A stretch of DNA of 64,000 nt from Kosakonia sacchari (GTDB lineage: Bacteria; Pseudomonadota; Gammaproteobacteria; Enterobacterales; Enterobacteriaceae), in NCBI GenBank assembly GCA_900109485.1, contig FOAY01000003.1, forward strand, positions 242,816 through 306,815, read 5' to 3'. The position numbers and the translations under genes were made by a program. The notes beneath the pieces were generated by a model. It did no database searches and had not been told where the DNA came from. It saw only the letters and a list, made by a program, of their open reading frames with translations. Positions 1 to 64,000 of this stretch are shown piece after piece. Every line of letters starts with the position of its first letter. The stretch's first letter is position 1.

Positions 1-1305
1 ATCTGCATCAGCGTCGGCGTCCGCGTCCGCATCGGAATCAGCATCGGCGTCGGAATCCGCATCAGCATCCGCGTCGGCGTCGGCATCCGCATCTGCATCG
101 GCGTCCGCATCTGAATCGGCATCGGCATCGGCATCGGCATCGGCATCTGCATCAGCGTCTGCATCGGCGTCTGCATCCGCATCGGCGTCAGAGTCGGCAT
201 CTGCATCCGCGTCGGCATCGGCGTCCGCATCCGCGTCGGCATCTGCATCGGCGTCCGCGTCCGCATCGGAATCAGCATCGGCGTCGGAATCTGCGTCCGC
301 GTCGGAGTCGGAGTCTGCATCCGAATCCGCATCGGCGTCTGCATCCGAGTCGGCATCGGCATCGGCATCGGCATCGGCATCAGCGTCTGCATCGGCGTCT
401 GCATCCGCATCGGCGTCAGAGTCTGCATCGGCGTCAGAATCGGCATCGGCATCGGAATCTGCGTCCGAGTCTGCATCAGCATCCGAGTCGGCATCCGAGT
501 CGGCGTCGGCATCCGCGTCGGCATCCGCGTCGGCATCCGCATCGGCATCAGAGTCAGCATCGGCATCCGCATCAGCGTCGGCATCGGAATCTGCGTCAGA
601 GTCGGCGTCTGCATCAGCATCAGCGTCTGCATCGGCATCTGCGTCCGAGTCGGCATCGGCATCAGCGTCGGCGTCGGCATCGGAATCGGAATCGGCGTCA
701 GCATCAGCATCAGCATCGGCGTCTGCATCAGCATCGGCATCAGAATCCGCGTCCGCGTCAGAGTCAGCATCCGCATCCGAGTCTGCATCGGAGTCCGCGT
801 CTGCATCCGCGTCGGCGTCTGAATCGGCATCAGCGTCCGCGTCTGCATCCGCATCAGAATCAGCGTCCGCATCCGCATCCGCATCCGCGTCGGAGTCTGC
901 ATCGGCATCTGCATCTGCATCGGCATCCGCGTCGGCATCCGCATCGGCATCCGCGTCCGCGTCCGCATCCGCGTCCGCATCGGCGTCGGCATCTGAATCG
1001 GCATCGGCATCGGCATCGGCATCGGCATCGGCATCGGCATCGGCGTCGGCGTCTGCATCAGAGTCCGCGTCGGAATCTGCATCAGCATCAGCATCAGCAT
1101 CAGCATCCGCATCCGCGTCGGCATCGGAATCTGCGTCCGCGTCGGAATCCGCGTCGGCATCCGAATCTGCATCAGAGTCGGCATCAGCGTCAGAATCAGC
1201 ATCAGCATCGGCATCGGCATCGGCGTCTGCATCAGAGTCGGCATCCGCATCCGCATCGGCGTCCGCGTCGGCATCGGCGTCGGCGTCAGAATCGGCATCC
1301 GCATT
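1..1305 (-). repeat. Tandem hexamer array encoding (Asp-Ala/Asp-Ser)n
   Basis: About 217 consecutive six-base units, each coding on the minus strand for Asp followed by Ala or, less often, Ser. Synonymous codons vary freely (GAT/GAC; GCA/GCG/GCC/GCT; TCC/TCT/TCA), so the dipeptide pattern is kept by selection on protein as well as by repeat copying. The array continues past position 1. Such a highly acidic, flexible stalk resembles Ser-Asp linkers of surface adhesins. The true copy number may be wrong in short-read assemblies. Confidence 0.95.
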
Positions 1306-1818
1306 CGCGCCAGCGATTTCGGGGCCTTGTTCGGATGCAGGAAGGCCTAATTCTTCACGCTGGGCGTCATCGGGATTATCAATTCCGGCAGTGGGGTATC
1401 CGGCGGTGGGATCAAGGATCTCGCCGGTAAGATCGAGAATGACGTGTGTATGGCTACCGCCTTCCTCGCCACCATCCGGCGCGGCGGGTGTGGCATTGGC
1501 ATTCGGGCCTGCGGCAGGTGCTTCAAGGGTTTGCGTCGGATCCTGCCCGGCGGCAATCGCCTGCTGGATGGCTCCAACGTCCGTGGATGGGGCGTCGGAT
1601 TCTGCGGTTAAAGCAACGTCATGGCTGTCCCAATGGGTATCACGGCCTAAATCGAGGGTTTTTCCATCGGATAAGGTAATCGAAATGGCGCCTTCGGCAC
1701 CCGTATCTATTTGCTCTCCTTCCTGGATTGTGTCGCCTTCAACCAGCAGATGTCTGCTTCCGTCAGGGGAGGTCGCAAAGACTTGTCCTATAACTGTTTT
1801 TACGACCCCGACACTCAT
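1..1818 (-). CDS. Giant LapA/BapA-like surface adhesin, N-terminal part (3' end outside window)
   Basis: The frame is open from the ATG at 1818 to the window edge without a stop (606 codons seen). Residues 1-70 look like the N-terminal retention module of type I-secreted LapA-family adhesins, with the typical sequence [13 protein letters not shown] at 51-63. Residues 101-104 are PAAG, matching the di-alanine motif that LapG cuts. From about residue 172 the protein becomes an uninterrupted run of Asp-Ala and Asp-Ser pairs. An AGAGG ribosome site lies 10 bases before the ATG. The neighbours lapD and lapG are the known regulators of this adhesin class. The secretion genes and the RTX C-terminus are not in the window. 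Family assignment is strong; the exact homologue (BapA, LapA or SiiE type) cannot be fixed from this part. Confidence 0.88.
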
Positions 1819-1923
1819 ATAAATTAACCTCTTAAATACGTCAGATCTTTGCCGCTGAATAATCAGAAATGCATTTGTTAAATTAAATAGCCGATGCCCG
1901 AATAATTATATTCGGTATCGAAG

Positions 1924-2131
1924 TCATTATTTCTAAAGCGTTGTTTTAAAGATGGTGATTTTTCCTAAAATAAAATCAATAAGATTTCCAGGGAAATGTG
2001 ATTTTTCCTAATGGTCATCTTATTTTAAGGCTGGAGATTATTCCTAAGATAAAAAAGAAATGTTATTTAAAAGTTATGTGATTTGTCCTAAAAAATAGTA
2101 TTTATTATAAGTTGATGATTATTCTGAAAGT
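1924..2131. promoter_or_regulatory. Array of RcsB-like boxes upstream of the adhesin
   Basis: Five similar direct repeats with core GATTTTTCCTA lie at 1956-1971, 1999-2014, 2035-2050, 2079-2094 and 2116-2131, with a weaker sixth at 1924-1939. Start-to-start spacings are 43, 36, 44 and 37 bases. The core matches the right part of the RcsB/RcsAB box known from flhDC (TAAGATTTTTCCTA, read on this strand). The boxes fill most of the 323-base gap between the adhesin and the 113-residue gene, where no other gene is visible. Binding by RcsB is inference from the motif. Confidence 0.55.
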
Positions 2132-2141
2132 GAAAAGTAAT

Positions 2142-2483
2142 TCAGAAGATCCCCTCATCTTCATCATCGATTAAACGTTCCAGCCCGCTGAGTGTAAGTC
2201 GCGCTTGCGAGCGATTAATCAGTTTGCTTTGCGCGGCTTGCGGCAGGTCGGTAATACTAATAATTCCTTTACTCATCAATACTTCAATAAGGTCCTCCAG
2301 CACACGAACCATTTCAAGATCGCTTTGCTGGAGCCGTTTAAGCGTCTCCTGATGCATGGCATGTATACGAATCCATTCGGTGATTTCTTGCGTATCTTCT
2401 TCGTGCTGTTCCACCATCCCCGCAAATGGCGTGGATTCTACTCGTGTAATGCGTCCTTCAGCATCGCGTTCGATGTAATGCAT
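2142..2483 (-). CDS. Small conserved protein of lapD/lapG loci
   Basis: 113 residues, starting at an ATG preceded by CAGGAG at good spacing. The N-terminus (MHYIERDAEGRITRVESTPF) and an acidic end (LIDDEDEGIF) recall a small protein found beside lapD in pseudomonads and often misannotated as 'tryptophan synthase subunit beta-like'; that link is from memory. No signal peptide, membrane segment or catalytic motif is visible. It follows lapD by 37 bases and is the last gene of the lap regulatory operon before the adhesin. Its role is unknown; a cytoplasmic accessory to the Lap system is the simplest guess. Confidence 0.75.
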   Translation of the reverse strand: MHYIERDAEGRITRVESTPFAGMVEQHEEDTQEITEWIRIHAMHQETLKRLQQSDLEMVRVLEDLIEVLMSKGIISITDLPQAAQSKLINRSQARLTLSGLERLIDDEDEGIF

Positions 2484-2520
2484 GCTTAACTCCTGTTGTA
2501 GTTATGATGTGACTATTAAC

Positions 2521-4458
2521 TTATTGTTTCGACAATAAACCGGGCTCGCCGAAGTAACGACCCATTGCCCCATAGAGACCTATTTTATTGAGTATCGCTA
2601 ATTCTCCGGATGTTTCCACTCGTTCAGCAATAAGCGGAAGATCGATTTGCCGGGTCGCCCAGTACATCGCTTCAATAAAAATTCTCTTGTCTTCTTCTGT
2701 ATCAATAAGATGAATATAGGCACCGTCCACTTTTATCCAGGCCAGTCCCCATTGCGGTAAATTACCTATCAAATTGAATCTACCGCCAAAATGCTGAATA
2801 CCCAGATGGCAACCCACGGCTTTAAGTTTATTAACCACTTCATTGACGCGTTCGGCATGGGGCAATTCATTTTCATCCAGTTCGAGTGTTAAGCGACTGG
2901 CCTGATTCGGCGCATTTTTTAACAGCTGTAATATCGCATCCAGTTTTTCGTCATTCGCTACGCTTTCACCGCTAATGCTCAGCGCCAAAGGGTAGGGGAT
3001 ATTTGTCATTTCACGTAATATTTGTTTAAGCATGACTAAATCCATGCGAAAGCTCAGTGAAAACCGATGAATCCAGGGCATAAAGTGCCCGGCAGGCGTT
3101 AATTCTCCATTATCCTCTTTTATTCGCGCCAGCACTTTATAGTGCAAAATACGCTGTTGATCGTGACAGGAAAATACCGGCTGCGCGAAAAGGATAAACT
3201 TTTCCGCACTCAATACTTTTTCGAGTTTGCTAAGCCACTGGTGATGGTTCTCCTCACCGTAACCCGTTGCTGTTAACCACGGGTCCGCTGCGAAATGTTT
3301 CTCCGTTTCGGCCTCCGCCAGCGCGTGATCGGCCTGCGCCAGCACCGCCTGTGGCGTGTCGCCCGCGCGAAACGTGACATGCGTGAAATAGGCCACGGGC
3401 GAGGTATCGCTCATCCCCGTATCGTTAAGCGCTTTCAGCCGCCGGGACAACGCGTTTTCCAGTTCTGGCGGTAGAAACTCGCCGGTCAGGAGAGCAAATT
3501 CACTGCCGCGGATGCGGGCCAGAAAACCCTTGTTGCGCAGGAAGCGTTTCTGCAGTTCACGCAAAATAGTGGCAATGGATTTCAGGAGTTCATCGGCTTT
3601 TTCGGCGCCGACGCGCTGATTCAATCCGATAAGATCCTGCACCCGCAGCAAAATAAGGTTTCCCTCTTTGCTCTCTTCGTCGCTCAGCAGTGATTGCAGT
3701 TTGATATCAAACGCGCGCCGGTTATTGAGTTCCGTCAGGCTATCGCGATAGGCGGCTTCGCGCAGGGATTCGGTGCGTTCTGCTTGCTCATGAAACAGGG
3801 CTTTCAGTTGCGAAACCATCATATTGCTGGCTTCGACAACACGCATCAGTTCCGGCGTTTTAGGCACATCGGTGACTTTACGAAACTCACGGTGGCAGAT
3901 GGAGTGAGCCTGCTCAACAACGTTATTCAAAGGGCGCAGGCTGCGGTGCAACATGAACATCGCGCACAGGATGCACAGCAAACTGCACAGGCTTAACCAC
4001 AGGAAACTGGCGACCATGTTGTTCCATAATCGGGCCACCGAAAACATCTGGTGGCTGACCACTTCAACACGTGCTGCCTGAATCCAGCCATCCATCACGA
4101 TGGCATCGCCCACGCCTGGCCGCAGCCTCACCAGATGAGTGAACCACCGTGGAACATTGGCGCTTTGCGGCGTGCCTTTTCGCTCAATTAACGTCTTCCC
4201 ACTCTTCACATCGACCAGGCGAATACTGTAGAAATAACCGCTGTCAAAAATGGAATCGACCATCAGCTCAATCACTGCCGGGTCGTCAATATGGCCCGTC
4301 AGCGCAACGCCCAGCGCGGTCGCGGCATCCTGAGCGTGAGAGTTCAACTGATTGCTGTACTGCTCACGTGAGCTTTCAAGCGTGATAACGTAATTTCCGC
4401 ATAAAAGAACCAATGTAAACAGACAGATGCCGATCAGCAGCTGCTTATACAATGACAT
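2521..4458 (-). CDS. lapD: LapD, inner-membrane c-di-GMP receptor (degenerate GGDEF-EAL)
   Basis: 645 residues: N-terminal membrane helix (about 7-27), a periplasmic LapD/MoxY-type domain, a second helix near 155-172, HAMP, then GGDEF and EAL domains. The GGDEF site reads RGSEF (about residue 318) and the EAL site reads KVL (about 440), so both enzyme centres are degenerate, as in known LapD. LapD binds c-di-GMP with its EAL domain and then holds LapG through the periplasmic domain, protecting the adhesin from cleavage. AGGAGA precedes the ATG. It lies 9 bases after lapG. Confidence 0.93.
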   Translation of the reverse strand: MSLYKQLLIGICLFTLVLLCGNYVITLESSREQYSNQLNSHAQDAATALGVALTGHIDDPAVIELMVDSIFDSGYFYSIRLVDVKSGKTLIERKGTPQSANVPRWFTHLVRLRPGVGDAIVMDGWIQAARVEVVSHQMFSVARLWNNMVASFLWLSLCSLLCILCAMFMLHRSLRPLNNVVEQAHSICHREFRKVTDVPKTPELMRVVEASNMMVSQLKALFHEQAERTESLREAAYRDSLTELNNRRAFDIKLQSLLSDEESKEGNLILLRVQDLIGLNQRVGAEKADELLKSIATILRELQKRFLRNKGFLARIRGSEFALLTGEFLPPELENALSRRLKALNDTGMSDTSPVAYFTHVTFRAGDTPQAVLAQADHALAEAETEKHFAADPWLTATGYGEENHHQWLSKLEKVLSAEKFILFAQPVFSCHDQQRILHYKVLARIKEDNGELTPAGHFMPWIHRFSLSFRMDLVMLKQILREMTNIPYPLALSISGESVANDEKLDAILQLLKNAPNQASRLTLELDENELPHAERVNEVVNKLKAVGCHLGIQHFGGRFNLIGNLPQWGLAWIKVDGAYIHLIDTEEDKRIFIEAMYWATRQIDLPLIAERVETSGELAILNKIGLYGAMGRYFGEPGLLSKQ

Positions 4459-4467
4459 GGTAATCTC

Positions 4468-5172
4468 CTATTCTTGAATGACAAATCCTTCCGCACGCAT
4501 TCTTGTGAGAAGATCCTGCCAGCGGGATAACCGCTTACTGTCGCCGACACGTTTATTTCCCCCGGCTCCCGGCAGCCATAACCCCTCGCCGTTAAATGCA
4601 TAAACCGGCAGAAGATCCGGGCGCTGCGTGGCGGGCAAAATCGCGGTATTCAAATTATCCAGCACCAGCGGTATGGCGTCCGGCTTGGCATACCACGTCA
4701 CGACCATATGCGCCTGGTTCAGTTTTATTGCTTTAACATAGGTGATGCGTAACTGGCTGGCAGGTACGCCAATTTCCCGCAATGTGAAATATTTGGCTAA
4801 CGCATAATCCTCGCAGTCGCCTTCACCTTTACGTAAAAATTCAATCGGTGTTGCCCAGTAGTCTTCCTTTCCCCAGACCAGTTTGTCATCGCGAAAAAGC
4901 ATGCGTTGATTAAAAAACTGGTTCACACGATTCAACTTTTCTTTAATCGATTCCTGCGGCGGGTTATTCACCAATAGTGCCCATTGATCAATGCGTTGCT
5001 GAGCCGCGGGCGTCGTTGCGCCATATAACTGCCGGGTGCGGGAATTAATGGCATTGAAATCCCATCCGGCGGCCAATCCGCCGGGAGAAAACAGAAACAC
5101 AAGCAACAACCAGAAGCACAAATATCGCTGCCTGCCGTGGCCTGCTCTGGTTGAGTAGGAGCGCTCGTTCAT
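4468..5172 (-). CDS. lapG: LapG, periplasmic transglutaminase-like cysteine protease
   Basis: 234 residues with an N-terminal hydrophobic export segment (about 17-35). The catalytic triad of the bacterial transglutaminase-like cysteine proteinases is visible as C120 (GEGDCEDYA), H155 (AHMVV) and D172 (LDNLN), with spacing close to that of Pseudomonas LapG. LapG removes the N-terminal retention module of the adhesin at a di-alanine site and so releases biofilm. The adhesin here has PAAG at residues 101-104. Nine bases separate it from the upstream 559-residue gene; no strong ribosome site is seen, so translational coupling is likely. Confidence 0.93.
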   Translation of the reverse strand: MNERSYSTRAGHGRQRYLCFWLLLVFLFSPGGLAAGWDFNAINSRTRQLYGATTPAAQQRIDQWALLVNNPPQESIKEKLNRVNQFFNQRMLFRDDKLVWGKEDYWATPIEFLRKGEGDCEDYALAKYFTLREIGVPASQLRITYVKAIKLNQAHMVVTWYAKPDAIPLVLDNLNTAILPATQRPDLLPVYAFNGEGLWLPGAGGNKRVGDSKRLSRWQDLLTRMRAEGFVIQE

Positions 5173-5181
5173 AAGTCACTA

Positions 5182-6861
5182 CTAAGGGGCAGAATGTTGT
5201 TCAGTATGATGCGCGGCTTGTTGCTGCCAGTATTTTCGATAGGCGATGTAACCTGAAAGATAGTGTTCGACATCATCAATCCTGACCCGATAGCTGTGGT
5301 GGCGAATAAAAAAACTGCCAACGATACGCGATGGATTTTTAAAAAACATCGCCAGTTCCGGCCAAAAAAAACCATTAGCCAGATAGCGGGCGCGAGTTTC
5401 CAGCGCCAGAGAGAATTTTTCAGGATCGTGTTCGTTTAACAAATGCCGGTGCTCAGATTCCGCCAGTCGGGCAATCATTTTTGCCGCCGCCATCATCAGT
5501 TCCAGCAATGTTGGATAGGTTGTGATCCGGTTCAGTACAAAATCAAGATGGCCATGTACGTTGTCAAGGCCAAACTGGTAATAACGTTCAAGCGGACGAT
5601 AGAGTGTCAGCTCATTCACGCAGTAGCTTAACCAGTGATCGTGTGCCTGCCAGTGCCGCTGAGCGATAAAATAATCCATCGCCCGTTCAACGCAGGAAAG
5701 CCAGCGCGGATCGCGGGTAATTCCGTACAGGCGCATCAGCGCAAAGGCGGCTTCGCCATCATAATAGATAATGCGATGCTCAGCTTTTAGTGATAAATCA
5801 GAGGAATGCAAGACATGCACAAAAGCGCCGGTTTGCGGATCCTGCATATAACAAATGCCATTCGCCAGCCGGTTCATCTGCGCAAGATAGCGATTATCGG
5901 CGGTGAGTTCGGTATATTTTGCCATCGCCAGGATGCAAACCGCGTTACCGCCCAGCTTGATTTCATTACCGCTATCGACAAGAAAATCCGCGCTGCTGCC
6001 ATCGGGCAGTTGATAGTTTTGAATCAGTTCATCGCTCAGGTTTTTCAGGGCGCGTTCGATAGCCCTTCGCTGATCATCGTTGCGGCTCACCTCCCAGCCC
6101 TCAAGCAGGGCATAGGTCGAACTGGCGTGGCGTAACGTGTTGTAGGTGGGGATCCGGCGATCAAAACAGGGAAACCAGCCATATTCATACTGGCCGTCAG
6201 GTTTTATCTGGCGCGCCAGATAATCGGTGGCCGACAGGATCATCGTCTCCAGTTCATCCTGCCAGTGCGTTAGCTGACGATAACCTGAGTTTCGCCCCTG
6301 AGATTCAATGGGCAGTCGCGTTTTGCCGTCGGAAAAAAGCGCTCTGGTTTTGAAGCGCCAGATCGGCCGATCCGCCTCCTGCGGCCAGTCAAATCGCGCG
6401 CCAAAACGCTGCCGGGTAAAGTGTGCCAGATTGGCACTATTGGGCGTCGCGACGCCCTGTTTTCCGTTATACAGCAGCGCGTTGGCAGCAATTTCTTGTT
6501 CCAGAACGGCATAGTTAAAGGCGGGATCGAAACTTAAACCCCAACGAAAATAGTTACGTTTGGTCGTCGCCAGCTTCTCCTGCAATGTCTCCCAACGCAG
6601 TTTTTCAACCTGTTCAACGATATCAACGCGCAGCCAGGTCATGTCTGCTTCCCGGATACCACATAACTGTTGCAATACAGCGGCTCCGTTCTGCCATGCT
6701 TCATCGAAACGCTGGCCGCGCCCGCACGCAACCTGCGCACGGCTTTTACCCTCGCTGGCGCTGAAAAAAATAACCCAGCCAGGTGAGGGGGAGGAAAGCG
6801 TGCTAATATCCAGTTGTTCTGCGGCGGGCTGTATATGTGTAAGTAATTGATGAAGCGACAT
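5182..6861 (-). CDS. Unknown 559-residue protein, probable (alpha/alpha) toroid, first gene of the lap operon
   Basis: No named family is recognised. The ATG at 6861 has GGGAG upstream. There is no signal peptide. The first 150 residues look like a separate alpha/beta domain. From about 190 on, repeated helical segments with aromatic and acidic patches ([14 protein letters not shown], the [11 protein letters not shown] region) resemble (alpha/alpha) barrel sugar-processing enzymes such as epimerases or lyases; this is a fold impression only. It is co-directional with lapG (9-base gap) and diverges from the hydrolase and Mur-ligase/CapA genes, so it could belong functionally with either the adhesin or the polymer genes. 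Confidence 0.7.
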
Positions 6862-6965
6862 TTGGCTCCCCGTTAATTTTTAGCGCCAGCAACATCTATT
6901 CTTAATAATTTCAGGTTTATACCCTGCAATTGTAGCAGCCTATTGTTCTGGTTCTGGGGACAAAT

Positions 6966-7868
6966 ATGTCATTTCAACTGCGTATCGGAATAATCACATT
7001 ATTTTTTTTATCCGTTTCTGTTTATGCAGATATACCCTTGTTATGGAATCAAAAAGCCATTAGCAGTCATTGTCCCATTACCGCTGATGAAGTCTGGGTA
7101 AAATATGATGGCGGAGTTGACTGCATCCGCTATTTTGCAGGTGGAAATATGCAGAATGCACCTCTGGTTGTGGTGGTATTTCTGGGCGATCGCGTGCCTT
7201 TTATCAAGCGCGATCCTGAAACTATTCCGGCAAATACCGCAACGGCACAACGAAAAATTGCACAAAAATTCAGTATACGAACCGGCTTACCGGTCGTTAT
7301 TGTTGCCAGACCAGGAACATACGGTTCCAGCGGTAATCATTATAACCGTCGGCAACGTGCTGAATTTCTGGCGTTAAACGCCACGCTGGACAGGCTGCGC
7401 CAACAATACAATATCGGGCAGTTTATTTTGACTGGCCATAGCGGCGGCGCAACTGCGGCTTCAGCATTATTAACGCTCGGGCGTAATGATATTCGTTGTG
7501 CAATTTTAACTTCAGGGGCATGGGATCTTCTTAATCGGGCAGAAGTGCTGCGTAAAGAACGTGGTGAGCGCAGCGATGCGGGGAAGGATATTACCGGCCT
7601 GGTTAATCCTTATGATCCGCTCTATCACATTGATAATATTCCTCCTGACCCGCAGCGTCAGATTCTGATCATTGGCAATCTTCAGGATCAAATCACCCCC
7701 TTTGAACTTCAGGTTAAATTTGCACGCGCATTGCGTGATAAACATCATCGCGTCGCTTTAATCGAATCGCCTGCATATCCCCCTGAATATCATAATCTTA
7801 AAGGCAACCAAGAGCTAAAGTATGTTAAACAATGCAAATCAGCGGGGATGGCAAAGCGCGGAGCTTGA
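6966..7868 (+). CDS. Secreted alpha/beta hydrolase
   Basis: 300 residues. The first 21 form a clear signal peptide ending VYA-D. The nucleophile elbow is GHSGGA with S159, and LIIGNLQDQITPF may carry the acid; a C-terminal histidine (EYHNLKG) could complete the triad. The product would act in the periplasm or outside on an ester or amide. The last 47 bases overlap the start of the Mur-ligase/CapA fusion in another frame, so the two are probably translated together. The substrate is unknown; a role in trimming or modifying a polymer made by the neighbour is inference. Confidence 0.8.
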   Translation: MSFQLRIGIITLFFLSVSVYADIPLLWNQKAISSHCPITADEVWVKYDGGVDCIRYFAGGNMQNAPLVVVVFLGDRVPFIKRDPETIPANTATAQRKIAQKFSIRTGLPVVIVARPGTYGSSGNHYNRRQRAEFLALNATLDRLRQQYNIGQFILTGHSGGATAASALLTLGRNDIRCAILTSGAWDLLNRAEVLRKERGERSDAGKDITGLVNPYDPLYHIDNIPPDPQRQILIIGNLQDQITPFELQVKFARALRDKHHRVALIESPAYPPEYHNLKGNQELKYVKQCKSAGMAKRGA

Positions 7869-10800
7869 GCGTTTGCTTGGCAGTAAATGGCACGTACAGC
7901 CTGGCGCAGAGTGGCGGGCAGATAATATTGCACTGACCATGGTCGATACCAAAAAAAATAACGGTAAATGTTTATTTATCGCGATGGATGAAAAAACCTG
8001 GCATGCCGGTTCCGGGAATACCGGTATTTATGCGGGCTGGAAAGATACTCATGAAGTATTAAAAAATAATTATCATCACTTCTGTGGCGCAATTGTTCAG
8101 CATCATCTTGCGGAGCTTCCTGACGGGTTTCCGCAAATGGTTGTGGAAAATACCTATGATGTATTACCGATTCTCGCCGATGAAGCACGCCGTCGGATGA
8201 ACGGAAAAATTATCGCTATCACCGGTACGGTAGGGAAATCATCGACAAAAGATTTATTACATATGTTGCTGGCGGAGGAGGGTTCCACGATTGCGACACA
8301 AGGAAACCATAATACCCGAACCGGAACAATGGTAAGCCTTGCACGCTGTATTACCGATCCGCAATATGTGGTGCTGGAAGTGGCTATTTCCGCATTATGG
8401 ATGCAGTCTGGCGGCGCGGGTACGCGAATCAAACCCCATATTGTTATCATCACGGAAATAGGTATGACGCAGGTGGGCCGTTATGTGAAAACATTGCGTG
8501 ATACTGCACGTTTTAAAACACGGTTATGCAATGCGATTTTACCTGGCGGCTATGCGATATTAAATCGTGATATGGATGAATATGATTTTGTGGCTCAGGA
8601 CGCTATTCGCTACGGCGCCCGCGTAATCAGTTATGGTTTTCATCCGCAGGCGGATGTTCCTGTCACGAATTATGCCGCGGAAACAGACCACTCAATAATA
8701 GAAATTTTATTCAACGGCACGGCAATTAAATATCAACTGAATGTGCCGGGAAAAGGCATGGCGAGAAATTCAGTTGCTGCGCTGATTGCCATTCATTTGT
8801 CAGGTGGCGATATCAATAAAGCGGCCGGGCGTATTGCAGATTACCGTAATCATAAAAATAAATTACAAACCGGGACAATGGCGCTGCCCGGCGGCGGTTC
8901 GGTGACGCTGATTGATGATAACTATAACGCCACGCTGACCTCGATGTGCAATGCCTTTGAGGTCGCCTCCCTGTATCAAATGCGTCCTGGGCAACGGCGT
9001 GTTGCGGTTCTCGGGCGGCTGGCAACCCTCGGCGAACTGGCTAAAGAGAGCCATATTGCACTGGCGGAGCCCCTGCTGCGGGCCGGTTTTGATCGGGTCT
9101 GGCTGCATGGCGAAGAGATGCGGGATTTGATGGCAGCGTTGCCTGCCGGACGGGTCAGCGGCCATTTTACCCAGGTTGACGAAATGGCTGAAAGCGTGAT
9201 GGCCGGGCTGAAGGCGGGGGACGTGGTTCTGGTCAAAGGCAGCGTCAGCGATTCTGATTTCCATCATATTGTCAGCCGCATGAAAAGTATCAGCCGTCGT
9301 GCAGCGCCAGCGTTAAAGGCAGGCCAGACGGCGGGTGTGTTGATCAATCTTTCCCGCGGTGAGCAGGTTGTGTCGCGCCATGCTGATGCGGTTTTCGAAC
9401 CCTTACATTTAAGTCATCTGTTACTCATTACGCAACTTGCCGCCCGGCAGAACAAAGACAAGGGCGCGCTGACCACCCCAATCACCGCGAAAACGGTGCC
9501 TGCCGGTATTTTGCAAAAAGGCCCGGCATTGGGGCTGGAAGCGGGGCAAGAGTACAGCGTGAAATGCTTGCTGCAGGCGATGATCATTCACAACGCCAGA
9601 GATGCCGCCGTTAACCTGGCGCACCATCTGGCTGGTGATACGGCGGCGGCGCTTTCGCGCGTGCAGGCGCAGGTAAAGGCGCTGGGGATGGCGCAGACGC
9701 AAATCAGTAATGTGTCGGGGCGGTTGTGGCGGCAACAGCAAACAACGGTGCAGGATATTGCGCGGCTGGTCCGCCATTTTTACCAACATTTCCCTCACTT
9801 TCTGCACTGGTTTGCCGAAAGCGAAATGGTGTCTGGCGAGCGCCTGTACCGCAAGAGCAGCAATATTCAGGCCGCTGGCCGCGCCAGCTACAGTTATAGC
9901 TCCGGCGGTACGCCGCGCTGGGGATTTGCCATTCATCGCCACGGCGGTGAGTTATGGCTGGCCTGTGCCGCCGGTGCAGATGATGCTTTTCATCTCGACT
10001 ATTTGTTGGATGAATTGTTAGCGCAGGCGGAAGGAGAGGCAACGGCGGTTAATGATCAGCAGATCATCACCTTCGATAAAGACGCCATTACGGTGGCGCT
10101 GCTGGGCGACACCTATTGTGGCGAGTGGTACACGCGCCAGCGTCAGCGCCGCGGCATCGATGATGGGCTGCAACGCTATGGTTACGATCACGCGTTCCTC
10201 GGCATCGCGCCGCTACTGGCGGGGAGCGACCTGACGATCGCGAATTTTGAAGCGGCGCTCACCGAGAGCACGCAGGGCACGCTGGCGGGGCGTAAACCCT
10301 TTTGCCTTACCGGCGATCCGCTCGCGACAACGGCGACCTTAAAAAATCACGGCATTGATGCTGTGACGCTGGCAAACAATCATGCGATGGATGCGGGGAT
10401 CGCCGGGCTACGCCGCACACTGGATGCCTTTTCGCAGCAGGGCATATCGACGTTTGGCGCGGGAATGAATGCCGCACAAGCGCATGCGCCATTAACGCTG
10501 GCGATCAACGGCAGGCGTTTTAAATTTTTCAGCGCTTACTGGTTTCGGCAATACATGGAACAGGATTGCGCTTTCTATGCGCATCCGCGCCGCGCGGGCG
10601 TTGCCTGTATCAGTGGCGGATTAACGGAAAAGCTGCGCGCGGAAAAACGCAGCGACGATCCGGCAACGCTGATTGTGCTGGCTCACTGGGGACAAGATTA
10701 TCAATGGACACGCCCACAGCAGCGCCAGCTTGCACAGCGGCTGATGGATGCCGGCGCCGATCTGATTATTGGCTCCGGCCCGCATATTCCCGGCGATATC

Positions 10801-11151
10801 GTGCGCACAGCGCAAGGCTGGGTACTCTACAGCATTGGTAATGGCGTGTTCAACAGCAACGGAGAGTATCAGTCGCGCGGAATGCCGCCGTACGGTTTTA
10901 TCGTGCGCTTGTCCTTAGGCGGTGCGCAGCCTGCGCTGGAATTACAGCCCATTTTTACCGATAACCAGCAAACATTCTGGCAGCCCCGGCCAGTGAGCGA
11001 AACTGAGTTCGAAAATCTCATTACGATTTTGCGCGAACAGGGAACGCTCATTACAGAACAACCGCAGCAAGAGGGCGCGTGGATTAAACGCCAGAAAAAT
11101 GCTCGCCCGGTAATTGTGTTGCCGCTGGATGCCCGATTCGCCGGACGTTAA
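7822..11151 (+). CDS. Tri-domain fusion: MurF-like ligase, inactive S11 DD-peptidase-like domain, CapA-like domain
   Basis: 1109 residues. Residues about 1-490 are a Mur ligase: P-loop GTVGKSST (135-142) and the MurF-type DDNYNATLTSM near 364. Residues about 500-745 resemble DacC-type carboxypeptidases, but the SxxK position reads LHLSHL (about 530), SxN reads HNARDA (about 588) and the KTG position reads SGGTPR (about 693), so the active site is lost. Residues about 750-1090 are a CapA/PgsA metallophosphatase-like domain (LLGDTYCGEW, NFEAAL, ANNHAMD, HWGQDY, GSGPHI). CapA and CapB-like ligases work together in poly-gamma-glutamate synthesis. No signal peptide precedes the CapA part, which is odd for a normally surface-exposed domain. 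The product of this pathway is unknown. Confidence 0.88.
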   Translation: MLNNANQRGWQSAELERLLGSKWHVQPGAEWRADNIALTMVDTKKNNGKCLFIAMDEKTWHAGSGNTGIYAGWKDTHEVLKNNYHHFCGAIVQHHLAELPDGFPQMVVENTYDVLPILADEARRRMNGKIIAITGTVGKSSTKDLLHMLLAEEGSTIATQGNHNTRTGTMVSLARCITDPQYVVLEVAISALWMQSGGAGTRIKPHIVIITEIGMTQVGRYVKTLRDTARFKTRLCNAILPGGYAILNRDMDEYDFVAQDAIRYGARVISYGFHPQADVPVTNYAAETDHSIIEILFNGTAIKYQLNVPGKGMARNSVAALIAIHLSGGDINKAAGRIADYRNHKNKLQTGTMALPGGGSVTLIDDNYNATLTSMCNAFEVASLYQMRPGQRRVAVLGRLATLGELAKESHIALAEPLLRAGFDRVWLHGEEMRDLMAALPAGRVSGHFTQVDEMAESVMAGLKAGDVVLVKGSVSDSDFHHIVSRMKSISRRAAPALKAGQTAGVLINLSRGEQVVSRHADAVFEPLHLSHLLLITQLAARQNKDKGALTTPITAKTVPAGILQKGPALGLEAGQEYSVKCLLQAMIIHNARDAAVNLAHHLAGDTAAALSRVQAQVKALGMAQTQISNVSGRLWRQQQTTVQDIARLVRHFYQHFPHFLHWFAESEMVSGERLYRKSSNIQAAGRASYSYSSGGTPRWGFAIHRHGGELWLACAAGADDAFHLDYLLDELLAQAEGEATAVNDQQIITFDKDAITVALLGDTYCGEWYTRQRQRRGIDDGLQRYGYDHAFLGIAPLLAGSDLTIANFEAALTESTQGTLAGRKPFCLTGDPLATTATLKNHGIDAVTLANNHAMDAGIAGLRRTLDAFSQQGISTFGAGMNAAQAHAPLTLAINGRRFKFFSAYWFRQYMEQDCAFYAHPRRAGVACISGGLTEKLRAEKRSDDPATLIVLAHWGQDYQWTRPQQRQLAQRLMDAGADLIIGSGPHIPGDIVRTAQGWVLYSIGNGVFNSNGEYQSRGMPPYGFIVRLSLGGAQPALELQPIFTDNQQTFWQPRPVSETEFENLITILREQGTLITEQPQQEGAWIKRQKNARPVIVLPLDARFAGR

Positions 11152-11283
11152 TAACAGGCCTGGCGAAGAAGAGGGGGAAAAGAGGTCGATCACAATTAAG
11201 ACGGGAGCGAATATCGAATAACGTGGCGTGGAGAAGCAAATAAACACCCGTCGGTATTAAATCGGTGTTTTGAAGCAGAAATA

Positions 11284-11302
11284 AAACCCGTGTTTCCACG
11301 GG
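11284..11302 (-). terminator. Likely terminator of the effector/immunity pair
   Basis: The stem CCCGTG/CACGGG (11287-11292 with 11297-11302) is followed on the minus strand by TTTTAT. It lies just after the immunity gene stop. Confidence 0.5.
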
Positions 11303-11312
11303 CGAAGCCGAT

Positions 11313-11771
11313 TTAATACAATTTTTGTTCGATATGTTCCCCGGCATCAATAACCCGGAAGATTTTCCATTGCCCGTCTTCCTTGCATGTCCAGACTTGC
11401 AGATGCGCCAGCTTGTTATCTTCTATACCCAGCCAGACATCGAGCTTCAGATTATCCCCATCAGGGTACGCCGGAGAAACTTTCAGGCGTGGGATCCACG
11501 CCGGATCATAATCCTGGCTGTAGGTGAAATAGTCGGCTCCCAGTAACTCCTGTTCAGGCATATTATAGATAGCTGCAATGCGGGCCAGTAATTTACCGGA
11601 GACCCACTTGTGCATTTTCTCCATTTTGACCATTTCATCCGGCGGTGTTTTATCTAATTCATGCAGATAAAAGGTATAGAATTCCGTAATATTTTTCTGC
11701 ACGTCGGTGGCAGTATTTGCGCTGACGAAGGGCAGATAACACGCGAGCAATAATGAGATTATTAAACGCAT
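11313..11771 (-). CDS. Periplasmic immunity-like protein (DUF3828-like)
   Basis: 152 residues with a signal peptide (MRLIISLLLACYLPFVSA). The mature part has the pattern of DUF3828 proteins: a helical N-terminus, then KLDVWLGIEDNKLAHLQVWTCKEDG and a closing strand. YbjP at 60.4 kb in this window belongs to the same broad family. The start codon shares one base with the stop of the upstream amidase-like gene (TGATG), which is typical of a toxin and its immunity protein. A periplasmic location fits protection against a cell-wall amidase. The pairing is inferred from order and localisation. Confidence 0.72.
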   Translation of the reverse strand: MRLIISLLLACYLPFVSANTATDVQKNITEFYTFYLHELDKTPPDEMVKMEKMHKWVSGKLLARIAAIYNMPEQELLGADYFTYSQDYDPAWIPRLKVSPAYPDGDNLKLDVWLGIEDNKLAHLQVWTCKEDGQWKIFRVIDAGEHIEQKLY

Positions 11772-12139
11772 CAGTTCTTCCTGTAGATAGTATAAGAAGG
11801 GTGAAGTCTGCGATAACCCGGCCCCGGATACATGTCTCGTTGTTTAAAATCTGAGTACCATGTTTTACCATCAAACATGGTCATATGTCCGATACCGTTC
11901 CCCCCAATATAGGGTTGAATGATGGCAACATCGCCTTTCTCTGGTGTTGCCGTTTGCGGTAAGGCGACAAATCCAGCTTTCAGCAATGAGTCGCCATAAT
12001 CTTTCGCATACCGCGTTTGTATAAGGTTGATGCCGCCAGCAGCTATCGCCAGTCGAGTGTATTTTGCACATTCAGACCGGGATTTTGTGCCTGCATGTTT
12101 CACCAGATAATCCACCGCAGCAGATTTATCCCATCCCAT
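11771..12139 (-). CDS. NlpC/P60- or CHAP-like amidase, probable type VI effector
   Basis: 122 residues from the ATG at 12139, chosen because AAGGG stands five bases upstream; a longer frame to 12178 lacks a ribosome site. Cys24 (RSECAKYTRLAI) opens a helix and His85 (GIGHMTMFDG) starts a strand, the layout of papain-like peptidoglycan amidases. KGDVAIIQPY before the histidine is typical of CHAP/Tae folds. There is no signal peptide, which fits export by a type VI system rather than by Sec. It sits directly upstream of a secreted DUF3828 protein. No T6SS core genes are in the window, so it would be an orphan effector. Confidence 0.72.
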   Translation of the reverse strand: MGWDKSAAVDYLVKHAGTKSRSECAKYTRLAIAAGGINLIQTRYAKDYGDSLLKAGFVALPQTATPEKGDVAIIQPYIGGNGIGHMTMFDGKTWYSDFKQRDMYPGPGYRRLHPSYTIYRKN

Positions 12140-12432
12140 AAAATTCCCTTTGAAAAAATGAAAACCACAAGATAACAAGGCGTTGTCATGCTACATCGGG
12201 CTATTTTTCACGGAATAAGATTTATCCTGGTTGAGAAGGAGAGAGGCAGGAAAACCGCCTGGTGTTCTGCGTTGTTCGGTCGTGGAAGGATGGCGAGCCA
12301 GGTTTGTTCAGATAAGAGGTAAATGCGTAATTATTGCAATCAAGAATAATTCCTATTAACGTTTGTCCCGTTCATTTCACCTTTCAGCCTGGCAGCGAAG
12401 ACTGCGGTGCTGAAGCACAGGGAGTATGCGTA

Positions 12433-13335
12433 ATGCATCGTCGTTTGTATGCCGCGCGCCTGGCGGCGCTGATCGTGCTGCTGCTTTGCTCGAAAACCGT
12501 TTTTTCACGACCGGATATGACCCCGCTCGGGCCGAATATCGCCGATAAGGGTTCGGCGTTTTACCATTTTGCGGTCAATACTTTTGATTCCGCCGACGGC
12601 AAGCGGCATTACAAAGTGTGGACCGCAATACCGAAAAAAAATCCTCCTGCGGCCGGTTATCCGGTGCTGTATCTGCTGGATGGCAATGCGGTAATGGACA
12701 GGCTTTCGGAGCCGTTGTTACAGAAATTGTCAGAACGCGATCCGCCGGTGCTGGTGGCAGTCGGTTATCAAACCGAGCTGCCTTTTGATCTGGCAGCCAG
12801 GACCTACGATTACATACCTGCCGCAAAAGGGGAGCCGCAAAATCTGCGTGGCCGCCAGGGCGGCGGCAGCGCGCTTTTCCGTCAGTTGCTGGAAACCACC
12901 ATTGCACCGCAGGCCGAAAAAGGCATTGCGGTAAATCCGCAGAAACGGGCGCTGTGGGGGCACTCTTACGGCGGGTTATTGGTGCTGGAGAGCTATCTCA
13001 TGTCGGGATTTTTTAACGCTTATTACTCGGCTGTACCTTCACTGGAGCGAAACAATTTTACGTTGCTCAAGGCGATGGACAGGTTGCCAAAAGCGACATT
13101 CAGCCATAAATCGCTGTGGTTTCTCGAAGGTGATGGCGACCGCAAGGCCAATGATGAAAACGCCACTTCCGGTGTGCTGAACGCTATACAACATAGGGTT
13201 TCCCGCCTGCGCGCTGACGGTTTGCCGGTTACGTATTTGCTCTATCCGGGGCTGACGCACGGCGCGATGTTTGACACGTCGATGAAGGCGGCAATATGGC
13301 ATCTGTCCGGGGAGGCGCTGCCTGCATCGCATTAA
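12433..13335 (+). CDS. IroE-like periplasmic siderophore esterase / alpha/beta hydrolase
   Basis: 300 residues from the ATG at 12433, which has GGGAG upstream and gives a clean signal peptide (MHRRLYAARLAALIVLLLCSKTVFS); the frame can be extended to 12334 without support. The sequence follows the Fes/IroE/BesA esterase family: YPVLYLLDGNAVMD, GHSYGG with nucleophile S178, LEGDGDRKAND and a late LTHGAMFD histidine. IroE linearises enterobactin or salmochelin in the periplasm. No other iro or ent genes are near. No clear Fur box was found in the 250-base upstream gap. Confidence 0.82.
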   Translation: MHRRLYAARLAALIVLLLCSKTVFSRPDMTPLGPNIADKGSAFYHFAVNTFDSADGKRHYKVWTAIPKKNPPAAGYPVLYLLDGNAVMDRLSEPLLQKLSERDPPVLVAVGYQTELPFDLAARTYDYIPAAKGEPQNLRGRQGGGSALFRQLLETTIAPQAEKGIAVNPQKRALWGHSYGGLLVLESYLMSGFFNAYYSAVPSLERNNFTLLKAMDRLPKATFSHKSLWFLEGDGDRKANDENATSGVLNAIQHRVSRLRADGLPVTYLLYPGLTHGAMFDTSMKAAIWHLSGEALPASH

Positions 13336-13357
13336 AAAAGGCCGCACCTGCGGCCTT
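13336..13357. terminator. Terminator after the IroE-like gene
   Basis: Perfect stem AAGGCCGC/GCGGCCTT (13338-13345 with 13350-13357) and a 4-base loop between two convergent genes. It can serve both directions, with an A-run on one side and a T-rich stretch on the other. Confidence 0.75.
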
Positions 13358-13361
13358 CGCT

Positions 13362-13622
13362 TTATCTAGCTGCGGCGTGAATGAGTTCAAAAATCATGGC
13401 CGGAATGCAGTCATCTTTGATGAATTCTTTGAGCGCTGCGGTGTTCTCTTTGAAATACGCCAGCATGTTATCCACCGCCTGCGCTTCATCTTCCGCATCG
13501 GTTTCAAACGGCATTTTATGCAGGCCTTCTGCTTTTATTTGTTGTAAATCTGCAGCAGAGAGCCTCTTTTTTTCGTAGACATTAACGGTAATGTCATTCG
13601 AGTAGAACAGCCAGGTTTTTAT
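13362..13622 (-). CDS. Small acidic protein with apparent ATA start codon
   Basis: 86 codons, open on the minus strand from an in-frame stop just upstream to TAA at 13362. The expected start position holds ATA (13620-13622), giving a frame that would read (M)KTWLFYSNDITVNVYEKK. TAAGGA sits seven to eight bases before it, ideal for a start there, while no ATG, GTG or TTG lies near. The middle is acidic (FETDAEDEAQAVDN). It follows the PD-(D/E)XK-like gene by 40 bases. It could use a rare ATA start, be a recent start-loss pseudogene, or reflect a sequencing error. Function unknown; a partner or immunity role is only a guess. Confidence 0.55.
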   Translation of the reverse strand: MKTWLFYSNDITVNVYEKKRLSAADLQQIKAEGLHKMPFETDAEDEAQAVDNMLAYFKENTAALKEFIKDDCIPAMIFELIHAAAR

Positions 13623-13662
13623 GATATTTTCCTTACTCTCTTTCCTTTAAATATTGCAGGAT

Positions 13663-14256
13663 TTACGCACTGCAACCAATAATCACCACGCCCACTTTAT
13701 GGCACGTTTCGTCATGGTTTTTACCGCGGCATTTGCAGATCCAGACCGGTTCATGGTGAATAGAGTAAAAGGGTGAATAATGCTGATCAAGCGCGTCGCC
13801 TGCCCGTTTAACGCTGAGCGGGCTGAAATCCCGGTAAAACCCGATGCTCCAGACAGAACGCTGTTTTTGGCCGGTTTTCTTGAAGTGAGAACTGACGATT
13901 TCATCGTTTTTCAGTAAATCCTTCCACATATTATTGATGAGCGCAGTGGGCCTTTTATTGAGTTTGAATTCCAGGTAGATAAATTTATCCAGTCGCGTTC
14001 GTTGTTTGCGAAAAATCAAATCAACAAACATGTGCTGACGCCCCGTTTGATGTCGTTGATCCGCTGTGGCTCTGACTTCTCGCCTGGCTTTATACTTTAA
14101 AATATGTTCGAGATAATACTCAAATTCAATTTGAAACCACTTTTCCCAGTCATTAGTGCCTTTGTCTAATATATGAGAAAGTTTTGTTTTTGTATTTTTA
14201 TCGGTGAGGAAAGCCTGAAGAGATTCTTTCACCGTATTGAAATCGTTGCTGCTCAC
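13663..14256 (-). CDS. Unknown protein with PD-(D/E)XK nuclease-like signature
   Basis: 197 residues, not recognised as a named family. D79 (MFVDLIF) followed by E96-F-K98 (IYLEFKLNK) has the D...ExK spacing and strand pattern of the restriction-endonuclease fold, and several glutamates at 44-50 could supply the first motif. The C-terminal part holds five histidines and cysteines (WICKCRGKNHDETCHKVG) that could bind zinc. No signal peptide. Base composition is lower in GC than the flanks, suggesting transfer. It is followed by an acidic small gene. Possible nuclease toxin or defence protein; function unproven. Confidence 0.65.
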   Translation of the reverse strand: MSSNDFNTVKESLQAFLTDKNTKTKLSHILDKGTNDWEKWFQIEFEYYLEHILKYKARREVRATADQRHQTGRQHMFVDLIFRKQRTRLDKFIYLEFKLNKRPTALINNMWKDLLKNDEIVSSHFKKTGQKQRSVWSIGFYRDFSPLSVKRAGDALDQHYSPFYSIHHEPVWICKCRGKNHDETCHKVGVVIIGCSA

Positions 14257-14461
14257 AGACGCATTCCTTTAGCGACAAAAAATAAATGTGGAAAATTATA
14301 AGGTAGCGTGAAAAATTTACAATACACCCAATTATGGCGGGGGATATCCGCCGTTAATTTTAATTAAGTCAGGCATAAATTTTTATGCGCAGGAAATTAA
14401 ACAAGCTGAGGAAAGATGACCCGGGTCCTGCATTACCAGCCATATTCCGAATTCTGCTTTC

Positions 14462-15085
14462 CTACACCATCCCATTATTACCATGGCGCAAAAACGCCGG
14501 GCGCTGGTTCAGCCGCGCAAACCACGCGTCGATAGCCGGAACCTCCGGATGTTCAAAAGGCGTCATTTTCCAGCGGTTCACCGACAGCCCCAGCACGACA
14601 TCCGCCAGCGTAAAGGTCTCACCTGCGGCAAAGGCGCCGGTGCGTTGCAGTTGCTGCTCCAGAATGGAGATGCAGTGGTTCCACTCTTTGATACCCGCCT
14701 CAATGGCTTTTGCATCGTTAAAGGCCGGGTTTTTGCGCGCCAGCGCGGGGAAGACATAGCGCCAGGCGTTGTTAAACTCGGTGGCCTGCCAGTCCATCCA
14801 GTGCTCTACAATGGCGCAGGCCTGCGGTTCGGCAGGCAGCAGATCGCTGCGCCCCGTTTTACGCGCCAGGTAGCGGCAAATCGAGTTCGATTCCCACAGC
14901 ACAAACTCATCATCCAGCAGGACCGGCACCATGGCGTTCGGGTTCAGTGCGCGGAAGGCGTCGGTCTCAGTCGAGGCAAAACCGCTGCCGTAATCTTCCT
15001 GTAAATAATCCAGCCCCGCTTCCTCGCAGGTCCACAACACTTTACGCACATTGATAGAAGAGGTTTTGCCAAGGATTTTGAGCAT
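14462..15085 (-). CDS. Glutathione S-transferase family protein
   Basis: 207 residues from the ATG at 15085; a TTG two codons earlier is possible but the ATG is better spaced from GGA. The N-terminal thioredoxin-like domain has SSINVRKV in the active-site helix and VPVLLDDEFVLWESNSICRYLA, the glutathione-binding cis-Pro and ES motif. The C-terminal helical domain ends with LADVVLGLSVNRWK. Cytosolic. Its specific substrate is unknown. It diverges from the guanidine operon, and the shared gap carries that operon's nitrogen-control sites. Confidence 0.88.
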   Translation of the reverse strand: MLKILGKTSSINVRKVLWTCEEAGLDYLQEDYGSGFASTETDAFRALNPNAMVPVLLDDEFVLWESNSICRYLARKTGRSDLLPAEPQACAIVEHWMDWQATEFNNAWRYVFPALARKNPAFNDAKAIEAGIKEWNHCISILEQQLQRTGAFAAGETFTLADVVLGLSVNRWKMTPFEHPEVPAIDAWFARLNQRPAFLRHGNNGMV

Positions 15086-15162
15086 ATACAAACATCCGTC
15101 TGCGTGATTAATCGTTTAAAAACAATACACCAGCCGAATGCATTTCCGCCACTGGTGCCGCA

Positions 15163-15177
15163 GCACCAGCGTGGTGC
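15163..15177. promoter_or_regulatory. Probable NtrC binding site
   Basis: The palindrome GCACCAGCGTGGTGC matches the NtrC consensus GCACC-N5-GGTGC exactly. It lies about 90 bases upstream of a sigma-54 promoter, a usual enhancer distance. Confidence 0.75.
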
Positions 15178-15259
15178 AGTGCCTTGTTGTGGCTCACCAA
15201 AACAGGGATAGCGTAACGCAACAAATCGCTAACGTTATGACGATAAAGCAAAAACAATC

Positions 15260-15275
15260 TGGCACAGTGCTTGCA
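15260..15275 (+). promoter_or_regulatory. Sigma-54 promoter of the guanidine operon
   Basis: TGGCACAGTGCTTGCA fits the RpoN -24/-12 consensus (TGGCAC-N5-TTGC) with exact GG/GC spacing. The transcript would begin near 15288 and include the riboswitch downstream. Together with the NtrC-like site it implies induction by nitrogen limitation. Confidence 0.8.
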
Positions 15276-15307
15276 AAAGCGAGAAAGCAGTGCAACACAC
15301 AATTTGA

Positions 15308-15412
15308 AAATAGCTGGCTAGGGTTCCGGTTCACTTCGGTGAATGTCTGGTCCAAGAGCTGGCGACCTCTGCGAGGTTACACGGCGGGACAAAAACCCGG
15401 GAGACAGCAGCA
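15308..15412 (+). promoter_or_regulatory. Guanidine-I riboswitch (ykkC class)
   Basis: The leader contains the hallmark blocks of the ykkC aptamer in order: GGCTAGGGTTCCG, GTCTGGTCCAAGAG, ACACGGCGGGACAAAA and CCCGGGAGA, with a variable hairpin between the first two (TCACTTCGGTGA). This RNA binds free guanidine and turns on downstream genes. The next gene begins 50 bases later, and all following genes belong to guanidine uptake and breakdown. The expression platform is not resolved; a hairpin and a C-rich stretch follow near 15403-15436. Confidence 0.95.
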
Positions 15413-15462
15413 CCAATGGGTGTCGCGCTGCCCCCTAACTTTGTGCCAATCAGAGGTCAAGA

Positions 15463-16521
15463 ATGAAGAAATCTCCATTGTTCCGCTCTCTTGTGTTGTC
15501 GCTGGCGATGCTGGTCAGTCTCCCCACCTTTGCCGCCGTGAAAAAAGAGTTCAATGTCTGCTGGACTATCTACGCCGGATGGATGCCGTGGGGCACCATC
15601 AGCAGTAGCAAAATCATTGATAAATGGGCCAGCAAATACGGTATCAAAATCAACGTCGTGCAACTGAACGACTATATCGAATCCATCAACCAGTACACCG
15701 CCGGCCAGTTTGATGGCTGCACCATGACCAATATGGATGCACTGACCATTCCGGCTGCGGGCGGCGTTGACAGTACGGCGCTGATCCTCGGCAGTTACTC
15801 CGAAGGCAACGACGGCGTCGTGCTGAAAGGCGAGGGCAAAACCCTCAACGATTTGAAAGGGATGAAAGTCTACCTGCCAGAACTCTCTGTTTCCCACTAT
15901 CTGCTGGTGCGCGGGCTGGAAAAAGCCGGGCTGGCGGAGAAAGACGTCACCGTGGTGAACACCTCCGATGCGGATATTGTCTCGGCGTTTGGCACGCCAA
16001 ACGTGCAGGCTGCCGTCGCCTGGAACCCGCAGCTTTCCGTGATTAAAGCCACGCCGAAAACCACCGAAGTCTTTAGCTCCTCGCAGGTGCCGGGCGAGTT
16101 GATCGACATGATGGTGGTCAACAGCGCCACCCTGAAAGATAACCCGGCGCTGGGTAAAGCGCTGACCGGCGCATGGTATGAAATGATGGGGCTGATGAAA
16201 GCGCAGGACGCCACGTCGCTCAATTCGATGGCCGCCGCTTCCGGCACCGATCTGGCCGGTTACAAGGCGCAACTGAAAACCACTCACCTGTTCTATACCC
16301 CGGCGGACAACATTGCTTTTGTGACGTCAGCGGAGCTGGCGAAAACCATGCAACGCGTTGCGTCATTCTCCTTTGAGAAAGGCCTGCTCGGCGATGGTGC
16401 GCAGAGCGCGGATTTTATCGGTATGACCTTCCCCGGCAATGTCACGCAGGGCGATGCGAATAACGTGAAACTGCGCTTTGACGACAGCTTCGTGAAGATG
16501 GCCGCTGCCGGCAAGCTGTGA
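15463..16521 (+). CDS. ABC transporter substrate-binding protein (guanidine/urea-type)
   Basis: 352 residues with a signal peptide ending TFAA. It belongs to the NrtA/SsuA/TauA-like periplasmic binding proteins often labelled 'putative urea ABC transporter' (FNVCWTIYAGWMPWG at the mature start; WNPQLSVIKATPKT). It is the first gene after the guanidine riboswitch and is followed by a permease and an ATPase, so guanidine or a related nitrogen compound is the likely ligand. The ATG follows GAGGTCAAGA. The ligand has not been shown from sequence. Confidence 0.9.
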   Translation: MKKSPLFRSLVLSLAMLVSLPTFAAVKKEFNVCWTIYAGWMPWGTISSSKIIDKWASKYGIKINVVQLNDYIESINQYTAGQFDGCTMTNMDALTIPAAGGVDSTALILGSYSEGNDGVVLKGEGKTLNDLKGMKVYLPELSVSHYLLVRGLEKAGLAEKDVTVVNTSDADIVSAFGTPNVQAAVAWNPQLSVIKATPKTTEVFSSSQVPGELIDMMVVNSATLKDNPALGKALTGAWYEMMGLMKAQDATSLNSMAAASGTDLAGYKAQLKTTHLFYTPADNIAFVTSAELAKTMQRVASFSFEKGLLGDGAQSADFIGMTFPGNVTQGDANNVKLRFDDSFVKMAAAGKL

Positions 16522-16539
16522 TAACTGACGGAGTTCGCC

Positions 16540-17355
16540 ATGCGACAAATTAATCGCCATCCCACCCCCGGCATGCGGACGCTGCTGATCCTGCTGCCTT
16601 TCGTCCTGCTGCTGGCCGCCTATTTTATGGGCTCGGCAGTACGGATGGAGGCCAACCCGCAGGACAAGCTGCTGCCCGGCTTGCAACAGATGCTGGACGC
16701 ACTCTCACGGATGGCGTTTACCCCGGATAAACGCAGCGGCGAATACCTGTTCTGGATGGACACGCTGGTGAGCCTTGGCCGCTTGCTGATGGGCCTGGCT
16801 ATCGCCTCGGTGATTGGTCTGTGCATCGGCATCACCGCCGGTGTTTTCCCGCTGTGGCGGGCGTCGTTGTCGCCGCTAATGACGGTGCTGTCGATGATCC
16901 CGCCGCTGGCGATTTTACCGGTGCTGTTTATCGTTTTTGGCCTCGATGAGCTGTCGAAAGTGATGCTGATTGTCATTGGCATCACGCCGATGCTGGCCCG
17001 CGATCTGGAGCAGCGCGCCTGTGAAATTCCGGCGGAGATCCTGATCAAAGCGCAAACCCTCGGCGCCAATAGCTGGACGCTGGTGCTGCGGGTGGTGCTA
17101 CCGCAGTTGCTGTCGCGCCTGCTGATGTCGCTGCGTCTGCTGCTCGGTTCGGCGTGGCTGTTTCTCATCTCTGCGGAGGCGATCTCCTCAACCGCCGGGC
17201 TGGGCTACCGCATTTTCCTTGTCCGTCGCTATATGGCGATGGACGTCATTATCCCGTACGTCCTGTGGATCACGTTGCTGGCGTGGCTGATGGATCTGGC
17301 GCTGCGTCAGTTACACAAAACCTGTTTTCCCTGGGCGGAAGGAGGGAAGGCATGA
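16540..17355 (+). CDS. ABC transporter permease (guanidine import)
   Basis: 271 residues with about six membrane helices and the binding-protein-dependent permease loop EILIKAQTLGANSWTLVLRVVLPQ near 165-187. SsuC/TauC family. The stop overlaps the ATPase start as ATGA, so the subunits are translationally coupled. Partner of the preceding binding protein. Confidence 0.92.
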   Translation: MRQINRHPTPGMRTLLILLPFVLLLAAYFMGSAVRMEANPQDKLLPGLQQMLDALSRMAFTPDKRSGEYLFWMDTLVSLGRLLMGLAIASVIGLCIGITAGVFPLWRASLSPLMTVLSMIPPLAILPVLFIVFGLDELSKVMLIVIGITPMLARDLEQRACEIPAEILIKAQTLGANSWTLVLRVVLPQLLSRLLMSLRLLLGSAWLFLISAEAISSTAGLGYRIFLVRRYMAMDVIIPYVLWITLLAWLMDLALRQLHKTCFPWAEGGKA

Positions 17356-18128
17356 GCTTTATCACTATCGACAATATCTGGCAGGAGTACGGCGACCATG
17401 TGGTGCTGGAGCGCCTGAACTTGCAGGTGAAAGAGGGGGAGTTTTGCTCGATGGTCGGCGCGTCCGGCTGCGGCAAATCAACCTTTCTGCGCCTGCTGCT
17501 CGGCCAGGAAAAACCGAGCCGCGGCGTTATCACGCTGGAGGGTAAACCGCTGAGCGCCGAACCGGACAGCAGCCGTGGCGTCGTGTTCCAGCGCTATTCG
17601 GTGTTCCCGCATCTCACAGTGCTGGATAACGTCGCCATCGGCCTCGAACTGCCGCAATCCCCGCTCTTTGGGCGACTTTTTGGCGCGAAAAAACGCGCCG
17701 CCCGCGAGCAGGCCAGAGAATTGCTGGAAAAAGTCGGTCTTGGCCACGCGCTGAAGAAATATCCGGCGCAGCTCTCCGGCGGTATGCAACAGCGTTTAGC
17801 CATCGCTCAGGCTTTCATTATGCAACCGCGCGTCCTGCTGCTGGATGAGCCGTTTGGCGCGCTTGACCCCGGGATCCGTAAAGAGATGCATGCGCTGCTG
17901 CTGCAACTGTGGAGTGAAACACGCATGACGGTCTTTATGGTGACCCACGATCTTTCGGAAGGCTTCAATCTCGGCACCCGCCTGCTGGTGTTCGACAAGG
18001 TGCGTATTGATCCGCAGGCGCCCAACGCTTACGGCGCACGCATCACCTATGACATCCCGCTCAACGAAACGCGGCTCTCCGCGATGAGCGGCGCGAAGCC
18101 CGATAACGTCTACGCGTTAAGGAGATAA
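17352..18128 (+). CDS. ABC transporter ATP-binding protein (guanidine import)
   Basis: 258 residues from the ATG at 17352 (GGAGGGAAGGC upstream). Walker A GASGCGKST, signature LSGGMQQR, Walker B LLLDEPFGALD and the H-loop VTHD are all intact, giving a complete SsuB/TauB-type nucleotide-binding subunit. It overlaps the permease by four bases and is followed after four bases by the first DUF1989 gene. Confidence 0.94.
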   Translation: MSFITIDNIWQEYGDHVVLERLNLQVKEGEFCSMVGASGCGKSTFLRLLLGQEKPSRGVITLEGKPLSAEPDSSRGVVFQRYSVFPHLTVLDNVAIGLELPQSPLFGRLFGAKKRAAREQARELLEKVGLGHALKKYPAQLSGGMQQRLAIAQAFIMQPRVLLLDEPFGALDPGIRKEMHALLLQLWSETRMTVFMVTHDLSEGFNLGTRLLVFDKVRIDPQAPNAYGARITYDIPLNETRLSAMSGAKPDNVYALRR

Positions 18129-18132
18129 TCCT

Positions 18133-18849
18133 GTGAACCCAACTTCTGTTCTTCGCGACGAGATCCTGCCTGGTGGCGGTCATCTCTCTTTTATCCTCAA
18201 ACGCGGGCAGATCCTGCGCATGACCGACATCGAAGGCGGCGCAAATGTCAGCCTGATGATGCTCAGCGCCCATGAAAAAAGTGAGCGCCTGAACCTGCCG
18301 GATACCCTGAAAGGCCAGCACACCGCACGCCTGACGGCCGGGCACTGTTTCTACTCGGATATGGGGCGCGTGCTGGCGGGCATCACCGCCGATACCAGCG
18401 GCTGGCACGATCCCTTTGGCGGCGTGCTGAACGCAGCCGAAGTGGCGGAAAAGTACGGCCAGGGGCGCTACCAGGAGCTGCGCAACGGCTTCTTCCGTAA
18501 CGGTGCGGATAACCTGCTGGTGGAGATGGGCAAGTGGGATCTCAACCTCGAAGATCTGCTGATGGTGGTTAACTTCTTCAGCAAAGTGTCGGTTGATGAC
18601 AACGGCCTGTTCACCTTCCACAGCGGCCATTCTCAGCCGGGAAGCTATGTTGAACTGTTTGCGCCGATGGATGTGCTGGTGGTGCTGACTGCGTTGCAAC
18701 ATCCGATGGACCCTTCCCGCGAGTACGCGCCGCGCCCGGTACAACTGAGCTGGCGGCAGGCCGACGATGAGCAGGCGATGATCAATGCCCTGCTGACGCG
18801 TCCGGAAAACAGCCGCGCCTTTACTAATACCCAACTTTTCGCCCTGTAA
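18133..18849 (+). CDS. DUF1989 protein UAAP1, carboxyguanidine deiminase subunit
   Basis: 238 residues from a GTG with AAGGAG at ideal spacing. It belongs to the 'urea amidolyase associated protein 1' family (DUF1989), here beside UAAP2, a urea-carboxylase-type enzyme and allophanate hydrolase under a guanidine riboswitch. In characterised systems the two DUF1989 proteins form carboxyguanidine deiminase (CgdAB), turning carboxyguanidine into allophanate and ammonium. Conserved features include [17 protein letters not shown] and the [11 protein letters not shown] block. Confidence 0.88.
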
Positions 18850-18860
18850 GGAGCCGCACG

Positions 18861-19493
18861 ATGACTGTTGCCAGCGAAAAACAAGCCCAGCATGCCGTTT
18901 TCCGCCATGTGATCCCGGCGGGCGAACCGTATCTGTTTGAAGTGAAAAAAGGCCAGACGCTGCGCCTGCTGGATCTGGAAGGAAACCAGGCCATTGATAC
19001 GCTGTTCTACAACGCGCAGAATCCGCGCGAACGCTACGATGCCCAGCGCACGCTGCGTCGGCAGAACAACGCCTATCTCACCAGCGGCAGCGTACTGTAC
19101 TCCAACCTTGGCAACCCGCTGTTGACCATTGTCGCCGATACCTGCGGTCGCCACGACACCCTCGGCGGCGCCTGCGCGCAGGAGAGCAACACCGTGCGTT
19201 ACGCGCTGGATAAACGGCACATGCACAGTTGTCGCGATAACTTCCTCTGCGCCTGCCTGCACGATGGCCGCCTGCAAAAGCGCGACATTGGCGCAAACAT
19301 CAACTTCTTTATGAACGTGCCGGTAACGCCGCAGGGCGGGCTGACGTTTGAAGATGGCATCTCCGCGCCGGGGAAATATGTCGAACTGCGCGCCGAGTGC
19401 GATGTGATTGTGCTGATCTCCAACTGCCCGCAGCTCAACAATCCATGTAATGGCTGGAACCCGACGCCTGCGGAGGTGCTGGTATGGAACTGA
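18861..19493 (+). CDS. DUF1989 protein UAAP2, carboxyguanidine deiminase subunit
   Basis: 210 residues, AAGGAG before the ATG. Second DUF1989 protein, with [26 protein letters not shown] and SCRDNFL; the cysteines and histidines of this block are likely metal or active-site ligands. By context it is the partner subunit of carboxyguanidine deiminase. The last ten bases overlap a candidate 28-codon gene that has its own ribosome site. Confidence 0.88.
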
Positions 19494-19570
19494 CGCCAAC
19501 TCGCTGGCAGCGCCTGCGCCTGGCGCTTTACCACCTCTGCGCGGTACGCGCCGGACGCATCCTGCTGTAA
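19484..19570 (+). CDS. Candidate 28-residue basic peptide in the guanidine operon
   Basis: The ATG at 19484 overlaps the end of the UAAP2 gene and has a strong GGAGG seven bases upstream. The product, [18 protein letters not shown] plus ten residues, is short, basic and amphipathic. No homologue is recognised. It may be a true small protein, a coupling device for the carboxylase gene 75 bases downstream, or chance. Confidence 0.35.
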
Positions 19571-19645
19571 TTGCCTTTTCCCCATGGACGACCATGCGGT
19601 GAGCCAATGTTCGGCGGGACGACCCGCCACGATTGAGTCTGACCT

Positions 19646-22600
19646 ATGTTTACGAAACTCCTGATCGCCAACCGCGGGGCGATTGCCTGCCGCATCCTGC
19701 GCACCTTGCGTGCCATGAAGATTGGCGGCGTTGCCGTCTATTCCGATGCCGATATCAGCAGCCTGCATATCCGCGAGGCCGACGAAGCGATTAGCCTCGG
19801 CGACGGCCCGGCAGCAGGCACCTATCTGGTGACGGAAAAAATCATTGCCGCCGCCCGTGAGAGTGGGGCACAGGCTATTCATCCCGGCTATGGTTTCCTC
19901 TCTGAAAACGCGGCCTTTGCCGAAGCCTGCGAAGCGGCAGGCATTGCCTTTGTTGGCCCGACACCTGCGCAACTGCGCGTTTTCGGCCTGAAACATACCG
20001 CCCGCGCGCTGGCGAAAAAACAGGGCGTGCCGATGCTGGAAGGCAGCGAACTGCTGGCGGATGTGGATGAAGCGCTGCGCGCCGCAGAAATCGTCGGTTA
20101 CCCGGTGATGCTGAAAAGCACGGCGGGCGGCGGTGGCATTGGGATGCGCGTTTGCACGACGGCGGCCGAATTACACGACGCATTTGACGCGGTGGTGCGG
20201 CTGGGGAAAAATAACTTCAGCGACGCGGGCGTATTTATTGAGAAGTACATCGCCCGCGCCCGCCATCTGGAAGTGCAGATCTTCGGCGATGGCGCAGGCG
20301 AGGTGATTGCCCTTGGCGTGCGCGATTGTTCCGTGCAGCGCCGCAACCAGAAAGTGCTGGAAGAGACGCCTGCACCAAACCTGCCTGCGGGCATGGAAGA
20401 CGCGCTGTGCAGCGCGGCCATTAAGCTCGGCAAAGCGGTCAACTACCGCAGCGCGGGCACGGTGGAGTTTGTCTACGACAGCGAAGCCAAACGGTTTTAC
20501 TTCCTCGAAGTGAACACCCGTTTGCAGGTTGAGCACGGTGTGACTGAGCAGGTGTGGGGCGTCGATCTGGTGGGCTGGATGATTGCGCTCGCCGCCGGGG
20601 AGCTGCCGCCGCTGGCGCAGCTTCGCGACAGCCTGACACCCAGCGGCCACGCGATTCAGGCGCGGGTTTATGCGGAAGATCCTGGCCGCCAGTTTCAGCC
20701 ATCCCCCGGTTTACTGACGGACGTGGCATTTCCGGCGGACGATCGCCGGACATTGCGTATCGATAGCTGGGTGGAATCCGGCTGTGAAGTGCCACCGTTC
20801 TTCGACCCGATGCTGGCGAAAATCATCGCCTGGCAGCCAACGCGTGAGGCGGCGGTGCATGCGCTGCACGACGCGCTGGGTGCCACCCGTTTATACGGCG
20901 TGGAGACCAACCGCACCTATTTACAGCAGATCTTAACCTTTGCTCCGTTCGCCCGTGGTGAACCCTGGACGCGCTGCCTCGAAGGGCTGACGTATCAGGC
21001 GCACACGCTGGAGGTGCTGAGCGCCGGGACACAAACCACCGTGCAGGATCACCCTGGGCGCGTGGGGTACTGGGCGGTGGGCGTGCCACCATCCGGGCCG
21101 ATGGACAGCCGCGCGCTGCGTCTCGGCAACCGTCTGCTGGACAATGATGACAACGCGGCGGCGCTGGAGATCACCCTGAGCGGCCCGACGCTGAAATTTA
21201 ACTGTGATGCGCAGGCGGTTGTTACCGGGGCGGATATTGCGCTGACGCTCGATGGCGAGCCGCTGGCGATGAATCGTATCTTCACGCTGCGCGCGGGGAT
21301 GACGTTGCACATCGGCGACATCCGCGGTGACGGTGTGCGCAGCTATCTCTGCCTGCGTGGGGGATTCCAGGTACCGGAGTACCTCGGCAGCAAAAGCACC
21401 TTCACGCTGGGGCAGTTTGGCGGCCATGCCGGGCGCGCGCTGCGTACCGGCGACGTGCTGCATCTGGCGCCGTTAACGGCACCGTGCCGCGAAACGGCGC
21501 TGCCGCAGGCGCTGCATACGCAGCTTTCCCCGGTACGTGAACTGCGGGTGATTTACGGCCCGCACGGTGCGCCGGAGTACTTCACCCCGGCGTATATGGC
21601 GACCTTTTTGGCGACCGACTGGGAAGTGCATTTCAACTCCAGCCGCACCGGCGTGCGCCTGATCGGCCCGAAACCGGAGTGGGTGCGCGACAGCGGCGGC
21701 GAAGCCGGGCTGCATCCCTCCAATATTCACGACAACCCGTATGCCATCGGCGCGGTGGATTTTACCGGCGACATGCCGGTCATCCTCGGCCCGGATGGCC
21801 CGAGCCTCGGCGGCTTTGTCTGCCCGGTGACCATTATTGAAGCGGATTTACCGGCCGTCGGCCAGCTGAAAGCGGGCGATAAAGTGCGTTTTATCCCGGT
21901 TGATATCGCCACTGCACGCCGTCTGGCGCAGGCGCAGGAAGCGCAAATCGCCAGCCTCACGCCGCAGGCGGTGGCGTGGCAACCGGTGGCGTTGGCTTCG
22001 CCGATCATCCTGAGCTGCGGAGAGGCGGATAAGCGCCTGGTGGCGCGGCTTTCCGGCGATACGCATCTGCTGCTGGAGATCGGCGAGCCGGAGCTGGATC
22101 TGGTGCTGCGTTTTCGCGCCCACGCTTTAATGCAGGCGCTGGAAGTACTGGCGCTGCCGGGGGTTATCGATCTGACGCCGGGTATTCGTTCGCTGCAAAT
22201 TCACTACCAGCCGGAAGCGCTGGGGCTGAACGCACTGCTGCAGACGGTGGCCGGTCTGTGGCAGGGCGTATGTGAGCGCCAGGATCTGGATGTGCCGTCG
22301 CGCATTGTCTGGCTGCCGCTCTCATGGGACGATCCGGCGTGCCAGAAAGCCATCGACAAATATATGACCACCGTGCGCCGCGATGCGCCGTGGTGCCCGA
22401 GCAACCTGGAATTTATCCGCCGCATTAACGATCTGGCGAATATTGATGAAGTCTACAAAACGGTGTTTGACGCCAGCTATCTGGTGATGGGGCTGGGCGA
22501 TGTCTATCTTGGCGCACCGGTGGCGACACCGCTCGATCCGCGCCACCGGCTGGTCACCACCAAGTACAACCCGGCGCGCACCTGGACGGCGGAAAACTCG

Positions 22601-23248
22601 GTCGGCATTGGCGGCGCGTACCTTTGCGTGTACGGCATGGAAGGGCCGGGCGGCTACCAGTTTGTCGGGCGGACGCTGCAAATGTGGAATCGCTATCATA
22701 CGGTGGCGGATTTTGCCGGCAAACCGTGGCTGCTGCGCTTCTTCGATCAGATCCGTTTTTATCCGGTTTCTGCCGATGAATTATTAACCATTCGCCGCGA
22801 CTTCCCGCTCGGGCGTTATCCGCTGCGCATTGAGCACACCACGCTGAAGCTGGCGGAGTATCAGCAGTTTCTCTCCGATGAAGCGCCAGGTATTGCTGCT
22901 TTCCGCGCGCAGCAGCAGGGCGCTTTCGCCGCCGAACGCGATCGCTGGATTGCCAGCGGCCAGGCGCATTTCGACAGCAGTGAAGCGCTGGCGGAAGAGG
23001 GCGAAGATACGCCATTACAGCCGGGGCAACAGGGCATCGACAGCCCGATCTCCGGCAACTTGTGGCAGGTGAATGTCACGCCGGGCAGCCAGGTTCGCGC
23101 AGGCGATGTGCTGGTGGTGCTGGAGTCGATGAAGATGGAGATCCCGCTGCTTGCCGCCCATGATGGCGTGGTAAGCCAGGTGCGCGTGCAGCCGGGTAGT
23201 TCGGTGCGCGCGGGTCAGTGCGTGGTGGTTCTGGAGAAAACAGCATGA
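19646..23248 (+). CDS. Biotin-dependent guanidine (urea-type) carboxylase
   Basis: 1200 residues. Order: biotin carboxylase and ATP-grasp domain (1-450; KSTAGGGGIGM, FLEVNTRLQVEHGVTE), allophanate-hydrolase-like AHS2/KipA carboxyltransferase part (about 455-760), AHS1/KipI part (about 780-1080) and a C-terminal biotinyl domain with ESMKMEIPL, the biotinylated lysine being near 1162. It adds bicarbonate to guanidine, giving carboxyguanidine. Similar enzymes act on urea; the riboswitch and the two DUF1989 neighbours favour guanidine. The stop overlaps the next start (ATGA). Confidence 0.93.
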   Translation: MFTKLLIANRGAIACRILRTLRAMKIGGVAVYSDADISSLHIREADEAISLGDGPAAGTYLVTEKIIAAARESGAQAIHPGYGFLSENAAFAEACEAAGIAFVGPTPAQLRVFGLKHTARALAKKQGVPMLEGSELLADVDEALRAAEIVGYPVMLKSTAGGGGIGMRVCTTAAELHDAFDAVVRLGKNNFSDAGVFIEKYIARARHLEVQIFGDGAGEVIALGVRDCSVQRRNQKVLEETPAPNLPAGMEDALCSAAIKLGKAVNYRSAGTVEFVYDSEAKRFYFLEVNTRLQVEHGVTEQVWGVDLVGWMIALAAGELPPLAQLRDSLTPSGHAIQARVYAEDPGRQFQPSPGLLTDVAFPADDRRTLRIDSWVESGCEVPPFFDPMLAKIIAWQPTREAAVHALHDALGATRLYGVETNRTYLQQILTFAPFARGEPWTRCLEGLTYQAHTLEVLSAGTQTTVQDHPGRVGYWAVGVPPSGPMDSRALRLGNRLLDNDDNAAALEITLSGPTLKFNCDAQAVVTGADIALTLDGEPLAMNRIFTLRAGMTLHIGDIRGDGVRSYLCLRGGFQVPEYLGSKSTFTLGQFGGHAGRALRTGDVLHLAPLTAPCRETALPQALHTQLSPVRELRVIYGPHGAPEYFTPAYMATFLATDWEVHFNSSRTGVRLIGPKPEWVRDSGGEAGLHPSNIHDNPYAIGAVDFTGDMPVILGPDGPSLGGFVCPVTIIEADLPAVGQLKAGDKVRFIPVDIATARRLAQAQEAQIASLTPQAVAWQPVALASPIILSCGEADKRLVARLSGDTHLLLEIGEPELDLVLRFRAHALMQALEVLALPGVIDLTPGIRSLQIHYQPEALGLNALLQTVAGLWQGVCERQDLDVPSRIVWLPLSWDDPACQKAIDKYMTTVRRDAPWCPSNLEFIRRINDLANIDEVYKTVFDASYLVMGLGDVYLGAPVATPLDPRHRLVTTKYNPARTWTAENSVGIGGAYLCVYGMEGPGGYQFVGRTLQMWNRYHTVADFAGKPWLLRFFDQIRFYPVSADELLTIRRDFPLGRYPLRIEHTTLKLAEYQQFLSDEAPGIAAFRAQQQGAFAAERDRWIASGQAHFDSSEALAEEGEDTPLQPGQQGIDSPISGNLWQVNVTPGSQVRAGDVLVVLESMKMEIPLLAAHDGVVSQVRVQPGSSVRAGQCVVVLEKTA

Positions 23249-25044
23249 TGCAGCCGTTTGATTTACGCCTTGATGCACTGGCGCAGGCTTACCGCGACGG
23301 CCATTTAACACCGCGCGACGTGATAGCGACGCTGCGGGCGCGGGCGTTGGCGTTGAACCCGGAATTCAACACCTTTATTTATCTTCTCAGCGCGGCGGAG
23401 CTGGAGCCGTATCTGGCGGCGCTGGACAACGTGCCGCCGCAGTCGCTGCCGCTGTATGGCGTGCCGTTCGCCATCAAAGACAATATCGATCTGGCAGGCA
23501 TTCCGACCACCGCCGCCTGCCCGGCATTTGCGTATACCGCAGAACAGGATGCGACCATCGTCGCACAACTGATTGCGCTGGGCGCGGTGCCGCTGGGTAA
23601 AACCAATCTCGATCAGTTCGCCACCGGGCTGAACGGCACGCGTTCACCGTATGGTGCCTGCCGTAACAGCGTACATGCCGATTATCCGGCGGGCGGCTCC
23701 AGTGCCGGATCGTCGCTGGCGGTGGCGCTTGGGCTGGCAAGTTTTGCGCTCGGCACGGATACCGCAGGCAGCGGGCGTGTTCCGGCGTCGCTCAATAATC
23801 TGATTGGCCTGAAAGCGACCAAGGGGTTGATCTCCACGGCGGGTGTGGTGCCTGCTTGTCGCACGCTCGATTGCGTAACCTTTTTTACCGCGACCGCCGC
23901 CGAAGCCAGCCGTTTGCTGGCGCTAACGGCAGTGAAAGATGCGCGCGATGCGTACAGCCGTAGTAACCCGGCGTGGAACGGTGCGCAGGCTTTTGGCACG
24001 CCGCAGCCGGGTTTCCGTTTTGGCGTCCCGGCTACGCTGGAATTCCTCGGCTGTACAGAGAGTGAAGCGCTGTTTTATGCGGCAAAAGCGCGGCTGGAGT
24101 CGCTGGGCGGCGTGCCGGTGACGCTTGATTTCACTCCATTCCTTGCCGCTGCGCGCCTGCTGTATGAAGGGCCGTGGGTGGCGGAGCGCTACCATGTCGT
24201 CGGGCCGCTGATTGAAAAACAGCCGGATGCGGTGCTGCCGGTGATCAAAGCCGTTCTGAGCAAAGCGCCCTCCACCGATGCAGTGGCGACCTTTGACGCG
24301 CAATACCGCTTACAGGCCTACAAAGCGCAGTGCGACGCGCTGCTCAGCGATCTGGATTGCGTGCTGACGCCGACTTACCCACGCCCGGTAACGCTGGCGG
24401 AGCTGGCTGAGGAACCGGTAAAACGCAATGCCGATCTCGGTTACTACACCAATTTTATGAACCTGCTGGATTACGCCGCTGTTGCGGTGCCAAACGGCAT
24501 AATGGCGAACGGCTTGCCTTCCGGCGTTACGCTGTTTGGCCGCGCGTTTACCGATCAGTATCTGCTGAGCCTTGCCGATGCGATGCAGCGCAACGCGTCG
24601 CTGGCCTTGCCTGGCGAGCGGAAAATGGCGGCTGCTGTTCCGGCAAATGCCGCGAGCCACGATCGGCTGGCGCTGGTGGTGTGTGGCGCGCATCTGGACG
24701 GGCTGGCGCTTAATGGGCAGTTGCGTCAGCGGGGTGCGACGTTACTTAGCGCCACCCGCAGCGCGCCGCGTTATCGGTTATATGCGCTGGCCGACGGTAA
24801 ACGGCCAGGCATGGTGCGCGATGAGCAGCAGGGTGCGGCGATTGCCGTGGAAGTGTGGGAATTGCCGCACAGCGAAGTCGGCTCTTTCCTTGCCGGTATT
24901 CCGGCGCCGCTTGGGTTGGGCAAAGTCGAGCTGGAAGATGGCCGCTGGTTGAGTGGATTCATTTGTGAAAATTATGGCTTGCAGGGGGCGCAGGAGATTA
25001 CGTCTTACGGAGGATGGCGCGCCTGGCTGGCGTCCGGTTTGTAA
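23245..25044 (+). CDS. atzF: Allophanate hydrolase
   Basis: 599 residues from ATG 23245 (GGAG upstream), in the ATGA overlap with the carboxylase. The amidase-signature triad is visible: K78 (FAIKDN), S152 (AGGSSAGSS) and S176 (DTAGSGR), with the standard 24-residue spacing between the serines. The C-terminal domain (about 460-599) is the AtzF-type decarboxylase-like part ending RWLSGFICENYG. It splits allophanate into ammonium and CO2, the last step of the pathway. Confidence 0.94.
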   Translation: MMQPFDLRLDALAQAYRDGHLTPRDVIATLRARALALNPEFNTFIYLLSAAELEPYLAALDNVPPQSLPLYGVPFAIKDNIDLAGIPTTAACPAFAYTAEQDATIVAQLIALGAVPLGKTNLDQFATGLNGTRSPYGACRNSVHADYPAGGSSAGSSLAVALGLASFALGTDTAGSGRVPASLNNLIGLKATKGLISTAGVVPACRTLDCVTFFTATAAEASRLLALTAVKDARDAYSRSNPAWNGAQAFGTPQPGFRFGVPATLEFLGCTESEALFYAAKARLESLGGVPVTLDFTPFLAAARLLYEGPWVAERYHVVGPLIEKQPDAVLPVIKAVLSKAPSTDAVATFDAQYRLQAYKAQCDALLSDLDCVLTPTYPRPVTLAELAEEPVKRNADLGYYTNFMNLLDYAAVAVPNGIMANGLPSGVTLFGRAFTDQYLLSLADAMQRNASLALPGERKMAAAVPANAASHDRLALVVCGAHLDGLALNGQLRQRGATLLSATRSAPRYRLYALADGKRPGMVRDEQQGAAIAVEVWELPHSEVGSFLAGIPAPLGLGKVELEDGRWLSGFICENYGLQGAQEITSYGGWRAWLASGL

Positions 25045-25147
25045 AGGATTGTCAATATCGATTAATTATTGACCGCGTGCATGAATTTGTGCAAATAGCA
25101 GCCATACTATTAACTTACCCCATTGGCTGACAAGGGAGGAAATAGGT

Positions 25148-25531
25148 ATGAGCTTTGATGAACTTGTTCGTCGCTTGTTGACGAAGTTGACTGCTGCCAG
25201 AGCGGACCTTGCGGCCTACACCCAGATGAGGAAGGCAAAAGGTTATATGTCGGTCAGCGAAAACGATCGTCTGCGTGAACGTCTGTTTGCCCTGGCGCTT
25301 GAGATTCGTGACAAAGGGGAACGGCTGAATCAAATGCCGGATCGCGAATCGCGGGGTGCGTTGTACCGCGCCGAAGAGGCTCTCTCTTCAGCGGCGGTTT
25401 GCCTGATGAGCGGGCGACAGGATTGCCCAACGTATATCTCGGTGAATGCCGACAAACTCGAACGTTCACTGAATGTGCTTGATCACGCCATTCTCTACCT
25501 TAACGAGCATTCACCGCTCGAAGAGGCCTAA
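25148..25531 (+). CDS. bssR: BssR biofilm regulator
   Basis: 127 residues, the same length as E. coli BssR (YliH), with the conserved RKAKGYMSVSE, RAEEALSSAAVCLMSG and DCPTYISVNADKLE blocks. It influences biofilm formation and catabolite-related expression; the mechanism is unclear. AAGGGAGG precedes the ATG. It marks the left end of the part that keeps E. coli gene order. Confidence 0.9.
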   Translation: MSFDELVRRLLTKLTAARADLAAYTQMRKAKGYMSVSENDRLRERLFALALEIRDKGERLNQMPDRESRGALYRAEEALSSAAVCLMSGRQDCPTYISVNADKLERSLNVLDHAILYLNEHSPLEEA

Positions 25532-25535
25532 GCGC

Positions 25536-25560
25536 AAGGGGGAGGGAACTCCCCCTTCTT
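25536..25560 (+). terminator. bssR terminator
   Basis: AAGGGGGAG-GGAA-CTCCCCCTT stem-loop followed by CTTGTCTG, starting five bases after the bssR stop. Confidence 0.75.
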
Positions 25561-25671
25561 GTCTGTCCGTTTTCTTTCATGCCGAATGTATAAATTCTGT
25601 AAACCTGCGTTTCATTTCTGCGCCCCGGTCTACCCTTTACTCTGCGAAGCTGCTGAATAAAGGAGAACCCG

Positions 25672-26778
25672 ATGCGCCGTCTTCCTCTGTTGCTGCTGTT
25701 TCTTTCCGCCCCGGTATTGGCTGAGCCTGCGGCGGTGAAGGTTGATGTTCTGCAAAGCAAACTTGATCACCCCTGGTCGCTGGCATTTTTGCCCGATAAC
25801 CACGGCATGTTAATCACTTTGCGCGGCGGGCAACTGCGTTTGTGGCAGGCCGGTAAAGGGCTTTCCGACCCAATAAGCGGTGTGCCGAAAGTGTGGGCGC
25901 ACGGGCAGGGCGGCTTGCTGGATGTGGTGCTGGCGCCTGATTTCGCCCAGTCGCGCCGGGTGTGGTTAAGCTATGCGGAAGCGGACAAAGAGGGCAAAGC
26001 CGGTACGGCAGTCGGTTATGGCCGCCTGAGCGAGGATTTCACCCGTCTGGAGGCGTTTCAGACGGTGTTCCGCCAGCAGCCGAAACTCTCAACCGGCAAC
26101 CACTTTGGCGGTCGGCTGGTGTTTGACGGCAAAGGGTATCTGTGGATTGCACTGGGCGAGAACAACCAGCGCCCGACGGCGCAGGATCTGGATAAATTGC
26201 AGGGCAAACTGGTACGGCTGACCGATCAGGGGAAAGTGCCGGATGACAACCCATTTGTCGGGCGCAAAGATGCCCGTCCGGAGATCTGGTCATACGGCAT
26301 TCGTAACCCGCAAGGAATGGCGATAAACCCGTGGAGCCACGCGCTGTGGTGGCATGAGCACGGGCCGCGCGGCGGTGATGAAATTAATATTGCGCAAAAA
26401 GGCAAAAATTACGGCTGGCCGATTGCCACCTGGGGCATTAACTACAGCGGGCTGAAAATCCCCGAGGCGAAAGGGCAGATTGTGGCTGGCACCGAACAGC
26501 CGATCTTCTACTGGCAGAAATCCCCGGCGATAAGCGGCATGGCATTCTATAACGCCGACACGTTCCCACAGTGGAAAAACAAACTCTTTATTGGCGCGCT
26601 TAAAGATGAAGACGTCATCGTGATGAGCGTTAATGGCGACAAAGTTGCGGAAGATGGCCGCATTCTTACCGATCGTAAACAGCGTATCCGCGATGTGCGC
26701 GTCGGGCCGGATGGTTATCTTTACGTGTTGACGGATTCATCGGACGGCGAACTGTGGAAAGTGCGTCCGGCTTCGTGA
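25672..26778 (+). CDS. yliI: YliI, soluble PQQ-dependent aldose sugar dehydrogenase
   Basis: 368 residues with a signal peptide (ending VLA-E) for the periplasm. Six-bladed beta-propeller of the soluble glucose dehydrogenase (GSDH) type: HPWSLAFLPDN, GNHFGGRLVFDGKGYLWIALGE, IRNPQGMAINPW and HEHGPRGGDEIN. It oxidises aldoses using PQQ and calcium. AAGGAG precedes the ATG. In E. coli it also follows bssR, but gstB would come next, whereas here about 4 kb of flagellar and unknown genes intervene. Confidence 0.93.
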   Translation: MRRLPLLLLFLSAPVLAEPAAVKVDVLQSKLDHPWSLAFLPDNHGMLITLRGGQLRLWQAGKGLSDPISGVPKVWAHGQGGLLDVVLAPDFAQSRRVWLSYAEADKEGKAGTAVGYGRLSEDFTRLEAFQTVFRQQPKLSTGNHFGGRLVFDGKGYLWIALGENNQRPTAQDLDKLQGKLVRLTDQGKVPDDNPFVGRKDARPEIWSYGIRNPQGMAINPWSHALWWHEHGPRGGDEINIAQKGKNYGWPIATWGINYSGLKIPEAKGQIVAGTEQPIFYWQKSPAISGMAFYNADTFPQWKNKLFIGALKDEDVIVMSVNGDKVAEDGRILTDRKQRIRDVRVGPDGYLYVLTDSSDGELWKVRPAS

Positions 26779-26780
26779 AG

Positions 26781-26802
26781 AAGGGGAATTGATTCCCCTT
26801 TT
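26781..26802 (+). terminator. yliI terminator
   Basis: AAGGGGAA-TTGA-TTCCCCTT stem-loop followed by TTCG, right after the stop. Confidence 0.75.
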
Positions 26803-26950
26803 CGTTCTTTCCCGGTGAACGCGCGGTATTAATGATGCAAGATAATAACTATATTTCAGTGTCCTATAATGCCTGCCTTTTATATTTATTAAAATAAACC
26901 TTTACCTCTTTTTCTATTTATATAGCGATTGGCTATCTGGCGCCTTTTAT

Positions 26951-26977
26951 TTAAGTGTGCGGATAAATTGCCGATAA
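26951..26977 (+). promoter_or_regulatory. FliA (sigma-28) promoter for the CheZ-like gene
   Basis: TTAAGTGT (26951-26958), an 11-base spacer and GCCGATAA (26970-26977), against the consensus TAAAGTTT-N11-GCCGATAA. The -10 is perfect and the -35 matches at six of eight bases. The start codon is 40 bases downstream. Confidence 0.8.
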
Positions 26978-27017
26978 CTGAATATCTGAGAAAAGATGGC
27001 GTAAAGGAGAGGTAATA

Positions 27018-27635
27018 ATGAATGTGCATGCTGTTCCGCATGCGGCAACCGATATTTATGAATTGATTGCCCGCATTGGCAATGTGACCCGGATGTTAAG
27101 AACTAGCCTGCGTGAGCTGGGACATGATATTACTATTGCTGAGATTGCCCACGCTATTCCCGATGCGCGCAGCCGTTTGCAATATGTTGTCGATTTGACG
27201 GCGCAGGCCTCCGGTAAAACACTTAATTTGATTGAGCAGACGCAGCCGTTGCAGGAGCGGCTCAGCAAAGAAGCCAGCCAGCTACTGTCGCAATGGGATG
27301 GCATTAAAGAGAGCGATGGTATTGACGGAATGATGGCGCTTGCCCGCGCAACGCGCGGCTGGCTTGGCGCGGTGCCGCTTTCTACCTATGCCACTAAAAA
27401 ATCTCTGCGCGATATTATGCTGGCGCAGGATTTTCCGGATACCACTGCGCGCATTATTGTGCGCATGATGGCGCTGCTGGAGAATTTAGAAAAACAATTC
27501 CTCGCGGTCTTATTAGACAGCGTACCGCAGGAAAGCCGGGCGGCTTTGACCAGAGAGAAAGAACACGCCGCACATTTGCCTGAGTCCTCCCCACAAGATG
27601 ATATTGATGAGTTACTGGATAGCCTTGGTTTATAA
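27018..27635 (+). CDS. CheZ-like protein lacking the catalytic glutamine
   Basis: 205 residues, similar in length to CheZ (214). The core helix reads AQDFPDTTARIIVRMM and the C-terminal CheY-binding tail reads DDIDELLDSLGL, both CheZ hallmarks. In CheZ, D143 and Q147 act on CheY-phosphate; here the aligned residues are D141 and R145, so the glutamine that drives dephosphorylation is absent. The protein may bind CheY without hydrolysis, or act as a modulator. GGAGAGG precedes the ATG and a FliA promoter lies upstream. No che operon is near, so this is probably a second copy. Confidence 0.88.
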   Translation: MNVHAVPHAATDIYELIARIGNVTRMLRTSLRELGHDITIAEIAHAIPDARSRLQYVVDLTAQASGKTLNLIEQTQPLQERLSKEASQLLSQWDGIKESDGIDGMMALARATRGWLGAVPLSTYATKKSLRDIMLAQDFPDTTARIIVRMMALLENLEKQFLAVLLDSVPQESRAALTREKEHAAHLPESSPQDDIDELLDSLGL

Positions 27636-27706
27636 TCGGTCATTGTGCTGCACAATGAAAACCCTCAGGTGATGTAAAAGCTGTTTTACTTGCTGTTATT
27701 TATTCT

Positions 27707-27737
27707 GGATGCAATGGTTCATTGCATCCTTTTTTTA
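27707..27737 (+). terminator. Terminator after the CheZ-like gene
   Basis: Perfect stem GGATGCAATG/CATTGCATCC with a three-base loop and a T7 tail. Confidence 0.9.
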
Positions 27738-27785
27738 TTTGCGCAGAGATAATAACTCCGTGCGCAGGGAAAGAATAAAACAGGC

Positions 27786-27822
27786 GAAAAAAATCCCGCA
27801 ATGCCATCTAACATTGCGGGAT
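27786..27822 (-). terminator. Flagellin terminator
   Basis: Perfect stem ATCCCGCAATG/CATTGCGGGAT (27793-27803 with 27812-27822), followed on the minus strand by a T7 run. Confidence 0.88.
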
Positions 27823-27945
27823 AAAAATATTTCTCAATAGACAGTTATGCTGAATCACCCGCCCTCATGGCAAAGCGGGGATGTATTACCTGAAATAACG
27901 TTTAAAACGATCCGCTATGAAGGAGGGTAACGGACCTTAGCCTGC

Positions 27946-28851
27946 TTAACGCAGCAGCGACAACATGGTTTGCGGAACCTGATTCGCCTGCGCCAGTACC
28001 GAGCTGCCGGCCTGTTGCAGGATCTGTGCGCGTGACATGTTGGACACTTCGGTCGCGTAATCGGAATCCTGAATACGGCTGCGCGCGGCAGAGAGGTTGT
28101 TGGTGGTGTTATTCAGGTTGGAGATGGTGGATTCAAAACGGTTTTGGGAAGCACCCAGCAGGCTACGTTCGCTGTCCACCGCTTTGATGGCGGTATCCAG
28201 ATCCGCCAGCGGGTTACCGTTTGTGCCGCCGGTGGCATCAATCACGCCCTGCAATACATCGAAGCCGTGCGCGTCAGTGGCACGCGCGCTGCCGTTGACA
28301 ATTTGCCCGGTGGTGGAAGCCGTTGCGCCGGTGGTGCTGTAGAGGTTGAAGGCATCGCTGCTGCTGACGGTAATGCTGATGGTTTCGCCATCTTTCGCGC
28401 CAACCTGGAAGTTATACACGCTGTCGCCGGAACCGGTGTTCAGCACTTTCAGACCGTTGAAGTCGGTCTGCGTGGTGATGCGGTTGATCTCTTCCATGCG
28501 CTGGTTGACTTCGGCCTGAATGGAGTCAACGTCAGACGCGGAGTTTGAACCGTTTTGCGCCTGTACAGTCAGGTCACGAATACGTTGCAGGTTGTTGTTG
28601 ACTTCGCTCAGTGCGCCTTCAGTGGTTTGCGCCAGTGAGATCCCGTCATTGGCGTTACGCGCGGCAACAGACAGACCATTAATATTTGATGTAAAGCGGT
28701 TTGCAATTGCCTGACCAGCAGCATCATCTTTTGCGCTATTAATACGCAGACCGGATGACAGACGCTCAATGGAGGTGCCTAATGAAGATTGAGATTTGCT
28801 CAGGTTATTTTGGGTCGTTAAAGACAAGGTGTTGGTATTAATAACAGCCAT
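27946..28851 (-). CDS. Flagellin (orphan FliC-type filament protein)
   Basis: 301 residues. The N-terminal D0/D1 (MAVINTNTLSLTTQNNLSKSQ start, then SSGLRINSAKDDAAGQAIANRF) and C-terminal D1/D0 (RIQDSDYATEVSNMSRAQILQQAG, ending MLSLLR) are fully conserved. The variable middle is short (about residues 150-215), so the surface D2/D3 domains are minimal. GGAGAAAT precedes the ATG and a near-perfect FliA promoter lies upstream. It stands alone, away from fli operons, so it is likely an additional flagellin rather than the housekeeping copy. Confidence 0.94.
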   Translation of the reverse strand: MAVINTNTLSLTTQNNLSKSQSSLGTSIERLSSGLRINSAKDDAAGQAIANRFTSNINGLSVAARNANDGISLAQTTEGALSEVNNNLQRIRDLTVQAQNGSNSASDVDSIQAEVNQRMEEINRITTQTDFNGLKVLNTGSGDSVYNFQVGAKDGETISITVSSSDAFNLYSTTGATASTTGQIVNGSARATDAHGFDVLQGVIDATGGTNGNPLADLDTAIKAVDSERSLLGASQNRFESTISNLNNTTNNLSAARSRIQDSDYATEVSNMSRAQILQQAGSSVLAQANQVPQTMLSLLR

Positions 28852-28919
28852 TTTTATTTCTCCAGGAATATAGAATTAATCTATTAGTGATGCCCTTATA
28901 ATATTGCCGGGCTTCAATC

Positions 28920-28946
28920 ATATCGGATGGGATTAATAAAACTTTA
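28920..28946 (-). promoter_or_regulatory. FliA (sigma-28) promoter of the flagellin gene
   Basis: On the minus strand TAAAGTTT (28946-28939), 11 bases, then TCCGATAT (28927-28920), against TAAAGTTT-N11-GCCGATAA. The -35 is perfect. Confidence 0.85.
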
Positions 28947-29669
28947 AATTTAAATGGAGAATATTTTTATTTTATAAATATCATCGCTCAACATAATGAT
29001 TTTATAGCTAATAGGCAATTTGAATATGTTAATTCTGACAACGGTTAATTCTATTTGCAGATCTTCTATAGGCCATTTTAATTGTAATTTTGCCTAAGGA
29101 TGAAATATTGGTTAGTCTGCGTTTAATTTAATGTAGTGTTGCTTAATAATCAATTAAGCAACGGTTATGATTTTATTGTTTGTTTATGCAGAGAGCTGAA
29201 GGCAGACTATAAATTAGCTTTGCTTAGCTGTTCGATGCTGTTAGTCTGATATTTGAATATGTGTTCTGCTATCAGAATTCTCCGCTTAAAAGAAATCGGC
29301 GAGTAAGTTTCTCAGTTCTTGCTGTTCATTAATGCGATGTTTATAAAACAGGTGAAATAGTAGTCATAAAAGCACCACTAAAAGCAAATTTTCTATTTTT
29401 ACATCGTTACATTCTATTGTCTTTTTGATGATATAAATTACCGATTAAAGTTTTTACCTCTGCCAGCGATTATTGATACGTGTAAATTTAGATCTGTGTA
29501 TAAAACAAATAATTGATGAGAAGTGCTTTTTAGATCCTTAAATTAAATTACGCATAAGAATTTACTTAAATGCCATCGGCAAGTTGTTTGTGTCGCTGGA
29601 AACATAAAAAACCTTATGCTCTGTAGTGTTTTGTTCTTTATTTTTTCTACACACGGGAGAGTTGACAAT
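28947..29669. other. AT-rich gap between flagellin and LysR genes
   Basis: About 720 bases of strongly AT-rich DNA with no convincing gene, RNA or repeat seen. Such composition is typical of transferred DNA bound by H-NS. Confidence 0.5.
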
Positions 29670-30572
29670 ATGAGAACCCAGGACCTGGAGTATTTTGTAT
29701 CGTTGGTACAACATATGAATTTCCAGAAAGCTGCCGAGGCGTGTGATGTTTCACAACCGACCCTCAGCATACAAATCAAGAAGCTGGAGGAGGAGCTAGG
29801 CATTCCTCTGCTGCACCGCAAAGGTAAAGGTTTTAGCCTGTCGCCAACCGGCCTGCATCTGTTGCCGCTGATCGAAAATATTCTCCGTGAAGTTCATAAC
29901 CTTCAGGAAATGGCGCGCTGGCTACGTTTTCAGCCGGTTGGCGTTATTAATATCGGCATTACCCCGACGCTGGGTTCTTACATTCATGAAGATTTATTTA
30001 GCGTATTTAAAGAGAAATTTCCCGATAATGAAATCAAGCTGCATGAGGTCAATGAAGATAATTTATTGAGCATGCTGGATAAAGGGCAATTGCAACTGGG
30101 TTTGCTGATTGGCCCGATTGATAACGATCGTTTCCTCGAAGCCCAGCTTTATGAAGAGCAATTTGTTCTGGGGGTAAATATCAGCCATCCATTATCCAGC
30201 TATGAAGCTATTGAACTCAAAGATTTGAAGAAGCATAAACTCATTATGACCAAGTCGATGCCAGAACATTTACATCTTGAGCCAGGTAATGAGGAGATTC
30301 TCAATCATGCGCGCAGTATTTCAAACGACCTGGAAACCATCAGGTATATGGTGAGAAATTCCGATAATGTTTCTTTCTTCCCGAAACTGTCAACGCTGGG
30401 AAATGAGCAAGGGAGCATCAAATATATCAATATCAAGGATAATAACTTATCCCGCAAAGTATTTTTGATGATGCGCGAGGGCGATATCATGAAAGAAAAA
30501 TATTACAGTTTCGGCAACGATGTCGCAGGCAGGATCAGCGCCCGGCTTTGCCCTGTGCGGCCGGGAATGTAG
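29670..30572 (+). CDS. LysR-family regulator, OxyR-like but without the redox cysteine
   Basis: 300 residues from ATG 29670, preceded by GGGAGAG; an upstream frame start at 29616 has no support. The winged helix-turn-helix (MRTQDLEYFVSLVQHMNFQKAAE, then VSQPTLSIQIKKLEEELG) is close to OxyR. In OxyR C199 lies in GHCLRDQ; the matching stretch here is PEHLHLEP, with no cysteine, and the only cysteines are in the DNA-binding domain and the last ten residues. It therefore cannot sense peroxide as OxyR does. The ligand is unknown. It sits beside the flagellin and CheZ-like genes and shares their AT-rich surroundings. Confidence 0.87.
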   Translation: MRTQDLEYFVSLVQHMNFQKAAEACDVSQPTLSIQIKKLEEELGIPLLHRKGKGFSLSPTGLHLLPLIENILREVHNLQEMARWLRFQPVGVINIGITPTLGSYIHEDLFSVFKEKFPDNEIKLHEVNEDNLLSMLDKGQLQLGLLIGPIDNDRFLEAQLYEEQFVLGVNISHPLSSYEAIELKDLKKHKLIMTKSMPEHLHLEPGNEEILNHARSISNDLETIRYMVRNSDNVSFFPKLSTLGNEQGSIKYINIKDNNLSRKVFLMMREGDIMKEKYYSFGNDVAGRISARLCPVRPGM

Positions 30573-30758
30573 CGATTATTTCTGCGCACCGACGTGCGTT
30601 TAAATTTGAGGATCAACATGTTGAGATGCAAACGTTTAAAAACGGCATAGCGTTTGTTTCTCAGCAATGCTGCTCTCTTTTCAGCACTCTTTCATATTGC
30701 ATGCAGAAAAATATTCAGTTACTGCCATGAATTTTGTATATCACTTTGTGAGATTGAG

Positions 30759-31217
30759 ATGATGGATATTGTCGTCACTGAACAGTTGGATCTTTCGTTA
30801 GAACGGGCAAGTTTTCTCAAAAAACGTTCGCAGTTATTTTTGGCCGTTGCCAGAACATCTGCGTTGTCGGATAACGCGGGCGATGAATTCGATGACGCAT
30901 TGAGTGATGATCATGCTGCTGCTATTTCCGGGATGGGGCTCGGTGAAGAAGTGAGCCTGGTGCTGGAGAGTTTACACAATATTGAGTTGGCAATGACGAA
31001 ACTCGAGGCGCTTGATAATGGCGAGCTTGCCGCTGCGGACATCACAGTCTGCTGGCAGGATGCGATCGCGTTGCTGGATGAAGCCGAAGAAGTGCTGGAA
31101 GAGTGCTGCGGCATTGATCCGGTGCATTACGCCAGCGAGGAGATCGAATGGGAGGAGAGCAACCCGTTCAAAGAAGATGACGCGCTGTTTGCCGATGACG
31201 AAGGCGGCGAGGAGTAG
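30759..31217 (+). CDS. Unknown acidic protein
   Basis: 152 residues if started at the tandem ATGs at 30759/30762; the frame runs back to 30654 but those residues are cysteine-rich and unlike the rest. The ribosome site is weak (GAG). Very acidic, with predicted long helices (VSLVLESLHNIELAMTKLEALD; ALLDEAEEVLEECCG) and a low-complexity Asp/Glu tail. No signal peptide. Not recognised. It closes the accessory segment before gstB. Confidence 0.6.
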   Translation: MMDIVVTEQLDLSLERASFLKKRSQLFLAVARTSALSDNAGDEFDDALSDDHAAAISGMGLGEEVSLVLESLHNIELAMTKLEALDNGELAAADITVCWQDAIALLDEAEEVLEECCGIDPVHYASEEIEWEESNPFKEDDALFADDEGGEE

Positions 31218-31261
31218 GGCGCGGGTTTGCCGGGCTTCCCTGCCCGGTAACGCGTCGGGTA

Positions 31262-31891
31262 TCAGGTTACCGGAATCATCACGGTTGTGCGGAACCCCGG
31301 ACGTTCGCACAGTTGCGCGTACCAGCGTTGCAGATTGGCGCGCGGCGCCCAGCTTAAGCCGGGAATCGCAAACAGGTTGTAGATAAACGGACCAACGGCA
31401 ATGTCGCCACAGCCAAAGACTTCGCCGGAAAACCAGCTCTGTTTTGCCAGCGCGTTATCGAGAATATCCAGCATGCCTTCGAGCGCTTGTATGGCGGCTG
31501 CAATCACGGCGTTATCCCGCTGTTCTGGGGGCGTGCGCACCAGTCCGATCATCACCTGGGAAAATTTCGGCGCCAGGGTGCCAATCGTCCAGTCCATCCA
31601 CTTTTCCCCTTCTGCACGCGCGGCGGGAGCTTCAATCCACAGGCGGCCCTGACCGTATTGGGCGGCAAGATAACGCACGATGGTGTTTGATTCCCACAGC
31701 ACAACGCCGGTTTCATCGTCACGCAGCAGCGGCACCAGCCCGTTCGGGTTCATTGCCAGATATTCGGCATCGTGATTCAGGCCAAATTGCCCGCCCGCCA
31801 GAATGTGCTCGTACGGCAACTCCAGTTCTTCCAGCAGCCAGCGAACTTTTTTGACATTAGTTGAGTTATTCCTGCCCCATAGCGTTATCAT
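31262..31891 (-). CDS. gstB: GstB, glutathione S-transferase
   Basis: 209 residues, close to E. coli GstB (YliJ): [47 protein letters not shown] and the final FRTTVMIPV. Cytosolic enzyme acting on halogenated organic acids such as bromoacetate. The neighbour dacC is as in E. coli. A hairpin (31228-31250) separates it from the convergent acidic gene. Confidence 0.93.
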
Positions 31892-32124
31892 TTTTACCCC
31901 CTTGAAGTGGATCTCTGTCTGGGATTCATGGTGGGGGAAAGTTAACGTTCTGGCAACGACTTAGAAAAAGATCGCACAAAGTGAGCGCAACACCCTGTTA
32001 TTGCATAAACTTTAATAACTTTACTCACCGACGGTTTTTTTCGCTCCGTTTGTGCGCTATTACTCACCGTTTGTTGCGGCACGTGTTGTGACGTTTGTTT
32101 GAATGGATACTCGGGTGGCCATCT

Positions 32125-33327
32125 ATGACGCATTTCTCTTTATCCCTTCGCAGCCTGGCTGCGGGCTCCGCGCTGTTATTTCTCTTTTCTCCTTCTCTCT
32201 ATGCGGTTGAACAAAACCCGGCCGCGCCGCCGGTTGACGCACGCGCATGGATCCTGATGGATTACGCCAGCGGCAAAGTGCTGGCGGAAGGTAATGCCGA
32301 CGAGAAACTCGATCCCGCCAGCCTCACCAAACTGATGACCAGCTACGTGGTTGGCCAGGCACTGAAAGCCGGAAAAATTCATCTCACCGATACGGTAACC
32401 GTCGGTAAAGATGCCTGGGCGACCGGCAACCCGGTGCTGCGCGGTTCTTCGCTAATGTTCCTGAAACCGGGCGATCAGGTGTCGGTTGCGGATTTGAATA
32501 AAGGGGTCATTATTCAGTCCGGCAACGATGCCAGCATCGCCATTGCCGACTATGTCGCCGGGAGCCAGGATTCATTCGTCAGCCTGATGAACAGCTATTC
32601 GCAGAAACTGGGGCTGACCAATACCACCTTTAAAACCGTACACGGGCTGGATGCGCCGGGCCAGTTCAGTACCGCGCGCGATATGGCGCTGCTCGGCAAA
32701 GCCTTAATTCATGATGTGCCCGATGAGTACGCCGTTCACAAGGAAAAAGAGTTCACCTTTAATAAGATCCACCAGCCGAACCGTAACCGGCTGCTGTGGA
32801 ACACCAGCATGAACGTGGACGGCATGAAAACCGGCACGACCGACGGCGCCGGTTACAACCTGGTGGCTTCCGCGACGCAGGGCGATATGCGCCTGATCTC
32901 GGTGGTGCTGGGCGCGAAAACTGACCGCATCCGCTTTAATGAATCCGAGAAACTGCTCAACTGGGGTTTCCGCTTCTTCGATACCGTCACGCCCATCAAA
33001 CCCGATGCCACTTTTGTTACTCAGCGCGTCTGGTTTGGCGACAGCAGCGAAGCGAAGCTCGGCGCGGGCGAGGCGGGCTCGATCACTATCCCGAAAGGGC
33101 AGCTTAATAATTTGAAAGCGAGCTACACGCTGACGCAGCCGGAACTGCAAGCGCCGCTGAGCAAAGGCCAGGTGGTCGGAACAATCGATTTTCAGCTGAA
33201 CGGTAAAACCATCGAACAGCGTCCGCTGGTGGTGATGGAAGCGGTGCAAGAGGCCGGGTTTATCGGCCGGATGTGGGATTTTGTTCTGCTGAAATTCCAC
33301 CAGTGGTTTGGCGGCTGGTTCTCCTGA
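32125..33327 (+). CDS. dacC: Penicillin-binding protein 6, D-alanyl-D-alanine carboxypeptidase
   Basis: 400 residues from ATG 32125, whose product begins like E. coli DacC and has a signal peptide ending LYA-V. The active site is intact: SLTK ([10 protein letters not shown]), SGN (IIQSGNDAS) and KTG ([10 protein letters not shown]). The C-terminal amphipathic anchor ([17 protein letters not shown]) holds it on the periplasmic side of the inner membrane, where it trims pentapeptides in peptidoglycan. It is a useful contrast to the dead S11-like domain at 9.3-10.0 kb. Confidence 0.96.
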
Positions 33328-33357
33328 CGCTAACAGGCCGTGCCCCGGCGGGCACGG

Positions 33358-34116
33358 TCAGTACATCAATGTAATTTGCTGCTGTTTTGCGAACTGCACC
33401 AGGCTGTCATCCGGACAGCAGTCGCTGGCAATCACGTCAAACTGGCTGAGTGCGCCCATGCAGGCCGGGCGCACTTTACCGAATTTGCTGTGATCCACCA
33501 CCAGCACATGGTATTGCGCACTCTCCATCGCCCAGTGTTTCACCGGCAACTCTTCGAGATTAAAACAGGTCGCACCCTGCTGCACATGCACGCCTGCCGC
33601 CGAATAGAAGGCGATATCCGGGCACAGATTTTTCAGCGTCTCATTAAAATTCAGCGGCTTGAAAATCGCGTTGCTGGCATGAAATTCGCCACCGCAGAGG
33701 ATCGCGCGGCACTGCGGTTTTTCCTGTAACGCCAGAAAAGTGTTCAGGGAGTAGCAAACGCCGATAAACGGTAAATCGTCAGGAATGGCGTCAATCACCC
33801 ACGGCATGGTGGTGCCGCAATCGAAGAAGGCCATCTGATGCGCGCGCAACAGCGCGGCCGCCTGCTTTGCGGCGCGGCGTTTTTCTTCGACCAGCCGGGT
33901 TTTTTGATCGCTTAACAGATAGTGGCTGGCTGCGCGCGGCTCCAGCACGATATAACCGCCCAGCAGAACCACCGGAGCGCTGTTGGCGCTGAGATCGCGG
34001 CGAATGGTCATCTCTGAAACGCCAAGCAGCGTTGCCGCCTCTTTCAGATGCAGCTTGTCACTGTGCCTGAGCGCCGTCAGTAGCTGGCTAATCCGTTCGT
34101 CACGTCTTGTTTCCAT
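33358..34116 (-). CDS. deoR: DeoR, repressor of deoxyribonucleoside catabolism
   Basis: 252 residues from ATG 34116 (AGGGGAAAT upstream), beginning METRRDERISQLL like E. coli DeoR. The helix-turn-helix is KEAATLLGVSEMTIRRDLS and the sugar-phosphate sensing domain has FFDCGTTMPW and VDHSKFGK. It represses the deo operon and is released by deoxyribose-5-phosphate. Convergent with dacC, separated by a GC-rich hairpin at 33336-33359. Confidence 0.96.
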   Translation of the reverse strand: METRRDERISQLLTALRHSDKLHLKEAATLLGVSEMTIRRDLSANSAPVVLLGGYIVLEPRAASHYLLSDQKTRLVEEKRRAAKQAAALLRAHQMAFFDCGTTMPWVIDAIPDDLPFIGVCYSLNTFLALQEKPQCRAILCGGEFHASNAIFKPLNFNETLKNLCPDIAFYSAAGVHVQQGATCFNLEELPVKHWAMESAQYHVLVVDHSKFGKVRPACMGALSQFDVIASDCCPDDSLVQFAKQQQITLMY

Positions 34117-34125
34117 ATTTCCCCT

Positions 34126-34156
34126 GAATAAAAGAAAGCCCTGCATTGAGCAGGGC
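34126..34156 (-). terminator. ybjG terminator
   Basis: Stem GCCCTGC/GCAGGGC (34138-34156) followed on the minus strand by TTTCTTTTATT. Confidence 0.75.
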
Positions 34157-34181
34157 GTTCATCTTACCTTTGGCACTGGGC

Positions 34182-34790
34182 TTAGTCACGTACCCAGCCA
34201 CGGCGAATCAGCGTTGCAAAGCAGAACCGATAAATCTGCTGAATGATACGATAGAGCGTCGGACCAAAACCCTGCCACAGGATTTGTGCGCTCAGGCAGC
34301 CGCTGATACCGACTAACAGCGCGCCGAACATGTCCAGTGGCCAATGGACGCCAAGATAGACTCGGGACCAGGCGATCGCCAGACCCACCGCCATCAGCAC
34401 GGCGCCCGACCACAGGCGGTGCCAGGCGAGGAACGCCACGGCAAAAGTAAAGATGACCGTACCATGGTCGCTCGGGAAAGAACTGTCTGGCGCATGCGGC
34501 AGGAAGTTATAGCCGATATGATCGGCAAAGGGACGATCGTGCGGCAAGAAGTGGCCTAATAACAGCGAGATGCACATGCTGACTACGATCGCCATCGACA
34601 CTTTAATCACCAGCTGGCGCTGGGCGCTAACCTGATGGCGCGGACCCCACAGCCAAAGCCCTGCCGCCAGCAGCGGCACAATACTGATGAGATCGCTGGC
34701 GCTAAATTCGGCCAGCGCAATTAACCAGTGGGGGGAGTCGGGCGTTGCGTTAATCCAGTAGAACAGCGTGTGATTGAGGCTCTCTAGCAT
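34182..34790 (-). CDS. ybjG: YbjG, undecaprenyl-diphosphate phosphatase (PAP2 family)
   Basis: 202 residues, several membrane helices. The PAP2 active site is present: HDRPF, PSDHGT and SRVYLGVHWPLD. It recycles undecaprenyl pyrophosphate, the lipid carrier for cell-wall and surface polysaccharides, with its active site facing the periplasm. Position between deoR and mdfA as in E. coli. Confidence 0.94.
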   Translation of the reverse strand: MLESLNHTLFYWINATPDSPHWLIALAEFSASDLISIVPLLAAGLWLWGPRHQVSAQRQLVIKVSMAIVVSMCISLLLGHFLPHDRPFADHIGYNFLPHAPDSSFPSDHGTVIFTFAVAFLAWHRLWSGAVLMAVGLAIAWSRVYLGVHWPLDMFGALLVGISGCLSAQILWQGFGPTLYRIIQQIYRFCFATLIRRGWVRD

Positions 34791-35063
34791 AGGTTTGTTA
34801 CTCTTTGATTAAACGACCACATTTGCGCGAAAGCGCCCACCTTAAAAGTGCGTCGGCAAACGGTAAAGGGGTTTTATCTTACTCCCCGGAGAGTTAGACG
34901 ATTCTTAAACAAAACTGTAATAATGCGCACGCTACGCCCAGGCGATTAAGAAAACCTTAATTAGCCGAAAAGCGCTAAATTCAGGCAATGGCTATAAATT
35001 CGCTATCACAGCCGGACGGCTTTTATTACACTCTGCGCGATTTTTCATAGATGAAGAGACAGC

Positions 35064-36296
35064 ATGCAAAACCATTCCTTATCCGGCCAACGTCTGGGAC
35101 GACGGGCGCTACTATTTCCCCTCTGCCTGGTGCTTTACGAATTCTCGACCTATATCGGCAATGACATGATCCAACCCGGCATGCTGGCGGTGGTGGAGCA
35201 GTACAACGCCGGGATCGAATGGGTGCCAACGTCCATGACCGCTTACCTGGCGGGCGGCATGTTTTTACAGTGGCTACTCGGGCCGCTGTCGGATCGCATT
35301 GGTCGCCGTCCGGTGATGCTGACCGGCGTGGTGTGGTTCATTTTGACCTGCCTTGCCACGCTGCTGGCGCAAAATATCGAACAATTCACGCTGCTGCGTT
35401 TTTTACAGGGCATCAGCCTGTGCTTTATTGGCGCGGTGGGCTACGCCGCGATTCAGGAATCGTTTGAAGAGGCCGTGTGTATCAAAATCACTGCGCTGAT
35501 GGCCAACGTGGCGCTGATTGCGCCGCTACTTGGCCCGTTGGTGGGGGCGGCCTGGGTGCATGCCGCGCCGTGGCAGGGGATGTTTGTGCTGTTCGCGGTA
35601 CTGGCGGCGTTCGCCTTTTTTGGTCTGCAAAAGGCGATGCCGGAAACGGCGACCCGCCTTGGCGAGCCACTCTCGCTGAAGGCGTTGTGGCGCGATTATG
35701 CTGAAGTCATGAAAAACCTGCGTTTTGTCGCTGGCGCGCTGGCGACCGGGTTTGTCAGCCTGCCGTTACTGGCGTGGATCGCGCAGTCGCCGATTATTAT
35801 CATTAGCGGTGAGCAACTCAGCAGCTATCAGTACGGGCTGTTGCAGGTGCCGGTTTTCGGCGCGTTGATTCTCGGTAACCTGGCGCTGGCGCGTCTGACG
35901 TCGCGGCGCACCGTACGGGCGCTGATCATTATGGGCGGCTGGCCGATTGCTGCCGGGTTGCTGCTGGCGGCCGTCGCGACGCTGGTCTCTTCTCATGCTT
36001 ATTTGTGGATGACTGCCGGGTTGAGCCTTTACGCTTTTGGCATTGGGCTGGCGAATGCCGGGCTGGTGCGCCTGACGCTGTTCGCCAGCGAGATGAGTAA
36101 GGGCACAGTGTCGGCGGCGATGGGCATGTTGCAAATGTTCATCTTTACCGTCGGTATCGAAATCAGCAAACATGCCTGGCTGGCGGGCGGCAACGGTCTG
36201 TTCAGCCTCTTCAACCTGGCAAATGGCGTGTTGTGGATCGGCCTGATGGTGGTGTTTCTGCGCGATAAACGCGTGGGGAATTCGCTGGAAGGTTAA
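35064..36296 (+). CDS. mdfA: MdfA, multidrug/proton antiporter
   Basis: 410 residues, 12 membrane helices, major facilitator superfamily. The acidic membrane residue used for cation drugs is present in [11 protein letters not shown] (helix 1), and motif A reads [14 protein letters not shown]. Very close to E. coli MdfA (Cmr). It exports chloramphenicol and lipophilic cations. No ribosome site stronger than AGAGAC is seen. Confidence 0.95.
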
Positions 36297-36324
36297 GGCG
36301 GCAGCGCATTTGCGTGCCGCCTTG
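36296..36324. terminator. Hairpin between convergent mdfA and ybjJ
   Basis: AAGGCGGCA/TGCCGCCTT stem around an 11-base loop; no long T-run, so a weak terminator or boundary. Confidence 0.5.
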
Positions 36325-36327
36325 CGG

Positions 36328-37530
36328 TTAACAGGTTTCCGCTTGTGCTTCCGGGTCCGGTTTTGCCACGGCGCGAGCGACCAGCGCGGCGATCAGCACC
36401 AGGCTGAGTACCACCAACATGGCGCTGCGCAGGCCGTAGTGCTCGCCGAGAAAACCGAGCAGCGGCGGGCCGACGAGAAAGGCCAGGTAACCGGTAGTCG
36501 CCACCACGCTAACGCGGGTGGGGGCGTCCGGGCCGGTATCGCTGGCGGCTGAGATGGTCAGCGGGAAGCCCAACGACGCACCAAGCCCCCACAAAATCAC
36601 CGACACGCCTGCCACCCAGGCGCTGTCAACAAAGATAATCAAACCAATCCCGAGCGCGCCCATTAATGCACTGGCGCGAACCACCGTAACGCGGCTGTAG
36701 CGGTCGATAAACCAGCCGCCGGTAAAACGACCAACGGTCATACCGAGGGTGAAACCGGCGTAGATCAGTGAGCCGGAAGTGGGGCTAAAACCGTGACCAT
36801 CCACCATCAGCAGCGGTAACCAGTCGTTGGCGGAGCCTTCCGCAAACGCCATCGCCAGCACCACCACACCAATCAGCAACAACTGGCTATCGCGCCAGAA
36901 GGGCATTCCTTTTTTCCCCTGCGCGTTCTCTTCTGCGGAGTTTTTGCCGGTGCCATCCGGAATGGCGGCAATCGCCAGGATAATCGGCACAATCGCCACC
37001 AGCGCCGCCAGCAGTATATGCACATTGGCGGTGAGGCCGAGCGCGGTTAACGTCATGCCAATCCCCGCGCCGACCAGCGTGCCGAAGCTGTAAAAACCGT
37101 GCATCATCGGCAGTACAGTTTTATTCATTTCGCGTTCAACCACCGCGCCTTCAATATTCAACGCCACTTCGCCCGCGCCGAGGCTGCCGCCGAACACGGC
37201 CAGCCCGAGGGCAAACAGCAGCGGTGAAGCGACCCACAACGCGAGGCTGAGGATCATCATGCCGAGCACGGAAAAGGACATGCTGGCGCGGATCACTTTG
37301 CGCGCGCCGAAGCGTTTAACCAGCCACGCGGAAGAGAGAATGCCACTCATCGAACCGATCGACAGGCCAAACAGCACGCCGCCCATTTCTGCCGTCGAGA
37401 CGGACAAAATATCGCGGATTGCAGGCGTACGCGTGGCCCAGGAGGCCATCAGTAATCCGGGCAGAAAAAAGAAAGTAAACAGCGCCCATAGGCGGTTGCG
37501 CAGGGCATTGCGGGAGGCAGTTATTGTCAT
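36328..37530 (-). CDS. ybjJ: YbjJ, MFS transporter
   Basis: 400 residues from ATG 37530 (GAGAAG upstream). Twelve-helix major facilitator protein of the YbjJ type ([28 protein letters not shown]). The substrate is unknown. It diverges from rcdA, a TetR regulator, across an 80-base gap containing a palindrome, so it may be repressed by RcdA. Confidence 0.93.
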
Positions 37531-37577
37531 AACTTCTCGTTGGAAAAGGAAAAGGTGAGACAACACTAGCAAGGAAG

Positions 37578-37591
37578 TGTACATTTGTACA
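37578..37591. promoter_or_regulatory. Operator-like palindrome between ybjJ and rcdA
   Basis: TGTACA-TT-TGTACA, two copies of a self-complementary hexamer, in the divergent control region. TetR proteins usually bind such a site and regulate both neighbours. Confidence 0.6.
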
Positions 37592-37610
37592 TAAATCAGT
37601 GAGAGGATCT

Positions 37611-38153
37611 ATGGCACGACGACCGAATGACCCGCAGCGGCGCGACCGCATTCTTGAAGCGACGCTGGACACCATCGCCGAACACGGCATCCAGGCGGTA
37701 ACTCACCGCAAAATCGCCAGCTGTGCGGATGTGCCGCTCGGCTCGATGACCTACTATTTTTCCGGCATTGATGCGCTGCTGGAAGAGGCATTTAGCCGCT
37801 TTACCGACCAGATGTCGGCGCAGTACGCCGCTTTCTTTGACGGTGTTGACAGCCCGGTGCAGGCCTGTGATGCGGTCACGGATCTGATCTACGGCGCGCA
37901 GGTTACCACTGCACGCAATATGGAATTGATGTACCAGCTTTACGCCTTTATGAGCCGCCAGCCAGTACTGAAAAGCGTGATGCAAAACTGGATGCGCTCC
38001 AGCCAGACAACCCTTGAACGCTGGTTTGATCCGATCACGGCGCGTGCGCTGGATGCCTTTATCGAAGGGATGACGCTGCACTTTGTGACTGACAGGCAGC
38101 CGCTGAGCCGCGAAGAGATCCGCCTAATGATTGGCCGTATCGCCGGGCTCTGA
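37611..38153 (+). CDS. rcdA: RcdA (YbjK), TetR-family regulator
   Basis: 180 residues from ATG 37611 (GAGAGGATCT upstream), starting [15 protein letters not shown]. Helix-turn-helix [22 protein letters not shown], and [15 protein letters not shown] near the end as in E. coli. RcdA activates csgD, the master gene of curli and biofilm, and controls stress genes. Its last 30 bases overlap the convergent ComB-like gene. Confidence 0.94.
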
Positions 38154-38870
38154 GCGGTATGCGTTATCCTGCAACCGGCAGGCGCGGCGGCTGACATCCA
38201 GCGCCAGGCACAGCGCGACATCGCGGGCAAAACCTCTCTCCTGAAGCTCTCTTGCTGAGGCGCAGTGATGTAAATCAGCGAGGCTGCTTTCACGAAATGC
38301 CGCGGCTGCGACTTGTGCTTCCGGCGACAGATGGCGTTTGCCGAGGGCGGCAATAATCGCTCCCGCCGCCAGATAATCTTCTACTGCCGGGCGCAGGCTA
38401 CCATCCGGCCAGCGCTCTCCAGCCGGGATCAGCAAAATGCGTTGAAAACCAGCGCAGGCCTGTGCGGTGGCAGTCCGGTTGCGGAAGCAGCCGCTAAATA
38501 CCGCCGCGCCGCAGTCGCGCGCTTTGAAGGAGATCGTCGAACCGTTCGGCGAGGGCAGCACCAGCCGGTGCCCGGCGGGAATATCGCGCAATGAAGTCGG
38601 TGAGAGCGTATAGCGCTCGCCGCTGAACGTGCGTTCGAAACTGGCGACATTGGCACCGTTCTCCTGTGCGTAGCGCAGCGCGCTGTCATCTTTCCACGGC
38701 CATGGATAGATAAGCGCGTCGTTATCATTTGCCAGGCTGACGCAGGTGGAAAACGACATCACATCGACAATCACCACGCAATCTGCTTCGTGCGCCAGAT
38801 GTTCCGCCGCCGCTAAACCCCACTCCAGCCGCACTTCAAACGGGTTTTGGTTGAACCAGGCGTTGCTCAT
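38124..38870 (-). CDS. ComB-family protein (2-phosphosulfolactate phosphatase-like)
   Basis: 248 residues from ATG 38870 (GAGG upstream); the longer frame to 38963 is unsupported. It matches the ComB family through [29 protein letters not shown] and [15 protein letters not shown]. ComB removes phosphate from 2-phosphosulfolactate in coenzyme M or sulfolactate synthesis, but no partner genes (comA, comC) are present, so the real substrate here may differ. It is not in the E. coli order. Tail overlap with rcdA is 30 bases. Confidence 0.82.
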
Positions 38871-39099
38871 TGGGGAGCCTCTATTAGTTGTCGTCCGGTA
38901 ATAAAGCAGAATAGCGCGATGAAAAACAATCCACTGGCGATTTCTCTGTAAAAGGGTGTGCATATATTCATCTAAAATTCAGATGAATTTCATCCGCTTA
39001 TTGGATTTGACGTTAAAAAAATCGCTGGTAACGTTTCTGACAACCCTTCCCGCTTTGCTCACCCTCGCATATTTTTTAATGAGAATGGAGAGGTGCATA

Positions 39100-40128
39100 A
39101 TGCGAGGTCGATTCACGATAGCGGGGTGGTTTCTGATGGCGAGTATTTCGGGTTCGGCATTGGCTGCCACCCAAGAGCTGGCGGGCAATACGCCTGGCGC
39201 GGAGGTCATTCACGTTGAAAAATCCCGCGGGCAGATCGATTTACTGAGCAATATCGTTTACAGCCAGATTCGGAATGTGCGTTCCATTCGCCAGTTAAAC
39301 ATGTCGCTACTGGTTCCGCGCACCAGCGCGCTGAAACCGGCCATCGTTTACTTCCCCGGAGGCGGTTTTACTTCCGCCGATTACGACAAATTTATTGAAA
39401 TGCGTATGGCGCTGGCGGAAGCGGGGTTTGTTGTCGCCGCGGCGGAGTATCGTGTTGTGCCGAATACCTTCCCGGCGCCGCTGGAAGATGGTAAAGCCGC
39501 AGTGCGCTATTTGCGCGCGCATGCGAAGGAGTACAACATCGATCCGCAACGAATCGGTGTGTTGGGGGATTCTGCTGGTGGCTGGATGGCCCAGATGCTC
39601 GGCACCACCAACAATATAAAAACCTTCGATACCGGCGACAACACCGATCAATCGTCGGCAGTGCAGGCGGTTGCGACGTTATATGGCATTTCAAACTTGC
39701 TGAATATTGGCGAAGGATTCCCGGAGGAGATCCAGCAGGTACATCGCTCTCCGGCGGTCACCGAATCACTGTTGGTGAACGGCGCAGCTTTCAGGAATTT
39801 CCCCGGCGCGACCATCGACAGCGATAAACAAAAAGCGCTGAATGCCAGCCCGATGGGGCATATCAGCGGTAATGAGCCACCGTTCCTTATCATGCACGGC
39901 AGCGCCGACACGCTGGTGTCGCCGGTGCAGAGCGCGCAGCTTTTCAATGCGCTGAAAGAGAAACATGACAAGGTAAAATACATCCTGGTTAAAGGCGCAG
40001 AGCATGGCGATATTTCCTGGTTCCAGCCTGCGGTGATCAAAACGGTGGTCGAGTGGTTCAAACAGACGTTAGGCGCACCCGTAAACGGTGAGGGCAAAGC
40101 GGCAAGCGGTAAAGACGGCAACCTGTAA
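39100..40128 (+). CDS. Secreted acetyl-esterase/lipase-type alpha/beta hydrolase
   Basis: 342 residues from ATG 39100, which has GGAGAGG upstream and gives a signal peptide ending GSALA-A; the frame runs back to 38956 but without signal features. The hormone-sensitive-lipase type core is complete: oxyanion loop FPGGGF, nucleophile GDSAGG, acid HGSADTLVSP and histidine GAEHGD. It acts in the periplasm or outside on short-chain or sugar acyl esters. It is the last gene before the rybB-associated island. Confidence 0.85.
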   Translation: MRGRFTIAGWFLMASISGSALAATQELAGNTPGAEVIHVEKSRGQIDLLSNIVYSQIRNVRSIRQLNMSLLVPRTSALKPAIVYFPGGGFTSADYDKFIEMRMALAEAGFVVAAAEYRVVPNTFPAPLEDGKAAVRYLRAHAKEYNIDPQRIGVLGDSAGGWMAQMLGTTNNIKTFDTGDNTDQSSAVQAVATLYGISNLLNIGEGFPEEIQQVHRSPAVTESLLVNGAAFRNFPGATIDSDKQKALNASPMGHISGNEPPFLIMHGSADTLVSPVQSAQLFNALKEKHDKVKYILVKGAEHGDISWFQPAVIKTVVEWFKQTLGAPVNGEGKAASGKDGNL

Positions 40129-40185
40129 GCGGAGTAATAAAGGCCACCGGAGCGCGTTGAGTAATTCCTTGAGGAGTGAATTTCG

Positions 40186-40201
40186 GGCAACAAAAACCCA
40201 T
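40186..40201 (+). repeat. Left direct repeat of the island (att-like)
   Basis: GGCAACAAAAACCCAT, identical to 44819-44835 except for one A in the run. The other copy is the 3' end of rybB plus its flank. Confidence 0.7.
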
Positions 40202-40204
40202 TTT

Positions 40205-40438
40205 CTGTGGTAGCTGGTGGACAGCAGTTGATTGGCGCGACTGTTAATATCGGCAGCGAAAGCGTGAACACCCTGGCCATGATGCTGACACCATCGATTT
40301 GCTGGCAGAGCTGGCGCAGCAGTGCGCCAGCCACACCCCCCCCCGATACCGGCACGCCGACCAACGCCAGCACCTTTACGCAGACGGCTGGCAGGGCAGG
40401 ACAGACCCCCAGCAAGTATCAGGGCATCATCGCCTGAT
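40205..40438 (+). pseudogene. Fragment of a VgrG / phage baseplate spike C-terminus
   Basis: Three pieces in different frames line up with the C-terminus of VgrG or gpV-like spikes: VAGGQQLIGATVNIGSESVNTL, then TIDLLAELAQQCASHT, then DTGTPTNASTFTQTAG with the ending KYQGIIA and TGA at 40436-40438. The second shift lies at a run of nine C where the usual HTHP becomes HTPPP. The rest of the gene is missing, so this is a remnant from a prophage or T6SS locus. Confidence 0.65.
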
Positions 40439-41170
40439 CCCATTCCTATGCCCGCGTTCTGAGCGCGTCACGATCCGCCCCCATCAGCATGAGCGCACCC
40501 GCCTCACTTCGCTGGCACAGCCACGAGGCGACAAAATAAAGTCGTCACAGACAAAAACGGCACTACACCGCACCCGCCTGCGGTTTTTGGATCGGGGAAA
40601 ATTTCCAGTTTTGTTTTTCTTCAAACCAGACCGCCAGACCGTGCCACTGCTGGCGGTTTGCAGAAAAAATGGAACTAAAAAGATTGAAAAGAATTTCAGT
40701 GTTTTTCAGTTTTCAGGATCGCATAAGGTTTCGTTTGATATTTCAACTGTTTGTTTATAAAGATAATTTGTGATTTTACGTCATGAGTAAGGATCTTTAG
40801 CAGGCTGATAATCAATGATACTGAAAGTATGGTATGCCATGTTTGATGTAGTTTTCGGAGGTTTCTAATAATATAGATGATTGATAAAAATAATATTAAA
40901 AGTCTATGGTTGGTAAGAATGGCTAAATAGAGTGAATCGAAGGTGTTATAATTACCAGTAAAATGGTTATTTACATAAAAACTCATAATTCAATGGGTAT
41001 ATATCATGACGGATAGTAGGGGTTAAAGTTGGGATGTTACATAAATAATAGAGTTATTTATTTTTAAAGTTATAAATATAATTTTAGACACTGGCGATTA
41101 CTTACAGTAATCGCCAGTGGTTTAATTGAATTATCTAGTTTTTATCGAGTGAGATTCTCATGAGCCTTAT
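40439..41170. other. Non-coding, decayed region of the island
   Basis: The first 260 bases have normal GC and look like eroded coding DNA with no intact frame. From about 40690 it becomes AT-rich like the NACHT gene downstream. An inverted pair (CTGGCGATTACTTACAGTAATCGCCAG, about 41093-41119) may end transcription of neighbours. Confidence 0.5.
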
Positions 41171-43402
41171 TTAATTAGCCATATCTAATTTGGTTGCCTC
41201 AATCCAAATATCGTCTTTAGAAGTGTTCATCTCATGCGTAATTAATAGCATCCGGTGACGTGCAGAGTTGATTGCTTTGTAGATATATCCTTCGTCTCCA
41301 TTAACTGTTTCGATGACATTATATTTTAAAAGTAATTCAACAATCTTATTAACTGCTTTTTTTTCTTGTTGGTTTTTAAAACCTTTTATTAGTGAACGTT
41401 CTTTCCTTCCTCTACCGCCTTGTATAAAAACGCGGCGGATACATGATAACAATGCCACTTGATGATTCTTAAGTCCTAGTCTTTTTATTTTTGAAGTTGT
41501 ATTTACAGAGCTAAATTGCTCAACTCTGCAATTTGAAAAATAATTCGGTAGTGCGGAGATATCTGATATCCCCGTAACAAGATTTATTTCACAGCCATCA
41601 AAGGAAATGCTTTCTTTTGGTTCGATATAACAGTCTGTAATATCAATGGAGTTAATCATGCACTCGGATATATTTAAATTTCCGAATGAAATGTTACTTA
41701 GGTCTAGCTTTTCAATAAAACAATCATTTATTGATAATCTTCTAAAGTTAATAATATCCTCGCTGTCACTTTCATTCATGAAAGCACATAGTAGATCTGC
41801 TGATGCTTGTGTGTTTGTATTGGACCAAAGTAGTATTTTACTAACTATTTTTGATGGTTCTTTATTCGCAATTTTATTATAAAGTAATCTTTGACCAAAT
41901 TCACGCAGTGGATTGGTCCACGTAGAAGTTTTTGAGATAACATCAGTATCATAGTGAGATATCATATACTCGGCACGAAGTCCGTCAAGCATATATAAAT
42001 CTATGAACTGGTAATCTGAGCTTTCATTGCCAACACGACCAAAAGAAGGTAATCTTGATAAAATAATTGCTGACTCATCGGTAGCTGAACGCCCTGTAAT
42101 ATTGCTGAAAACGGAACTAACCTCGTTTATAGTAATTGGTCCAAAATCATTATTTTTTATTCTTGTTAAATTTGCCAACTCTATAAGTATTTGCCTGATA
42201 GTTTCCGGGTCGAGAATGGTTTTTTTAATGGTTGCTTCTCTGGAACAAATAAAACTAATTAATTTATCCCAAAAAGCAAACTCATTCTCATATGCTAATA
42301 AATCACCTTTACCTGCAAGACTTGCTATCATTTGAAAAATTAATGGCTTCCAGGGAGCCCAGTGTGGAAGGATGTAGTCTTCGCAACCAATATTGTGCAT
42401 ATAAGTTTTCATTTCATCTTCATTGAATTGTTCAGCACATTCCAATAATAAAGTCTCGCTTTCTTTTAATCCTAAAAAGTTAAACATTTCAGCATCGCTG
42501 TTGAAGTAATTCTCCCTTCCGGTAATTATAACGCCTCCCTTAGTGTTTTGTATTATATCTTTAACCCCAATTAAAGCATCTTGTTTTGCTTGGCTTAGTT
42601 TTGTGGGCTCGTTGCTCCAGTTTTGTGAACCTACCTCATCAAAGCCATCAAGCATGAATATGCATTTTTTTATTTCAAATAATTTAACTGAATTATTTAC
42701 GGCCTCAGGAGGGAATGCGAGATCTTCAAAATGTCTCCTGATTATTTCGTTGGCTCTTTTTAAACTCCAGTTTTCTCTTAGGTTTATAGCAAAACAGTAT
42801 GCATTGTCATGTTCTCCTGTATATTTTGTAAAAATCTCTCGCAGGCATCGACTTTTACCTGAACCAAAACTTCCTTTTAGAATTATTTTATTTCCTTTAT
42901 CGAGAAGTTGTTTTATGTCTTCTATTTTCAACTCTTTATTGGTTCGTGAGTCAATATATTTTACGGGAACGTATGGATTGCTATCTATTTCTCCTGTCCA
43001 GGGATCTATTGCACTACCTATATTTTTCTGCTTGCGTAAATGGACATAATTCCTGTAATCAATAAACTTACTTTCAAATTCTGATAAACTCAATAATTCA
43101 ATTTTGCTTGCGTTTGCTGTCTGTTTCATTAAGTCAGATGGGGGATTCTGAAGGATCATTATACATTTCGTAAATATGCCTTTTGAATTATTGTTGTTTT
43201 TTAATATTAATAACTTATTAATGTCATTCCTTACTTTATCTAAGGTGTGATTTTGAGTGACCTCAATACAAATGGCATAATCATCAGCTATTTGTAAAAA
43301 ACAATCGAACTGCATTCCATCTAAGACTATTGATTTAGCTTCTCTGTTATAAATTAATCTCGAAAATGTTTTTACTCTACTTTCCAATGTCATCCAATCC
43401 AT
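41171..43402 (-). CDS. NACHT-type STAND NTPase with N-terminal nuclease-like domain, candidate antiphage defence protein
   Basis: 743 residues. Residues 1-130: D33 (MQFDCF) and E47-V-T49 (CIEVT) on strands recall the restriction-endonuclease fold, though the usual ExK lysine is a threonine. NACHT NTPase: Walker A GSFGSGKS (177-184) and Walker B CIFMLDGFDEV (246-257). The middle is helical. Residues about 560-640 hold short pentapeptide-like repeats (LSNISFGNLNISEC), followed by a winged-helix-like end. Known bacterial NACHT and Avs proteins sense phage products and then kill the cell. Strongly AT-rich, unlike neighbours, so acquired. Single-gene system; nothing else intact lies in the island. 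Confidence 0.85.
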   Translation of the reverse strand: MDWMTLESRVKTFSRLIYNREAKSIVLDGMQFDCFLQIADDYAICIEVTQNHTLDKVRNDINKLLILKNNNNSKGIFTKCIMILQNPPSDLMKQTANASKIELLSLSEFESKFIDYRNYVHLRKQKNIGSAIDPWTGEIDSNPYVPVKYIDSRTNKELKIEDIKQLLDKGNKIILKGSFGSGKSRCLREIFTKYTGEHDNAYCFAINLRENWSLKRANEIIRRHFEDLAFPPEAVNNSVKLFEIKKCIFMLDGFDEVGSQNWSNEPTKLSQAKQDALIGVKDIIQNTKGGVIITGRENYFNSDAEMFNFLGLKESETLLLECAEQFNEDEMKTYMHNIGCEDYILPHWAPWKPLIFQMIASLAGKGDLLAYENEFAFWDKLISFICSREATIKKTILDPETIRQILIELANLTRIKNNDFGPITINEVSSVFSNITGRSATDESAIILSRLPSFGRVGNESSDYQFIDLYMLDGLRAEYMISHYDTDVISKTSTWTNPLREFGQRLLYNKIANKEPSKIVSKILLWSNTNTQASADLLCAFMNESDSEDIINFRRLSINDCFIEKLDLSNISFGNLNISECMINSIDITDCYIEPKESISFDGCEINLVTGISDISALPNYFSNCRVEQFSSVNTTSKIKRLGLKNHQVALLSCIRRVFIQGGRGRKERSLIKGFKNQQEKKAVNKIVELLLKYNVIETVNGDEGYIYKAINSARHRMLLITHEMNTSKDDIWIEATKLDMAN

Positions 43403-43613
43403 AGTTCCTCCGCTAAAAGTCTTTGAATAAAATGATCTATATAACTGAAAGGTATAGCAAGCTTGGTTTTTTCGTTAATCAAGAGTTCACAAATGAATAT
43501 AACGTATTATCCGTCTGAAAGTAATAGGTTTCGCAAGGATTCTGAGCTGCTCCCCGTTGATTAATACATCGCGATGTTAGTAATGTATTCATTAGCAACG
43601 TGAGGGCATCCCC

Positions 43614-43718
43614 ATGAAGAAGCGTTTTTCCGACGAACAGCTCATCAGTATCCTCCGCGAGGCCGAAGCCATGCTGAATAAGGAGGCGCTTCAGGTAGCT
43701 CTGGGCCGAAAGTTCTGA
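43614..43718 (+). pseudogene. IS3-family orfA with internal deletion
   Basis: 34 codons. The start, MKKRFSDEQLISILREAEA, is joined directly to the normal end MLNKEALQVALGRKF. About 50 residues, including the helix-turn-helix, are missing. Confidence 0.85.
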
Positions 43719-44575
43719 CGACAGACCAGAAGCGGGAAGCCGTGGAAGTCATGCGTGAGGCAACGGTTCTGTCGCGACGTCATGCCTGCAGGCTGGCCGG
43801 TTTGTCCCTGTCAACATGCCGTTATGAGGTTCAGCGTTCGGCTGCTAACGCGCAGTTATCCGCGCGCATCACTGAACTGACAATTGAACGCCGCCGCTTT
43901 GGTTACCGGCGTATCTGGCAGCTTATGCGACGTTGAGGTCTTTACGTTAATCACAAGCAGGTTTACCGCATTTATCATCTTAACGGCTTGAGTGTAAAAC
44001 GCAGACGGCGTCGCAAAGGGCTGGCGACTGAGCGGCTTCAGCTTCTGCGCCCGGATGCACCGAAGCTGACCTGGTCGATGGATTTTGTCATGGATGCACT
44101 CGCCAGTGGCCGACGAATTAAGTGCCTGACCTGCGTGGATGACTTCACGAAGGAGTGTCTGACGATTACCGCTGCTTTCGGGATTCCAGGTGCTCAGGTC
44201 ACGCGTATTCTGGACAGCATTGCGCTGTTTCGTGGCTATCCGGCGACGATAAGAACCGATCAGGGCCCTGAATTTACCTGTCGCGCGCTCGATCAATGGG
44301 CCTTTGAGCATGGAGTGGAACTGCGCATAATCCAGTTGGGCAAGCCAACGCAGAACGGGTTTATTGAGAGTTTTAACGGTCGCTTTCGGGATGAATGCCT
44401 GAATGAGCACTGGTTCAGCGATATTGCCCACGCGAGGAAAATCATTAATGCCTGGCGGCAGGACTATAACGAATGTCGGCCTCATACAGCACTGAATTAC
44501 CAGACGCCATCAGAGTTTGCAGCACGGTGGCGAAATGGAAAATTAGATAGTAACAGAACAGATATTACTAACTGA
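43712..44575 (+). pseudogene. IS3-family orfB transposase with nonsense codon
   Basis: One reading frame across the whole region, interrupted by TGA at 43934-43936 (LMRR[18 protein letters not shown]). The DDE residues remain: D in WSMDFVMD, D in RTDQGPEF and E in [14 protein letters not shown]. The downstream piece could be translated from 43988 but lacks the N-terminal part. Confidence 0.88.
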
Positions 44576-44604
44576 CAGTTGTATCGAATAGTGGGGGCCG
44601 GTCA

Positions 44605-44690
44605 TCCTTGCTTCAAGACCAACCTCGGCGCATTCATCTATGAATGTCTGTTTGATATCTTCCGGGAGATAGAAAACGAGTTAAGAGTAC
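44605..44690 (-). pseudogene. Short coding remnant beside the IS
   Basis: On the minus strand a 27-codon frame reads VFYLPEDIKQTFIDECAEVG and on into the IS end. No start is visible, and the matching continuation on the far side of the IS was not found. Possibly the remains of a gene cut by the insertion. Confidence 0.3.
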
Positions 44691-44818
44691 CTGGATTGAC
44701 TTTGTGATGACACAAAAATTTTCCTTTATGTGAACGGCACAAATCGCTGTCGCCATTCTGTCGCCAAAGGCTACGCATAGGCTATGTAACCTAATGATTT
44801 ATAGAGTTAATAATAACA

Positions 44819-44835
44819 GGCAACAAAAAACCCAT
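44819..44835 (+). repeat. Right direct repeat of the island, inside the rybB terminator
   Basis: GGCAACAAAAAACCCAT; matches 40186-40201 with one extra A. It overlaps the T-run and first stem bases of rybB. Confidence 0.7.
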
Positions 44836-44903
44836 CAACCTTGAACCAAAATGGCGGGGTTGATGGGCTCCACAAAATGGGGACATCAAAGAAAAGCAGT
44901 GGC
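44825..44903 (-). ncRNA. rybB: RybB small RNA
   Basis: The minus strand starts GCCACTGCTTTTCTTTGATG at 44903, the conserved RybB seed end, and closes with the stem CCCATCAACC/GGTTGATGGG and a T-run near 44825. It differs from E. coli RybB in very few bases. RybB is an Hfq-dependent RNA that down-regulates outer-membrane porin mRNAs during envelope stress. Position next to ybjL is as in E. coli. Its 3' end is the island boundary. Confidence 0.96.
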
Positions 44904-44908
44904 ACTAG

Positions 44909-44936
44909 TTATGACTGACACCCCAGAAAAAAGTTC
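44909..44936 (-). promoter_or_regulatory. Sigma-E promoter of rybB
   Basis: Minus strand: GAACTT (44936-44931), 16 bases, then TCATAA (44914-44909), six bases before the RNA start. This fits the known RpoE dependence of rybB. Confidence 0.7.
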
Positions 44937-44969
44937 TGCGCATAACTGAAATATTTTTCAGCTTAGGAG

Positions 44970-46655
44970 TTATCCGAGTCCCGGCCAGATGATGATGATT
45001 AGCGTCCCCGCCAGGGTTAACAATACGTTTGCGATCGCGTAGGTTCCGGCGTAGCCCAGCGCCGGGATGTTGCTGCGCGCGGTATCGCTGATGATCTCCA
45101 TGGCGGGCGCGCAGGTACGTGCGCCCATCATCGCGCCAAAGAGCAGGGCGCGGTTCATTTTCAGCACGTACGCGCCGAACAGGAAACAGATCAGCACCGG
45201 AACGAGGCTTACGATCAACCCGGCGATCAGCATCTGCCCGCCGACGGCGCCCAGACCATGACCAATGCCGCTACCGGCGCTTAAGCCGACTCCAGCCATA
45301 AACACCATCAGGCCAAACTCTTTCACCATCATCAGCGCACCCTGCGGGATATAGCCGAACGTCGGGTGGTTCGCACGCAGGAAGCCAAGCATGATACCGG
45401 CGAACAGCAGGCCGGCGGCATTACCCACGCCAAAACTGAACGAGCTGAACTGGAAGGTGATCATGCCGATCATCAGGCCAACAATAAAGAAGGCGCAGAA
45501 GGCGAGCAGATCGGTCACCTGGCTGTGAATCGAGATAAAGCCGATGCGGTCGGCAATGGTTTTCACCCGGCGGGCATCGCCGCTGATTTGCAGCACGTCG
45601 CCTTTATTGAGCACGATATTGTCGTCGATCGGCATCTCAATCTGGCTACGGATCACGCGGTTAAGAAAACAACCGTGATCGGTCAGTTTCAACTGCGCGA
45701 GACGACGGCCAACCACATTGTGGTTCTTCACCACAACTTCTTCCGTCACGATGCGCATATCCAGCAGATCGCGATCGAATACCTCTTTACCGTTGCGGAA
45801 ACTGGGATCGAGGCGCGCATGCGCGTCCGGGTAACCGACCAGCGAGATCTCATCGCCCATTTGCAGCACTGCGTCACCGTCCGGGCTGGCGAGAATACCG
45901 TTGCGGCGAATACGCTCAATATAACAACCGGTCTGGCGATAGATCCCCAGCTCGCGCAGGTTCTTGCCGTCGGCCCAGGCCACCAGTTCCGGCCCGACGC
46001 GGTAAGCGCGGATCACCGGCAGATAAACTTTGCGATGGGCATCGGTATCGAGGCCGCGTTCGCGAGCGATCTGTTGGGCGCTGGTTTGCAGATCCTGGTG
46101 TTGCAGCTTCGGCAAATAACGCGCGCCGAAAATCAGGCTGACCAGACCAATCAGGTAGGTTAACGCGTAGCCAAGGCTGAGATTATCCAGCGCGCTGGCA
46201 AGATGGCCGCTCTCCATTGAGGCATGGCGCAGCGTATCGCCAGCGCCAACCAGAACGGGGGTTGAGGTCATCGAACCTGCCAGCATCCCGGCGGTGAGGC
46301 CAATATCCCAGCCGAACAATTTTCCCAGCCCTAAGGCAATTAATAGCGCGCTGCCAACTAATACCAGCGCGAGCATCAGATAATTCTTACCGTCGCGGAA
46401 AAAAATCGAAAAAAAGTTGGGGCCAGCTTCAACACCCACACAAAAAATAAACAGCATAAAGCCAAGATTTAATGCATCTGTGTTTATGCTGAAATGCTGC
46501 TGACCTAATAATAACGAAACGACTAAAACGCCAATGGAATTACCGAGTTGTACCGAACCCAGACGTAATTTACCAAGACAAAGGCCGAGTGCCAGTACCA
46601 CAAACAATAACAGTATGTAATTCCCGTTTAACAAATCTGCGACGTTTATATTCAC
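44970..46655 (-). CDS. ybjL: YbjL, AspT/YidE-family membrane transporter
   Basis: 561 residues. Two blocks of membrane helices flank two cytosolic RCK_C-type domains (about 200-380; [23 protein letters not shown]). [15 protein letters not shown] in the first block and [20 protein letters not shown] in the second are the twin signature of the aspartate:alanine antiporter family. The substrate is unknown. Start as in E. coli ([20 protein letters not shown]). Confidence 0.95.
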
Positions 46656-46929
46656 GGAGGCTAACTTCTTGTTTACTTGTAAGTTGTTGAAAGGAATGGT
46701 TATTTGAGCTAGTGTTTTGAACGTGCGCTGGCAAAAAAAAGCGGTGTTGCACCATGCATTCTTCGCAAAACAAAAACAGGGCGATAGTTTAATCGGATTA
46801 GATTACAACGGCTAGTGAGAATCGCGTGTTTACGGCCAGGCCATTTCAGGTATGGATTGCCGTCACCCTTTATCTGTCCGGACATTCTTTTGAACAAACG
46901 GGTATGTGATAGAGAGTCAGGAGGATTGT

Positions 46930-47289
46930 TTGAAGCTCAGGCGACGTCGGCTCGGTGTTATTTGCAGTTTTCTACTCTTTATTGCGGTATGCCTTTCTCT
47001 GGTCGTTAGTATGAAAGGGGATTTACCCGGTTCTGGTAAACCCGCAACAGGTTTGTTGTTTTTTATATTGCCCGGTATTGCCAGCGGCTTTGTTGCTCGC
47101 CGCCGCCGGGTGGTGATTGCGCTGCTGGGGGCGCTGCTGGCGCTACCGTTCTGCTATGTACTGATTCATCTGTTTCTGCTGCCGTCGCGATCGGTCTGGC
47201 AGGAGCTGGCCTGGCTGTTCAGCGCGATGTTCTGGTGTGGGATTGGCGGTCTGGCGTGTCTGTTTGTGGGCAGGGTGTTCAGGCACTAA
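46930..47289 (+). CDS. ybjM: YbjM, inner-membrane protein
   Basis: 119 residues with about four membrane helices. The start is set at TTG 46930, five bases after AGGAGG; the resulting MKLRRRRLGVICSF matches the beginning of E. coli YbjM. An upstream GTG at 46906 has no ribosome site. SVWQELAWLFSAMFWCGIGG is the best conserved part. Function unknown. Confidence 0.85.
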   Translation: MKLRRRRLGVICSFLLFIAVCLSLVVSMKGDLPGSGKPATGLLFFILPGIASGFVARRRRVVIALLGALLALPFCYVLIHLFLLPSRSVWQELAWLFSAMFWCGIGGLACLFVGRVFRH

Positions 47290-47291
47290 AA

Positions 47292-47311
47292 CGCCCCCGG
47301 AAATGGGGGCG
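47292..47311. terminator. Terminator between convergent ybjM and grxA
   Basis: CGCCCCC-GGAAAT-GGGGGCG stem-loop. Confidence 0.65.
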
Positions 47312-47323
47312 GGCGTCGGGCCG

Positions 47324-47587
47324 TTATGCAAACAGGCCGAAATGCTGTTTGGCGTAGGCTTCAAAATCAGTGCAGCCGCCAATGTGTTGCTGGTCGAGGA
47401 AAATCTGCGGTACGGTTTCTACCGGTTTACCGACGGTTTTTTCCAGATCGGCTTTCGTAATCCCTTCCGCGTGAATATCGACATAGCGATAGTTGAAATC
47501 ATCACGTTCAGCGGTCAGTTTTTCTGCCAGCTCTTTTGCGCGCACGCAGTACGGGCAGCCCGGGCGACCAAAAATTACAGCAAACAT
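47324..47587 (-). CDS. grxA: Glutaredoxin 1
   Basis: 87 residues, near identical to E. coli GrxA. Redox site CPYC (11-14), cis-Pro in TVPQIF and the glutathione-binding GGCTDFEAY. It reduces ribonucleotide reductase, PAPS reductase and OxyR using glutathione. AAGGAGAGAG precedes the ATG. Confidence 0.97.
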   Translation of the reverse strand: MFAVIFGRPGCPYCVRAKELAEKLTAERDDFNYRYVDIHAEGITKADLEKTVGKPVETVPQIFLDQQHIGGCTDFEAYAKQHFGLFA

Positions 47588-47764
47588 ACTCTCTCCTTAA
47601 ACCTGAAGGTTAATGGCCGCTATCATGACCAAACCCTGGCCTGATGGAAAGCAGGTTCTGCCTGTTGCATTAATCTCTGCAACCTTTCAGGACAATTTCG
47701 GTTTACTGCGATCCTGCGTCTCTGTCCTATACTCGGGGTCTTGTTTCTACGGGGATTATTCATC

Positions 47765-48487
47765 ATGACACCAACGATTGACTTGCTGTGCGCCCATCGT
47801 TCCATTCGCCACTTTACCGATCAACCTGTCACGCAGGAGCAGCGTGAAGCGATCATCGCCAGCGCGCAGGCGACCTCCAGCTCCAGCTTTTTACAGTGCA
47901 GCTCAATTATTCGCATAACCGATAGGGCGATGCGTGAACAACTGGTGGCATTGACCGGCGGGCAGCAGCATGTCGCTCAGGCGGCTGAGTTCTGGGTGTT
48001 CTGCGCGGATTTCCATCGTAACTTTGAAATCAGCCCGGAAGCGAAACCCGGTCTTGCGGAACAACTGCTGCTGGGTATGGTAGATACCGCGCTGATGGCG
48101 CAAAACGCCTTTACGGCGGCGGAATCTCTGGGGCTCGGCGGTGTTTATATCGGCGGTATTCGTAACAATATCGAAGCGGTGGGTGAACTGTTACAGGTGC
48201 CAAAACATGTGCTGCCGCTGTTTGGCCTGTGCCTTGGCTGGCCGGCGGACGACCCGGGTTTAAAACCGCGGATGCCGGCGTCGCTGCTGGTGCATGAAAA
48301 CCATTATCAGCCGCTGGATCGTGATGTGCTGGCGCAGTATGACGAAGAGATCGCTAACTACTATCTGACGCGTGGCAGCAATACGCGCCGCGATACGTGG
48401 AGCGATCATATCCGTCGCACGCTGATTAAAGAGAATCGTCCTTTTATTCTCGATTATTTGCATAAACAGGGATGGGCAACACGCTAA
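47765..48487 (+). CDS. nfsA: NfsA, oxygen-insensitive NADPH nitroreductase
   Basis: 240 residues from ATG 47765, beginning MTPTIDLLCAHRSIRHF like E. coli NfsA. The FMN-binding parts HRSIR, QATSSSSFLQ and GLGGVYIGGIRNN are present. It reduces nitroaromatics and quinones. In E. coli ybjC stands between grxA and nfsA; here the 177-base gap contains no ybjC. rimK follows in the same direction. Confidence 0.95.
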   Translation: MTPTIDLLCAHRSIRHFTDQPVTQEQREAIIASAQATSSSSFLQCSSIIRITDRAMREQLVALTGGQQHVAQAAEFWVFCADFHRNFEISPEAKPGLAEQLLLGMVDTALMAQNAFTAAESLGLGGVYIGGIRNNIEAVGELLQVPKHVLPLFGLCLGWPADDPGLKPRMPASLLVHENHYQPLDRDVLAQYDEEIANYYLTRGSNTRRDTWSDHIRRTLIKENRPFILDYLHKQGWATR

Positions 48488-48560
48488 TTCCCGTTCATCC
48501 TGCTCTTTGCTGCGTGTATGATACGCGGGCTTTAACGGCTCTTTTTTAGCGAGGTGCAGG

Positions 48561-49463
48561 GTGAGAATTGCCATATTGTCCCGGGACGGAACGCTCTATT
48601 CATGTAAACGCCTGCGCGAAGCGGCAACGCAGCGCGGCCATCTGGTCGAAATTTTCGATCCACTCTCCTGTTACATGAATATCAGCCCTGCGGCATCGTC
48701 CATTCACTATAAAGGCCGTCAGCTCCCGCATTTTGATGCGGTGATCCCACGCATTGGCTCCGCCATTACCTTTTACGGTACGGCTGCGCTGCGCCAGTTT
48801 GAAATTCTGGGCAGCTATCCGCTCAATGAATCCGTCGCCATTACCCGCGCCAGAGATAAACTGCGCTCACTGCAACTGCTGGCGCGCCAGGGGATCGATT
48901 TACCGGTGACCGGCATTGCGCATTCGCCGGATGACACCAGCGATCTGATCGATATGGTCGGCGGCGCGCCGCTGGTGGTAAAGCTGGTGGAAGGCACGCA
49001 GGGGATTGGCGTGGTGCTGGCGGAAACCCGCCAGGCGGCAGAAAGCGTGATTGACGCGTTTCGCGGCCTGAATGCGCATATCCTGGTGCAGGAGTTTATC
49101 GCCGAAGCCAAAGGGTGCGATGTTCGCTGTCTTGTCGTCGGCAATGAAGTGGTTGCGGCCATTGAACGCCGGGCGAAAGAGGGGGATTTTCGCTCTAACC
49201 TGCACCGCGGCGGGCAGGCGACTGTCGCTAACATCACGCCGCGCGAACGCGAAATCGCGCTGGCTGCTGCGCATACGCTGGGGCTGGATGTGGCGGGCGT
49301 GGATATTCTGCGCGCCAATCGCGGGCCGCTGGTGATGGAAGTGAACGCATCGCCGGGGCTGGAAGGCATCGAAAAGGCTACCGGCATCGATATTGCCGGG
49401 CGAATGATCCAGTGGATTGAGCGTCAGGCAACCCCTGGATTTAGCCTGAAAACAGGCGGCTAG
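48561..49463 (+). CDS. rimK: RimK, ribosomal protein S6 glutamate ligase
   Basis: 300 residues from GTG 48561 (GAGGTGCAGG upstream); E. coli uses ATG at the same place. ATP-grasp enzyme with [18 protein letters not shown] and [15 protein letters not shown]. It adds glutamates to the C-terminus of S6 and makes poly-alpha-glutamate. Closely matches E. coli RimK. Confidence 0.96.
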
Positions 49464-49547
49464 GGCATTTTCCTGCGCTATTAATGGTGCCTGCCGTGCT
49501 TTTTGCGTAAGCTATGGGCAATTTTTTCAGTAAGAGAGCAATACGTT

Positions 49548-50033
49548 ATGGATTCACTCGTCGTTCCTGGTCTGGACACGCTTCGTCACTGGCTCGACGA
49601 ACTGGGCATCACTTTTTTTGAGTGTGATAACTGTCAGGCGCTGCACCTGCCGCATATGCAAAATTTTGATGGCGTGTTCGATGCGAAGCTTGACCTGGTT
49701 AATGACATCATGCTGTTTACGGCGATGGCGGAAGTTAAACCTTCGGCGCTGCTGGCGCTGTCAGCGGATCTCTCTGCCATTAACGCCAGTTCGCTGACCG
49801 TAAAAGCGTTTCTCGATATTCAGGATGATAATCTGCCGAAGCTGGTGGTATGCCAGTCTTTATGCGTTGGTCCAGGCGTCACCTTCGAGCAGTTCGCCTG
49901 GTTTATGCGCCAGAGCGAGGAGCAGATTTCCATGGTGATTATGGAAGCCAACGCGCACCAGCTGCTGTTTCTTGCGACAGAAGGCGAGGAAGAGTCCGTC
50001 GAGGGTGACGCAACGCGTAATTTTCTCCACTGA
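49548..50033 (+). CDS. ybjN: YbjN, sensory transduction-like regulator
   Basis: 161 residues from ATG 49548 (MDSLVVPGLDTLRHWLDELG), matching E. coli YbjN in sequence and length. Fold related to type III secretion chaperones. In E. coli its level affects motility, biofilm and stress genes; the mechanism is not known. The upstream extension to 49503 is not supported. Confidence 0.92.
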   Translation: MDSLVVPGLDTLRHWLDELGITFFECDNCQALHLPHMQNFDGVFDAKLDLVNDIMLFTAMAEVKPSALLALSADLSAINASSLTVKAFLDIQDDNLPKLVVCQSLCVGPGVTFEQFAWFMRQSEEQISMVIMEANAHQLLFLATEGEEESVEGDATRNFLH

Positions 50034-50384
50034 CTCTTTGCCGCAATTCATGCAGTCGCTGCCAGCGCGGCTGCAAAATAAATATTTTTATTCTGCTTTT
50101 AACCTTTCCTTAAAGAACTATTCACCGCAATTCCGGCGGTGAAGGCTTATCCCATAGACAGATCCTGCATAAAAAATTGATAAACCGCGTTTTTTAATCT
50201 GACCTATAGCCTCAAACCCTGGCTACAGTTATTCTTGCGCTGCTTACAACAGCATGCGGTGTCTGCCGGAAGAGTTTTCTCCTCCGAGGCTGTGCAGAGT
50301 GACAAAATATGCATGATTCTTGCATACCTTAAAATGCGTACATTTGGTTCGTATGTTAACGGGCTTTTCCAGAAGGAATGAGAT
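50034..50384. promoter_or_regulatory. potF upstream region
   Basis: 351 bases without a gene. It must hold the potF promoter; no sigma-54 promoter with correct spacing could be found, only an AT-rich part and AGAAGGAATGAG as ribosome site. Confidence 0.4.
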
Positions 50385-51497
50385 ATGACCGCCTTGAGCA
50401 AAAAATGGGTATCAGGTCTTGTCGCGGGTGCGTTGATGGCTGTCTCTGCCAGCACGCTCGCAGCCGAGCAAAAGACGCTGCATGTTTACAACTGGTCTGA
50501 TTATATTGCGCCGGACACTGTCGCAAATTTCGAAAAAGAAACCGGTATTAAAGTCGTTTATGACGTGTTTGACTCCAACGAAGTGCTGGAAGGCAAACTG
50601 ATGGCGGGCAGCACCGGCTTCGACCTGGTGGTGCCGTCGGCAAGCTTCCTTGAGCGCCAGCTGGCCGCCGGTGTGTTCCAGCCGCTGGATAAGAGCAAGC
50701 TGCCAAACTGGAAAAACCTCGATCCGGACGTGCTGAAGATGGTTGCCAAGCATGACCCGGACAACAAATACGCCATGCCGTACCTGTGGGCGACTACCGG
50801 TATTGGTTATAACATCGATAAAGTTAAAGCCGCACTGGGCAAAGACGCGCCGGTGAACAGTTGGGATCTGGTGCTGAAGCCGGAAAACCTGGAAAAACTG
50901 AAAAGCTGTGGCGTCTCTTTCCTCGATGCGCCGGAAGAGATTTTTGCCACCGTGCTGAACTACCTCGGCAAAGATCCGAACAGCAACAAAGCGGATGATT
51001 ACACCGGCCCGGCAACGGATTTGCTGCTGAAGCTGCGTCCGAATATCCGTTATTTCCACTCTTCGCAATACATCAACGATCTGGCTAACGGCGACATCTG
51101 CGTGGCGATTGGTTGGGCAGGGGACGTATGGCAGGCCGCTAACCGCGCGAAAGAAGCGAAAAACGGCGTCAACGTGACCTACACCATTCCGAAAGAGGGG
51201 GCGCTGGCGTTCTTTGACGTCTTCGCGATGCCTGCCGATGCGAAAAATAAAGATGAGGCTTATCAGTTCCTTAACTATCTGATGCGCCCGGATGTGATTG
51301 CCCATATCAGCGATCACGTGTTCTACGCGAACGGCAACAAAGCCTCTGTTCCACTGATCAGCGAAGAAGTGCGTAACAACCCGGCAATCTTCCCGCCGCC
51401 GGATGTCTTCGCCAAACTGTTTACGCTGAAAGTCCAGGATCCGAAGATTGACCGCGTAAGAACCCGCGCATGGACTAAAGTTAAAAGCGGCAAGTAA
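50385..51497 (+). CDS. potF: PotF, periplasmic putrescine-binding protein
   Basis: 370 residues, signal peptide ending TLAAE. LHVYNWSDYIAPDTVANFEKE at the mature start and the ligand-site residues SDY, WATTGIGYN and DAPEE are as in E. coli PotF. First gene of the potFGHI putrescine importer. AGAAGGA precedes the ATG. Confidence 0.97.
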   Translation: MTALSKKWVSGLVAGALMAVSASTLAAEQKTLHVYNWSDYIAPDTVANFEKETGIKVVYDVFDSNEVLEGKLMAGSTGFDLVVPSASFLERQLAAGVFQPLDKSKLPNWKNLDPDVLKMVAKHDPDNKYAMPYLWATTGIGYNIDKVKAALGKDAPVNSWDLVLKPENLEKLKSCGVSFLDAPEEIFATVLNYLGKDPNSNKADDYTGPATDLLLKLRPNIRYFHSSQYINDLANGDICVAIGWAGDVWQAANRAKEAKNGVNVTYTIPKEGALAFFDVFAMPADAKNKDEAYQFLNYLMRPDVIAHISDHVFYANGNKASVPLISEEVRNNPAIFPPPDVFAKLFTLKVQDPKIDRVRTRAWTKVKSGK

Positions 51498-51524
51498 ATC
51501 AATTACCTGACTGGTGATTAGAGC

Positions 51525-51539
51525 GCACCAATATGGTGC
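51525..51539. promoter_or_regulatory. NtrC-like palindrome between potF and potG
   Basis: GCACCAATATGGTGC fits GCACC-N5-GGTGC exactly. It could be an NtrC site, in keeping with NtrC control of potFGHI in E. coli, or an RNA hairpin that lowers potGHI relative to potF. No well-spaced sigma-54 promoter follows. Confidence 0.5.
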
Positions 51540-51619
51540 AATTGCCCCAAAGCTGGACAGAGGTACTGCGCCTCTGTTCAGCCATTTGTAAGTCAACCTG
51601 TTGAAACAGGGTGATGTTT

Positions 51620-52771
51620 ATGCCGGAGAGCACTGGATTGAACGACGCTATTCCCCGCCCACAGGCGAAGAGCCGCAAGGATCTGACGCCGCTGCTTGAA
51701 ATCCGCAATCTGACCAAATCGTTTGACGGCCAGCATGCCGTTGATGATGTCAGCCTCACTATTTACAAAGGCGAAATTTTTGCACTGCTCGGTGCGTCCG
51801 GCTGCGGCAAATCGACCTTGCTGCGTATGCTGGCCGGTTTTGAGCAGCCAACGCAGGGGCAAATTATGCTCGACGGCGTCGATCTGGCGCATGTGCCGCC
51901 GTATCTGCGCCCCATCAATATGATGTTTCAGTCTTATGCCCTGTTCCCGCACATGACGGTTGAACAGAACATCGCGTTCGGCCTGAAACAGGATAAGTTG
52001 CCGAAAGCGGAAATTGCCAGCCGCGTGGCGGAGATGCTCAATCTGGTGCATATGGGCGAGTTCGCCAAACGTAAGCCTCATCAGCTTTCCGGCGGGCAAC
52101 GTCAGCGCGTGGCGCTGGCGCGCAGCCTGGCGAAACGCCCGAAACTGCTGCTGCTGGATGAACCGATGGGCGCGCTGGATAAAAAACTGCGTGACCGTAT
52201 GCAACTGGAAGTGGTGGATATCCTCGAGCGCGTCGGCGTGACCTGCGTGATGGTAACGCACGATCAGGAAGAGGCGATGACCATGGCTGGCCGTATCGCC
52301 ATCATGAACCGCGGTAAATTCGTGCAGATTGGCGAGCCGGAAGAGATTTACGAGCATCCGACCACCCGCTACAGCGCTGAATTTATCGGCTCGGTCAATG
52401 TCTTCGAAGGGCTGCTGAAAGTGCGTCAGGATGATGGCCTGGTGATCGAGTCTCCGGGGCTGGTGCATCCGCTGAAGGTCGATGCGGATGCTTCGGTGGT
52501 GGACAACGTGCCGGTGTACGTGGCGCTGCGCCCGGAAAAAATCATGCTCTGCGACGAGCCGCCAGCCGATGGCTACAACTTTGCCGTCGGCGAAGTGGTG
52601 CATATTGCCTACCTTGGCGACCTCTCTATTTATCACGTGCGTGTGCAAAGCGGGCAGATGATCAGCGCCCAGTTGCAAAACGCGCATCGCTACCGTAAAG
52701 GCGCGCCAACCTGGGGCGACGAAGTTCGTCTCTGTTGGGATGCCGATAGTTGTGTGGTTCTGACGGTTTAA
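51620..52771 (+). CDS. potG: PotG, putrescine ABC transporter ATPase
   Basis: 383 residues from ATG 51620 (AGGGTG upstream); starts at 51611 and 51614 are also in frame. Walker A GASGCGKST, signature LSGGQRQR, Walker B LLLDEPMGALD, H-loop VTHD, then a C-terminal TOBE domain. Almost identical to E. coli PotG in its core. Confidence 0.96.
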   Translation: MPESTGLNDAIPRPQAKSRKDLTPLLEIRNLTKSFDGQHAVDDVSLTIYKGEIFALLGASGCGKSTLLRMLAGFEQPTQGQIMLDGVDLAHVPPYLRPINMMFQSYALFPHMTVEQNIAFGLKQDKLPKAEIASRVAEMLNLVHMGEFAKRKPHQLSGGQRQRVALARSLAKRPKLLLLDEPMGALDKKLRDRMQLEVVDILERVGVTCVMVTHDQEEAMTMAGRIAIMNRGKFVQIGEPEEIYEHPTTRYSAEFIGSVNVFEGLLKVRQDDGLVIESPGLVHPLKVDADASVVDNVPVYVALRPEKIMLCDEPPADGYNFAVGEVVHIAYLGDLSIYHVRVQSGQMISAQLQNAHRYRKGAPTWGDEVRLCWDADSCVVLTV

Positions 52772-52780
52772 GGAGCGGTG

Positions 52781-53734
52781 ATGAGTACACTGGAGCCGCC
52801 GGCCCGCGTTGAAAAACCGGGCGGTATAACACTGTGGCTGGCGCGTATGCAAATGCGTCACGGGCGCAAGCTGGTGATTGCGCTGCCCTATATCTGGCTT
52901 ATTTTGCTGTTTCTGCTGCCGTTTTTGATTGTCTTCAAAATCAGCCTTGCGGAGATGGCGCGCCAGATCCCGCCGTATACCGATCTGATTGAGTGGGCCG
53001 ACAGCCAGCTTACGGTCACGCTGAATATCGGCAACTTCCTGCAACTGACCGACGATCCGCTCTATATCGAGGCGTACCTGCAATCGCTGGAAGTGGCGGC
53101 GATTTCCACGCTGTGCTGTTTGCTGCTCGGCTATCCGCTGGCCTGGGCGGTGGCGCACAGTAAGCCGTCAACGCGCAATATTCTGCTGTTGTTGGTGATT
53201 CTGCCGTCGTGGACGTCGTTTCTGATCCGCGTGTACGCGTGGATGGGCATTTTGAAAAGCAACGGCGTGCTGAATAACGTCCTGATGTGGCTGGGCGTTA
53301 TCGATCAGCCGCTGAACATTCTGCACACCAACCTGGCGGTCTATATTGGCATCGTTTACGCCTATCTGCCGTTTATGGTGCTGCCGATTTATACCGCGCT
53401 GACGCGTATCGACTATTCGCTTGTGGAAGCCTCGCTGGATCTCGGCGCGCGGCCGCTGAAAACCTTCTTCAGTGTGATTGTGCCGCTGACCAAAGGCGGG
53501 ATTATCGCCGGGTCGATGCTGGTGTTTATCCCGGCGGTCGGGGAGTTTGTGATCCCGGAACTGCTTGGCGGCCCGGACAGCATCATGATTGGGCGCGTGC
53601 TGTGGCAGGAGTTCTTTAATAACCGCGACTGGCCGGTGGCCTCTGCGGTGGCGGTGATCATGCTGTTGTTGCTGATTGTGCCGATCATGTGGTTCCACAA
53701 ACATCAGCAGAAACAGGCGGAGGATCACGCATGA
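52781..53734 (+). CDS. potH: PotH, putrescine permease subunit
   Basis: 317 residues from ATG 52781 (AGGAG upstream), MSTLEPPARVE start as in E. coli. Six membrane helices and the loop EASLDLGARPLKTFFSVIVPLTKGG. It overlaps potI by four bases (ATGA). Confidence 0.96.
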   Translation: MSTLEPPARVEKPGGITLWLARMQMRHGRKLVIALPYIWLILLFLLPFLIVFKISLAEMARQIPPYTDLIEWADSQLTVTLNIGNFLQLTDDPLYIEAYLQSLEVAAISTLCCLLLGYPLAWAVAHSKPSTRNILLLLVILPSWTSFLIRVYAWMGILKSNGVLNNVLMWLGVIDQPLNILHTNLAVYIGIVYAYLPFMVLPIYTALTRIDYSLVEASLDLGARPLKTFFSVIVPLTKGGIIAGSMLVFIPAVGEFVIPELLGGPDSIMIGRVLWQEFFNNRDWPVASAVAVIMLLLLIVPIMWFHKHQQKQAEDHA

Positions 53735-54585
53735 ACAACTTACCGGTAGTGCGATCGCCGTGGCGCATCCTGATCCTGGTGCTCGGGTTCTCATTCCTGT
53801 ATGCGCCGATGCTGATGCTGGTGATCTACTCGTTCAACAGTTCGAAGCTGGTCACGGTATGGGCGGGCTGGTCAACGCGCTGGTACGGCGAACTGTTCCA
53901 CGATGATGCGATGATGAGCGCGGTGGGCTTAAGCCTGACCATTGCCGCCTGTGCTGCCACGATGGCGGCGATCCTCGGCACCATCGCCGCTGTTGTGATG
54001 GTGCGTTTTGGCCGCTTCCGTGGCGCCAACGGTTTCGCTTTTATGATCACCGCGCCGCTGGTGATGCCGGATGTGATTACCGGTCTGTCGCTGCTGCTGC
54101 TGTTTGTCGCGCTCGGGCATGCGATTGGCTGGCCTTCGGATCGCGGGATGTTAACCATCTGGCTGGCGCACGTCACGTTCTGTACGGCTTATGTGGCGGT
54201 GGTGATCTCTTCTCGCCTGCGTGAACTCGATCGCTCGATTGAAGAGGCAGCGATGGATCTGGGCGCCACGCCGCTGAAAGTCTTCTTTGTCATTACGCTG
54301 CCGATGATCATGCCTGCGGTGATTTCCGGCTGGCTGCTGGCCTTTACGCTGTCGCTGGATGATCTGGTGATCGCCAGCTTTGTCTCCGGGCCGGGCGCGA
54401 CAACGTTGCCGATGCTGGTCTTCTCCAGCGTGCGTATGGGGGTAAATCCGGAAATCAACGCGCTGGCGACGCTGATCCTCGGCGTGGTCGGGATTGTTGG
54501 TTTAATCGCCTGGTATCTGATGGCGCGCACGGAAAAGCAGCGGATTCGCGATATCCAGCGTGCAAGACAAGATCATTCTCATTAA
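53731..54585 (+). CDS. potI: PotI, putrescine permease subunit
   Basis: 284 residues from ATG 53731. Six helices; permease loop EAAMDLGATPLKVFFVITLPMIMP. Partner of PotH in the PotFGHI importer. The longer frame from 53689 lies inside potH and is not used. Confidence 0.96.
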   Translation: MNNLPVVRSPWRILILVLGFSFLYAPMLMLVIYSFNSSKLVTVWAGWSTRWYGELFHDDAMMSAVGLSLTIAACAATMAAILGTIAAVVMVRFGRFRGANGFAFMITAPLVMPDVITGLSLLLLFVALGHAIGWPSDRGMLTIWLAHVTFCTAYVAVVISSRLRELDRSIEEAAMDLGATPLKVFFVITLPMIMPAVISGWLLAFTLSLDDLVIASFVSGPGATTLPMLVFSSVRMGVNPEINALATLILGVVGIVGLIAWYLMARTEKQRIRDIQRARQDHSH

Positions 54586-54607
54586 AATCGGAAAATTGTG
54601 TCGCTGA

Positions 54608-54632
54608 TGCCGCGCTTGTCGCGGCATTTTTT
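54608..54632 (+). terminator. potFGHI terminator
   Basis: TGCCGCG-CTTGT-CGCGGCA with a T6 tail. It ends only 18 bases before the ybjO start, so ybjO is either read through or has its promoter inside potI. Confidence 0.8.
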
Positions 54633-54650
54633 CACAGGGAAATCACAGGA

Positions 54651-55121
54651 TTGGGCTTCTTTAAGAAAACCACTCATCACGCGAAACCGAATGTACCCGC
54701 GATGGTACAGGTGGCGGCTATTGCCATCATCACTATTCGCTGTGTCGATGTGCTGATGGTGCTCAATGTACTGGGCGGGCGCGGTATTATCGATTTTGTC
54801 CAGCGCAGCGCACAGACCTGGGCGCTGACGCTGATTTTTCTCGGCAGCCTGTTGCTGGTATTTATCGAGATCCTCTGTGCGTTTTCGGTGGTGAAAGGCC
54901 GCAACTGGGCGCGCTGGCTCTATCTTCTGACGCAGCTTATCGCCACCGGCTATTTGTGGGCCGCCTCGCTCGGTTATGGTTATCCGGAGCTGTTCAGTAT
55001 TGCCGGTGGATCGCGCCGGGAGATTTTCCATTCGCTGATGCTGCAAAAACTGCCCGATATGCTGGTGCTGTTCCTGCTGTTTATCCCCGCACCCAGCCGA
55101 CGCTTTTTCCGCCTGCAATAA
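54651..55121 (+). CDS. ybjO: YbjO, inner-membrane protein
   Basis: 156 residues with four predicted helices. The start is placed at TTG 54651; the product then begins [11 protein letters not shown], which aligns a few residues inside E. coli YbjO (MEDETLGFFKK). The E. coli start codon position reads AGG here, so the start has shifted. [16 protein letters not shown]-like end is well conserved. Function unknown. Confidence 0.82.
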
Positions 55122-55162
55122 CGGTGGTACAATCCCGGCCCCGCAAAACGAAAGGCTTTATT

Positions 55163-56290
55163 ATGCAGTGCGCTCTCTACGATGCTGGTCGCTGTCGCTC
55201 CTGTCAGTGGATCGAACAACCGCTTGCCACCCAGCTTACCGCGAAGATGAACGATCTCCATCACCTGCTGGCGGGGTTGCCGGTTGCAGAGTGGCGCACG
55301 CCGGTGAGCGGCCCGGAACAGGGGTTTCGCAATAAAGCCAAAATGGTGGTCAGCGGTAGCGTAGAAAAACCGCTGCTCGGTATGCTGCATCGTGACGGTA
55401 CGCCGGAAGATCTTACTGATTGCCCACTCTATCCCGACGCTTTTGCCCCGGTTTTTGCTGCGCTTAAACCCTTTATTGCCCGCGCGGGGCTGACGCCTTA
55501 CAACGTGGCGCGCAAGCGCGGCGAACTGAAATACTTGCTGCTGACCGAAAGCCAGCAGGATGGCAGCATGATGCTGCGTTTTGTCTTGCGTTCCGAAGCC
55601 AAACTGGCGCAACTTCGCGCCGCGCTGCCGTGGTTGCAGGCGCAATTACCGCAGTTAAAGGTCATTTCGGTAAATATCCAGCCAGTGCATATGGCGATCA
55701 TGGAAGGGGAGACGGAGATTTTCCTCACCGAACAGCAGGCGCTGGAGGAAAATTTCAATGGTGTGCCGCTGTGGATCCGCCCGCAAAGTTTCTTCCAGAC
55801 CAATCCGGTTGTCGCCAGCGCGCTGTACGCCACTGCCCGTGACTGGGTGCGCGCTTTACCGGTCGCGCATATGTGGGATCTGTTCTGCGGCGTCGGCGGT
55901 TTTGGTCTGCACTGCGCTACACCTGAAATGCGGCTGACCGGCATCGAGATTGCCCCGGAAGCGATCGCCTGCGCAACGCAGTCGGCGCAGGTGCTGGGAT
56001 TGCACAATCTGCATTTTCAGGCGCTCGATTCCACACAGTTCGCCACTGCGCAACAGGACGTGCCGGATCTGGTGTTGGTTAACCCACCGCGACGCGGCAT
56101 CGGGGCGGAATTATGCGACTACTTAAGCCGTATGGCGCCGCCTTTTATCGTCTATTCAAGCTGTAATGCACAGTCGATGGCGAAAGATATTCGACAGCTT
56201 CCAGGCTATCGCATCGAACGCGTGCAATTGTTTGATATGTTCCCGCATACCGCACATTACGAGGTGTTGACGCTGTTGGTTAAGCAATAA
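55163..56290 (+). CDS. rlmC: RlmC, 23S rRNA m5U747 methyltransferase
   Basis: 375 residues from ATG 55163. [4Fe-4S] cluster cysteines C3, C11 and C14 plus one in TDCPL; SAM site [17 protein letters not shown]; catalytic cysteine in YSSCNAQ. Matches E. coli RlmC (RumB). It modifies U747 of 23S rRNA. The long upstream frame extension to 54956 is inside ybjO. Confidence 0.96.
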
Positions 56291-56314
56291 AAAAGCCGCG
56301 TAAGCGGCTTTTTT
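56289..56314. terminator. rlmC / artJ bidirectional terminator
   Basis: GCCGC-GTAA-GCGGC with A6 before and T6 after. Confidence 0.85.
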
Positions 56315-56399
56315 ATAATCTTGTGGCTTCGTCTTACCCGAATTACAAATTAGAAGTCCGTTGGTCTGGTAAGCGCAACGCTACCGGGCAAGGCTGCAT

Positions 56400-57134
56400 T
56401 TACTGCGGGAACCACTGGTCGCTGATTTTCTGGTACGTACCGTCAGCTTTGATCGCTTTCAGGGCGGTATTCAGTTTTTCCAGCAGCGCCTTGTTTTCCG
56501 GGCGAACCGCGATGCCGAGACCGGTGCCGAAATATTGCGGATCGGTCACTTTCGGCGTTGCAATGCCAAGCTGCGGATTGGTTTTCAGCCACTCATTAAC
56601 CACGGCGGTATCACCAAATACGCCGTCGATACGGCCATTTTTCAGGTCGATAATCGCGTTCTGGTAGCTGTCATAAGCCACGGTTTTCACTTCCGGGTGC
56701 TTATCCTGCAAATATTTCTGATGTGTGGTGCCGTTTTCCATGCCGATGCGTTTGCCTTTCAAATCGTCGAAAGATTTAAACGCGTCTTTTTTCGCAATTA
56801 CCACCGCGGAGTTCGCGTAGTACGGATCGGTGAAAGAGACCTGTTTGGCGCGCTCTGGCGTAATATCCATACCGGAGATCACCGCGTCATATTTTCTGAA
56901 TTTCAGCGACGGGATCAGGCTGTCAAATGCGTGGTTGGTGAAGGTGCAATCTGCCTGCATCTGTTTGCACAGCGCATTTGCCAGGTCGATATCAAAACCG
57001 ACGATTTTATTGTTCGCGTCCAGCGATTCAAACGGCGGGTAGGTGGCGGAAACGCCGAAATTGATTTTATCAGCAGCAGAGGCGCTCGCAGCGAAAGTCG
57101 CGATCAGGGCGGCGGCCAGCATCAGTTTTTTCAT
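56400..57134 (-). CDS. artJ: ArtJ, periplasmic arginine-binding protein
   Basis: 244 residues from ATG 57134, signal peptide MKKLMLAAALIATFAASASA. Class 3 solute-binding fold with YPPFESLD, FDSLIPSLKFRKYDAVISGMDI and ENGTTHQKYL. Closely matches E. coli ArtJ. Transcribed separately from artPIQM, with its own ArgR boxes upstream. Confidence 0.96.
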   Translation of the reverse strand: MKKLMLAAALIATFAASASAADKINFGVSATYPPFESLDANNKIVGFDIDLANALCKQMQADCTFTNHAFDSLIPSLKFRKYDAVISGMDITPERAKQVSFTDPYYANSAVVIAKKDAFKSFDDLKGKRIGMENGTTHQKYLQDKHPEVKTVAYDSYQNAIIDLKNGRIDGVFGDTAVVNEWLKTNPQLGIATPKVTDPQYFGTGLGIAVRPENKALLEKLNTALKAIKADGTYQKISDQWFPQ

Positions 57135-57204
57135 TTTCGAACTCCTGTCGATCAATCTTATTGTTGTTGCCGTGTCTTCAGCATGGCGTTCACGATGCCA
57201 CTAA

Positions 57205-57243
57205 TTGAATTTATATGCAATAAAAATGCTTAAATATATTTTA
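57205..57243. promoter_or_regulatory. ArgR box pair upstream of artJ
   Basis: Two 18-base boxes separated by three bases: core TGAATTTATATGCA at 57207-57220, and the weaker TGCTTAAATATATT at 57228-57241, against TGAATWWWWATTCA. The geometry is that of arginine repressor operators; artJ is known to be repressed by ArgR. Confidence 0.7.
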
Positions 57244-57304
57244 TTGAATATAAAAAAGGCGAGAAATGAAAGCATTATCTCGCCGTTGATTATTATTTAT
57301 GCAA

Positions 57305-57973
57305 TTAGCTGCGGCGTTCGAAAGCCAGCGCTTTGCGTTCAATCAGACGCATCATGAGCGTTAACAGACCGTTCACTACCAGATAAATCAACCCGGCAGC
57401 GCCAAACACCATTACGTCATAGGTACGGCCGTACAGCAGCTGGCCATGTCCCATCACCTCCATCAGCGTGATGGTGTAAGCCAGCGATGTACTTTTAAAC
57501 ACCAGCACCACTTCGTTGGAATAGGACGAAAGGGCGCGTTTAAAGGCATAAGGCAGCAGGATCGCCAGCGTGTCTTTCTTGCTCATTCCCAGCGCGCCGC
57601 AGGATTGCCATTGGCCCTGCGGAATCGCGCGGATCGCGCCGTAAAACAGCTGCGTGGTATACGCCGCGCTGTTCAGCGACAGCGCCAGCAGCGCACATAA
57701 CCACGGCTGCGACAGCAGATGCCAGATAAACGGATAGTTCTGCAACGACGGAAACTGACCGGGGCCGTAGTAAATCAGGAAGATCTGCACCAGCAGCGGC
57801 GTACCGGTAAACAGCGTGATATAGCCGCGTACGATGTGCGTCAGCACCGGCGTTTTCAACGTCAGTATGACGGTAAACAGCAGCGACAAAATCAGCGCCA
57901 CAATCAGTGATGCGATGGTCAGCGTCAGGCTAGTGTGCAGGCCTTTAAACAGCTCTGGTAAATAGGCAAGCAT
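57305..57973 (-). CDS. artM: ArtM, arginine ABC transporter permease
   Basis: 222 residues, five helices, permease loop GALGMSKKDTLAILLPYAFKRAL. The start shares one base with the artQ stop (TAATG). Partner of ArtQ. Confidence 0.96.
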   Translation of the reverse strand: MLAYLPELFKGLHTSLTLTIASLIVALILSLLFTVILTLKTPVLTHIVRGYITLFTGTPLLVQIFLIYYGPGQFPSLQNYPFIWHLLSQPWLCALLALSLNSAAYTTQLFYGAIRAIPQGQWQSCGALGMSKKDTLAILLPYAFKRALSSYSNEVVLVFKSTSLAYTITLMEVMGHGQLLYGRTYDVMVFGAAGLIYLVVNGLLTLMMRLIERKALAFERRS

Positions 57974-58689
57974 TATCCCGGCCTCCGTTCAAAGCGCGTT
58001 GCACGCAGGTCAATGCGTTTGAGGACCCACTGGCTGAGCAGGGTGATCACCAGGTAAATCGCCGCCGCCACAATGTACCAGGTGAAAGGCTCCTGGGTAC
58101 GAGTAGCAATGCTTTTGGTTTGCAGCATCAGATCGTTAACGCTGATCAGCGACACCAGCGCGGTATCTTTCAACAGCACCAGCCACTGGTTACCCAGACC
58201 CGGTAACGCATGGCGCCACATCTGCGGCATTACCAGACGGAAGAAGATCGCCCCTTTCGACAGACCGAGCGCCTGGCCGGATTCGCGCTGACCGTCCGGC
58301 ACCGCTTTTAACGCACCGCGCAGGGTTTGCGAAGCGTAAGCCGAATAGAGCAAAGAGAGCGCGATCACGCCGCACAGGAACGGGCTGACATCGAAGTTTT
58401 CAATCTGTACCTGCACCGGGATCTGCACCACGCCCAGATTGATGGTGAAACCATCAGAGAGTGTCAGCAGCAGCTGCGAGGCGCCGAAATAGATAAACAG
58501 CACCACGAGGATTTCTGGCAGGCCGCGCAGCAGCGTGACCAGCGCGGTACCGATCCATGCAATGGGACGCCACTTAACGGACTCCCATACGGCAAAGATC
58601 ATCGCCAGCACCAGGCCGATGAGCAGCGCACAAACGGCAAGGCCGACGGTCATCCCGGCGGCGCTTGCTAATGGAAACATTTCGTTCAT
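57973..58689 (-). CDS. artQ: ArtQ, arginine ABC transporter permease
   Basis: 238 residues, five helices, loop [26 protein letters not shown]. It follows artI by six bases and overlaps artM by one base. Confidence 0.96.
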
Positions 58690-58695
58690 TAAGGA

Positions 58696-59427
58696 TTACT
58701 TCTGGAACCATTTGCTGTAGATGGCCTGGTAAGTCCCATCTTTCTTCACTTTTTCCAGCGCAGCGTTGAATTTCTGCTGCAACTCAGTGTTACCCTGGCG
58801 CACGGCGATACCCAGGCCGGTACCGAAGTACTCTTTGTCCGTCACTTTATCGCCTACCGCTGCCAGTTTGGCATCGGCTTTCAGCCATTCGGTTACCACT
58901 GCGGTGTCGCCAAAGACAGCATCAATACGGCCGTTTTGCAGATCCAGACGCGCATTCTGGTAGCTGTCGTAAGGCACGGTGGTGATTTCCGGGTGTTTAT
59001 CGTTAATGAATTTCTGGTGCGTAGTGCCGTTCTGCACGCCAACACGTTTGCCTTTCAGCTGATCGATGCTGGTGAATTTACCCTGCTGGCCGACGAACAG
59101 CGCAGAGTTATCGTAGTACGGCGTAGTAAACAGAACCTGTTTTTCACGCTCTGGCGTGATATCCATACCGGCCATCACCGCGTCAAAACGGCGGAATTTC
59201 AGGCTCGGAATCAGGCTGTCAAAGGCCTGGTTGGTAAAGGTACAGGTCGCATCGATCTCTTTACACAGCGCATTCGCCAGATCCACATCAAAGCCGACGA
59301 TCTTGTTGTTGGCATCGGTGGATTCAAACGGAGGGTAGCTCGCTTCCGTCGCAAAACGAATGGTCTGGGCTGCTGTAGCGCTAAGGCTGATGCTGGCAAG
59401 TAGTGCGGCAATCAGTACTTTTTTCAT
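58696..59427 (-). CDS. artI: ArtI, periplasmic arginine-type binding protein
   Basis: 243 residues from ATG 59427, signal peptide ending SATA-A. Paralogue of ArtJ (YPPFESTD, AFDSLIPSLKFRRFDAVMAGMDI). Its ligand in E. coli is less certain than that of ArtJ. Second gene of artPIQM; the longer frame to 59520 overlaps artP and is not used. Confidence 0.95.
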   Translation of the reverse strand: MKKVLIAALLASISLSATAAQTIRFATEASYPPFESTDANNKIVGFDVDLANALCKEIDATCTFTNQAFDSLIPSLKFRRFDAVMAGMDITPEREKQVLFTTPYYDNSALFVGQQGKFTSIDQLKGKRVGVQNGTTHQKFINDKHPEITTVPYDSYQNARLDLQNGRIDAVFGDTAVVTEWLKADAKLAAVGDKVTDKEYFGTGLGIAVRQGNTELQQKFNAALEKVKKDGTYQAIYSKWFQK

Positions 59428-59446
59428 TGTCTTTATTCCCGAGTCT

Positions 59447-60175
59447 TCAGTGAGATAGGTAGTATTTAAACGCATCGGTCTGCGGCGCGGCAAAGCAGCT
59501 GGCATCCCCTTGCTCAACAATGTGACCGTTTTCCATATACACCACGCGGCTGGCGGTTTTGCGCGCCACTTCCACTTCGTGGGTCACGATGACCTGCGTA
59601 ATGCCGGTTTCCGACAGTTCGCGAATGATGCTGACAATTTGCGCGGTGATTTCCGGATCGAGTGCGGCGGTGGGTTCATCAAACAGCAGAACCTGCGGCT
59701 CCATCATCAGCGCACGGGCGATGGCGACACGCTGCTGTTGTCCGCCGGACAGGTGCAGCGGATAGCGATCGCTATAGGGTTTAAGACGTAAACGCTCCAG
59801 CAGCTTCTCAGCGCGCTCCAGCGCCTGATCTTTGCTTAAACCGAGCACGCGGCACGGCGCTTCAATCAGGTTTTGCTGTACGGTCAGATGCGGCCAAAGA
59901 TTATATTGCTGGAACACCATGCCCACGTTCTGACGCAATTCACGAATCGCTTTATCTGACGGGGTTTTGGCAAAATCAAAATGGTTGCCTGCAATGCTTA
60001 ACTGGCCGGAACGCGGCATTTCGAGCAGGTTGAGTACGCGCAACAGCGAACTTTTACCCGCACCGCTTGGGCCGAGCAGCACCAGCGTTTCACCCTGTGG
60101 GCAATCCAGTGTGATGTCGAAGAGCGCCTGGTGTGCGCCATAAAAGCAATTGATGCTGTTTAATTTAATACTCAT
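59447..60175 (-). CDS. artP: ArtP, arginine ABC transporter ATPase
   Basis: 242 residues from ATG 60175 ([13 protein letters not shown]). Walker [11 protein letters not shown]-loop [12 protein letters not shown], signature LSGGQQQR, Walker [17 protein letters not shown]. First gene of artPIQM. An ArgR-like box lies about 45 bases upstream. Confidence 0.96.
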
Positions 60176-60218
60176 CGAAGCAGTCTGATAGCAATTGAGG
60201 CCGCAAATAGTAACGTTG

Positions 60219-60236
60219 ACAGAATAGTTATGCAAT
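60219..60236. promoter_or_regulatory. ArgR-like box upstream of artP
   Basis: Core AGAATAGTTATGCA (60221-60234), two mismatches to TGAATWWWWATTCA; no good second box was seen. Confidence 0.45.
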
Positions 60237-60375
60237 ATTTGTGCGTTAAAACTTAAAAATAAACCAAGTTATGCGATAAAGTTAGCACAAAATACCGGGC
60301 GGCGAGGGAACCAGGCATAAATGTCGGCATTCCCCGGGGAATGCCAGACAATTTACGGGTGTTACCACATAACCA

Positions 60376-60891
60376 TTAGCGATGTTCTACCGACTGGCGC
60401 AGCGTCCCGGCGGGCGCATGTACCGAGCCGCCCAGGTAGCGGACATCGTCCACCGCCCAGCACTGGCCTTCGCGGATCATCAGTACTTCATCCTGCCAGC
60501 GCTGGCTGCCCTGGCTTAACGTGACGCGCAGCGGAATATTCCGCGCATCGCTATTAGGAATGGTGGAAGCGCTGGCGACGTCGGCATGATCGGCGGCAAC
60601 GCTGCGGCTGGAGAAGGGATCGGTTTTAAGCAGCGCAGCGGTTTGCGGATCGCGGCTGGCGTTATTCAGCATTTTTGCCAGGTCGTCACTCAGGTATGGG
60701 CGCAATGCGGTCAGGTCACTGCCCGGATGAGCGATGCGGTAGTCATAAAATTGTTGTGCAACACTGTCAGGACCGCCTTCCACACACTGCCCGCTACGGG
60801 CGCCAATATCTTTATAGGCCGGGGTTACGGTAGTACAGGCGCTCAGTAGCAGCGCGCACGGCATTACAAGAGTCAAAACTGAATAGCGCAT
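60376..60891 (-). CDS. ybjP: YbjP, DUF3828 lipoprotein
   Basis: 171 residues from ATG 60891. Lipobox LLLSACTT makes it an outer- or inner-membrane-anchored lipoprotein. DUF3828 core: AQQFYDYRI, LRPYLSDDLAKMLNNA, DEVLMIREGQCWAVDDVRY. Function unknown. The immunity-like protein at 11.3 kb belongs to the same broad family. Confidence 0.94.
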   Translation of the reverse strand: MRYSVLTLVMPCALLLSACTTVTPAYKDIGARSGQCVEGGPDSVAQQFYDYRIAHPGSDLTALRPYLSDDLAKMLNNASRDPQTAALLKTDPFSSRSVAADHADVASASTIPNSDARNIPLRVTLSQGSQRWQDEVLMIREGQCWAVDDVRYLGGSVHAPAGTLRQSVEHR

Positions 60892-60991
60892 ATTGATTTC
60901 CTTATTTCTCTTCAGAAGACACGACCTTTCAAGAATAGTGTATTGATCTGATAATGTGTCTCGTAACGTGCGCACTTAAAAGGAGAAGTTT

Positions 60992-61315
60992 ATGCAATTT
61001 TCAACCACGCCGACCCTTGAAGGGCAACCGATTATCGAATATTGCGGCGTCGTGACGGGCGAAGCGATTCTGGGCGCCAATATTTTCCGCGATTTTTTTG
61101 CCGGTATCCGCGACATCGTCGGCGGACGTTCTGGCGCCTATGAGAAAGAGCTGCGTAAAGCGCGGGAAATTGCCTTTCGTGAACTGGGCGAGCAGGCGCA
61201 GCAACTCGGCGCAGATGCGGTGGTCGGTATTGACATCGATTATGAAACCGTCGGCAAAGACAGCAGCATGCTAATGGTAAGCGTCAGCGGTACGGCGGTT
61301 AAAACACGCCGATGA
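60992..61315 (+). CDS. ybjQ: YbjQ family protein
   Basis: 107 residues, UPF0145/YbjQ family, with [29 protein letters not shown] and [15 protein letters not shown]. Heavy-metal-binding-like fold, function unknown. AAGGAGAAG precedes the ATG; it overlaps amiD by four bases (ATGA). Confidence 0.95.
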
Positions 61316-62139
61316 AAAAGTATGCATTAGCAATGCTGGCGCTGCTTCTGGCTGGCTGTGCGAGTGAAAAAGGGATTATCGATAAAAACGGCTACCAGCT
61401 GGATACGCGGCGTCAGGCGCAGGCAGCTTACCCGCGTATCAAGGTGCTGGTGATTCATTACACGGCGGATGATTTTGATGTCTCGCTGGCGACGCTCACC
61501 GACAAGCAGGTGAGCGCCCATTATCTGGTGCCCGCCAGCCCGCCGCTGTACCACGGGAAACCGCGCATCTGGCAACTGGTGCCGGAGCAGGATCTCGCCT
61601 GGCACGCGGGCGTGAGTTTCTGGCGCGGCGCGACGCGCATCAACGATACCTCCATCGGTATTGAGTTAGAGAACCGCGGCTGGCAGCGGAGTGCAGGCGG
61701 AAAAACCTTTGCGCCTTTTGCCCCTGCGCAAATTAGTGCATTGATTCCGCTGGTAAAAGATATTATTGCGCGGTACAACATCGCGCCGCAAAACGTCGTG
61801 GCGCATGCCGATATCGCGCCGCAGCGTAAAGACGATCCCGGCCCGTTATTCCCGTGGCAGGCGTTGGCCGCTCAGGGGATTGGCGCCTGGCCGGATGCGG
61901 CAAGGGTGGCATTTTATCTGAATGGTCGTTCTCCCCATCAGGCGGTTGAAACGGCGTCGCTGCTCGATTTGTTGGCGCGCTACGGCTACGAAGTGAAACC
62001 GGAAATGACGCCTGCGCAGCAGAAACGGGTGATCGAGGCGTTTCAGATGCATTTTCGTCCGGGGTTATGGAATGGCGTTGCGGATGCTGAAAGCCAGTCC
62101 ATTGCCGAGGCATTACTGGAAAAATATGGCCAGGGGTGA
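61312..62139 (+). CDS. amiD: AmiD, N-acetylmuramoyl-L-alanine amidase lipoprotein
   Basis: 275 residues with lipobox LLLAGCAS. Zinc amidase_2 domain: first histidine in VIHYTADD, then [14 protein letters not shown] and [21 protein letters not shown], followed by a C-terminal peptidoglycan-binding helix bundle. It cleaves anhydro-muropeptides at the outer membrane. Same place as in E. coli. Confidence 0.95.
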
Positions 62140-62174
62140 CTGCCGCTGGTTTTTTTATGACGAGGTCAATGGAA

Positions 62175-62735
62175 ATGGTGTTTCGCATCATGATAGGGGC
62201 ATTGCTGATGGTGGCTTTTGCTGTCCACGCTGCGCCAAACCCGCCGTACGCATGTTCCTACTGGGACAAACAAACGGACAGTGTGAAAACACTGGATGAG
62301 TGCGCCGTACTGAAAGATGGCAAGCTGGCATTTTTACCCGCGCTATTTGCCAAAACCCATGATGTCGATGGCATGTCGTGGGTCGGGCTGCACGATTATA
62401 CCCGTGGAGCGGGGGAGCAGGATGCGGATTATTATGTGCGTTCTGCGCACGAGTATTTGCCAGTGATTCATTTCGATAACGGGCCGGACTGGTTTGTCGA
62501 GGGGCTGGTGCGCTCAACGCAGAACGGCAAAGTGGGCTACTGGGATGACAGTTTCCGCAACCGCATTGCCGCCCGCTATGATTACGCTTCGCAGTTTGAG
62601 GGCGGCAAAGCGCTGGTCTGCATTGGGTGCAAACCGCAGCGTGAAGGCGAGCATATCGCGTTGAGCGGCGGGGAGTGGTACTACATTGATAAGAGCGGCC
62701 AGCGGGTGTCTGAGATTAAATCCGGGCCGTTCTGA
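62175..62735 (+). CDS. Secreted WG-repeat-like protein of unknown function
   Basis: 186 residues if started at ATG 62175, nine bases after GAGG, giving the signal peptide MVFRIMIGALLMVAFAVHA; GTG 62136 and ATG 62169 are alternatives. The mature part contains repeat-like segments (GWFVEGLVRS, NGKVGYWDDSFRNRIAARYDYASQFEGGKALVCIGCKP) typical of WG/KWG repeats. It lies between amiD and ybjS, a place with no such gene in E. coli K-12. Probably periplasmic. Confidence 0.72.
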   Translation: MVFRIMIGALLMVAFAVHAAPNPPYACSYWDKQTDSVKTLDECAVLKDGKLAFLPALFAKTHDVDGMSWVGLHDYTRGAGEQDADYYVRSAHEYLPVIHFDNGPDWFVEGLVRSTQNGKVGYWDDSFRNRIAARYDYASQFEGGKALVCIGCKPQREGEHIALSGGEWYYIDKSGQRVSEIKSGPF

Positions 62736-62740
62736 GTCTG

Positions 62741-63754
62741 TCAGCGGTGCAGTTTACCGTGATCTTTTAACCAGTGCGCCGTGCGTTTGATGCCTTCATC
62801 CAGCGTCACGATCGGCGCATAACCCAGCTCTTCCTGCGCGCGCGTGATATCCAGCGTGAAATCAAAATTGAGTTTCGACACGCCATAGTGGGTGAAGGCG
62901 GGTTCTTTCGCGCGTTTATCGCCAAAACGTTCCATGCTGCGGGCCAGCATATCCAGCATGGTGTAGGGCACGGAGCGAATGCGGCAGGAGATCGCCAGAT
63001 CGTCAATCAGCCGCTGTACGATACTGCGCAGCGAGCGCGGCTCACCGTTGGTGATATTATACGCCCGCCCGGAAGGTAACGTGTCGCACTGTTGCTGGCT
63101 GGCGAGCCACATCGCATGCACTGCATTTTCGTAGTAGGTCATATCCACCAGCGCATCACCGCCGCGCGGCAGTAACACGCTGCGGTAGTGGTGCATCATC
63201 TGCGCCAGCCGCGGGATAAACACTTTGTCGTGCGGACCAAACAGGCTTTGCGGACGCAAAATGGTAAAGCGGGTATTGGGGTTCGCCTGCGCCAGCAGAT
63301 CGATGACCTGCTCGCCAGCGGCTTTGCTGCGGGCAAATTCGTTAGCGAAACGCGCCGGGCGAAAATCTTCCGGGATATCGCGATGGTGGTGATAATCGAA
63401 GTAGAGCGAAGGCGAGGAGATATGGATAAAGTTGCGCACGCCCCAGGCGACAGCCCATTCACCCAGACGGCGCGTGGCGCGCACATTTGCCAGGTCAAAC
63501 GCTTCCTGTGTTCCCCACGGCGAGGTGAAACTGGAGCAGTGCCACAGCGTATCGATATCGGCGAGCATGACTTTAGCCTGCGATGAAACCAGCTCGGTTA
63601 AATCCGCATGCACAAACTCGGCGCCCATCTTGCTCAGCAACTTGCCCATCGCTTCGTTGCGGCCCGTCGCCCTGACGCTGATCCCTTTTTGACGCAGATA
63701 TTCGACGGCGTTTCGGCCTAAACCGCTGGTTGCGCCCGTGACCAGTACCTTCAT
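62741..63754 (-). CDS. ybjS: YbjS, NAD(P)-dependent epimerase/dehydratase family
   Basis: 337 residues. Rossmann start [18 protein letters not shown]; the extended-SDR site is seen as S in HISSPSLYF with a YHHH region and K in ARSKAAGE. Matches E. coli YbjS. The substrate is unknown. ybjT follows upstream in the same direction. Confidence 0.93.
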
Positions 63755-63848
63755 ATCAATCCACTGTGTTGAAAAGCAATTATCGCGCGCATTCTTCCGT
63801 GAATTACGCCGCGATGCAATGGGAGAAGTAAAAGAAAAAGGTTAACCG

Positions 63849-64000
63849 TCAGACTTTTTCACTATTTTTTTCTGCCAGACGGGCAATTTGTTGCGCCATG
63901 CCACGAAAGATGAACAGATGAGCCGGGAACATCAGCAGCCAGTAAAACAAACCCGGCATGCCGTGCGGATGCCACCAGGCGCGGACATCCAGCTGCCGAT
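63849..64000 (-). CDS. ybjT: YbjT C-terminus (5' part outside window)
   Basis: The last 50 codons read [20 protein letters not shown] and end EKNSEKV, with the aromatic, membrane-like ending of the DUF2867 protein YbjT. The order ybjS-ybjT supports the assignment. Confidence 0.75.

Follow-up and report, generated by a model that had tools for sequence, protein, structure and literature searches.

A gene on the minus strand of the window (the whole stretch of DNA analysed, 64,000 nucleotides of Kosakonia sacchari) had been described in the initial annotation as a NACHT STAND protein with a nuclease-like N-terminus and as a candidate single-gene antiphage system, which raises the question of whether this architecture is real, whether the N-terminal domain could act as a nuclease, and whether the protein could serve in defence. 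The observation as a whole, a NACHT protein with a restriction-endonuclease-fold N-terminus, was confirmed. By analogy with described bacterial systems, the gene product is probably an NLR-like single-gene antiphage protein with a nuclease effector, carried as prophage cargo.

Layout of the protein

The gene is intact in one reading frame from its ATG start and encodes 743 amino acids, and the Walker A and NACHT-type Walker B motifs are present in it as originally written (Table 1). An alignment of 23 members, the window's own included, was assembled from Proteobacteria, Chlorobi, Bacteroidales, a plasmid and (pro)phages, and the Walker motif residues are invariant across it. Pfam NACHT was found in 23/23 members at E<=0.1 (best 8.4e-10); the window protein's own match (E 1e-5, 25.9 bits) lies slightly below the cut-off of 26.7, and its further Pfam matches are nSTAND3 and a weak Pentapeptide_4 (E 0.013, 16 bits vs a cut-off of 38). 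A NACHT NTPase with these two Walker motifs is the mark of bacterial NACHT STAND proteins, and Pfam, the motifs, AlphaFold2 and Foldseek agree on such a protein with a nuclease-fold N-terminus.

A full-length AlphaFold2 model of the window protein (mean pLDDT 82.8) displayed an N-terminal effector, a central NACHT core and a putative C-terminal sensor. When this model was compared with the PDB by Foldseek, eight of the best 12 rows were titled NLRP3, NLRC4, NLRP7 or NAIP5, and the remaining four were mouse egg or SCMC assemblies, which presumably contain NLRPs; TM-scores of the whole model against NLR structures stay low, with TMq at 0.20-0.32 in the best 12 rows. Against viral models, one strong match was obtained, to a phage protein named as an NLR (E 9.9e-13), with AAA ATPases after it.

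The pentapeptide-like repeats noted at the outset are real, but they are degenerate and short, and because a winged-helix-like C-terminus comes after them the sensor end is not purely pentapeptide. Among solved structures, a profile of the 23 members matched the pentapeptide-repeat proteins 2xt4 (E 0.0016) and 2xt2 (E 0.0023) best, over residues 553-615, and much more weakly 5irl (E 0.045), which we take to be NOD2, and NLRP5 and NLRP2 chains. Nine pentads are in register by eye in residues 551-595, the beta-helix strands lie about 20 residues apart in the AlphaFold2 model, and the helices and two strands at residues 646-710 look winged-helix-like by eye. Residues 551-635 are the least conserved stretch, with a mean identity to the window protein of 27% vs 42% for residues 160-370, as expected of a sensor, and the C-terminus would be the sensing end.

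Table 1. Positions in the window of the gene, its predicted domains and residues, and the elements around it
Feature	Position	Strand	Basis
REase-fold / NACHT / beta-helix / wHTH-like protein, 743 aa	41171..43402	-	intact ORF, AlphaFold2, 23-member alignment
Restriction-endonuclease-like domain, residues 1-124	43031..43402	-	model, Foldseek, conservation
E7 (predicted motif I)	43382-43384	-	conservation
D33 (predicted motif II)	43304-43306	-	conservation
E47 (predicted motif III)	43262-43264	-	conservation
T49	43256-43258	-	conservation
K56 (next helix, putative motif IV)	43235-43237	-	conservation
NACHT NTPase core, residues 160-370	42293..42925	-	Pfam NACHT, NLR structures heading the Foldseek list
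Walker A GSFGSGKS, residues 177-184	42851-42874	-	sequence
Walker B LDGFDEV, residues 251-257	42632-42652	-	sequence
Helical region, residues 371-550	41753..42292	-	AlphaFold2 model
Pentapeptide-like beta-helix, about residues 551-631	41510..41752	-	model strands, solved pentapeptide structures matched, conservation
Winged-helix-like C-terminal domain, residues 646-710	41273..41467	-	by eye from model helices and strands
Stretch (4.65 kb) corresponding to 56 bp in sister genome G003	40160..44816	.	comparison with G003
RybB sRNA gene, adjoining the island	44822..44900	-	Rfam RF00110, 106 bits
Direct repeat GGCAACAAAAACCCAT, proposed distal attachment-site copy	40186..40201	+	repeat comparison
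Direct repeat GGCAACAAAAAACCCAT, RybB 3' end, proposed attachment site	44819..44835	+	repeat comparison, Rfam
Insertion-sequence remnant (IS1222 frameshift element 43685-43802, integrase-core ORF 43988-44575)	43685..44575	+	
Inverted repeat, 14-bp stem, some 50 bases beyond the stop codon	41089..41119	.	terminator-like on the + strand only, opposite the gene's strand

The N-terminal domain and its acidic site

Residues 1-133 were also modelled alone (AlphaFold2, pLDDT 89.3), and in both models the N-terminus runs through helix 3-18, strands 23-27, 30-39 and 42-49, helix 54-73, strand 77-84, helix 90-98 and strand 102-105. As modelled, this succession follows the order of core elements in a restriction-endonuclease fold (residues 1-115), and D33 and E47-V-T49 lie on the adjacent strands 30-39 and 42-49, the strand pair that had been proposed. 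Structure prediction had been put forward as a check for a nuclease fold at residues 1-130, and it recovered that fold rather than refuting it.

Foldseek comparison of the N-terminal model with the PDB returned 1188 matches, and known nucleases make up 28 of the best 32 rows, namely Can2, Cdn1, Card1, EndoMS, a P. abyssi repair endonuclease, viral cap-snatching endonucleases, BspD6I and BstEII. The other four rows are the arenavirus L-protein N-terminal domain (two) and the uncharacterised VC1899 and AF1548, and from row 33 onward other folds, e.g. CysK, are intermixed at low probability. The Foldseek probability is 1.00 for rows 1-9 at an E-value of about 1e-3; because the best E-value is only 1.1e-3 and none of the 1188 matches reaches 1e-3, what is matched is a fold and no one family.

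Some Can2-/Cdn1-type and cap-snatching endonucleases cut RNA, and the rank of these enzymes among the best structural matches speaks for an active nuclease with RNA instead of DNA as its substrate. However, the matches also include EndoMS, the P. abyssi repair endonuclease and restriction enzymes, and bNACHT25/32, the closest tested architecture, degrades DNA according to the accessible text of PMC12169576; RNA is considered an unlikely substrate.

E7, D33 and E47 are the sole invariant residues among positions 2-115 (23/23 members), and the probability of three random positions in that stretch all being acidic is 0.0019. Judged by sequence, these residues correspond to the acidic site of PD-(D/E)XK nucleases, motifs I, II and III. 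The classical motif III lysine (ExK) by which PD-(D/E)XK nucleases are recognised is missing from all 23 members, position 49 being T in 19, S in four and K in none. The initial annotation had presented the Lys-to-Thr change as a mark distinguishing this protein from described types, and this was not borne out, as T/S is family-wide (23/23) and the variant site has a published precedent. Recent mutational decay of the ExK site was ruled out because T/S at residue 49 is common to the whole family. On the next helix, K56 is present in 22/23 members and N in one, R58 in 21/23, and K or R at position 63 in 22/23.

A 2007 survey gives E9, D33, E46 and K48 as the corresponding residues of the Hjc resolvase and, in its accessible portion, describes families with another residue at the place of the motif III lysine, frequently T in DUF1626, the lysine having likely relocated to the motif IV helix (PMC1913061). 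In that account DUF1626, DUF506 and DUF790 have the motif III lysine replaced and basic residues on the next helix, and they serve here as a precedent for the active site alone. The acidic triad and helix lysine of the window family fit this documented PD-(D/E)XK variant at the sequence level, and the N-terminal domain, its oddity thus precedented, is probably active as a nuclease. K56 could be doing the lysine's catalytic work; since one member has N there, it may also not be catalytic.

The absence of the ExK lysine from 23/23 members would equally be expected if the N-terminus were a catalytically dead restriction-endonuclease domain acting as a nucleic-acid-binding sensor or scaffold, with the output elsewhere, e.g. 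in the C-terminal winged helix or a partner. Inactive NACHT-associated domains of this kind are thought to exist, because Pfam names a 'NACHT-associated inactive Restriction Endonuclease 1' family (PF22722). A dead domain need not, however, retain E7, D33 and E47 as its sole invariants, and the ExT plus helix-lysine site has its precedent in PMC1913061, as far as that text is accessible. Furthermore, the family is unrelated to PF22722 by profile (hhalign probability 3.5; one of 21 N-termini, E 0.029), and a dead domain is rather unlikely.

With these values, and with no Pfam match of the window protein to it at E<=1, membership in NA-iREase1 (PF22722) was rejected. The best PADLOC match of the window protein is a weak one to CARF4-PDDEXK (E 0.001, residues 27-116). 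When 21 N-termini were searched with Pfam, SMEK (PF21941) matched three weakly (best E 0.017, 15.4 bits vs a cut-off of 27), and Mrr_cat (E 0.13), DUF790 (E 0.059) and SNaCT10, one of the SNaCT C-terminal domains that mark bNACHT clade 14 (E 0.59), matched one each.

Relatives, genomic settings and proposed function

The gene family is rare. Counting the window's own genome, the gene was found in 2/97 close genomes, 2/392 genomes of the family, 2/369 genomes of the class (the second a match to the NACHT core only) and, by profile at E<=1e-10, 4/398 genomes of the phylum, as well as in 1/72,556 plasmid records and 1/50,697 phage records. A scan of genome contigs with the single sequence gave no match, and an alignment-based profile was needed for eight loci there (Alphaproteobacteria, Chlorobaculum, Bacteroidales, Novosphingobium, Methylobacter, Burkholderiales, Rhodocyclales and Azospirillum); on viral contigs the profile found 19 loci, ten nearly whole length, and a second scan of these contigs found no further locus. 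Searches of plasmid and phage proteins with the relative L017 returned only the two records already found, and no match came from E. coli genomes at the DNA level, whether the query was the window gene (near) or L014 or L016 (distant). Left out of the alignment were L020, whose coordinates and scores are identical to those of L019, L024-L032, which match only around NACHT, L005 (27% over 162-372 only) and L012, in which the frame is split in two. This last, a Rhodocyclales relative (L012:7908-10206), has two overlapping frames and is a pseudogene or a sequencing error.

The viral-contig copies L014 and L015 are 69% identical to the window protein and 99% to each other. The dN/dS ratio is 0.040 between L014 and the copy in sister genome G012 and 0.037 between L014 and L015 (0.051 and 0.089, respectively, within residues 1-115); in most comparisons with the window gene dS is saturated. 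Since ratios this low mean strong purifying selection, the G012, L014 and L015 copies are maintained and are not decaying. The observation is also not a matter of chance, because the 23 aligned homologues span the full length and the near pairs are under such selection.

Pfam places the gene in L014 between a phage portal gene (Phage_portal, E 5.3e-16) and a GPA replication gene (Phage_GPA, E 6.9e-119); in L015 the upstream portal is 97% identical to that of L014 and the downstream GPA homologue 30% identical. This location is the gpQ-gpA hotspot of P2-like prophages, from which, according to the accessible text of PMC9122126, eight further systems were cloned, of which three, in addition to old-tin, defended. 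With two relatives in this P2 prophage defence hotspot, a defence function is plausible. A DUF3644 protein (L014:10404-11651, E 2.5e-48) lies in the same hotspot as the NACHT gene of L014 and is a possible second defence gene.

On further viral contigs, the L018 copy has a terminase nearby, L021 an integrase, L023 a tail-collar gene, and L017 and L019 UmuC-type polymerases. One copy is in Pseudomonas phage Haddon, and another, on an Erwinia persicina plasmid, is annotated merely as a NACHT domain-containing protein. A separate, clear pentapeptide-repeat protein is encoded upstream of the plasmid copy (L003:8613-9188). On the Bacteroidales contig (L008), the second gene upstream encodes a PtuA homologue (E 1.2e-127) that matches 94 PADLOC models at E<=1e-8; it was the one match when ten neighbours were run through PADLOC one by one. 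A total of 103 neighbouring ORFs were listed, and 100 of them, from 20 loci, were aligned and scanned with PADLOC as a set, which yields counts and no owners: 196 models matched at E<=1e-5, and PtuA, methyltransferases, mad3, mad8, NsnB, PDC-S19 and PD-Lambda-5_B are among the matches listed, each in one or two proteins. No conserved partner gene was found among the 100 neighbours. L017 and L019 have a UmuC/UmuD-type pair in common and L016 and L019 share one protein, and because only these three pairs recur between loci, none is a partner. The family is a single-gene one, in line with the initial annotation.

The lack of a widely recurring partner, the prophage or plasmid location of several loci and the tracing of just one neighbour to a named defence protein would also suit a non-defence prophage or plasmid gene, with a part in lysogeny control, element competition or maintenance. 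The NLR-like architecture with its nuclease-fold effector and the portal-GPA hotspot location of relatives argue against this, and element competition would itself count as defence; a role outside defence is judged quite unlikely.

No PADLOC, NCBIfam or PHROG family convincingly claims the window protein (its single NCBIfam match is far under the cut-off), although the nameless phrog_18297 matches 13 of the 23 members, the window protein not among them, and PADLOC mad8 weakly matches ten (best E 4.2e-4). The family is therefore unnamed, no named family of these three collections covering the window protein; the kind itself, bacterial NLR-like proteins, is known. Avs (AVAST) proteins have an effector-NTPase-sensor plan, which the window protein shares. 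Likeness to Avs or bNACHT had been suggested, and the layout is indeed seen in the model, but Avs models gave no match to the window protein at E<=1 and Avs2 matched 1/23 members (E 0.0047), so the protein is not assigned to Avs. The structures closest to the N-terminal model belong to CARF nucleases of the Can2 / Card1 / VC1899 type, in line with the weak CARF4-PDDEXK match; unlike these, the window protein has no CARF match in Pfam (E<=1), and control would be via its NACHT NTPase. NA-iREase1 and SMEK are likewise nuclease-type domains of defence proteins with weak matches to the family, SMEK being called a nuclease of short Argonaute systems in the accessible part of PMC10810196.

The closest known systems in architecture, bNACHT25/32 (clade 6), likewise join a NACHT centre to an N-terminal PD-(D/E)XK-type domain, a DNase whose D48A mutation abolishes defence and which degrades DNA (PMC12169576, accessible text). 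In a comparison by description only, they carry an NCH1 C-terminal domain, and the window family has ExT/S in place of ExK, together with a pentapeptide-like beta-helix and a winged helix; NCH1 is not among the Pfam matches listed for the window protein or the members (25 of 29 families), in a Pfam copy that may or may not include an NCH1 model. STAND proteins of the P4 hotspot that start with an Mrr_cat or BpuSI_N nuclease domain, as outlined in the accessible text of PMC9122126, likewise combine a nuclease domain, a STAND NTPase and C-terminal repeats in a phage-satellite hotspot; this comparison is again by description only, and Mrr_cat is found in just the one N-terminus noted above. The accessible portions of PMC7159879, PMC10853773, PMC8195603, PMC13092281 and PMC10952713 do not describe the window protein, and no literature joining AVAST and a pentapeptide repeat was found in the searched collection.

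By analogy, the protein would function as a bacterial NLR whose effector is a nuclease, bNACHT25/32 being an example (PMC12169576, accessible text). The C-terminal beta-helix and winged helix, together with the helical region, would detect infection, and ATP-dependent oligomerisation of the NACHT core would then unite the N-terminal PD-(D/E)XT nuclease domains. With a metal site built from E7, D33 and E47, and with K56 standing in for the ExK lysine, these domains would cleave nucleic acid, most likely DNA. We infer both cleavage and defence; destruction of the infected cells' DNA would halt the phage by abortive infection, and the gene would move as prophage cargo, P2-like prophages included. 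If this is true, bacterial NLR-like immunity gains an unnamed single-gene family whose nuclease site is an alternative one and whose sensor end is unusual. The pentapeptide-repeat fold is known for DNA mimicry. A more specific proposal, that this is a distinct NLR-like sensor family in which the ExT/S nuclease is inactive until NACHT assembly and the beta-helix and winged helix read a DNA-bound phage or replication protein and no free protein, is given little credence.

The island at the RybB sRNA gene

The gene had been placed in an AT-rich island, and its GC content is indeed 33.2%, vs 55.4% for positions 36001-41000 and 52.5% for 44001-48000, each of these two stretches taking in an end of the island; more exactly, the island is an insertion at the RybB sRNA with a direct repeat on either side. 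The repeat GGCAACAAAAA(A)CCCAT is found at both island edges, at 40186 and at 44819, and the 64 kb contain just two copies of its 11-base core. Among the 11 of 15 genomes of the genus search in which the RybB interval was inspected, the core lies on both sides in three (the window's, G009 and G012), is single in seven and is absent from one (G013). In G012 the repeats enclose 33.7 kb that include a P2-like prophage's genes for portal, GPA and integrase, and in G009 about 6 kb with CI repressor and KAP NTPase genes; because they enclose this prophage and this insert, the RybB 3' end has the look of an attachment site used by P2-like phages.

The window's island in turn looks like a prophage remnant that has retained its cargo, and a P2-like prophage may have carried the window's copy in. 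Several points run counter to this: no P2 gene was recognised in the window's island, positions 40222-40713 match an ORF of G013 in the same interval (76-80%), several sister genomes have inserts here that lack a second repeat, and in G012 about 240 kb separate the gene copy from the P2-like prophage. These data suggest that the RybB 3' end serves as a prophage attachment site at which cargo is left behind in the genus.

Within the genus, the loci bearing on the proposed RybB 3'-end site are the window (44819-44900), L069, and L072 with L085, with a P2-like prophage in one sister and an apparent prophage remnant in another. The decayed stretch 40222-40713 aligns with L086:5831-6383 and resembles by eye the C-terminus of a tail-spike or VgrG; the G013 ORF concerned (L086:5877-6605) matched no Pfam family. 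In the insertion-sequence remnant beside the gene, the transposase reading frame appears broken by eye. The inverted repeat past the stop codon is weak, a scan for terminator-like inverted repeats having found one vs 2.1 expected by chance. A second AT-rich dip, with 37-43% GC, lies at positions 29001-31000 of the window.
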